From: Candidatus Polarisedimenticola svalbardensis
GTDB taxonomy: Bacteria > Acidobacteriota > Polarisedimenticolia > Polarisedimenticolales > Polarisedimenticolaceae
DNA length: 38,176 nt
Assembly (NCBI GenBank): GCA_014764515.1
Contig: JACXWD010000029.1
Location: 1-38,176 of the forward strand
Reading direction: 5' to 3'
Position numbers and translations under genes: made by a program
In this document: one piece after another, positions 1 to 38,176 of the stretch
Position numbering within the stretch: the first letter of the stretch is position 1
Layout: the number at the start of each line of letters is the position of its first letter
Notes under the pieces: model-generated
Told to the model about the DNA's origin: nothing
Database searches by the model: none
The model's input: the letters and a program-made list of their open reading frames with translations, nothing else

Positions 1-1579
1 GGTACCAGTGGTTGATGCCGGCGCCGATGATGATGGTGCACTTGCCGCCGGTATGCTCGGCGGTGGACGCCCATTCCCGGGCGAACTGGATCAGATCCTT
101 GCGGGACAGGCCGGTGTATTTCTCCTGCCAGGCTGGTGTGTACGGAGCATCTTCGTCATCGTACGATTCCGGGAATTCCCCCGGCAGTCCTCGGTTGACG
201 CCGTACTGGGACATGAGCAGGTCGTAGATCGTCACTACCCGGACTGTTGAGCCGTCGGCGGTGGTCAGTTTCCGGGCAGGCACGGCACGGGCAACCGGCC
301 GGGCTTCTCCGAAATCGTCGAATTCCACCATCGGTGTTTCGTCGGCGTTGTCCAGGAAGGTCAGCACCGGATCGATTGCCGAACCGTCGGTTGCGTCTTC
401 CAGCTTCAGGTTCCAATGACCCTTTTCCTTGTCCGCCCAGCGGGAGCCGGATGAGCCGCCGGGGACCTTGGGCCGGTTCTCGTTCTGGTCCCAGAACAGG
501 AACTTCCATTCACCGTTTTCGATGTCGCCGAACCGGGACAACCGATTGGCCCGGAGCATCTGCCCGGGGCGCAGCTTGCCGTCCTTCTCCACCAGCTCAA
601 CCAAATGGGGCGCATCGGAGAACTGCTTGACGTAATCGATGAACGCCGGTGTCTTGCGGTCGTGGTGGAACTCCTTGAGGATGACGTGGTTCACCGACAT
701 CCACCAGGCTCCGTCCTGGCCGGCGTTGACGTTCAACCAGGTGTCGGCGTACTTGGCGACCTGGTTGAAGTCCGGCGAGAAGACGTACATCTTCGTGCCG
801 TTGTGCCTCGCCTCGGCGGCGAAATGGCAGTCGGGGGTCCGGGTCATGTTCAGGTTGGAACCCATAACCGCCAGCAGCTTGGCGTTGAACCAGTCGGCGG
901 ATTCGTTGACATCGGTCTGCTCGCCCCAGGTCTCAGGCGATGCGGAAGGCAGATCGCAATACCAGTCGTAGAACGACAGGGCGATGCCGCCCATGAGCTG
1001 CAGCATGCGTGCGCCTGCGGCGTAGCTGATCATCGACATGGCGGGGATCGGCGAGAAACCGGCGATGCGGTCCGGGCCGTGCTTCTTGATGGTATGGATG
1101 CAGGAGGCGGAAATGATATCCAGGACTTCGTCCCAGGTTGCCCGTCTGAAGCCGCCTTTACCCCGGGCTCGCTGCCATCTGGCGCGGGTCGCTTCGTCGC
1201 TGACCATAGAGGTCCAGGCCTCTACCGGGTCTTCATGTTTCGCCCGGGCTTCCCGCCACAGGTCCACCAACGCTCCGCGGATGTACGGATACTTCACCCG
1301 CAGCGGGCTGTACAGGTACCAGGAGTAAGAGATCCCGCGTTGGCAACCGCGAGGTTCGTACGGCGGGAGCTTGGGGTCGATCTCAGGGTAATCCAGACCC
1401 TGCATCTCCCAGGTGACGATTCCGTCCTTGACATGGATCTGCCAGGTACAACCGCCGGTGCAATTCACGCCGTGGGTGCTGCGTACGATCTTGTCGTACT
1501 GCCAGCGGTTGCGATAGAACTCTTCCCAGGCCCGTGAGCTCGGGTCCACCGTATCCTTGATCCAGGGGTTCTTTCCCAT
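1..1579 (-). CDS. narG: Nitrate reductase alpha subunit NarG (or NxrA), N-terminal part
   Basis: Large molybdopterin (Mo-bisMGD) catalytic subunit that reduces nitrate to nitrite or, in the closely related NxrA enzymes, oxidises nitrite. The frame is open from ATG at 1579 to the window edge, giving about 526 of the usual ~1,200 residues. The NarG-type [4Fe-4S] site is visible: His36 in HGVNCTGGC, with Cys40, Cys44 and Cys79 (spacing HxxxCxxxC, then 34 residues, then C). The segment [10 protein letters not shown] near residue 202 carries the Asp expected to bind molybdenum, and SPIPAMSM and WGEQTD match the family. No twin-arginine signal is seen, so the protein should face the cytoplasm. It starts 4 bp after the cytochrome c gene (1584-2432), so both are in one operon; narHJI-like genes should follow beyond the edge. 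Family assignment is very sure; Nar versus Nxr is open. Confidence 0.95.
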
Positions 1580-1583
1580 TCAT

Positions 1584-2432
1584 TCAGCCTTTCACGCGTT
1601 CGACGCTTTTTCGGACCATCTCCCCGCGCACTCCGCGGAAGCGGTTTTTCCATACACCGTCGAAGATCATCAGGACTGCAGCGGTGCCTGCGATGCCGAG
1701 TAGAACGAAGATCAAAGTGGAAGCCTGGCTGCTCTCCTGGGGGTCCTTGGCCAGCTCGCCGAAGTACGCTGCCAGCGGCAGGATCTCTTCATCCGCTTCA
1801 AGGGGATGGTCTCCGTAAACGGCGCCCATGGTGGTGGTGGCCGGCGCCGTCAGCCAGGTCACCAGCCCCTTGCGGCCGTTGAGCCGTTCGAAGACCTGGT
1901 TCAGGTCCGGCCCCAGACCGCCGCCGGCCAGAACACCGATACCGTTCACCGAATGGCAGGACACGCAGGGCGCCCCGCCGGCAGCCAGCCGGATTTTTCC
2001 AAGGAACAGGTCCCGCCCCCTGCGGATGTCCTCTTTGGTAAACGGCCGGTCACTGACCTGCACACCGGCAAACTGGGATTTTTCGAGAACCGACTCCGCT
2101 TCGATCAGGTCCAGCAGCGTCCTGGCCCGATCCATGGTCATCCCGGGAACGGTGGGCATGATTACGCCCCGGGCTTCCTCTTTCAGCTTGAGGGCGTAGG
2201 CGTCGCCACTGGCCAGCATGGACTGGGGGTCGGCGATGAACCGGACCAGCCAGGCCCGCTCCTTGCGCTCATGAACATCTTTGAGATCCGGCCCGACAAT
2301 GCGGCCGCCGCCGATGGTGTGGCAGCTGATGCACAGCTTCTTGAACTCATCGGCAGGCGCCTGGGCGTCGGCGTTACCGGATCCGGCCAGTCCGGTCAGC
2401 AGCAAAATTACGACGGCAAGTGGTGCTCTCAT
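1584..2432 (-). CDS. Membrane-anchored diheme cytochrome c (NarC-like)
   Basis: 282-residue electron-transfer protein with two c-type heme sites, CISCH (Cys34, Cys37, His38) and CVSCH (Cys156, Cys159, His160). Met92 or Met98, and Met202, are possible axial ligands. Residues 1-23 form a cleavable-type signal peptide, so the hemes lie in the periplasm. A C-terminal helix at about 239-258 followed by a basic tail anchors the protein in the inner membrane. I chose ATG at 2432 because GGAGAGGG lies 5 nt upstream and the signal peptide begins there; the frame is open for 33 more codons upstream, but these add a non-secretory leader. It ends 4 bp before narG. Diheme c genes leading nar operons are known from Thermus (narC), and a cytochrome c gene precedes nxrA in Nitrobacter, so it probably exchanges electrons with the narG complex. 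Confidence 0.9.
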   Translation of the reverse strand: MRAPLAVVILLLTGLAGSGNADAQAPADEFKKLCISCHTIGGGRIVGPDLKDVHERKERAWLVRFIADPQSMLASGDAYALKLKEEARGVIMPTVPGMTMDRARTLLDLIEAESVLEKSQFAGVQVSDRPFTKEDIRRGRDLFLGKIRLAAGGAPCVSCHSVNGIGVLAGGGLGPDLNQVFERLNGRKGLVTWLTAPATTTMGAVYGDHPLEADEEILPLAAYFGELAKDPQESSQASTLIFVLLGIAGTAAVLMIFDGVWKNRFRGVRGEMVRKSVERVKG

Positions 2433-2436
2433 CGAT

Positions 2437-2458
2437 ACCCTCTCCGATTGCAGAGGGT
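2437..2458 (-). promoter_or_regulatory. Hairpin masking the ribosome-binding site of the cytochrome c gene
   Basis: On the minus strand ACCCTCT, an 8-nt loop and AGAGGGT form a perfect 7-bp stem. The 3' arm contains most of the GGAGAGGG ribosome-binding site, which ends 5 nt before the ATG at 2432. Folding would block initiation; relief would need melting, a protein or a transcript that starts inside the left arm. Sequence is direct; the control role is inferred. Confidence 0.45.
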
Positions 2459-2465
2459 TATCCAG

Positions 2466-2481
2466 TGAAAGATCCGTGCCA
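2466..2481 (-). promoter_or_regulatory. Weak sigma54-like promoter candidate for the nar operon
   Basis: TGGCACGGATCTTTCA on the minus strand matches the -24 box TGGCAC perfectly with the right spacing to the -12 box, but the -12 element reads TTTC instead of TTGC, losing the G of the near-invariant GC. The start of transcription would be near 2455, about 22 nt before the cytochrome ATG. Support is indirect: an NtrC-type sigma54 activator is encoded just upstream. Low confidence because of the mismatch. Confidence 0.25.
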
Positions 2482-2645
2482 ACCAATGATGATCGAATCA
2501 GAATCTGCTGGAGTGCCCCCCCGCTCAGCACTTTAGAAGCGAACAGTATCCGAGGGTGAGCCGTGGTGCAGCTTCAAACTGCATACTGCTGGAGACAGTT
2601 CCGGTGATTGAACTTCCACGGACCTCAGGCGGGACGGACCTTTAC

Positions 2646-2670
2646 GGCCTGCATACCCGTGTATGCGGCC
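2646..2670. promoter_or_regulatory. 25-bp dyad upstream of the nar operon
   Basis: GGCC, T, GCATAC, four-base centre, GTATGC, GGCC: a 10-bp inverted repeat interrupted by one unpaired base. It lies about 215-240 bp before the cytochrome ATG, a usual distance for an upstream activator site of an NtrC-family protein. No U-run follows on either strand, so it is not a normal terminator. Role is inferred. Confidence 0.35.
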
Positions 2671-2707
2671 CCAACCAGCCATAATGCACAATCTTTGTAG
2701 GAATGGG

Positions 2708-2750
2708 GTTTCGGGGACAGGCACGTAACTAGGGTTTGGGGGACACCCTT
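2708..2750 (+). repeat. Left terminal inverted repeat of the 316-bp element
   Basis: 43 bp, starting GTTTCGGGGACAGGCAC and ending GGACACCCTT; pairs with 2981-3023 with four mismatches. Confidence 0.8.
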
Positions 2751-2823
2751 AGAGACGGGACCACCTGTGCCATGGTGATCGAATACGGCCTCACAGCCCC
2801 ATTCAACCTCCTCTTATTATTAA

Positions 2824-2896
2824 CCGTCATGAAGTGACGATTTGAAAACAGTCCCGCGTAAGCGGGACCGTTTTTTAAATCGTCGCTTCAAGACGG
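2824..2896. terminator. Long hairpin with terminator-like core inside the element
   Basis: The outer stem pairs 2824-2843 with 2877-2896 (18 of 20 positions). The inner stem GTCCCGC, loop GTAA, GCGGGAC (2851-2868) is followed by CGTTTTTT on the plus strand and by TGTTTTC on the minus strand. It could stop transcription in both directions, in particular read-through from the kinase/activator operon into the nar operon. No other terminator was found after the activator gene. Confidence 0.55.
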
Positions 2897-2980
2897 TTGC
2901 ACAAGGGCGCTGCAATCGAAGAGGAGGGGGATGCTTAATGCGAGCAGGTTCAATCAGCTGACGTACTGCTCGGGTGATCT

Positions 2981-3023
2981 AAGGGTGTCCCCAAAACCCG
3001 GGTTATGTGCCTGTCCCCGAAAC
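2981..3023 (-). repeat. Right terminal inverted repeat of the 316-bp element
   Basis: 43 bp, inverted copy of 2708-2750 with 39 identical positions; its outer end is 8 bp from the stop codon of the response-regulator gene. Confidence 0.8.
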
Positions 3024-3031
3024 TACCGAAA

Positions 3032-4423
3032 CTATTGGAACTGGTCGCGGGTCAGTTCCAGGTCTCGCATGATTCTCTGGAATGCGGCACGGGTCAGACC
3101 GCAGCGTTCGGCGGCATGGGTGACGTTGCCTTTTGTTGCGGTGAGGGCCCGCTCAATGAACAAGGTGCGGAACCGGCGCAGCGCTTCCTGTTTACCCTGC
3201 TCATAGTTCACCCCCTCCGCTTCCATTCCGCCCCAGGGTCCCCGGTCCTCTCCCAGGCCGAGATGGGTAGCCTGGATCTCCTTGCCCCGGGACAGGATCA
3301 GTGCCCTCTGGATACAGTTCTCCAGCTCCCGCACATTCCCCGGCCATTTGTGACCGGTCAACTCCGCCAGGGCGCCGGATGAGAACCCCGGACAGTTCCC
3401 CTGATCCAGGCCGACCTCCCGGGCGTACAGCACCAGAAAGTGGGTGGCCAGAGGCACGATATCGGCAGGACGGTTCCGGAGGGGCGGGATATCGATGGTA
3501 ACCACCTGCAAGCGGTAGTACAGGTCCTCCCTGAATTCCCCGGCGGCGATTTTCTTCCGCAGACTGCGGTTGGTGGCGGCCACCAGCCTGAAATCAACCG
3601 GTTTCTGGGCGGTTGTTCCCAGGGGGATGACGGTCCTCTCCTGGAGCACCCGCAGCAATTTGCCCTGGAAGGCGGTGGACATCAGTCCGATCTCGTCCAG
3701 GAACACCGTCCCGCCACCGGCCCTGGCGAAGATCCCCTCACGTCTGTTCTCCGCACCGGTGAACGCGCCTTTGACATGTCCGAACAGCTCCGACTCCAGC
3801 AGCGTGTCCGGCAGGGCGGCGGAGTTCACCGCCAGGAAGGAGCGGTCCGCGTTTTTGCCCCGGTCATGGATCGCCCTGGCGATCAGTTCCTTGCCGGTGC
3901 CGCTCTCGCCACGGATCAAAACCGGCATGGAGGTCGGCGCCACCTGGTCTACCAGATCCAGGACCGCCTGCATGGCCGGATCGTCGGCAATGATACGGGG
4001 CGTCCCCTCTCTCGCCCCGGCCATCCCCCGGATCTGCTCCGCCACCAGCGCCTCGTCTCCATTACGCTGCACTTCGGTCAGGATCTCTTCATTGTCGAAC
4101 GGCTTGGTGATGAAATTGGCAGCGCCCTGGCGCATCGCCTCCACCGCCAGTTCGATGGTGCCATAACCGGTGATCAGCACGACCCGCACATCCGGGTGCA
4201 TCCGCCGGGTCTCCCGCAACAGCTCCATGCCGGAGATCCCTTTCATGCTGACGTCGCTGAGCATCAGGTGGGGGGACCAGCCCCGCAGAGTCTCAAGGGC
4301 CGCTTCTCCGCTCTCGGCATCCCGGACCTCCGCCCCGGTGGACTCCACCAACAGGCAAAGACCGCGCCGGACGTCGTCTTCGTCGTCAACGACCAGGACC
4401 CTGAGTTCTGCCGACTCACTCAT
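3032..4423 (-). CDS. NtrC-family sigma54-dependent response regulator
   Basis: 463 residues in the standard three-part layout. The receiver domain (about 8-120) has acidic residues VVDDED, phospho-acceptor Asp57 in SDVSM and Lys107 in TKP. The AAA+ domain (about 143-375) has Walker A GESGTGKE (172-179), the sigma54-contacting GAFTGA loop (219-224), and Walker B VFLDE (240-244). The C-terminal Fis-type helix-turn-helix lies at about 425-460 (THAAERCGLTRAAFQRIM). With all motifs intact it should activate sigma54 promoters when phosphorylated by the adjoining kinase. Its ATG at 4423 overlaps the kinase stop by 4 nt (ATGA), so translation is coupled. The nar operon lies just downstream on the same strand across the 316-bp element and is the most likely target, though that is inference from position. 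Confidence 0.95.
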   Translation of the reverse strand: MSESAELRVLVVDDEDDVRRGLCLLVESTGAEVRDAESGEAALETLRGWSPHLMLSDVSMKGISGMELLRETRRMHPDVRVVLITGYGTIELAVEAMRQGAANFITKPFDNEEILTEVQRNGDEALVAEQIRGMAGAREGTPRIIADDPAMQAVLDLVDQVAPTSMPVLIRGESGTGKELIARAIHDRGKNADRSFLAVNSAALPDTLLESELFGHVKGAFTGAENRREGIFARAGGGTVFLDEIGLMSTAFQGKLLRVLQERTVIPLGTTAQKPVDFRLVAATNRSLRKKIAAGEFREDLYYRLQVVTIDIPPLRNRPADIVPLATHFLVLYAREVGLDQGNCPGFSSGALAELTGHKWPGNVRELENCIQRALILSRGKEIQATHLGLGEDRGPWGGMEAEGVNYEQGKQEALRRFRTLFIERALTATKGNVTHAAERCGLTRAAFQRIMRDLELTRDQFQ

Positions 4424-6558
4424 GAGCGATCCTCCCCGGACCGGGGGAGCCGGATTGTGAATTCCGCCCCGCCTTCTGCCCTGTTCACGACGGAGATTCT
4501 ACCGCCATGGGCCTCCACAATCCTGCGAGTTGTCGGCAGCCCCAGACCGGTGCCTTCTCCCGGCGGCTTGGTGGTGAAGAAAGGATCGAAAATACGATCT
4601 ACCAGGTCGGCGTCGATTCCAGGCCCGCTATCTTCCACCCGTATAATCCGATCGTCGTTCTCGTCGTCCACCGAAACCCGAACCTGTCCGTTGGGGTTAC
4701 CGCTTCCTACCGCCTGAATCCCGTTCATGACCAGGTTCACCAACGCCTGCCGCAGTTGCAGTTCGTCCCCGCGGATGAAGCCATCCTGAACCGAATCGTC
4801 GTATTCCAGGGATACCTTTCCCCGGTCGGCGATCGGCCCCAGCATCTGGACTACATCGTTGACCAGGTCCCGAACCTCGAAATCCTCGTACTCGGAAGTG
4901 GACGCCGTCGCCATGTCCAGAAGAGACCGAATCGCCCGCTTGCATGTGGCGGTGTTGCGGTGGACTACCTCGGCATGGCCGTGGAGCTCCGATCCCGCGT
5001 CCAGTCCGGCAAGCAGCATCTGGGTGAACATGGATATGGCCGCCAGGGGATTGTTCATTTCGTGGGCCATCACCGCCGCTACCTCGCCCAGGACCGAGAG
5101 GCGCTCCTGGTGAGCTTCCTGGGAAGCGCGCAGCATCCGTTCGGTGACGTCCCGACTTACGAAAACACGGCCGGCCTCGTTCCCTTCCGTATCGTGTAGG
5201 GATGTAGCCCGGATCTCGTACGACCGGGCGCCGATGGCCACTTCACAGTTCTGGGCCGGCCGGCGGTAATCCTGGATGCATTCCAGGCAGTTCCTGCCGC
5301 CTCGATCTTCCTGGCCACAATCCCGGGTGCCGGCGGAGCGGCCGGCAGCGGACATCTCGTCCAGCACGATCCGAGCCGCAGTGTTGGCCAGCAGGACCTC
5401 TCCGTCCCGGTCCAGGATGAACAGCCCATCCTTCATGGAATGAATGACCGTGTTGAGCCGGTCCCGTTCCAGACGTATATCCGCTTCCCGGCGGGTCAGA
5501 TCATCCGCCGCCTTGGATAGGCTGAGGGTACGCTCTTCTACCGCAGCCGCCATGACGTCGAACGCATGAGACAGGTGCCCGACCTCATCGTCGGAGCGAT
5601 AGCCGACCCGGGCCGAAAAATCGCCCCCGGCGATCTTCCGGGCTGCCCCTTCCAGCAGGGCAAGAGGTTTCAGCAGAAACTGCCGGGACGGCAGCAACAG
5701 AAGAAGAGCCAGCAACACGAGGGCCAGCCCCAGGTAGATGAACTTCCAGACCAGGGTGCGGACCGGTTCCAACTGGGCTCGGCGGTCTATGGCTACTTCC
5801 ACGATCCAGCCGGTCCGGACATTCGGTTCCCGAAACGACATCCAGTCTTCGGCATTCTCCGATGCGGCTGCTTCCGAGCCTGCCGGGTCCTCCTGGGGGT
5901 ACAACGCCATCCGGAACCCGTCGGGAACCGCCAGGTCGATGTGCATCCCTTCAAGAGCCGAGCCGGAAAACCCCCGGCCAACTCTTTTCGCCCAGACATC
6001 GGCACGGACCACCAACTGCAGGTACCCGAGGCTCTTTTCTCCTTCGATGGCGTGTACCGGTGTGGACAGGATGAAACGTGGGTAGGGATAGGAGTGGTCC
6101 GGCGGGGTCAACGGTCCATACCAGAACCGGTCCCTGTGAAAGGTTAACGGCGGTTGGGCCTCGGTTGAGTAGGCCTGCACCAGCACCTGCCCTGCGCTGT
6201 CCACGAGAGCGGCATCGGTGAATTCATCCACCAGTGGGAGCTTGTTCGTCTGCAGATGGCGGACCAGCTCAGCCGCCGCATCGTCCGCACCGTCCAGCAG
6301 CCGCTCCAGCTGCAGCCGGATATGGCCGTCGGATGCGAAGTCCTCCACTCGCCGTCCCAGGAGTTCCAGATCCTTGTCCAGCACCAGATCGGTGTTGGCG
6401 GCCCGCTCGGTCAGGCGGACGCGGATCTGGTTTTCCATGGCGTCCCGGGCAGTGGTCAGGACGATATAGCCGCCGAAACCGAACGCAACGGTGCAGAGGA
6501 AGGCGAAGGTCAACGGCAACTTGTACCGTACCGGTATCAGTGAGAGTGGGTCACGCAT
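4420..6558 (-). CDS. Membrane sensor histidine kinase with periplasmic sensor, HAMP and Cys-rich PAS
   Basis: 712 residues. First membrane helix about 13-34, periplasmic sensing region about 37-268, second helix about 271-290, HAMP about 291-345, PAS about 365-475, HisKA with phospho-His499 in AHEMNNPL, and a C-terminal HATPase domain with NLVMNGIQA, EDSGPGID and GTGLGL motifs. The kinase partners the NtrC-type regulator whose gene overlaps by 4 nt. The PAS domain has four cysteines, Cys414, Cys424, Cys427 and Cys438 (C-x9-C-x2-C-x10-C), inserted between its first strands and its core, which could bind a metal, an iron-sulfur cluster or act as thiol switch. Two inputs are therefore likely: an external ligand through the periplasmic region and a cytoplasmic redox cue through PAS. 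The nar genes nearby make a nitrate/nitrite or oxygen cue plausible, but no ligand motif is clear. Confidence 0.93.
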   Translation of the reverse strand: MRDPLSLIPVRYKLPLTFAFLCTVAFGFGGYIVLTTARDAMENQIRVRLTERAANTDLVLDKDLELLGRRVEDFASDGHIRLQLERLLDGADDAAAELVRHLQTNKLPLVDEFTDAALVDSAGQVLVQAYSTEAQPPLTFHRDRFWYGPLTPPDHSYPYPRFILSTPVHAIEGEKSLGYLQLVVRADVWAKRVGRGFSGSALEGMHIDLAVPDGFRMALYPQEDPAGSEAAASENAEDWMSFREPNVRTGWIVEVAIDRRAQLEPVRTLVWKFIYLGLALVLLALLLLLPSRQFLLKPLALLEGAARKIAGGDFSARVGYRSDDEVGHLSHAFDVMAAAVEERTLSLSKAADDLTRREADIRLERDRLNTVIHSMKDGLFILDRDGEVLLANTAARIVLDEMSAAGRSAGTRDCGQEDRGGRNCLECIQDYRRPAQNCEVAIGARSYEIRATSLHDTEGNEAGRVFVSRDVTERMLRASQEAHQERLSVLGEVAAVMAHEMNNPLAAISMFTQMLLAGLDAGSELHGHAEVVHRNTATCKRAIRSLLDMATASTSEYEDFEVRDLVNDVVQMLGPIADRGKVSLEYDDSVQDGFIRGDELQLRQALVNLVMNGIQAVGSGNPNGQVRVSVDDENDDRIIRVEDSGPGIDADLVDRIFDPFFTTKPPGEGTGLGLPTTRRIVEAHGGRISVVNRAEGGAEFTIRLPRSGEDRS

Positions 6559-6589
6559 GTCGGAACAGTGTAGCCCAACACGGCCCGGT

Positions 6590-7102
6590 TCAATCTCCCG
6601 GCAGGTCCCGGAGCTTCACCCTCAACATGTCGCCGCCGCCCCAGCGACGTTGGAGTTCGGCCAGTTTTCCCTCGTAGGTCCCGATGGTCCAGCACGATTC
6701 CCGGGGCAGGTTTTCGATCGGATCCCCTTCGTCGTTCAGGGGGCAGATGTCCCGGAATTCCCGGACCGATCCGTCGTCCCGGGTCTCGGTCCAGCTCAAG
6801 GGCAGGCCCTGGGTACGACAGACGTACGGCCGGCTCTCGTAGATCAGACAGTGATTCTCATCATCCAGGAAGGCGCAGGCCCCTTCCTTGTGAGGTGTCA
6901 TCACCGACAGCAGGACCTTGTGCCGGCGGCGGATCAGCTCCGCTTCCACGTCGAACACCGACAGATCGTCCACACAGCAGTCGGCGCAACCGGCCTTGCA
7001 TTCCAGACGCTCGGCATGGATCGTTTCCAGCTTGGCCGCCTCGCCGCCCACTTCAACGTGGAAGGCGTCCAGCTCGGCCAGAATGTTGTCCCGCTCATCC
7101 AT
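6590..7102 (-). CDS. YkgJ-family cysteine-cluster protein
   Basis: 170-residue cytoplasmic protein of the UPF0153/YkgJ family, annotated as zinc- or iron-chelating cysteine cluster. Visible Cys pattern: CKAGCADCC at residues 35-43, then CAFLD, HCLIYESRPYVC and later CPLN and SCW. The RPYVCR segment is typical of the family. The biochemical role is not known for certain; some relatives may bind Fe-S clusters. ATG at 7102 is used. It is preceded by TATAAT ending 6 nt before the ATG and has no ribosome-binding site, suggesting a leaderless mRNA. The histidine kinase gene starts 31 bp after its stop on the same strand, so co-transcription is likely; whether it joins the redox signalling is unknown. 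Confidence 0.85.
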   Translation of the reverse strand: MDERDNILAELDAFHVEVGGEAAKLETIHAERLECKAGCADCCVDDLSVFDVEAELIRRRHKVLLSVMTPHKEGACAFLDDENHCLIYESRPYVCRTQGLPLSWTETRDDGSVREFRDICPLNDEGDPIENLPRESCWTIGTYEGKLAELQRRWGGGDMLRVKLRDLPGD

Positions 7103-7108
7103 GGGGTG

Positions 7109-7114
7109 ATTATA
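7109..7114 (-). promoter_or_regulatory. -10 box of a leaderless promoter for the YkgJ-like gene
   Basis: A perfect TATAAT on the minus strand, followed by six bases (CACCCC) and the ATG at 7102, so transcription would begin at about the A of the start codon. A good -35 is missing (ATGTAA at 7132-7137). GGGACCGTCCC at 7118-7128 is a short palindrome within the spacer and could be an operator. Confidence 0.45.
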
Positions 7115-7142
7115 AAGGGGGACCGTCCCGGTTACATCCTAT

Positions 7143-10115
7143 CTAGGGGCATGCCGCCATCGATGAGGTAATTCCGCCATTCCGATCACCGGCTTCTCCG
7201 GTCCCTCCACCGCTGAAATCGCCGTTGCAACGGTCGGAACCGGCCGAGGAAAGATAATACCATCCGGCTCCCGGTGCAGGCGCCTCAGGATCCTGCCCTT
7301 CCGGGAACGCCGTGTTCGAGACAAGACAGGAATGGGTGGAGTCGGTAAAATCACCTGACTCCCTCCGCAGCTGCATCAGGTCTCCCTGTTGCAGGTCATA
7401 GCGCGCCTCCGGATCAGCCACCGATGACCAGAACAGGGAATCAGGATCACTGAAACCCAGTCCTGTGACAATCTCAAACGGCCCTTCCCCGACAACCACA
7501 CCATCGCAGTCGTTGTCCAGTTCGTCGCAGACCTCCGGCGCTCCGGGATAGGTTCCCGAGTGAAAGTCGTCACAATCCGCCATGCAGGATCCGTCTTGGT
7601 CGGAATCATGCTGGGAACAGCAGCCGAGAACCCTGCTCCAGACACCTGCCGCCGGATCGTAACTTCGATGAAACGCCGAGAGTATCCGTCCGTCGGACCC
7701 TATCGCCAGTCCGGATCGGTCGAATTCCCACATGTGGCCGGGGAGACCGTCGCTCAGAACCACGGGATCGCCGAATCGGTATCCGTCCCAGAGGAGCCTT
7801 ACAGCTTCCACTCGTTCGTCATCGCCGGAATTGAACTGTACCAGGAACATTTCACCGTTCCAGACGATCTCGGGACGCGCCAGCCACGACCGGTACAGAA
7901 GGTTCCGTAATTGGGTAACCGGGGTTCCCTCGGCGTCGAAGCCCTGAAAATACAGCGTTTCGTGATTTCCAACGAAGACCAGCCCGAAGCCGTCCCCGGT
8001 AAAGGCGATATCCGGTTCGAATGTAGCGCCGAAGATGGAGCCGGACAGCCGGCGGCGGTTCCCGATCGAGCGTCCCTGCTCGTCCAACCGTTCCAGCCAG
8101 ATTCCATCTATCTCATTCCAACCATCCTCCATGACGACCAGGTACTCGGTGCCGGTCCAGGCCAGGTCAGGGTTCGATCCGTCGATATATTGCATCGTGC
8201 CCACAGGGACACCGGCCCCGGAATAGCGCCTAAATCTGACATCCGATGAAGAACCACCGTTGTAGTTCCAGGCCAGACCGAAGCCGTGGCCGTCATGCAC
8301 CAATGCGCCGTTCTCGCCGGGGGCCGAGAAGGTCTCCGTAACAGGACCCACTTTCGTTCCATCCGGAAGAAGGTGCTGGAAAGAGGCACCCGTGGGAGAG
8401 TCGGTCCGGAACCAGGCTACGGCCCAACCCTCGGGTGTCGCCGTAATGACCGGATCCTCGGCCCTCTCATCCGGTGGAGCCGCCAGGATTACCGGATCAC
8501 CAAGAGGTAACCCATCCTGGTCCAGCCGGCGGAACACGACTTTTCCTTGGAACACCGACATGTCGGGGTCCTGGCTCCACACCAGCCCGAAGGTCTCACC
8601 GTCGAACGCGGCCGAAACATCCCAGGCTCTCTGGAATGCTCCGTCACGGTGCACGATCGGTTGCGAGAGAGTGTCAAGTCCTAAGCAATAGCGCGGACAA
8701 CCTTCCACGGCATCATCGACCTGGCCATTGCAGTCGTCATCAAATCCGTTACAGAATTCTATGGCATCGGGATGGCGTTGGTTGTCACCGTCGTTGCAGT
8801 CTCCTGCACAGCGATCGTATCCATCCTGGTCCAGGTCGCCGCAGCAGAGCAGTTCCTGCACTACCACGGACCCGGCACCGTTCAGCCAGGACAGACGGAG
8901 CCCGTCACCGTCCCAGGCGATTCCCGCAGGGCCTGATAGCGAACCGGGACCTGCGACCTCGACGGCCTCTTCGAGGATCCCGCCGGAACCATCCAAGCGG
9001 GTAACATACGCCCGGACGTCCCCCGAAAACCCTTCCAGCCACCCGATGATCGTTTCCTGTCCGGTAACCAGCGCGGCCGGGCGTGTGGCAGGACCGGGAT
9101 CCGATCCGAGCACGACGGACGGCCCGGAAGGGAGGCCGGCGGCGTCGAGGTTCACAACCCGGATGTCGCCTCCGCCGGACCCTTCGTCCACCCAGGCCAC
9201 CAGCCAGAATGCCCCGGTCCAGACGATCATCGGGGAGGACGGCTGGCCGGTGGCCGGATCGACTCGGATTTCATCGGTGAGCGGGTTCAGCACTTCGTCG
9301 AAGCTGCGAAAGAATACGCCCAGGTCGCCGTCCCGGTTGTCGATCCAGGCCACGCCGAAGTCCGATCCATTCGAGGCGATGACCGACTGTTTCATTTCCG
9401 TCGCCCTGGAAGAGCCGGTCGTTTCGGAGGCCAGGTTGCCGAAACGGTTGAGCAGCGCCAAATGCAGCTCCAGATTGTGCCGCCCCTCCACCCAGGCGAT
9501 CCCCCACACCGATCCATTCCAGGCGACGGTCGGATCCCGATGGGTCGCCGTACCAGTGGCAACCGGGTACTGGACCTGCGGGATGACGGAGTCTTCGAAC
9601 CGGGTGAACCAGACTTCCGGGTTCCCGTTGCGGTCGTCCAGCCAGGCCACGCCGTGGTAGTCGCCGGAGGTGGTGATCGCCGGATCGCCCACCGCAGATC
9701 CTTCCGCAACCAGGAGGGGGTCGCGGCGGGGATCGCCCCACCGGTCCAGATGCCGAAAGGCCAGGGTCCGGTTCCCGCCGGCGTCCCGGACCCAGGCCAC
9801 GCCAAGCCCGGCTGCGCCGGCCGCCAGAACCGGTTGGGATCGGGTATCGACACCGTCATCGACAATGACTTCCATGCCGGCCATGGGTGCCGGGCACTGG
9901 AGAACGCATCCTTCATCGATCAGGCCATCGCAATCGTTATCCCAACCGTCGCAGATCTCCTGAGCGGCGGGATTCGCCGAACGCAGGCCATCGTTGCAGT
10001 CCTCGGGAGGGTCAAAACCGTCGGAGTCGCCGTCCACCGCAAGCATCGGCTGGCTCCCAAGGGCAAGAATCAGGATCGCGGTATAACCAAGGCGAGCGAA
10101 ACTGGAATGATTCAT
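7143..10115 (-). CDS. Secreted MopE-type metal-binding-motif protein with propeller-like repeats
   Basis: 990 residues. The start is ATG at 10115, with GGGGG 5 nt upstream; a GTG two codons earlier overlaps that site. A signal peptide spans about 1-27. Three copies of the putative metal-binding motif (DxDGx..DCxD..NP/HP..E.C(D/N)xxDxDC(D/N)G) lie at about 30-70, 430-475 and 835-875. They separate two segments of roughly 350 residues made of ~50-residue repeats of the type GVAWLDDRNGNPEVWFTRF, which resemble beta-propeller blades. The last ~110 residues (SLFWSSVADPEARYDL to the end) form a module I have seen repeatedly at C-termini of secreted proteins in Acidobacteria and relatives. Likely located outside the cytoplasm and calcium-binding; no catalytic site is seen. 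It follows the protease gene on the same strand and may be separated from it by the terminator at 10190-10221. Confidence 0.85.
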   Translation of the reverse strand: MNHSSFARLGYTAILILALGSQPMLAVDGDSDGFDPPEDCNDGLRSANPAAQEICDGWDNDCDGLIDEGCVLQCPAPMAGMEVIVDDGVDTRSQPVLAAGAAGLGVAWVRDAGGNRTLAFRHLDRWGDPRRDPLLVAEGSAVGDPAITTSGDYHGVAWLDDRNGNPEVWFTRFEDSVIPQVQYPVATGTATHRDPTVAWNGSVWGIAWVEGRHNLELHLALLNRFGNLASETTGSSRATEMKQSVIASNGSDFGVAWIDNRDGDLGVFFRSFDEVLNPLTDEIRVDPATGQPSSPMIVWTGAFWLVAWVDEGSGGGDIRVVNLDAAGLPSGPSVVLGSDPGPATRPAALVTGQETIIGWLEGFSGDVRAYVTRLDGSGGILEEAVEVAGPGSLSGPAGIAWDGDGLRLSWLNGAGSVVVQELLCCGDLDQDGYDRCAGDCNDGDNQRHPDAIEFCNGFDDDCNGQVDDAVEGCPRYCLGLDTLSQPIVHRDGAFQRAWDVSAAFDGETFGLVWSQDPDMSVFQGKVVFRRLDQDGLPLGDPVILAAPPDERAEDPVITATPEGWAVAWFRTDSPTGASFQHLLPDGTKVGPVTETFSAPGENGALVHDGHGFGLAWNYNGGSSSDVRFRRYSGAGVPVGTMQYIDGSNPDLAWTGTEYLVVMEDGWNEIDGIWLERLDEQGRSIGNRRRLSGSIFGATFEPDIAFTGDGFGLVFVGNHETLYFQGFDAEGTPVTQLRNLLYRSWLARPEIVWNGEMFLVQFNSGDDERVEAVRLLWDGYRFGDPVVLSDGLPGHMWEFDRSGLAIGSDGRILSAFHRSYDPAAGVWSRVLGCCSQHDSDQDGSCMADCDDFHSGTYPGAPEVCDELDNDCDGVVVGEGPFEIVTGLGFSDPDSLFWSSVADPEARYDLQQGDLMQLRRESGDFTDSTHSCLVSNTAFPEGQDPEAPAPGAGWYYLSSAGSDRCNGDFSGGGTGEAGDRNGGITSSMAACP

Positions 10116-10189
10116 ATCCACCCCCTAGCAACCAATACCTTGGAAAAGACTTACACCTGGAACCAGCCCCGGTCAACAGCATTCACGGC

Positions 10190-10221
10190 AAAAAAAGGGG
10201 CCGGATTGGAAATCCGACCCC
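10190..10221 (-). terminator. Intrinsic terminator after the protease gene
   Basis: Minus strand: GGGGTCGGATT, loop TCC, AATCCGGCCCC with one mismatch in a ~10-bp stem, followed by TTTTTTT. It lies 27 bp after the protease stop codon and about 75 bp before the next gene on the same strand. Confidence 0.8.
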
Positions 10222-10247
10222 TCTTCTCAGACCGATTTGTCTTTGAT

Positions 10248-11612
10248 TTACTTACAGCTCTTCCGGCCCGGCTTGCCCTTGCACTTATTGGAGCAGCAGT
10301 CGCTGTTCACCTCACAGGTGTCGCCCTTGGGCATGCAGGCCAGGTCACACCCGGAAGTGTCGAAGCTGCAGCTGCCGGAGCAGGCCAGTACGCCGCTATC
10401 GAACCCCTGGCTGACGCAGGTCTCGCCACCGAGATCGGTGCCGTCGCAGTCTTCACCCGGGTCGATGACCCCACCGTCGCAAGTAGACGGCACCACGACG
10501 CATTCGTCCAGGACGCCGGAAAGCTGGCTGGCGATCTGGTCGCTGCGGCCACCGGAGTTCAGGCAGCCGCCGAAGTGGTGCACCGCCACGACCTTGCCGG
10601 TGCTGGTGGAGATCACCGGCGAGCCGGAGGATCCGCCGATGGTGTCGCAGTAGTACCCGACGTCGGAGTTGGTTCCACGCCCGTTATAAGGGGAAGCGTC
10701 TACCTCGCAAAAACCGGGATTGGAGGAGTGGGTCGACACGATGGACAGTTTCTTCGGGCCGCCGGACGGGTGGTGGGCAATATGGATCTGCTCGCCCATG
10801 TCAGCCAGCCGCTCATCCAGGGCCAGGCATGGGATTGAGCCGCCGCCGCCGCCCGTGTCCATGAGGGTGTAATCCAGGGTGTAGTCGGTGGCCAGCATCT
10901 CGGTCGCCATCACCGAGGATTCGATACTGGCGGAACTACCGCAGGAAGAAGCCTGGTACCGGATCTGCAGCTCGGTGCTCTGAACAGCGTTGTCGGTGCT
11001 GGCGCAGTGGTTGTTGAACATGAACTGACCGGAGTCGGAGATCTTGAACGCGGTGCAGGAGGTGCAGCAGCCGATGACCGCTTTCACCGCCGCCTCGGCG
11101 TTGCCGAATTCGGTGGGGTAGGAGTTGCGATAGCACTCGACATCCGCCCAGTCCTGGGTGCCGCAGACCGATTCCGGCGTTTCGCCGATGCCGCCGATGC
11201 CGCCACCCGGGCCTTCGATGCTGATACCCCGGCCGAAGCTGTCCACTTCAAACCCGAACCCACCGCCGTTGCCGGCGTTGAGCTGGAGGATGGCGGTGTC
11301 GCCCAGGATGGAGAACGCCCAGAAACTGCTGTTGCCGTGAGGGCCCTTGCCGGTGTACTCGAAGTTCTGGGAGCCGTCCATGCTCATGATCCGGACCGAA
11401 TCGCCGAACGCCAAGTCAAACTGGCTGAAGTGCACGCGGATGTAGTCCGCACTGGGGAAATGCACCACCCACTCGCGCTGGTGATCTGCCGCCGAATAAG
11501 GGTGGTTGGTCCCCAGATCCAGCATTTCCAACTCGCCGATCTTCTCCTGGCCCATGGCCGGAGCGACGCAACAAAGCACCGTAATTGCAACCAAACAAAG
11601 GATTTTCTTCAT
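10248..11612 (-). CDS. Secreted trypsin-fold serine protease with Cys-rich C-terminal modules
   Basis: 454 residues from ATG at 11612; AGGAGG lies 11 nt upstream and a strong signal peptide (MKKILCLVAITVLC...) starts there. An earlier in-frame ATG (11633) adds seven charged residues and lacks this site upstream. Residues about 30-120 resemble the beta-rich prodomain found before lysyl-endopeptidase-like enzymes. The catalytic domain (about 150-375) has His202 in NNHCAST, Ser330 in GGSSGSPV and Asp247 in DYTLDYTLM as the likely third member; many paired Cys suggest disulfides. After it come a myxo-type Cys-rich repeat (GEDCDGTDLGGETC.. about 383-422) and a short C-terminal six-Cys module (GDTCEVNSDCCSNKC). 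Function: extracellular proteolysis, possibly lysyl-endopeptidase-like; specificity cannot be set from sequence. A folded leader precedes it. Confidence 0.88.
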   Translation of the reverse strand: MKKILCLVAITVLCCVAPAMGQEKIGELEMLDLGTNHPYSAADHQREWVVHFPSADYIRVHFSQFDLAFGDSVRIMSMDGSQNFEYTGKGPHGNSSFWAFSILGDTAILQLNAGNGGGFGFEVDSFGRGISIEGPGGGIGGIGETPESVCGTQDWADVECYRNSYPTEFGNAEAAVKAVIGCCTSCTAFKISDSGQFMFNNHCASTDNAVQSTELQIRYQASSCGSSASIESSVMATEMLATDYTLDYTLMDTGGGGGSIPCLALDERLADMGEQIHIAHHPSGGPKKLSIVSTHSSNPGFCEVDASPYNGRGTNSDVGYYCDTIGGSSGSPVISTSTGKVVAVHHFGGCLNSGGRSDQIASQLSGVLDECVVVPSTCDGGVIDPGEDCDGTDLGGETCVSQGFDSGVLACSGSCSFDTSGCDLACMPKGDTCEVNSDCCSNKCKGKPGRKSCK

Positions 11613-11635
11613 CTGTGCCCATTCCTCCTGCATAC

Positions 11636-11688
11636 AGGGACTCGCTCCTGTCGACAGACATTCCCTGACCGGGGGTCATCGAGTCCCT
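11636..11688 (-). promoter_or_regulatory. Structured mRNA leader (possible three-way junction) before the protease gene
   Basis: A perfect 9-bp closing stem, AGGGACTCG at 11688-11680 with CGAGTCCCT at 11644-11636 (minus strand), encloses two small hairpins: TGACC, CCC, GGTCA (11678-11666) and CTG, TCGA, CAG (11657-11648). The whole lies 23-75 nt before the ATG. It matches no riboswitch core I can recall. Could be a cis-regulatory RNA, an mRNA-stabilising leader or a DNA operator. Confidence 0.5.
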
Positions 11689-11766
11689 TGGTGTTTAGCC
11701 CCCCTCGGGCAACCGTCCATCCGGCATGAGCTTACGCCGAGGTTCCCGGTGGGACAACCGTTCGCT

Positions 11767-11772
11767 TATGAT
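11767..11772 (+). promoter_or_regulatory. -10 box (TATGAT) for the DUF423 gene
   Basis: TATGAT, 31 nt before the ATG at 11804; the -35 region (TTCCCG, 18-bp spacer) is poor. The ribosome-binding site GGAGGAGG sits at 11788-11795, 8 nt before the start. Confidence 0.4.
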
Positions 11773-11803
11773 AAGACGGCATTTTCTGGAGGAGGTCATC
11801 ATT

Positions 11804-12164
11804 ATGAGACCGTCATCCTGGTTCACCCTCGGTTCGATCCTGGCCGGCGTCGCCGTGATCCTGGGTGCTTTCGGCGCCCACTTCCTGAAAGGGAAACTGG
11901 ATCCGGCCGCCCTGGCGACCTTCGAGACCGGTGTGCGGTATCAGCTGTTCCACTCTCTGGCGCTTCTGGCCACCGGATTCGCCGCCACGCGCTGGCCCGG
12001 CCGATGGATCCACGCGGCGGGCTGGCTGTTCCTGGCCGGAATACTGCTGTTCTCGGGCAGCCTGTACGGCCTCACCCTGGCCGGCCTGCTGTGGCTCGGC
12101 CCGGTGACGCCGCTAGGCGGCCTGGCGATGATTACCGGCTGGTTCTGCCTGGCGGCAGCCGGGC

Positions 12165-12190
<26 letters not shown>
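11804..12190 (+). CDS. DUF423 (YgdD-family) small membrane protein
   Basis: 128-residue inner-membrane protein of COG2363/DUF423. Four hydrophobic helices are visible: about 5-23 ([19 protein letters not shown]), 43-62, 69-90 and 97-118. The family signature GAFGAH.L (residues 20-25) and the [15 protein letters not shown] block are both present, the latter containing the conserved YQ.xHxL element. Function is unknown in this family. The start was moved from an earlier in-frame ATG (11726) to 11804, where the conserved domain begins and a full GGAGGAGG site precedes it. Its last 26 bp overlap the 3' end of rpoD on the opposite strand. It is monocistronic and divergent from the protease gene. 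Confidence 0.88.
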
Positions 12191-13931
<1,741 letters not shown>

Positions 13932-14000
13932 CAGGGGCGTTCCCTCTCCACCCTGTGCGATTCAGCCGTCCGTTCATGATTCCCCCGTCCGGGACGCTGA

Positions 14001-15776
14001 TCACGTTAAGGTGTCGATCTGCCTTGCCAGCTGCATCTGCTGCAACAGCAAGGCATCCAGTGTGGATCGATCTTGCGTTTTTCTGATCGCATCCTGCACG
14101 TCTTTCCGTTCTCTCACGAGTCGTTCCCGGCGCATTGTTTTCAGGCACGCATCGGCCTCTTCCATTCCGCCGGTCGGCTCATCATCGAACGCAAGCTGTG
14201 TCAGGATCCTCTGGTCGTCGAGCCTTGCCAATCGTTCCAAGGCTTCGAGTACCGCCGGATAATCCACTGGTTGTCCACTCTCCTCCAAACTCAGGATTAC
14301 TTCTACAATACCTGAAATTTTCGATCCTTCCAGTTCCACCTCGTGGTCGCTTTCCAGCATTTTCATTCGAATGTCGTGAGACGCCAGCATGAGGGCCAGC
14401 AGGCGACGCTCCACCTGCCGCATTTCTGGTGCAACCTCTTTATGTACGCGCTGCCGGATATCGGGTCGGGCTTCCTTCAATGCTGCGCGGAGTTCCTGCA
14501 GCACCAGGTCGTCGTCGATCCCCAGGGCGTCGGCCAGCCGGCCGGTCCAGGAGACCCGCTCGATCGGATTGTTCATCCTGGCGATGTGCGGCAGAACACT
14601 GTTCACCGCCTCGATTTTCTCCCGGGCCGTTCCCATGGTCCGGCCACGGCTCTCCCGGTTCACCATCCACTCGATGTATTCCGGAGCCTGGCGCACCAGG
14701 GCGGAATAGGCGTCGGGGCCGTTCCTGCGGATGACGTCGTCCGGGTCCATCCCTTCGGGGAGGTCGACGAGGCGAACCTCAAACCCTTGCTCCAGTAGCA
14801 GATCCAGGGATCGGACTGCCGCCTTGGACCCTGCGGCGTCGCCGTCGTAGGAGACTACAACCCGCCGCGTGTAGCGCCCCAGAAGGCGGGCCTGGGCCTG
14901 GGTGAACGCGGTTCCGAGAGAGGCGACACCCTGCAGGAAACCGGCCTGAATCAGGGCGGCCAGGTCCATGTAACCTTCCACCACGATGGCGTACCCTTCT
15001 CTCCGGATAGCCTCCCGGGCCAGGTTCAGCCCGTAGAGATGCTCCCCCTTGACATACGCAGGGGTCTCCGGCGAGTTCAGATATTTTGGCTCCCTTTCCT
15101 CCACTGGAGGTATGGCCCGGCCACCGAAGGCGATGGTTTTGCCGTACAGATCCTGGATCGGGAAGATGATCCGGTTGCGGAACCGGTCGTACTCTCCGCT
15201 ACCGTCTTTCCTGGGTGAAGCCAGGCCTGCCTGCACCAGTTCGGAGGGGGCGAATTGTTTCCCTGTGAGGTGATTGCGGAGATGATCCCAGCCATCCGGC
15301 GCGTAACCGACCGACAGGGTTTCCAGGGTTTCGGCAGACAGATCCCTGGACTCCAGATATTTTCGCGCCCCGGATCCGGCAGGAGCCGACAGCATCCCCC
15401 GGTAATATTCCCGGGCGGCCTTGTTTGATTCCAGGATCCGCGTCTTGAGGTCGGTCTCCCGGGAGCCGTCACTTCCGGCCTTGGGAATCGGGATGCCGTT
15501 GCGTTCCGCCAGGATCCGGACCGCCTCGGGGAATTCCACCTGCTCATACAGCATGACGAACTTGAACAGGTCGCCGCCGGTCTGGCAGCCGAAGCAGAAA
15601 AACAGTTTGCGCTCGGGATCGACGTGGAAGGAGGGAGTTTTTTCCTGGTGGAAAGGGCAGAGACCCTTGAGGCGGGCGCCGGCAGGTTTCAGCGGAACGT
15701 ATTCGGAAACGACACGAGCGATGTCTACCGCACTACGGACGGTCTCGACAAAATCGCGAGTCAGTGTTCCCGACAA
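14001..15776 (-). CDS. dnaG: DNA primase DnaG
   Basis: 591 residues; makes RNA primers at the replication fork. N-terminal zinc-binding domain with CHC2 ligands Cys40, His43, Cys61 and Cys64. Polymerase core with TOPRIM motifs: Glu267 in VVEGYMD and Asp311/Asp313 in [11 protein letters not shown]-terminal helical domain (about 430-591), which should bind the DnaB helicase, is divergent as usual. Start is TTG at 15776, preceded by GAAGGGGG. Middle gene of the macromolecular synthesis operon, between rpsU (74-bp gap) and rpoD. Confidence 0.97.
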
Positions 15777-15850
15777 GCCGCCCCCTTCCGTCGCCGATCC
15801 GACCGGACGATCATCCTAGATCGCCCGGCCGGTATGAACAGCGGTAACTG

Positions 15851-16057
15851 CTACGCGTGCATTTTCTTCTCCTGGGCAATTCGCTTCAGGAGCTTTTTCC
15901 GCGCAGCCAACGTCTTGCGTTTCCGTTTGACGCTGGGCTTCTCGTAGTGCTGCCGTTTCTTGATCTCCGTCAAGATTCCGGATTTTTCACACTTACGCTT
16001 GAAGCGCTTCAGGGCATTTTCAAGACTTTCGTCTTCGCGTACCTTGATCAGCGGCAT
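15851..16057 (-). CDS. rpsU: Ribosomal protein bS21
   Basis: 68-residue basic protein of the small subunit, which helps initiation by sitting near the anti-Shine-Dalgarno end of 16S rRNA. Hallmarks: [20 protein letters not shown] at the start, then KRKCEKSG and the C-terminal basic helix [18 protein letters not shown] at 16057 was chosen because the conserved N-terminus begins there; an upstream in-frame ATG (16201) would add 48 non-conserved residues and cross the promoter. The ribosome-binding site is weak (GGGGTGA, ~12 nt before). It is the first gene of rpsU-dnaG-rpoD and has a near-consensus promoter. Confidence 0.96.
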
Positions 16058-16389
16058 CGTATTTACAGTCACCCCGCTTTCACACCTGGATCGATTCTCT
16101 CCTGCGGAAGGGGAAAATCGGCTAAAGCAAACCCCGATTCTATCGGTCCGGCGGGAAACCGTCAAGATTCCCGAACGAGCCTCTCCGATCAAAGTTGTCA
16201 AAGAATCAGGCGCTGCTCGCCCCGCAAGCGATTCACCTTCATATACGGCGAAGGGTTATAATAGTCCAGTTATTAGGGCTTTTATGGATTTGCCCTATTC
16301 CCGTGGTATTCGGGTAAATCCCAGTGGTTCTTATGAGTTGGACCGAAAGCGGACCGAAACAATGACCTGCAATATAAATGTGGCTCTGG
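16058..16389. other. 332-bp intergenic region between larB and rpsU
   Basis: Contains the rpsU promoter (16137-16165). Also noted: TTGACA on the minus strand at 16196-16201 without a good -10; TATAAT on the plus strand at 16257-16262 without a good -35 and with no gene after it; and an imperfect inverted repeat GGATTTGCC/GGGTAAATCC at about 16286-16320 that may act as a weak end for larB transcription. No gene is supported here. Confidence 0.6.
16137..16165 (-). promoter_or_regulatory. Sigma70-type promoter of rpsU-dnaG-rpoD
   Basis: Minus strand: TTGACG (16165-16160), 17-bp spacer, TAGAAT (16142-16137). Transcription would start near 16130, giving a leader of about 73 nt to the rpsU ATG. 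Confidence 0.8.
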
Positions 16390-17145
16390 TCAGCGTTTCG
16401 TCAGGCGGTTGATCAGGGAAGCGGCATAGCCACCTCCGAAACCGTTGTCGATATTGACCACAGTCAGGCCGGCGGCACAGGAGTTCAGCATGGAAAGCAG
16501 GGCGGCTTCACCCTGGCCACCCTTGCCATAGCCGGTGCTGGTTGGAACCCCGATCACCGGGCAGTCGGTCAGACCGGACACCACCGACGGCAGCGCGCCT
16601 TCCATGCCGGCCACCACCACCAGCACCCTGGCCGTGGTCAACACTTCCCGGTGGGCCAGCAACCGGTGCAGCCCAGCCACGCCGACGTCATAGATGCGCT
16701 GAACAGCGTTGCCCATGACTTCGGCAGTCAGGGCAGCTTCGGAAGCGACCGGGATATCGGCGGTACCGGCGGAGATGACGACGATCCCCTTCTTGCCCTT
16801 GATCCCTTTCTTCGGCCGCCAGACGATGGCCGATGCATCATCGTGGTACTCGGTGCCGGTATGCACGGCAGCGACCTGGTCGTGGACCTCTTTGGCGACC
16901 CGGGTCACCAGGACCGTTTGACGCGCTTTCTTCACGCGGCCGACAATTTCCACGACCTGCTCCGGCTTTTTGCCCGGTCCGTAGATCACTTCCGGGAACC
17001 CGCGACGGATCGCCCGGTGGATATCCAGGGCGGCGAACTCCAACTGTTCCACATGGGCCTGGCGCATGGAGGAGATCGCCTTCTCCACGCCGATGGATCC
17101 GGCACGGACCTTTTCGAGCAGCTGTTTCAATTCCTTCCGTTCCAC
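16390..17145 (-). CDS. larB: LarB, pyridinium-3,5-biscarboxylate synthase (nickel-pincer cofactor pathway)
   Basis: 251 residues. LarB carboxylates and hydrolyses nicotinic acid adenine dinucleotide as the first step to the nickel-pincer nucleotide used by lactate racemase and related LarA enzymes. The C-terminal half is PurE-like: GIVVISAGTADIPVASEA, VVVAGMEGALPSVVSGL and VIGVPTSTGYG match the family. The N-terminal half (about 1-110) is the family-specific part, with PEVIYGPGK. Start is GTG at 17145 with GGAGAG 7 nt before. No larC, larE or larA is in the window; partners, if any, are elsewhere. Divergent from the PilZ gene. The older annotation would be 'NCAIR mutase (PurE)-related protein'. 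Confidence 0.93.
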   Translation of the reverse strand: MERKELKQLLEKVRAGSIGVEKAISSMRQAHVEQLEFAALDIHRAIRRGFPEVIYGPGKKPEQVVEIVGRVKKARQTVLVTRVAKEVHDQVAAVHTGTEYHDDASAIVWRPKKGIKGKKGIVVISAGTADIPVASEAALTAEVMGNAVQRIYDVGVAGLHRLLAHREVLTTARVLVVVAGMEGALPSVVSGLTDCPVIGVPTSTGYGKGGQGEAALLSMLNSCAAGLTVVNIDNGFGGGYAASLINRLTKR

Positions 17146-17157
17146 CGTCGTCTCTCC

Positions 17158-17187
17158 TTGACCTTTCCTCTAAAAACGCCCTAGGAT
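17158..17187 (+). promoter_or_regulatory. Probable promoter of the PilZ gene
   Basis: TTGACC (17158-17163), 18-bp spacer, TAGGAT (17182-17187). Start of transcription near 17194, with ribosome-binding site AGGAGGA at 17197-17203. Confidence 0.5.
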
Positions 17188-17210
17188 AGGCGCTTCAGGA
17201 GGAGCCACAC

Positions 17211-17582
17211 GTGTCAGATCCAAATTCGGAACGCCGCGCCCACGAACGCATCGACCACACCCTTGAGTTCGAAGGGTTCCACAGCGATCAAAAAGCCGTC
17301 GCCCGGATGGTGGCGAGCAACCTTTCGGTCGGCGGGGTCTATTGTACCTCGTGCACCGATTTCCCGGAGATGACCCGTTTAGGGGTCCGGATGTCCCTGC
17401 CTCATAACGGCAACCTGGAAGTGGAGGCGGTGGTGGTCCGTCGCAGGGAGCTGCCTTCTCCAAGCGGTGGCGATGACCGGTTCGAGCTGGCGTTGTTCTT
17501 CACCAGCATCACGGCAGAGCAGAAAGAGATGTTGACCGGCTACCTGCAGGCGACTACGGCGCCTCCAAAACTGGACAATTAA
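17211..17582 (+). CDS. PilZ-domain protein
   Basis: 123-residue single-domain cytoplasmic protein. The N-terminal ERRAHERI (RRxxxR) and NLSVGG ((D/N)xSxxG) are the two c-di-GMP-binding signatures of PilZ domains, and the beta-barrel strands follow (VRMSLP, EVEAVVVRR, ELALFF). It should bind cyclic di-GMP and relay it to a partner; the output is not visible. Start is GTG at 17211, 7 nt after AGGAGGA. It is divergent from larB and lies 173 bp upstream of the HU gene, which has its own promoter. Confidence 0.88.
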   Translation: MSDPNSERRAHERIDHTLEFEGFHSDQKAVARMVASNLSVGGVYCTSCTDFPEMTRLGVRMSLPHNGNLEVEAVVVRRRELPSPSGGDDRFELALFFTSITAEQKEMLTGYLQATTAPPKLDN

Positions 17583-17605
17583 TTCTCCGAAAACCCTTCC
17601 AACTC

Positions 17606-17634
17606 TTGACACTTCCGCCGGTTCGCGCTGTAAT
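17606..17634 (+). promoter_or_regulatory. Strong sigma70-type promoter of the HU gene
   Basis: TTGACA (17606-17611), 17-bp spacer, TGTAAT (17629-17634). Transcription should start near 17641, giving a leader of about 115 nt. Confidence 0.8.
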
Positions 17635-17640
17635 CGCGGT

Positions 17641-17678
17641 GGTGGTGCGGGTTTTCCGTGACCACCCCGTGAAAAACC
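17641..17678 (+). promoter_or_regulatory. Possible H-type pseudoknot at the 5' end of the HU mRNA
   Basis: Stem 1: GGTGGT (17641-17646) with ACCACC (17661-17666). Stem 2: GGTTTT (17650-17655), inside the loop of stem 1, with AAAACC (17673-17678). Both are perfect 6-bp helices with connecting loops of 3, 5 and 6 nt. It begins at the predicted transcription start. Two more perfect inverted repeats follow in the leader: CAATCG-A-CGATTG (17693-17705) and GTTTTG/CAAAAC (17708-17724). Confidence 0.4.
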
Positions 17679-17755
17679 GTGCCAGGGTTCTTCAATCGAC
17701 GATTGGAGTTTTGCGGAACAAAACTTTTTGCATCCCATTGAAGGAGGTGTAAACC

Positions 17756-18031
17756 GTGAACAAGGCAACACTCATCGACATGATCGCCAAAGACGCCGGC
17801 ATCACCAAGACTGCCGCCGCCACCGCCGTGAGCAGCATGACCACCGGCATCACCAAGGCTCTGAAAAAGAACCAGCGGGTCACCCTGGTCGGCTTCGGAA
17901 CCTGGGGCGTGACCAAGCGGAAAGCCCGCACCGGCCGCAACCCTCAGACCGGCGAAGCGATCAAGATCAAGGCCAAAAAGGCCGTCCGCTTCAAAGCGGG
18001 TAAGACGCTGGAAGGCGCACTGAACAAGTAG
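17756..18031 (+). CDS. hup: Nucleoid DNA-binding protein HU
   Basis: 91-residue HU/IHF-family protein that bends and compacts DNA as a dimer. The N-terminal helices start MNKATLIDMIAKDAGI; the core strand motif VTLVGFGTWGV (normally GFGxF) and the DNA-binding beta-arm with RTGRNPQTGE, including the intercalating proline, are all present. Start is GTG at 17756 with a full AAGGAGGTG site 6 nt upstream and a near-consensus promoter, as expected for an abundant protein. A strong terminator follows, so the gene is monocistronic. Family is certain; HU rather than IHF is favoured by the family resemblance and homodimer-type arm. Confidence 0.96.
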   Translation: MNKATLIDMIAKDAGITKTAAATAVSSMTTGITKALKKNQRVTLVGFGTWGVTKRKARTGRNPQTGEAIKIKAKKAVRFKAGKTLEGALNK

Positions 18032-18054
18032 CGCTGCACCAAGAGATTGCAAAG

Positions 18055-18085
18055 CCCGGGATGAGAAATCGTCCCGGGTTTTTTT
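18055..18085 (+). terminator. Intrinsic terminator of the HU gene
   Basis: CCCGGGA (18055-18061), loop, TCCCGGG (18072-18078), then TTTTTTT to 18085. The U-run overlaps the stop codon of the convergent biotin-carrier gene (18084-18086). Confidence 0.9.
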
Positions 18086-18575
18086 ATTCGACTACCACCA
18101 GGGCGCCGCCGGACTCCACCGCCTGGCCGGGTTCCACCTTGACTTCGGTGACCTTGCCGTCCTTGGGGGATTCGATTTCGTTTTCCATCTTCATCGCCTC
18201 GACAACGACCAGGCCCTGACCTTCGGTGACCCGGTCACCGGCTTTCACCAGGACCCGGACCACCTTGCCCGGCATCATCGATTCAACCGTCTGCGGTCCT
18301 TCCTTTGCGCCGCTCATCTCACGGGCCTGGCGACTGGCGTCGGTGAACCGAACCTGCTGTTCCGATGCGCCGTGGCGGATGATGTAACCGTCGCCGGCAA
18401 CCTCCACCGAGACTTCGTACGACTTGCCGCCTGAAAGGATGGAGTAGAAATCCCCTTCAAGTTTGTCGGCGTTCACCAGCCGGCTTTCGCCGTCGATCTC
18501 CACCAGGAAATCCTTGTCACGACGCTCGATGTTGACCTCCTGGACTGCATCTCCAACCCGTGCCGTGATCTTCAT
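18084..18575 (-). CDS. Biotin carboxyl carrier protein of an acyl-CoA carboxylase
   Basis: 163 residues. The C-terminal biotinyl domain (about 94-163) carries the biotin-attachment site EAMKMEN with Lys129, flanked by the paired Gly/Pro turns of lipoyl-type hammerheads. Residues 1-90 resemble the small domain found between the carboxylase and biotin domains of propionyl-CoA-type alpha subunits, suggesting that this is the detached C-terminal part of such a subunit. ATG at 18575 overlaps the biotin carboxylase stop by 4 nt (ATGA), so synthesis is coupled; an upstream in-frame ATG (18719) lies in the carboxylase gene and was not used. Moves CO2 from the carboxylase to the carboxyltransferase. 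Last gene of the leftward run; convergent with HU. Confidence 0.92.
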   Translation of the reverse strand: MKITARVGDAVQEVNIERRDKDFLVEIDGESRLVNADKLEGDFYSILSGGKSYEVSVEVAGDGYIIRHGASEQQVRFTDASRQAREMSGAKEGPQTVESMMPGKVVRVLVKAGDRVTEGQGLVVVEAMKMENEIESPKDGKVTEVKVEPGQAVESGGALVVVE

Positions 18576-20092
18576 GATCGCCACGCCCCTCCGCGATGGA
18601 CCCACTTCCAGTAAGAGCGGTTCCCTCCGCCTTTCATTTCCGACGCCCGTGCCGAACGTTGCTCCACTTCCCGGAAGTGGGCTATCGAGGCGGCGATGAC
18701 CGCGATCTCCTTCAGCCACGGATCCTGCCCCGGCGTGAGAAGTTCCGGATGTTCCGCGAGGTAACCGGTGTGGATGTCTCCTGCGATGAACGGCTCCGAG
18801 TCCATAAGCTGGCGGTGGAAGGGAACCGACGTGCGGATACCGTCAACCCGGTACTCGTCGAGAGCCCGGCGCATGCGGGCGATGGCCTGCTGCCGGTCGG
18901 CGGCCCAGACCACCAGCTTGGCTAGCATCGGGTCGTAGAAGATCGGAACCTCGTACCCCGGATAGGTGCCGCCGTCGTAGCGCACGCCGGGACCCTGGGG
19001 AGGACGCAAACCTCTTATGGTCCCAGGTGACGGCATGAAATTCCGGGCCGGGTCCTCGGCGATGATGCGGCACTCGATGGAGTGGCCGCGCAATTCGATA
19101 TCGTCCTGGGTGAACGGCAGTTTCGCGCCGGCGGCGACTTCGATCATGGTCCGAACCATATCGATACCGGTGACCATTTCGGTAACCGGGTGCTCCACCT
19201 GCAACCGGGCATTCACTTCCATGAAGTAGAACGAGCCGTCGGCACCGCGGAGGAACTCCACCGTGCCGGCGGAACTGTACCCGGCCGCCTTGGCCGCCTT
19301 TACAGCCAGGTCGCCGATCATCGCCCGATCTTCCGGCGTCACTACCGGAGACGGGCTCTCTTCGATCAGCTTCTGGTGCCTGCGCTGGATGGAGCATTCC
19401 CGTTCACCGAGGTGCACGCAGTTGCCGTGCTGATCGGCAAAGACCTGGACCTCGATGTGCCGCGGTTTGACCACGAACTTTTCCAGGAACACGGTGTCGT
19501 CGCCGAAGGCCGATGCGGCTTCGCCTTTGGCCTGGGCCATGAGGGACGGCAGCTCATCGGCGGAGTTCACCACCCTCATGCCTTTGCCGCCACCGCCGGC
19601 GGACGCTTTCAACAATACCGGGTATCCGATCTCCTCCGCCTGGGCCAGGACCTTGTCCACGTCATCGCAGAGGGGCGGGGTTCCCGGCACAACCGGCACC
19701 CCGGCATCCATCATCAGCTTGCGGGCCCGTACCTTGTCGCCGATCGCTTCCATGGAATCGCCGGTAGGACCGATGAACACCACCCCTGCTTTCACGCAGG
19801 CCCGGGCAAACCCGGCGTTCTCCGACAGGAAGCCGTAGCCCGGATGGATCGCCTCGGCTCCGGTCTGTTTCGCCGCATCCAGGATGCGGTCGATCCGCAG
19901 GTACGATTCGGTGGAAGGAGGCGGCCCGATCCGGATCGCTTCCATCGCCATGCGGACGTGGAGCGCGTCCCGGTCGGCGTCGGAGTACACCGCCACGGTT
20001 TGGATTCCCATCTCGTGGCAGGCCCGGATGATGCGAACCGCGATCTCCCCGCGGTTGGCGATCAGGATCTTTTTAAAGAGGGATGTTGCCAT
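18572..20092 (-). CDS. accC: Biotin carboxylase subunit of an acyl-CoA carboxylase
   Basis: 506 residues. ATP-dependent carboxylation of the biotin on the neighbouring carrier protein. N-terminal [14 protein letters not shown], the ATP-grasp glycine loop SAGGGGKGM (164-172), [22 protein letters not shown] (with the conserved Glu/Arg), and [14 protein letters not shown] near 290-305 are all present. It is about 55 residues longer than AccC of E. coli, mostly at the C-terminus ([19 protein letters not shown]...), as in the carboxylase part of propionyl-CoA carboxylase alpha chains. Start ATG at 20092 lies inside the 3' end of the carboxyltransferase gene (20-nt overlap). Confidence 0.94.
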
Positions 20093-21620
20093 GTTTCTTC
20101 CTGGGGTTCTCGTCGCGCTTGTTCTCGAGCAGTCTCAGGGAGGCGATCAGCTTGGACCGGGTAACCGACGGTTCGATAACCTCGTCCACGTAACCTCGTT
20201 CCGCGGCAATATACGGATTGGCGAACTTGGTGCGATAGTCATCCACCAGTTCCTTCCTCATGGCGTCGGGGTCTTCCGCAGCGGCGATCTCCCTGCGGTT
20301 GATGATGTTCACGGCGCCCTCGGGCCCCATGACCGCGATCTCCGCCGTGGGCCAGGCGAAATTGAAATCGGTGCGGATGTGCTTGGAAGCCATGACGCAG
20401 TACGCCCCGCCGTACGCCTTGCGGGTGATCACCGTGATCTTCGGTACTGTTGCCTCGGCGTAGGCGTACAGGATCTTGGCGCCGTGGACGATGATGCCGC
20501 GGTACTCCTGATCGGTTCCGGGAAGGAACCCGGGCACATCCTCGAACGTGATCAGGGGGATATTGAAACAGTCGCAGAACCGGATGAAGCGGGCGCCCTT
20601 CACCGAAGCGTCGATATCCAGCACGCCGGCCAGCACCGCCGGCTGGTTGGCGATGATGCCCACCGACTTGCCGCCCAGGCGGCCGAAGCCGACTACGATG
20701 TTGCGGGCGAAATGCTCATGGACTTCCAGGAAACGGCCGTCGTCCACCACGGAGGTGATGACCTTCTTGATGTCGTAAGGCTGGTTCGGGTTTAGCGGCA
20801 CCACCGAGTTCAGGGTGTCCTCCCGGCGATCGTCCGGATCGTCGGTGGGGACCAGCGGCGGATCTTCCATGTTGTTGGAAGGCATGAACGACAGCATCTC
20901 CCGGATCAGGAGCAGGGCATCCCGGTCATCGTCGGTTGCGAAGTGGGCGACGCCGGATTTGGTGTTGTGGGTCATCGCCCCGCCCAGCGCTTCCTTGGTC
21001 ACTTCTTCGTGGGTGACCTGGCTGATGACGTCGGGGCCGGTTATGAACATGTAGGAGGTGTCTTTCACCATGACGGTGAAGTCGGTGATCGCCGGCGAGT
21101 ACACCGAACCGCCGGCGCAGGGACCCATGATCGAAGAGATCTGGGGCACGACACCGGACGCGATGGTGTTCCGCAGGAAAATGTCGGCGTAGCCGGCCAG
21201 GGAAACCACCCCTTCCTGGATCCGGGCGCCGCCGGAATCGTTCAGTCCGATGATCGGCGCGCCGACCCGCATCGCCATGTCCATCATCTTGCAGACCTTC
21301 TCGGCGAAGGTCTCGGACAGGGAGCCGCCGAACACGGTGAAATCGTGGGCAAAGACGAACACCGGCCGGCCGTCGATCCTGCCGTGGCCGGTGATGACGC
21401 CGTCTCCCGGGATGCGCTGCTTGTCCATCCCGAAATCCTGGTTGCGATGGATTACCAGGGCGTCGAACTCTTCAAAGGATCCCGGATCCAGCAGGGCGTC
21501 GATCCGCTCCCGGGCGGTCAGCTTGCCGGCGGCGTGCTGCTTCTCGATCCGGGCTTCGCCTCCGCCCTTGCGGCTGTCGTCGTAACGTCGGCGCAGCTCT
21601 TCCAGTCGTTTCGCTTCCAT
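20073..21620 (-). CDS. pccB: Acyl-CoA carboxylase carboxyltransferase (propionyl-CoA carboxylase beta type)
   Basis: 515 residues of the crotonase-like carboxyltransferase family. Transfers the carboxyl from biotin to an acyl-CoA, most likely propionyl-CoA, giving methylmalonyl-CoA. Motifs: [18 protein letters not shown] at the start; [14 protein letters not shown] and [16 protein letters not shown] (acyl-CoA oxyanion site) in the first half; [18 protein letters not shown] and [11 protein letters not shown] (biotin side) in the second. Length and sequence fit PccB/MmdA rather than the split AccA/AccD type. A decarboxylase role (MmdA) is less likely because a biotin carboxylase gene follows at once. 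No mutase or epimerase gene is in the window. Seven bp after the transaldolase-like gene, so in the same operon. Confidence 0.92.
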
Positions 21621-21627
21621 GGTTCCC

Positions 21628-22272
21628 TCAGGATTTCATCTTCTTCCAGTCGGCCATGAATTTTTCCAGGCCGATGTCGGTGAGCGGGTGCTTGATCAAC
21701 TGCATGACCACCTTGTACGGGATGGTGGCTACGTCGGCGCCGGCCATGGCGCAGTCCACCACGTGCATCGGCGAGCGGATCGATGCGGCCAGGATCTCGG
21801 TATCGAAGCCGTAGTTGTCGTAGATGATCCGGATCTGCTGGATCAGGTCCATACCCTCGTGGGAAATGTCGTCCAGCCGGCCGACGAACGGGCTGATGAA
21901 CGATGCCCCGGCCTTGGCCGCCATGAGCGCCTGGGAGGGTGAGAAACACAGGGTCACGTTGACCTTGATATTCTTCTCCCGCAACGCCTTGCAGGCCTGC
22001 AGCCCATCCTTGGTCAGCGGAACCTTGATGGTGATGTTGGGGTGGATCTTGGCAAGCTCGAGCCCCTGCTCCAGCATGCCGTCACGATCCATGGCGGTAA
22101 CCTCGGCGGATATCGGGCCGTTGACGATGCTGCAAATTTCTCGCAACACCTGGTGGAAATCACGACCCTCTTTCGCTACCAGGCTCGGATTGGTGGTGAC
22201 GCCATCCAGGATGCCCAGGCTGGCCGCTTCCCGGATCTCGTCGACATTGGCCGTATCTATGAAAAACTTCAT
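21628..22272 (-). CDS. fsa: Small transaldolase / fructose-6-phosphate aldolase-like protein
   Basis: 214 residues, the size of the compact TalC/FSA subfamily of class I aldolases. Schiff-base Lys83 in NITIKVPL is present, with the N-terminal [13 protein letters not shown] and DGVTTNPSL (Asp and Asn of the active site) and the C-terminal [27 protein letters not shown]. Reaction is either transaldolase in the pentose phosphate pathway or fructose-6-phosphate cleavage; sequence alone does not decide. ATG at 22272 overlaps the gyrA stop by 4 nt (ATGA) and the carboxyltransferase gene follows after 7 bp. Confidence 0.93.
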
Positions 22273-24716
22273 TCGCCGTTCTCCTCTTCTTCGTGTTCGC
22301 TGGTTCGGGTGGCCGATACCACCGCATCGCCTTCATTGAGCTGGATCATCCTCACGCCCTGGGTTGCCCGGCCGATGCGGCTGACGCCGGCCACATCCAT
22401 GCGGATGATCTTGCCCTTGGCGGTGACGATCATGACGTGATCGGTTTCGTTCACTTCCATACTCGCCACCACTTCACCGATCTTCTCGGTGGTGCGCATA
22501 TTCAAGATGCCCGAACCGCCCCGGCCCTGGGTGCGGTATTCCTGATGGTCGGTACGTTTGCCGTACCCGCCCGAGGAGATGGTCAGGATGTCCGGCTTGC
22601 CCGACAGGATCTCCATGGCCACAAGGCGATCGGTCTTGGCGCATCGGATGGCGATAACGCCCCGGGTTGTCCTCCCCATGGGCCGGACGTCGCTTTCCTT
22701 GAACCGGATCGACTTGCCGGAGGCGGTGGCGATGAAGATCTCGCTGTTGCCGTCGGACATGCCGGCGGACAGCACTTCGTCGCCCTCTTCGATGTTGATG
22801 GCGATAATGCCGGCCGCCCGGGGGTTGCTGAACGCAGACAGCGCCGTCTTCTTGATGAATCCGCGGCGGGTTGACAGCACCACGAAACGGTCATCTTCGA
22901 AGTCCCGAACCGCCAGGATCGCCGCCACGGTCTCGCCCTGTCCGATCTGGATCAGGTTGACCAGCGCCTTGCCTTTGCCGTCGGCGCCGACTTCGGGGAT
23001 GCGATAGACCTTCAGCCAATGCATCTTGCCGGCGCTGGTGAATACCAGGATGTAGTCATGGGTGGAGGCGACGAACAGGGTGTCCACCAGATCCTCCGCC
23101 CGCGGGGTCATTCCCTTGCGGCCTTTGCCGCCCCGCTTCTGGGCGCGGTACTCCGACAGCGCCGTGCGCTTGATGTAACCGGTGCGGGTGACCGTGATCA
23201 CCATGTCCTCTTCCTTGATCAGGTCTTCCAGGGAGATCTCTTCCTCGCTGTCCACGATCTCGGTGCGACGGGGATCGGCAAACTTTTCCCGGATCTCGGC
23301 CAACTCGTCCACAATGATCTTGTACTGCAGGGCGTCGCTGGCCAGGATCTCCTTGAGGCTCGTGATCAGCTTGATGATCTCTTCGTACTCGTCGATGATC
23401 TTCTGCCGCTCCAGCCCGGTCAGCCGGTGCAGGCGCATTTCCAGTATCGCCTGGGCCTGGCGATCGCTGAACTCGAAGCGACTCCGCAGGCTGGCCTTGG
23501 CCTCTGCAGGCGTCTTGGACTCGCGGATCCTCTTGATGACCTCGTCCAGGTTATCGATGGCGATCTTGAGGCCTTCCAGGATATGGGCCCGGTCTTCCGC
23601 CTTCCGCAGATCGAACATGGTGCGGCGGACCACCACTTCCTTTCGGAAGTCGATGAAATGCCGCAGCATGTCCCGCACCGGCAGGGTCTCCGGCCGGCCG
23701 TTGACGATAGCCAGGGAGTTGATGCCGAAAGTGGATTGCAGCTTGGTGAACTTGTACAGCTGGTTCAGGAGGATATTGGCGTTCTCCCCCCGTTTCACTT
23801 CGATCACGACCCGGATGCCGTCCCGGTCCGACTCGTCCCGGATGTCGCTGATGCCCTCGACCTTCTTGTCCTTGACCAGGCCGGCGATATCCTTGACCAG
23901 CTGGGCCTTGTTGACCTGGTACGGCAGTTCACGGATGATCACCCGTTCCCGGTCCTTCTTCCCGGGCCAGGGTTCGATCTCCGCCTTGCCCCGCATGATC
24001 ACCCGGCCCCGGCCTGTGGCGTAGGCCTGGTGGATCCCGGCCCGTCCGTAGATGTAGCCGGCGGTGGGGAAGTCGGGACCGGGGAGCAGTTCCAGGATCT
24101 CCGCCAGGCCGGCTTCCGGGTTCTCGATGAGCAGGTTGATGGCGTCGATCACTTCCCCGAGATTGTGAGGCGGTATTTTGGTCGCCATACCGACGGCGAT
24201 ACCGTCGGAACCGTTCACCAGCAGGTTCGGGATCGCCGCCGGAAGAACCGCCGGCTCATGCTCCGAGCCGTCGTAGTTCTCGAGGAATTCGACGGTTTCC
24301 TTTTCGATGTCCCGGAGCATCTCGGCGGCCAGTTTCTGAAGCCGGATCTCGGTGTACCGCATGGCGGCCGCCCGGTCACCGTCCACAGAACCGAAGTTGC
24401 CCTGGCCGTCCACCATCGGGTAGCGCATGGAGAAGTCCTGGGCCAGCCGGACGATGGTGTCGTACACCGCGGTGTCGCCGTGAGGGTGGAACCGGCCGAT
24501 GACCGAACCGACGGTTCGGGCCGATTTCTTGTACGGCTTGTCATGGGTGTTGCTGGTGTCGTACATGGCGTACAGCACCCGGCGGTGAACCGGTTTGAGG
24601 CCGTCCCGGACATCGGGAAGGGCGCGGCCCACGATCACGCTCATGGCGTAATCCAGGTAGGACCGTTTCATCTCCTCTTCGATGCTTATCGGTATCTGTC
24701 GACTTAGTTCATCCAT
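22269..24716 (-). CDS. gyrA: DNA gyrase subunit A
   Basis: 815 residues. Cuts and rejoins DNA in the A2B2 gyrase that adds negative supercoils. Catalytic Tyr121 in AAMRYTE; quinolone region [10 protein letters not shown] has Thr82 where E. coli has Ser83, with the acidic Asp86 kept. The C-terminal wrapping domain has the GyrA-box [10 protein letters not shown], which separates it from ParC. ATG at 24716 lies 36 bp after gyrB; it is followed by the aldolase gene with a 4-nt overlap. Confidence 0.97.
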
Positions 24717-24752
24717 ATTTCTTTTTCTCGCGCTTGGTAGTGGAGGGCCGGG

Positions 24753-27191
<2,439 letters not shown>

Positions 27192-27265
27192 TCACCGTCT
27201 CTGTTACGCGTCATCCCATCGCCGGCCCCATCGGGCCTGAACGCGGGGTTCTGCAGGGAACAAGG

Positions 27266-27290
27266 GGGCGGTGAATCATGCTGACCGCCC
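27266..27290 (-). other. Perfect hairpin in the recF-gyrB gap
   Basis: GGGCGGT, 11-nt loop, ACCGCCC. On the minus strand it is followed by CCTTGTT only, so it is a poor terminator; it may process or attenuate the dnaA-to-gyrase transcript. Lies 75 nt before the gyrB ATG. Confidence 0.4.
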
Positions 27291-27333
27291 TGCCTTAAAA
27301 CCTTAGGACATTAAGAGGATATTCTAGCGCGAA

Positions 27334-28446
27334 TCAGGCGATCACGGAAACAGTCCCGTCCGCTACTTTCACATTCCTGAAAGGTACCGGGAGGCGGAGG
27401 GCAAATTCTTCCTTGGAGGTGGCCACGATAGCCTGGAAACCTCCTGTATGCAAGTACTTAGCTAGAATGGCGGCCCGCTCCTCATCCAGGTCGGAGTCAA
27501 AGTCGTCCATGACGAAGATCGGAGATTCCTCCAGATCTTCCTGAAGGCGGGCCAGCTTGGCCAGTTTCATGGCCACCATCGCGCCCCGAACCTGGCCGGC
27601 GGACCCGAATTTCCGCAGATCGGTTCCATCCATTTCCACAGTCAGATCGTCCCGGTGAGGCCCTGAGGCGGTGAATCCCAGTCCGATGTCCCTTTCCCGG
27701 TTCTTCTCAAGGGCTGCAAGAAGGACCGACTCGTATTCTGAAGGGTCCATTTCCCGGGAGGCTGCCGGCGATGGTTGGTACCGCAGGGTCAGTTCGGCGC
27801 CGTCGGGATAGAGTCGCCGGCACGGTTCCCCCAGCTTTCCCGCCAGAAGGACAGCGTATTCCCGCCTGCCCCGGTGTACCCTGCCCGCCGCCTGTACCAG
27901 GCGCTGGTCCCAGGCCTCCAACTGGTTGGACCTGGTCCTTCCGCCGGCCATAGCCCGGAGAAGGGCGTTGCGCTGGGCCCGGATCTGTCGATACTCCCCC
28001 AGAATCCTCAGGAACGATGGGCTCAGGCCGACAATGCCCCGGTCCAGGAACCGTCGGCGTTCCTCCGGGCCGCCCCGCAACACCTGCATCCGCTCGGCGG
28101 TCAGGTCCACCATCCCCAACCGTCCGATGTATTCCTCAAACGGAAGATCCAGACCATCGGCCAGAAGAGCCCTGGCCGGACCATCCTGGATCACCGCCAA
28201 GCTGGAGCGGCCTCCCCGCCACTGGTAATCACCGGCCACACGCATCGGTCCGCCGGACCAGGCAACCAGCTCATCCTGCTTGCGGGTTCTGAAGGAACGA
28301 CCTGTGGCCAGGAGATAGATCGATTCCAGGATGCTGGATTTGCCCTGGCCGTTCCGGCCGGACAGTACGGTCAGTCCTGCATCAAGATCGAGGGAAACCG
28401 CTTTCAGGTTCCTCAGGCGATCGGCTTCGATCTTCCTGAGCCACAC
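27334..28446 (-). CDS. recF: DNA replication and repair protein RecF
   Basis: 370 residues. SMC-like ATPase that helps load RecA at gaps. Walker A SGRNGQGKSSILE (about 29-41), RSFRT after it, signature region and Walker B (IFVMDDFDSDLDEERA) near the C-terminus. Start is GTG at 28446; the ribosome-binding site is weak. Twelve bp after dnaN, same strand. Confidence 0.96.
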   Translation of the reverse strand: MWLRKIEADRLRNLKAVSLDLDAGLTVLSGRNGQGKSSILESIYLLATGRSFRTRKQDELVAWSGGPMRVAGDYQWRGGRSSLAVIQDGPARALLADGLDLPFEEYIGRLGMVDLTAERMQVLRGGPEERRRFLDRGIVGLSPSFLRILGEYRQIRAQRNALLRAMAGGRTRSNQLEAWDQRLVQAAGRVHRGRREYAVLLAGKLGEPCRRLYPDGAELTLRYQPSPAASREMDPSEYESVLLAALEKNRERDIGLGFTASGPHRDDLTVEMDGTDLRKFGSAGQVRGAMVAMKLAKLARLQEDLEESPIFVMDDFDSDLDEERAAILAKYLHTGGFQAIVATSKEEFALRLPVPFRNVKVADGTVSVIA

Positions 28447-28458
28447 TCTGGCGGAACC

Positions 28459-29607
28459 CTACAGAAGGTGCATCGGCATGACGATGTACCGGTAGTCCGT
28501 GTTTCCGGACGGTTCAGGCCGTAATTGCCCCGGCTTGTCGCCGGCGGTGCCGCTGGGGCCCTCGCCGCTCTTGACAGGATCCAGCTCGAGGAGAACGTTG
28601 TCGGTGCCGACCACATTCAGAAAGTCCTGGAAGTAGCGGGCGTTGAAACCGATCTCCACGCTTTCTCCGTCATATTCCACCGGCAGCGATTCCTGGGCGT
28701 TGCCCATGTCCGACTCGTAACTCAATTCCAGCTTTCCTGAAGAAAGGGCGAACCTCACCGCCTTGCCGTAGCGGTCGCTGGCCATGAGCGCAACGCGGCG
28801 AACCGCCGACAACAGATCGGCGGTAGGCACCGGCACGGAAATGGCGCACGCTTCAGGCATGACGTTCTCATAGCTTGGGAACGGGCCTTCGGGAATGGTG
28901 GAAACCAGCTCGTGGCCGGCCAGGCGGAAGAAGACATGGTTCCCCTTCATGCCGAACTCGACCTTGTCGTCGTCTCCGAAATCGGCGGACAGCTTCAGGA
29001 CCTCGGCCAGCGCCTTCCTGGGGACGATGACCTGAACCCCCGCTTTGGGTACGTCCAGTTTCATCTCCTGGTGGCAGTAGGCCAGGCGGTGGCCATCGGT
29101 GGCGACCAGGCAGATCCCCGACGACTCTACTTTCAGAAGGGCGCCGTTCAGAGAGTATCTGGGATCTTCCATGGTAATGGCGAACGATACCCGTTCCACC
29201 ATGGATCGAAGAACCTTCCCCGGCAGACTCACCGGCACCGAACCGAGTTCAGGGAAATCAGGGAAATCGTCCGCCAGCTGTCCGGCCAGTTTGAACCTGG
29301 AGCGCTCGCAGGATATCGCCATCTGATTGTTGTCCCGAAGTTTGAACTGAACCTCGGCATCCGGCAGGGATCTGGATATCTCCAGCAACTTGGCCGCCGG
29401 CAAGGTGATGGTGCCGTTCTGAACAACCGTCGCCTTGACCGCTCCCCGGATATTGACTTCCAGGTCACTGGCCCTGATGTGCAAACCATCTTCCTTCGCT
29501 TCAAGGAAGAGATTGGAAAGAATCGGAAGGGTCGCCCGTTTTTCAACGACCCCTGCGATGGTCTGCAATTCGTGAACGAGATCGTTCTTTCGGATCACGA
29601 ACTCCAT
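28459..29607 (-). CDS. dnaN: DNA polymerase III sliding clamp (beta)
   Basis: 382 residues, three repeated clamp folds. N-terminal MEFVIRKNDLVHELQTIAGVVEKR and C-terminal YRYIVMPMHLL are typical. A Gly/Pro-rich stretch of about 25 residues (from PVKSGEGPSGTAGD) sits just before the last beta strand, where many DnaN have a short loop; this loop is next to the partner-binding pocket. ATG at 29607, with AGAAGGA before it. Preceded by the putative oriC gap, followed 12 bp later by recF. Confidence 0.97.
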   Translation of the reverse strand: MEFVIRKNDLVHELQTIAGVVEKRATLPILSNLFLEAKEDGLHIRASDLEVNIRGAVKATVVQNGTITLPAAKLLEISRSLPDAEVQFKLRDNNQMAISCERSRFKLAGQLADDFPDFPELGSVPVSLPGKVLRSMVERVSFAITMEDPRYSLNGALLKVESSGICLVATDGHRLAYCHQEMKLDVPKAGVQVIVPRKALAEVLKLSADFGDDDKVEFGMKGNHVFFRLAGHELVSTIPEGPFPSYENVMPEACAISVPVPTADLLSAVRRVALMASDRYGKAVRFALSSGKLELSYESDMGNAQESLPVEYDGESVEIGFNARYFQDFLNVVGTDNVLLELDPVKSGEGPSGTAGDKPGQLRPEPSGNTDYRYIVMPMHLL

Positions 29608-29855
29608 GTTTGGTCCTTCTCTCTTACTATCCGTTCAAGATATTCATGAAAGGATAAAGATAGTAGTAACAGTAGCAGGGTGGAAACTGCGCAAAACCGA
29701 ACAAGCACCCTGTTTGCAACCGGTTGTCAAAATGGACCGTTGCGGACGATCGGTGGAAGACTTCCAGGTTTTCCACGCCTTCCCATTCTTCCTCACGATC
29801 CGGATATTGTCCACAATCTATCCACCCACACACCTGTTGAAGGTGCGGATAACGT
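29608..29855. other. Putative replication origin (oriC) in the dnaA-dnaN gap
   Basis: 248 bp. In order from dnaA to dnaN: CTATCCACC (29818-29826), TTGTCCACA (29807-29815), TTTTCCACG (29769-29777), then on the opposite strand TCTTCCACC (29760-29752) and GTTTCCACC (29687-29679), all sharing the TCCAC core of the DnaA box TTATCCACA. Directly after the last box come six triplets of DnaA-trio type (29661-29678) and an AT-rich stretch (29632-29660). This is the same order as in the B. subtilis dnaA-dnaN origin module. A further TTATCCGCA lies on the minus strand inside the dnaA 3' end near 29844-29852. Confidence 0.7.
29661..29678 (+). other. DnaA-trio-like repeat (6 triplets)
   Basis: TAG TAG TAA CAG TAG CAG: each triplet has a central A and five of six end in G, matching the 3'-(G/A)A-N-5' trio that directs DnaA onto single strands. 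It abuts the box at 29679-29687 on one side and the AT-rich stretch on the other. Confidence 0.6.
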
Positions 29856-31208
29856 CTACAGTTCCTGTTCGAAGCTTTCCAGGAGCCGCTTGAATTCGCT
29901 GTCCTTCTTTTTCCGGAGCTCTATCTTCTGTATGGCGTGGATAACCGTGGAGTGATGTTTGCCACCAAACCTGCGCCCGATTTCCGGCAGGGAACAGTCG
30001 GTCAACTGCTTGCACAGGTACATGGCGACCTGCCTGGGGAAAGCGATCCGCTGGCTGTTGTTCTTTGATTTGATTTCGGGGTTTTTCAGGTTGTAATAGT
30101 TGCACACCACTCGCTGGATCTGTTCCACCGTCACCGAGGGAGAATCCGGCGCCAGGAACTCCTTGAGGGTCTCCCGGGCCAGGTCCAGATCGATTTCCCG
30201 GCCGGTCATGGAGCTGTAGGCGATGACCCGTATCAGGGCCCCCTCCAGCTCGCGGATGTTGGAATTGCAGTTGGAGGCGATGAACAGGGAAACGTCGTCC
30301 GGGACCTTGGCCCGTTCCGCCTCCGCATTCTTTCTGATGATCGCCACCTTGGTTTCCAGATCCGGGGGCTGGATGTCGGCGATAAGGCCCCACTCGAACC
30401 GGCTGCGCAGGCGCTCTTCCAGGGTCGGGATGTCCCGGGGCGGAACGTCGCTGGTGAGGACGATCTGCTTGCCGCCGTCGTACAGAGCGTTGAAGGTATG
30501 GAAGAACTCCTCCTGGGTGCGCTCCTTGCCGGCCAGGAACTGGATGTCGTCGATAAGAAGGAGGTCGATGTTGCGGTACTTGTCTTTGAACTCCAGCGAC
30601 TTCTCGAACCGGATGGCGTTGATCAGCTCGTTCATGAACTGTTCCGACGACAGGTAGACCATGCTGGCTGCAGGGTTCCGCGCCCGCACCTGGTTGCCGA
30701 TGGCCTGCATCAGGTGGGTCTTGCCCAGGCCGACCCCACCGTAGATGTACAGCGGGTTGTAGTTATGGGTCGGCTTGTCGGCGACGGCCATGGCGGCGGC
30801 GTGGCTGAACTGGTTACAGGACGACACGACGAAGGTGTCGAACGTGTACCGTACGTTAAGCCTGGGCTGGTTGTTGGCGACGGCGACCGGAGGCTGGACC
30901 CGCCCGGTGCTCACCGGTTTCTTCTCCCGCCGCGTTCCGGTTTTCGTCTGGGCCGGCCCCTCAGGCATGAAACGGACCGACAGGCCGGGCCGCTTCAAGT
31001 CTTTTAGAATATTTTGAATTATTCCGTTGTAATTGGTTCGTAGCCATTCGGCGAACCAGCTGTTGGGGACCCGGACCGAGAGACTGGACGGGTCCTCGCT
31101 GATGAAGCGGGTCGGCCGGAACCAGGTGTTGTACGAGTGGGTGTTGACCCTGGTGCGGATGCGCTCCAGGATCTGGTTCCAGGTATTGGTTTCCGTGGTC
31201 GATTCCAA
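29856..31208 (-). CDS. dnaA: Replication initiator DnaA
   Basis: 450 residues from TTG at 31208. Domain I starts at once (TWNQILERIRTRVNTHSYNTWF), a variable linker spans about 80-115, the AAA+ domain follows (Walker A GGVGLGKTH at about 157-165; Walker B LLLIDDIQF; arginine finger region RLRSRFEWGL), and domain IV has the DNA-binding signature GGKHHSTVIHAI. TTG at 31208 is preferred because GGGAG lies 9 nt upstream and domain I begins there. The alternative GTG at 31292 would add 28 residues with no conserved content and would place coding sequence over the inverted DnaA-box pair at 31270-31289. Confidence 0.97.
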   Translation of the reverse strand: MESTTETNTWNQILERIRTRVNTHSYNTWFRPTRFISEDPSSLSVRVPNSWFAEWLRTNYNGIIQNILKDLKRPGLSVRFMPEGPAQTKTGTRREKKPVSTGRVQPPVAVANNQPRLNVRYTFDTFVVSSCNQFSHAAAMAVADKPTHNYNPLYIYGGVGLGKTHLMQAIGNQVRARNPAASMVYLSSEQFMNELINAIRFEKSLEFKDKYRNIDLLLIDDIQFLAGKERTQEEFFHTFNALYDGGKQIVLTSDVPPRDIPTLEERLRSRFEWGLIADIQPPDLETKVAIIRKNAEAERAKVPDDVSLFIASNCNSNIRELEGALIRVIAYSSMTGREIDLDLARETLKEFLAPDSPSVTVEQIQRVVCNYYNLKNPEIKSKNNSQRIAFPRQVAMYLCKQLTDCSLPEIGRRFGGKHHSTVIHAIQKIELRKKKDSEFKRLLESFEQEL

Positions 31209-31269
31209 GGCTTGAATCTCCCGGTCCGCCCCATCTGCGACGGTGATCGAACGCCTAGTTGCCAACAGG

Positions 31270-31289
31270 TTATCCACACGTGTGGAAAA
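31270..31289. promoter_or_regulatory. Inverted DnaA-box pair upstream of dnaA
   Basis: TTATCCACA (31270-31278, perfect consensus) and TTTTCCACA on the minus strand (31289-31281), two bases apart, forming a 14-bp perfect palindrome core TCCACACGTGTGGA. Position 62-81 bp before the dnaA TTG suits autoregulation of dnaA and origin binding. Confidence 0.85.
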
Positions 31290-31292
31290 CAC

Positions 31293-31866
31293 CTACAGCA
31301 GCTAAATATCACATTTACATAACCTTCTGATCACGGCTCCAGAACCGTGCCCAATAGTTATGTTAACTTCCATTGGTGAATGCTGTAAGTTAATGATTTT
31401 AAAAGGACTTGCTGCGATGACAATGGTGCTGGTCACAGCTCCAAAGCCCCCACCTGGCCTGCTGTGGGCAGACCGGCCATTGGTCCGAAATGAATTGTGC
31501 CGACCCGTGCCGAGTCGAAGAGACGCGTGAGATTAACACACGCTTTCAACCCTGTTCAACGGCGAAAAGTGTCGCAAGGGTGCAACATTCAAACTGCACC
31601 CCTAAAGCCGCCCAGTCTTCTTGTTGCAGACAAAGATTTTAGGGTCTGCAGGCCGGCGGCCGATCCTGCTGAAAATAATTTTCAGCAGGGTGGTGAATCT
31701 CCCGTATCCGGCTCCCGGCGCGCACTACCGGAAGTCCTTCCAGGTCTCTGGAACGGTGGAGTGACAAAAAACGGAACATGGCGTCCGAGCATGACCGGCG
31801 CGGATCCGGATTGGGTAATTTCAATATAATATGCAATGTCCCCATTTTGGGCCGGTGGGGTGATGC
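31293..31866. other. Non-coding region between dnaA and rpmH with hairpin array
   Basis: No supported gene in about 570 bp. It begins AT-rich (31305-31410), suited to dnaA control or a second origin segment. A series of inverted repeats follows: GGGTGCA/TGCACCC (31578-31601), TGCAGAC/GTCTGCA (31625-31650), a 25-nt perfect palindrome with 12-bp arms (31665-31689) and TTCCAG-GTCT-CTGGAA (31738-31753). They are evenly close and not followed by U-runs. Could be a structured RNA, origin architecture or operators. I could not match any known RNA family. Confidence 0.5.
31665..31689. repeat. 25-nt perfect palindrome
   Basis: CCTGCTGAAAAT, central A, ATTTTCAGCAGG: 12-bp arms with a single central base, the strongest dyad in the dnaA-rpmH gap. 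It does not match parS or dif as I know them. Confidence 0.75.
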
Positions 31867-31895
31867 TTGACAGGGTTCCCGGGCATAAATATGAT
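31867..31895 (+). promoter_or_regulatory. Sigma70-type promoter of the rpmH operon
   Basis: TTGACA (31867-31872), 17-bp spacer, TATGAT (31890-31895); start near 31902 and a leader of about 48 nt. Confidence 0.85.
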
Positions 31896-31949
31896 GCCGG
31901 TTTGCACACAGCCGATCCTGAGTAAAACGGATTTCGAGGGATAATAACC

Positions 31950-32084
31950 ATGAAGCGTACGTTTCAACCGAACAACCGGAAGCGTCACAAAAAGCACGGC
32001 TTCCTGAGTCGCATGAAGAGTAAGGGAGGCAAGTGTGTCATTGCCAGGCGTCGGCGGAAGGGACGGAAACGCCTCGGAGCGTAG
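31950..32084 (+). CDS. rpmH: Ribosomal protein bL34
   Basis: 44-residue, very basic large-subunit protein, starting [20 protein letters not shown] and ending [11 protein letters not shown], as in the family. ATG at 31950; GAGGG lies 9 nt upstream. It heads the rightward origin run and has a near-consensus promoter. Its 3' third overlaps the start of rnpA in another frame by 50 nt and contains the rnpA ribosome-binding site. Confidence 0.97.
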
Positions 32085-32430
32085 TCCGTTCCCGCCCAGG
32101 CTTCGACTCACGAGCCGCCGTCAGTACCAGGCGGTTTATAAAAATGGGCGCCGGACCGGGACCATGTCTTTCACCATGTTCGGGCTTCCGAACGATCAGG
32201 GTGGTCCAAGGCTCGGCATCACCGTAACGCGGAAGGTCGGAAATGCGGTCAGGCGGAACCGGATCAAACGTTTGTTTCGGGAAATCTTCCGACAGAACCT
32301 GCACCAGTTCGATGCGGCCCTGGATCTCGTAATCAACGCTCACCGGGGTATCGATACCGACCAGTTCCGCGCTCTTGAAAGCGAGTTCCTGATCACGTTC
32401 AGGCGTCTCGCCCGGGGGACCAGGAATTGA
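32035..32430 (+). CDS. rnpA: Ribonuclease P protein component
   Basis: 131 residues. Protein cofactor of RNase P, which trims tRNA 5' ends. The family RNR motif is in [35 protein letters not shown] is the usual N-terminal block. GTG at 32035 is the likely start: GGGAGG lies 5 nt upstream and there is no ATG/GTG/TTG between 32044 and the conserved block. This puts 50 nt of the gene inside rpmH and adds about 20 residues before the usual start. Overlaps yidD by 4 nt. Confidence 0.94.
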
Positions 32431-32675
32431 AGGTAAGGACTCCGGTCATCGGACTCCTCCGCTTCTACAAGGCGGCGATCTCTCCGTACCTTCCCCCTGC
32501 CTGCCGTTTCGAACCGACATGCTCCGTCTATGCCGCAGAAGCCGTGGAACTCCACGGTGTGATCCACGGCAGCTACCTGGCGGCACGGCGGTTGCTCCGC
32601 TGCCATCCGTTCCACAAGGGCGGATTCGATCCGGTGCCCCCGACCGGATCTCATGGCGCCGGTACCACTCACTAG
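32427..32675 (+). CDS. yidD: Membrane protein insertion efficiency factor YidD
   Basis: 82 residues of the UPF0161/YidD family, a small inner-membrane-associated helper of YidC. Hallmarks: [47 protein letters not shown]. Start is TTG at 32427, overlapping the rnpA stop by 4 nt (TTGA); AGGA just before it is close to the start, so coupling to rnpA translation is likely. 36 bp before yidC. Confidence 0.93.
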
Positions 32676-32711
32676 CATCAGGGCCGGTGGCCCGACGAGA
32701 AGACTGACCCG

Positions 32712-34457
32712 ATGGAAAAACGCGCACTGATCGCCATTGCACTCTCCTTCCTGATCATGCTTGCCTGGCAGGCCTGGTTCGTGCCGGAGCCGAAGCCGGT
32801 GGGAACCGCACCGGTGGAGATGCAGGAGTCGGCGCCTGCGGACCCTGGTCGGGAACTGCCTCCCGGGGACCCGCTTGCCGATGCAACGGAAGAGGCAGCC
32901 GAAACCGAGCCGTTGACGCCTCCGGTTGGCGAAACGGCAGAGCGGCAGGTGAGCTACGAAAACGATCTGTTGGAGATCACCCTCTCCAACCGCGGCGGGC
33001 AGGTGTTGTCCTGGCGGTTGAAAGATTACCTCAGCGCCACCGGCGAGCCGGTGGAGATGGCGGCCTGCCTGCTGGGCGATCCGGAGTTCTTCCCCCTGGC
33101 CGCCGACATGGACGACCGTGCCCTCGCTTCCCAGATCAACCAGGCGCTGTTCCAGGTTGATGAAGAGCCGGTGCCGGCCCAGGGCGACCTGGCCGCCGGC
33201 ACGCGGTTCCGTTTCACCTGGTCCGACGGACGCGGCCTCGAGGTTGAGAAGACGCTGACCTTTCGGGACGGCGATTACCTGGTAGGGCACCAGTTCAACG
33301 TGATCGATCGCGGCCGGCGCCTGCCGGTACGCACGGTGTGGGGGCCGGGTTTCGCGGCCCATGCCCCAGGTGGCGGCGGATCCGGCCGCATGTCGTACTA
33401 CAACTACAACAACAAGATTCTCTGGAATGTCGGTGGCGAGGTCACACGTGAGAACGGCCGCAAGATCGATGACCGCATGGAGTCGGGCAAGTTGATCTGG
33501 GGCGGCCTGGGCGACCAGTACTTCGCCGCTCTGATGATCCCCACTACCGGCAAGGGCTCCCTTCGGATGTGGCCCCAGGAAGTGGAAGCCTGCCCGATCA
33601 AAGGGCAGGAGGAGGAGGACGACGACGAGCCGGAGGTTGTTCCCGGCCTGGCGGTATCCACTCCTGAAGAAGGCTCCCTGCTGTTTATCGGCCCCAAGAA
33701 ATACGACTTGCAGAAGCGGCTCGGGTTCCAGCTGGAGAAATCGGTCTGGTTCTCCAGTTTCAAGCTGCTGTACCCGATCTCGAAGTTCCTGTTCCAGGGT
33801 CTGCTCTGGATTCAGAAGCACACCCTTCCGAACTATGGCCTGGCGATCATCCTTGCGACCTTCTGCCTCAGGGTGGTCCTGTTCCCCCTGAACCAGTTCT
33901 CCATGGTTCGCATGCGGAAAACCCAGGTCGACATGCAGCGCCTGCAGCCGAAAATCAGCGCCATCAAGAACCGGTACAAGAAGCAGAAGGATGCCGAAGG
34001 CCGGGCCAAGATGAACAAGGAGATGATGGCGCTGTACCAGAAGGAAGGGATCAACCCGATGGGCGGGATGGTCGGCTGTCTTCCGATGCTGATCCAGTTC
34101 CCGATCCTGATCGGGTTCTACAACATGCTCACGGTAGCCATCGAACTCAGGGGTGCGCCGTTTATAGGCTGGATCAACGATCTCTCCCTGGCCGACCCGT
34201 TCTACATCCTGCCTCTGGCCATGGGCGTGACCATGTTCTCCCAGCAGAAGATGTCCATGGGCAAGACCACGGACCCGACGCAGAAACAGCAGCAGAAGAT
34301 CATGATGTTCATGCCGTTCTTCTTCACCTGGATCTGCATCAGCATGCCCAGCGGACTGGTGCTGTACTGGTTCGTCAACAACCTCCTGGGGATCGGCCAG
34401 CAGTGGCTGGTCAACCACAAAACCAATCAACCTGCCGTTGCCGGCAAGAAGGCCTGA
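32712..34457 (+). CDS. yidC: Membrane protein insertase YidC
   Basis: 581 residues, full-length Gram-negative type: N-terminal membrane helix (about 5-20), large periplasmic beta domain (about 60-360), and the Oxa1-type insertase core with five helices near the C-terminus (ILATFCLRVVLFPLNQFSM, MVGCLPMLIQFPILIGFYN, LPLAMGVTMFSQQ, FFFTWICISMPSGLVLYWFVNN). The conserved Arg of the hydrophilic groove is in LRVVLFP. The presence of the periplasmic domain favours a diderm host. Confidence 0.97.
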   Translation: MEKRALIAIALSFLIMLAWQAWFVPEPKPVGTAPVEMQESAPADPGRELPPGDPLADATEEAAETEPLTPPVGETAERQVSYENDLLEITLSNRGGQVLSWRLKDYLSATGEPVEMAACLLGDPEFFPLAADMDDRALASQINQALFQVDEEPVPAQGDLAAGTRFRFTWSDGRGLEVEKTLTFRDGDYLVGHQFNVIDRGRRLPVRTVWGPGFAAHAPGGGGSGRMSYYNYNNKILWNVGGEVTRENGRKIDDRMESGKLIWGGLGDQYFAALMIPTTGKGSLRMWPQEVEACPIKGQEEEDDDEPEVVPGLAVSTPEEGSLLFIGPKKYDLQKRLGFQLEKSVWFSSFKLLYPISKFLFQGLLWIQKHTLPNYGLAIILATFCLRVVLFPLNQFSMVRMRKTQVDMQRLQPKISAIKNRYKKQKDAEGRAKMNKEMMALYQKEGINPMGGMVGCLPMLIQFPILIGFYNMLTVAIELRGAPFIGWINDLSLADPFYILPLAMGVTMFSQQKMSMGKTTDPTQKQQQKIMMFMPFFFTWICISMPSGLVLYWFVNNLLGIGQQWLVNHKTNQPAVAGKKA

Positions 34458-34464
34458 CCACAGT

Positions 34465-35412
34465 ATGCGCAGAAAGAAAGAATTCAACGGGAAGGATCTG
34501 AACGAAGCCCTGACCAAGGCCGCTACCGTGCTTGAAGTCCACCAGGACGAGGTGCACTACCGATTCCTCGACGAAGGTCGGAGAGGGATCATGGGCCTGG
34601 GCGCCCGGGACGTGCGCATCGAAGTGGAGCTGCCTAAAAAGCCCGGCCCGGCCCGGCCTTCAAAACCGAAAACCCAGCCGAAACCACAGCAGGAACGGAA
34701 CCGGCGCCCGCACCGGGCGGCCAAGCCCCAGCCCGAATCGGCCAAGGCCGAAGAGGCAGGTGGCGACAAGCCGGCTGCCGCCGAGGGCGAAGCCCGGGGT
34801 CGGCAGGGAAAAGGTCGGGGCAGGTCCGGTCGCAAGGGCCGGAACCGGGGTCCTCGCGGGTCCGGCCGGGAATCAGGCCGTCCCGGGGGCCGGCCGCCCA
34901 GGGACGGATCCCGCGGCCCCCAGAAGAAGGTGGATGCGGATCCTGCCCAGATGGAACAGCTGGGAGCAACTCTCAGGACCATCATCGGGAAGCTCGACCT
35001 GGAGCTTGAGGTGGCTGTGGAGCCGGTGCGGGCAGGTGTTCGCATTGAGCTGACCGGCGACCAGGACCTGCTGGTCCGCAACGATGCCGAGTTCCCCCAG
35101 GCGGTGCAGTTCCTGCTGAACCGCATGAGTCGGAGAACCTGGCCTGACGTAGGACGGATCCAGGTCGTTTCCGATGGTTTCCGCAACGAACGGGACGAAG
35201 AACTGATGGAAGAGATCCGGGAGGTAGCAGGCCAGGTGGTTCACACCGGCCAGGCCAAGGCGCTCCACCCGATGAACCCGTACGAGCGCAGGATCGTCCA
35301 CATTACTGTTCGGGAGTTTGAAGGGTTGCAGAGCGAATCGGATGGGGAAGGGTTCCGGAAACGGATCACCATTTCCCGGGTAAACGATCCGGCCGCCACG
35401 GAAGATGCATGA
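34465..35412 (+). CDS. jag: Jag/KhpB RNA-binding protein
   Basis: 315 residues from ATG at 34465, 7 bp after yidC. Order: Jag-N domain (about 5-52; LNEALTKAATVLEV, GIMGLGARDVRIEV), a basic Lys/Arg/Gly/Pro-rich linker (about 55-155), a KH-like domain (about 160-245), then an R3H domain with LHPMNPYERRIVH (ends at about 310). In Gram-positive relatives it pairs with KhpA to bind RNA. Gene position beside yidC is the usual one. The in-frame ATG at 34438 overlaps yidC and was not used. Its 3' end overlaps mnmE by 8 nt. Confidence 0.93.
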   Translation: MRRKKEFNGKDLNEALTKAATVLEVHQDEVHYRFLDEGRRGIMGLGARDVRIEVELPKKPGPARPSKPKTQPKPQQERNRRPHRAAKPQPESAKAEEAGGDKPAAAEGEARGRQGKGRGRSGRKGRNRGPRGSGRESGRPGGRPPRDGSRGPQKKVDADPAQMEQLGATLRTIIGKLDLELEVAVEPVRAGVRIELTGDQDLLVRNDAEFPQAVQFLLNRMSRRTWPDVGRIQVVSDGFRNERDEELMEEIREVAGQVVHTGQAKALHPMNPYERRIVHITVREFEGLQSESDGEGFRKRITISRVNDPAATEDA

Positions 35413-36766
35413 CCTCGACCTGACCGTTGTGGCGGTGGCGACCCCTCCCGGGCGGGGAGGCGTCGGCTGTATCCGCCTGTCCGGCCCGGACGCCTTCTCG
35501 ATATCCGACGACCTGTTCCGGTCCTCGTCGCCGGGCCATCCTGTTGGCAGGACCACCTTTGGCCGTTTCCTGGATCGGGACGGCCAGGTTGTGGATCACG
35601 GGTACCGTGTATTGTTCCGGGAAGGGGCATCGTTCACGGGAGAACCGGTGGCCGAGCTCTGGACCCACGGCAGCCCGCCGGTGTTGTCCGCCCTGCTGGA
35701 GGCGGCCGCCGAACGGGGTGCGATGCCTGCGGAGCCTGGTGAGTTCACCTACCGGGCCATGGTTCACGGCAGGATCGACCTGGCCCGGGCCGAAGCGATC
35801 CGGGATCTGGTAGACGCCACCACCCGGTACCAGGCCAAGCTGGCCCATGCCCAGGCGGAAGGATCCCTCTCCCGCACACTGGCGCCGCTTGAGGAAGGGC
35901 TGTCCGACCTGATCGTCCGCACCGAAGCGGCGGTTGAGTTCGAGGACGAAGCCGAGACCGATCTCAAGGAAGGGGTTCTCACCCGGTCCCTGTCCGGTCT
36001 GCAGGAAGCCTGCGATCGCTTGATAGCCGGGTTCAACACAGGCCGGGTGTTCCGCGAAGGGGCATCGCTGGTGATTACCGGGCTGCCCAACACCGGCAAG
36101 TCTTCCCTGTTCAACCGTCTGCTGGTCCGGGATCGGGCGATTGTCACCGATACGCCGGGGACCACCCGGGACACCCTGGAGGAGACCATCGACCTGGATG
36201 GTGTGCCGGTGCGGTTGACCGATACCGCCGGACTGAGGGACGGCGCCGGAGCGGTGGAGAGCGAAGGGGTGCGCCGAGCGGTGGAGGCCCGGGATCGGGC
36301 CGACCTGGTGCTGCTTGTGATGGACCGCAGCCGGCCGTTGACGCCGTCGGAGAAGATCGGTGTTGAAGAGGCCGCCGCCGCTCCGGATCGCACCATCGTG
36401 GTCCTGAACAAGATCGATCTCCCTGCAGAATCAGGGGCGCCGGATCCGGAAGCTGGAGCGGTTCCGGTTTCGGCTCTCACCGGCGAGGGGTGCAACCGGC
36501 TCAAGACGGTGATCCGGGAGAAGCTGGTCGGGCCTGCCGGTTCGTTCGAAGATCCCCTGGTGACCAATGTCCGCCATGCCGAGGCGCTGGTGAAAACCGG
36601 GCAGGCTCTCTCCCGGGCAGCCGAGGCGACGGCAGCCGGTATTCCGGAAGACCTGGTGCTGGAAGATCTTCGGGAGGCGATGCAGCAGCTCGGCTCCATC
36701 ACCGGCGAGTTCACGACGGAAGACCTGTTTGACCGTATCTTCTCCACCTTCTGTATCGGGAAATAG
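35405..36766 (+). CDS. mnmE: tRNA modification GTPase MnmE
   Basis: 453 residues. With MnmG it makes the 5-carboxymethylaminomethyl modification at wobble U34 of tRNA. N-terminal folate-binding domain ([19 protein letters not shown]), central GTPase domain with G1 GLPNTGKSS (about 223-231), G3 DTAG and G4 NKID, and the C-terminal FCIGK with the conserved Cys. ATG at 35405 overlaps the jag stop by 8 nt. Next gene is mnmG. Confidence 0.96.
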
Positions 36767-36774
36767 GCGTGAGT

Positions 36775-38176
36775 ATGAAACGGTATGACGTCATTGTTGT
36801 GGGGGCCGGCCATGCCGGGTGCGAGGCGGCCCTGGCTGCGGCGCGGATCGGCTGCCGCACAGCCATGGTCACACTCAAGACCGACGCCGTGGCCCGCATG
36901 TCCTGCAACCCGGCGATCGGAGGGCTGGCCAAGGGCCATCTGGTCCGTGAGATTGATGCCCTGGGCGGGACCATCGGCCGGATGGCCGACGCCTGCGGCA
37001 TCCAGTTCCGTCTGCTGAACCGCAGCCGGGGTCCTGCGGTCCGGGGGCCCAGGGCCCAGCAGGACAAGGACCGCTATCACGAGGCGATGCTTCGGGAAGT
37101 GTTGTCGGTGCCAAGCCTTGAGCTGATCGAAGACGAGGTCGTCGAACTGGTTGTGGAAGGAGGGGCGATACGAGGCGTGCTCCTCCACAACGGGGGTGAG
37201 CTGGCGACGGAGCGGGTGGTGGTTACCACCGGCACCTTCCTGCGCGGTCTGATGCACACCGGCGAGACCACCACCACCGGCGGACGTTTCGGCGAGCAGG
37301 CAGCCGGCCGGTTGTCCCTGTCTCTCACCCGTCTCGGGTTCCGGATGGGGCGGTTCAAGACCGGGACCCCGCCCAGGCTGGTCAAGGACAGCGTCGATCT
37401 TTCCCGGTTCGAGGTTCAGGCCGGCGACGAGGAGCCGGTGTTCTTCTCCGATACCACCACCACGGTGCACCTGCCCCAGATCCCCTGCCATATCGGCGCC
37501 ACCAACACTGCGGTCCACGAGATCGTCCGGAACAACCTGGACCACTGCCCGTTGTACACCGGAGCGCTGTCCGGCACCGGCCCGCGGTACTGCCCTTCGT
37601 TCGAGGACAAGGTGGTCCGGTTCGGTGACCGGGACGGGCACACGCTTTACATCGAGCCGGAAGGTCTTGATCACCCGGACCTGTACCTCAATGGGTTTTC
37701 CACCTCCATGCCGGCGGAGATCCAGGATCGGATGGTCCACGCCATCAAGGGCCTGGAGGACGCCGTCATCGCCCGCCATGGTTACGCCGTGGAATATGAC
37801 TTCGTGGACCCGACCGAACTCAAGCCGACCCTTGAAACGAAACGGGTGGCCGGGCTGTACCTGGCGGGGCAGATCAACGGCACCACCGGCTACGAGGAGG
37901 CTGCCGCCCTGGGCCTGGTGGCCGGGGTCAACGCCGCCTGTGCCGTAAGCGGCATGCCGGACTTCGTTCCAGCCCGGCACGAAGCGTATATCGGAGTGCT
38001 GCTGGACGATCTGGTCACCCGGGGGACCACCGAACCGTACCGGGTGTTCACCTCGAGAGCGGAGTACCGCCTGCTCCTCGGCGTGGACACGGCGACCCGG
38101 CGTCTCTCTCCCCATGGTGCACGGATCGGACTACTGGACAAGACCAGGGCCTCGACTGCGGTCACACGATGGCAGG
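36775..38176 (+). CDS. mnmG: tRNA modification enzyme MnmG (GidA), N-terminal part
   Basis: 467 of ~620 residues, cut by the window end. FAD-binding Rossmann motif [12 protein letters not shown] (8-19), [29 protein letters not shown] and YCPSFEDK with the conserved Cys are all present. Works with MnmE. ATG at 36775 is used; an in-frame GTG at 36769 could add two residues. Starts 8 bp after mnmE. Confidence 0.96.

Follow-up and report, generated by a model that had tools for sequence, protein, structure and literature searches.

A predicted DnaA-trio unwinding region between dnaA and dnaN in an uncultivated branch of the Acidobacteriota

Where does a chromosome of this lineage, an Acidobacteriota member of subdivision 22 and a relative of Acidobacteria bacterium Mor1 (likewise subdivision 22, and the family member with a complete genome), open for replication? 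The window, by which we mean the whole analysed stretch of 38,176 nucleotides, contains dnaA and dnaN, and the two gene calls bear out an intergenic gap of 248 bp at positions 29608-29855. The genes recF, gyrB, and gyrA are found on the dnaN side of this gap, and the dnaA side has rpmH (plus strand, around position 31950) and jag. A preliminary description had placed an origin unwinding module with DnaA-trios in the gap. Judged from the sequence, the gap is very probably the DnaA-dependent unwinding region of the chromosome origin, and we put the probability of this reading at about 0.9. The direct observations behind it concern the sequence and its geometry, its rarity and conservation, the GC skew at the family level, and the residues of the DnaA protein.

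The genome consists of 180 contigs, and skew was read from the relative Mor1 in 20-kb samples. In Mor1 a change of sign falls within 3.4-4.0 Mb, an interval that also contains dnaA (3.665 Mb) and the local cumulative minimum (3.69 Mb). The reverse change is near 0.7-1.0 Mb, about half a chromosome from dnaA. The skew minimum of this complete genome was thus within about 25 kb of dnaA, so that the skew check proposed for the locus was passed at the family level and location at the chromosome origin holds on Mor1. The cumulative skew minimum of the window itself is at position 29928.

All five DnaA-box-like sites with a TCCAC core that had been described in the gap were recovered at identical coordinates, and the features of the locus are collected in Table 1. 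A further box, TTTTGCGCA, was absent from the earlier list and makes GTTTCCACC the second box of a tandem. Each of the two has 3 mismatches to TTATCCACA and 2 to the phylum box TTTTCCACA; the latter is the consensus of the gap boxes across the phylum (82 of 102 TTNTCCACA sites, with TTATCCACA found 8 times). TCCAC occurs five times in the 248-bp gap, where 1.03 occurrences are expected from the window average. Box density alone is nevertheless not decisive, because gyrB (window 26727-27150) packs up to seven TCCAC/GTGGA cores into 248 bp, a cluster denser than the origin gap. Density was therefore rejected as stand-alone evidence. The gyrB cluster is probably due to chance in coding sequence.

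Table 1. Features of the dnaA-dnaN locus, with positions in the window
Feature	Position	Strand	Evidence or remark
dnaN	28459-29607	-	TIGR00663, E 3e-83
AT-rich stretch from trios to dnaN, proposed melting region	29608-29660	-	low stability of 29634-29673
Five DnaA-trios, CTA CTG TTA CTA CTA (dnaA strand)	29661-29675	-	sequence, rarity of box plus array, phylum-wide conservation
Spacer CTG between box and trio 1	29676-29678	-	aligns with variable GC-rich spacers
Trio-proximal DnaA box GTTTCCACC	29679-29687	-	TCCAC core; 3 mismatches to TTATCCACA; identical in sister genome
Tandem upstream DnaA box TTTTGCGCA	29688-29696	-	CTTTCCGCA in sister genome; 12 bp before trio 1
Box-like site TCGTCCGCA	29741-29749	-	TCCGC form; kept in sister genome
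Box-like site TCTTCCACC	29752-29760	-	TCCAC core; kept in sister genome
Box-like site TTTTCCACG	29769-29777	+	TCCAC core; kept in sister genome
DnaA box TTGTCCACA	29807-29815	+	TCCAC core; 1 mismatch; TGTGGA core retained throughout the order
Box-like site CTATCCACC	29818-29826	+	TCCAC core
DnaA box TTATCCGCA	29844-29852	-	TCCGC form; 1 mismatch; identical in sister genome
dnaA	29856-31292	-	TIGR00362, E 1.3e-170; longest ORF 478 aa
Inverted box pair TTATCCACA-CG-TGTGGAAAA	31270-31289	.	architecture shared by all nine order genomes

On the dnaA strand the last part of the gap reads ...TTTTGCGCA GTTTCCACC CTG CTA CTG TTA CTA CTA TCTTTATCC..., followed by dnaN. The strand of the trios that would be bound is the plus strand of the window, 3'-GAT GAC AAT GAT GAT-5'. 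The six contiguous trio-type triplets reported earlier (29661-29678) are present, but their interpretation as six trios touching the last box was given up. Five trios and a 3-bp spacer are better supported, because alignment pairs the box-adjacent CTG with the GC-rich, variable spacers of the relatives, which in the order genomes are GAG(C), GCG, CCA, and CGA, and the conservation of trios across the phylum spans five positions.

The trios and boxes were expected to be kept in relatives, and alignment bore this out: they are present in the sister genome and, in varying form, at the level of order and phylum. The whole gap is 87% identical in the sister genome. Across 48 bp that begin at the end of the tandem box, take in the trios, and run past them, a single base differs, and it changes trio TTA to TTT with the middle base unaltered; the tandem upstream box differs at two bases. 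In eight of the nine order genomes a box precedes trio 1 by 12 bp; in the remaining one, G003, a perfect box is situated 3 bp from trio 1. The middle T of trios 1, 3, and 5 is found in all nine, whereas trios 2 and 4 vary.

For the phylum, gaps were anchored on the box and the first trio only, and 50 of 101 were kept, many yielding no strict anchor. In these 50 gaps the middle base is T at 75% of trio 2-5 positions, compared with a background of 26%, and the figure drops to 32% at trio 6. The array is therefore one of five trios, since the excess of middle T ends at trio 6. The fair background is the 26% T of the gaps; null sites from Mor1 (11% T) come from DNA of 67% GC and are unmatched in composition. 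The counts are made noisier by some wrong automatic anchors; in L030 and L057, for example, the gap contains a better array at another position. About 40 anchored gaps from the Acidobacteriota have box and trios at a matching position. In some other families of the phylum (L019, L119, L129, L135, and L142) the dnaA-dnaN gap is just 25-100 bp, which leaves no room for a basal unwinding system (BUS) between the two genes, and the unwinding site must be elsewhere.

The box pair that had been noted upstream of dnaA was correctly described and is unique in the genome. All nine order genomes have an inverted pair ahead of dnaA, its arms 2 bp apart; in Mor1 one arm has diverged. In each of these genomes box clusters are thus present on both sides of dnaA, as is required of a bipartite oriC. 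The earlier suggestion of a bipartite origin is plausible at the sequence level because the upstream pair is kept throughout these genomes; the pair could equally be a site of dnaA autoregulation. The B. subtilis bipartite origin likewise has boxes on both sides of dnaA and trios on one side only. Compared with the bipartite origins of B. subtilis and Helicobacter pylori, the upstream part here consists of one palindromic box pair, and its replication role is putative. The pair lies inside the longest dnaA ORF, which opens with GTG at 31292 and overlaps it (window 31206-31292). From homologous starts in the order, the real start of dnaA is more likely the TTG at 31208 (450 aa), and the pair would then precede the gene by about 60-80 bp. 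A TTTACATAA motif is also kept in the rpmH-dnaA gap of the order (L033-L039); it may be part of a divergent promoter or a further binding site.

Melting could in principle begin at this pair and its AT-rich surroundings (31290-31480), upstream of dnaA, with the origin at this locus and the trio-like array secondary. The conserved pair is indeed closer to the box consensus than any gap box, and a low-stability segment is present at 31363-31402 (z 4.0). However, no trio run was found in the sequence on either side of the pair, and the box-plus-trio motif is confined to the dnaA-dnaN gap, so that we consider upstream melting improbable.

The 40-bp segment at 29634-29673 is the second least stable of the window (z 4.6), the least stable being 30994-31033, inside dnaA. 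The conserved block is situated some 55-70 bp ahead of dnaN, a normal distance for a promoter, and might be taken for a dnaN promoter or leader element with an incidental likeness to trios. This is more improbable still: no sigma-70-like promoter was found in the block, and conservation tracks the triplet pattern and the box geometry across the phylum.

Six consecutive [CT]T[AG] triplets occur once in the window when both strands are searched. A box followed after 0-6 nt by at least five [CT]TN triplets is likewise confined to a single site in the 38-kb window, the one in the gap. A strict pattern, defined as a box (up to 3 mismatches allowed), a spacer of 3-4 nt, CTA, and four [CT]TN triplets, was found in 0 of 30,000 Markov-simulated gaps. 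A search of the 3.69-Mb genome for TCCAC-N3-6 and five subsequent YTD triplets gave two matches, namely the gap site and a poor one, CTGCTTTTGCTTCTT, and the reversed control of this pattern gave no match. The bare array CTACTDYTDCTDCTA had one match in the genome compared with three for its reversed control. The array by itself is not rare, but the combination of box and array is, and the significance rests on this combination. A chance coincidence of boxes and triplets would gain from the weakness of permissive definitions, from a box density equalled in gyrB, and from a bare array that, in this genome, is not the rarer of the two when set beside its reversed control, but the simulated gaps under the strict definition and the position shared by the anchored Acidobacteriota gaps make it the least credible explanation, with a probability close to nil.

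The DnaA protein was aligned to B. subtilis DnaA in the BUS structure (8btg; PMC10721633). Asn187, Ile190, Ile193, Lys222, Glu223, Glu228, and Arg264, the last being the arginine finger, are identical. Counted against this agreement are the substitutions of Arg202 by Lys and of Asn196 by Glu. The aligned residues have been reported for capture of trio bases (PMC10721633, PMC8287927). Most single-strand binding residues of a BUS-type DnaA are hence present, with the Arg202 and Asn196 equivalents substituted.

Taking the B. subtilis mechanism as a model (PMC6669920, PMC10721633), we infer how binding, melting, and helicase loading would proceed, and what part the upstream pair may have. DnaA would bind the tandem boxes (29696-29679) as double-stranded DNA, and the oligomer would extend over the 3-bp spacer onto the five trios, from 29675 to 29661. 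Neighboring protomers would then capture trio bases on one strand (window plus), two bases per trio. The duplex would be expected to melt into the AT-rich stretch preceding dnaN, where the helicase would be loaded. The remaining gap boxes, and perhaps the inverted pair 5' of dnaA too, may raise the local concentration of DnaA.

The earlier claim that order and strand match the BUS of B. subtilis was upheld: box, GC-rich spacer, trios, low-stability stretch, and dnaN follow one another as they do there. Specifically, the incC BUS of B. subtilis (DnaA-box#6/7 and trios; PMC6669920, PMC10721633) shares with the present locus tandem co-oriented boxes, a short GC-rich spacer, trios of the 3'-GAT-5' type with equivalent strand placement with respect to the boxes, a third trio of the AA type, and placement between dnaA and dnaN. 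The differences are that five trios are found here and six there, that both boxes here are weak matches, that the phylum box is TTTTCCACA, and that some relatives have CGN trios with a middle cytosine. A relaxed first base at trio 3, as in trio 3 of B. subtilis, was rejected as a general feature: p was 7e-5 over 43 loci, but the median p was 0.28 with one locus per family. The signal is possibly one of shared ancestry.

BUS modules have been predicted in 1755 of 2070 bacterial origins (85%) with a search rule of at least three NAN trios no more than 16 bp from a box, the better box having at most 2 mismatches (PMC8287927). The gap has five consecutive trios with a middle adenine on the bound strand, and two correctly oriented boxes are within range, GTTTCCACC at 3 bp and TTTTGCGCA at 12 bp, the latter distance falling within the published 10-13 bp peak. 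The boxes, with 3 and 3 mismatches to TTATCCACA, exceed the limit of 2 for the better box, and the published program with the E. coli box might miss the module. That limit is a rule of the search program and not of the mechanism. Acidobacteria are unmentioned in the main text of the survey (PMC8287927). Among the papers searched, with PMC8287927 covered by its main text, none joined 'Acidobacteria' and 'DnaA-trio'. The module is the already published BUS, here in the Acidobacteriota. With about 100 comparative gaps, the box-plus-trio module is extended to a phylum absent from the main text of that survey, and the locus offers a base-level, testable prediction of the site of chromosome opening for an uncultivated branch of the phylum.

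CGG or CGA trios (dnaA strand) occur in Mor1 and in further relatives (G005-G008, G016, G110, G217, G224, and G249). They raise the possibility that Acidobacteriota origins are five-trio BUS modules in which some trios naturally have cytosine for adenine at the captured middle position, a reading that we hold only tentatively and regard as rather doubtful. Where a locus has a single non-T middle base on the dnaA strand, that base is A in 9 cases, G in 8, and C in 1. A being as common as G, with only C rare, counts against the middle-cytosine reading; the overall excess of G has a p value of 0.049. An amine rule, allowing only A or C in the middle, was not established from this natural variation. 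Should the middle-cytosine trios be functional, they would parallel in nature what was found in B. subtilis, where cytosine beats guanine and thymine as a substitute for the middle adenine, and motif searches demanding adenine would miss them. The five trios, the middle-cytosine trios, and the 12-bp box spacing would together be an evolutionary read-out of the captured bases that DnaA tolerates.

The box-recognising helix in the C terminus of DnaA (window 29856-30120) reads KHH[ST]TV in most Acidobacteriota loci; the same helix is RDHTTV in the DnaA proteins of E. coli and B. subtilis.
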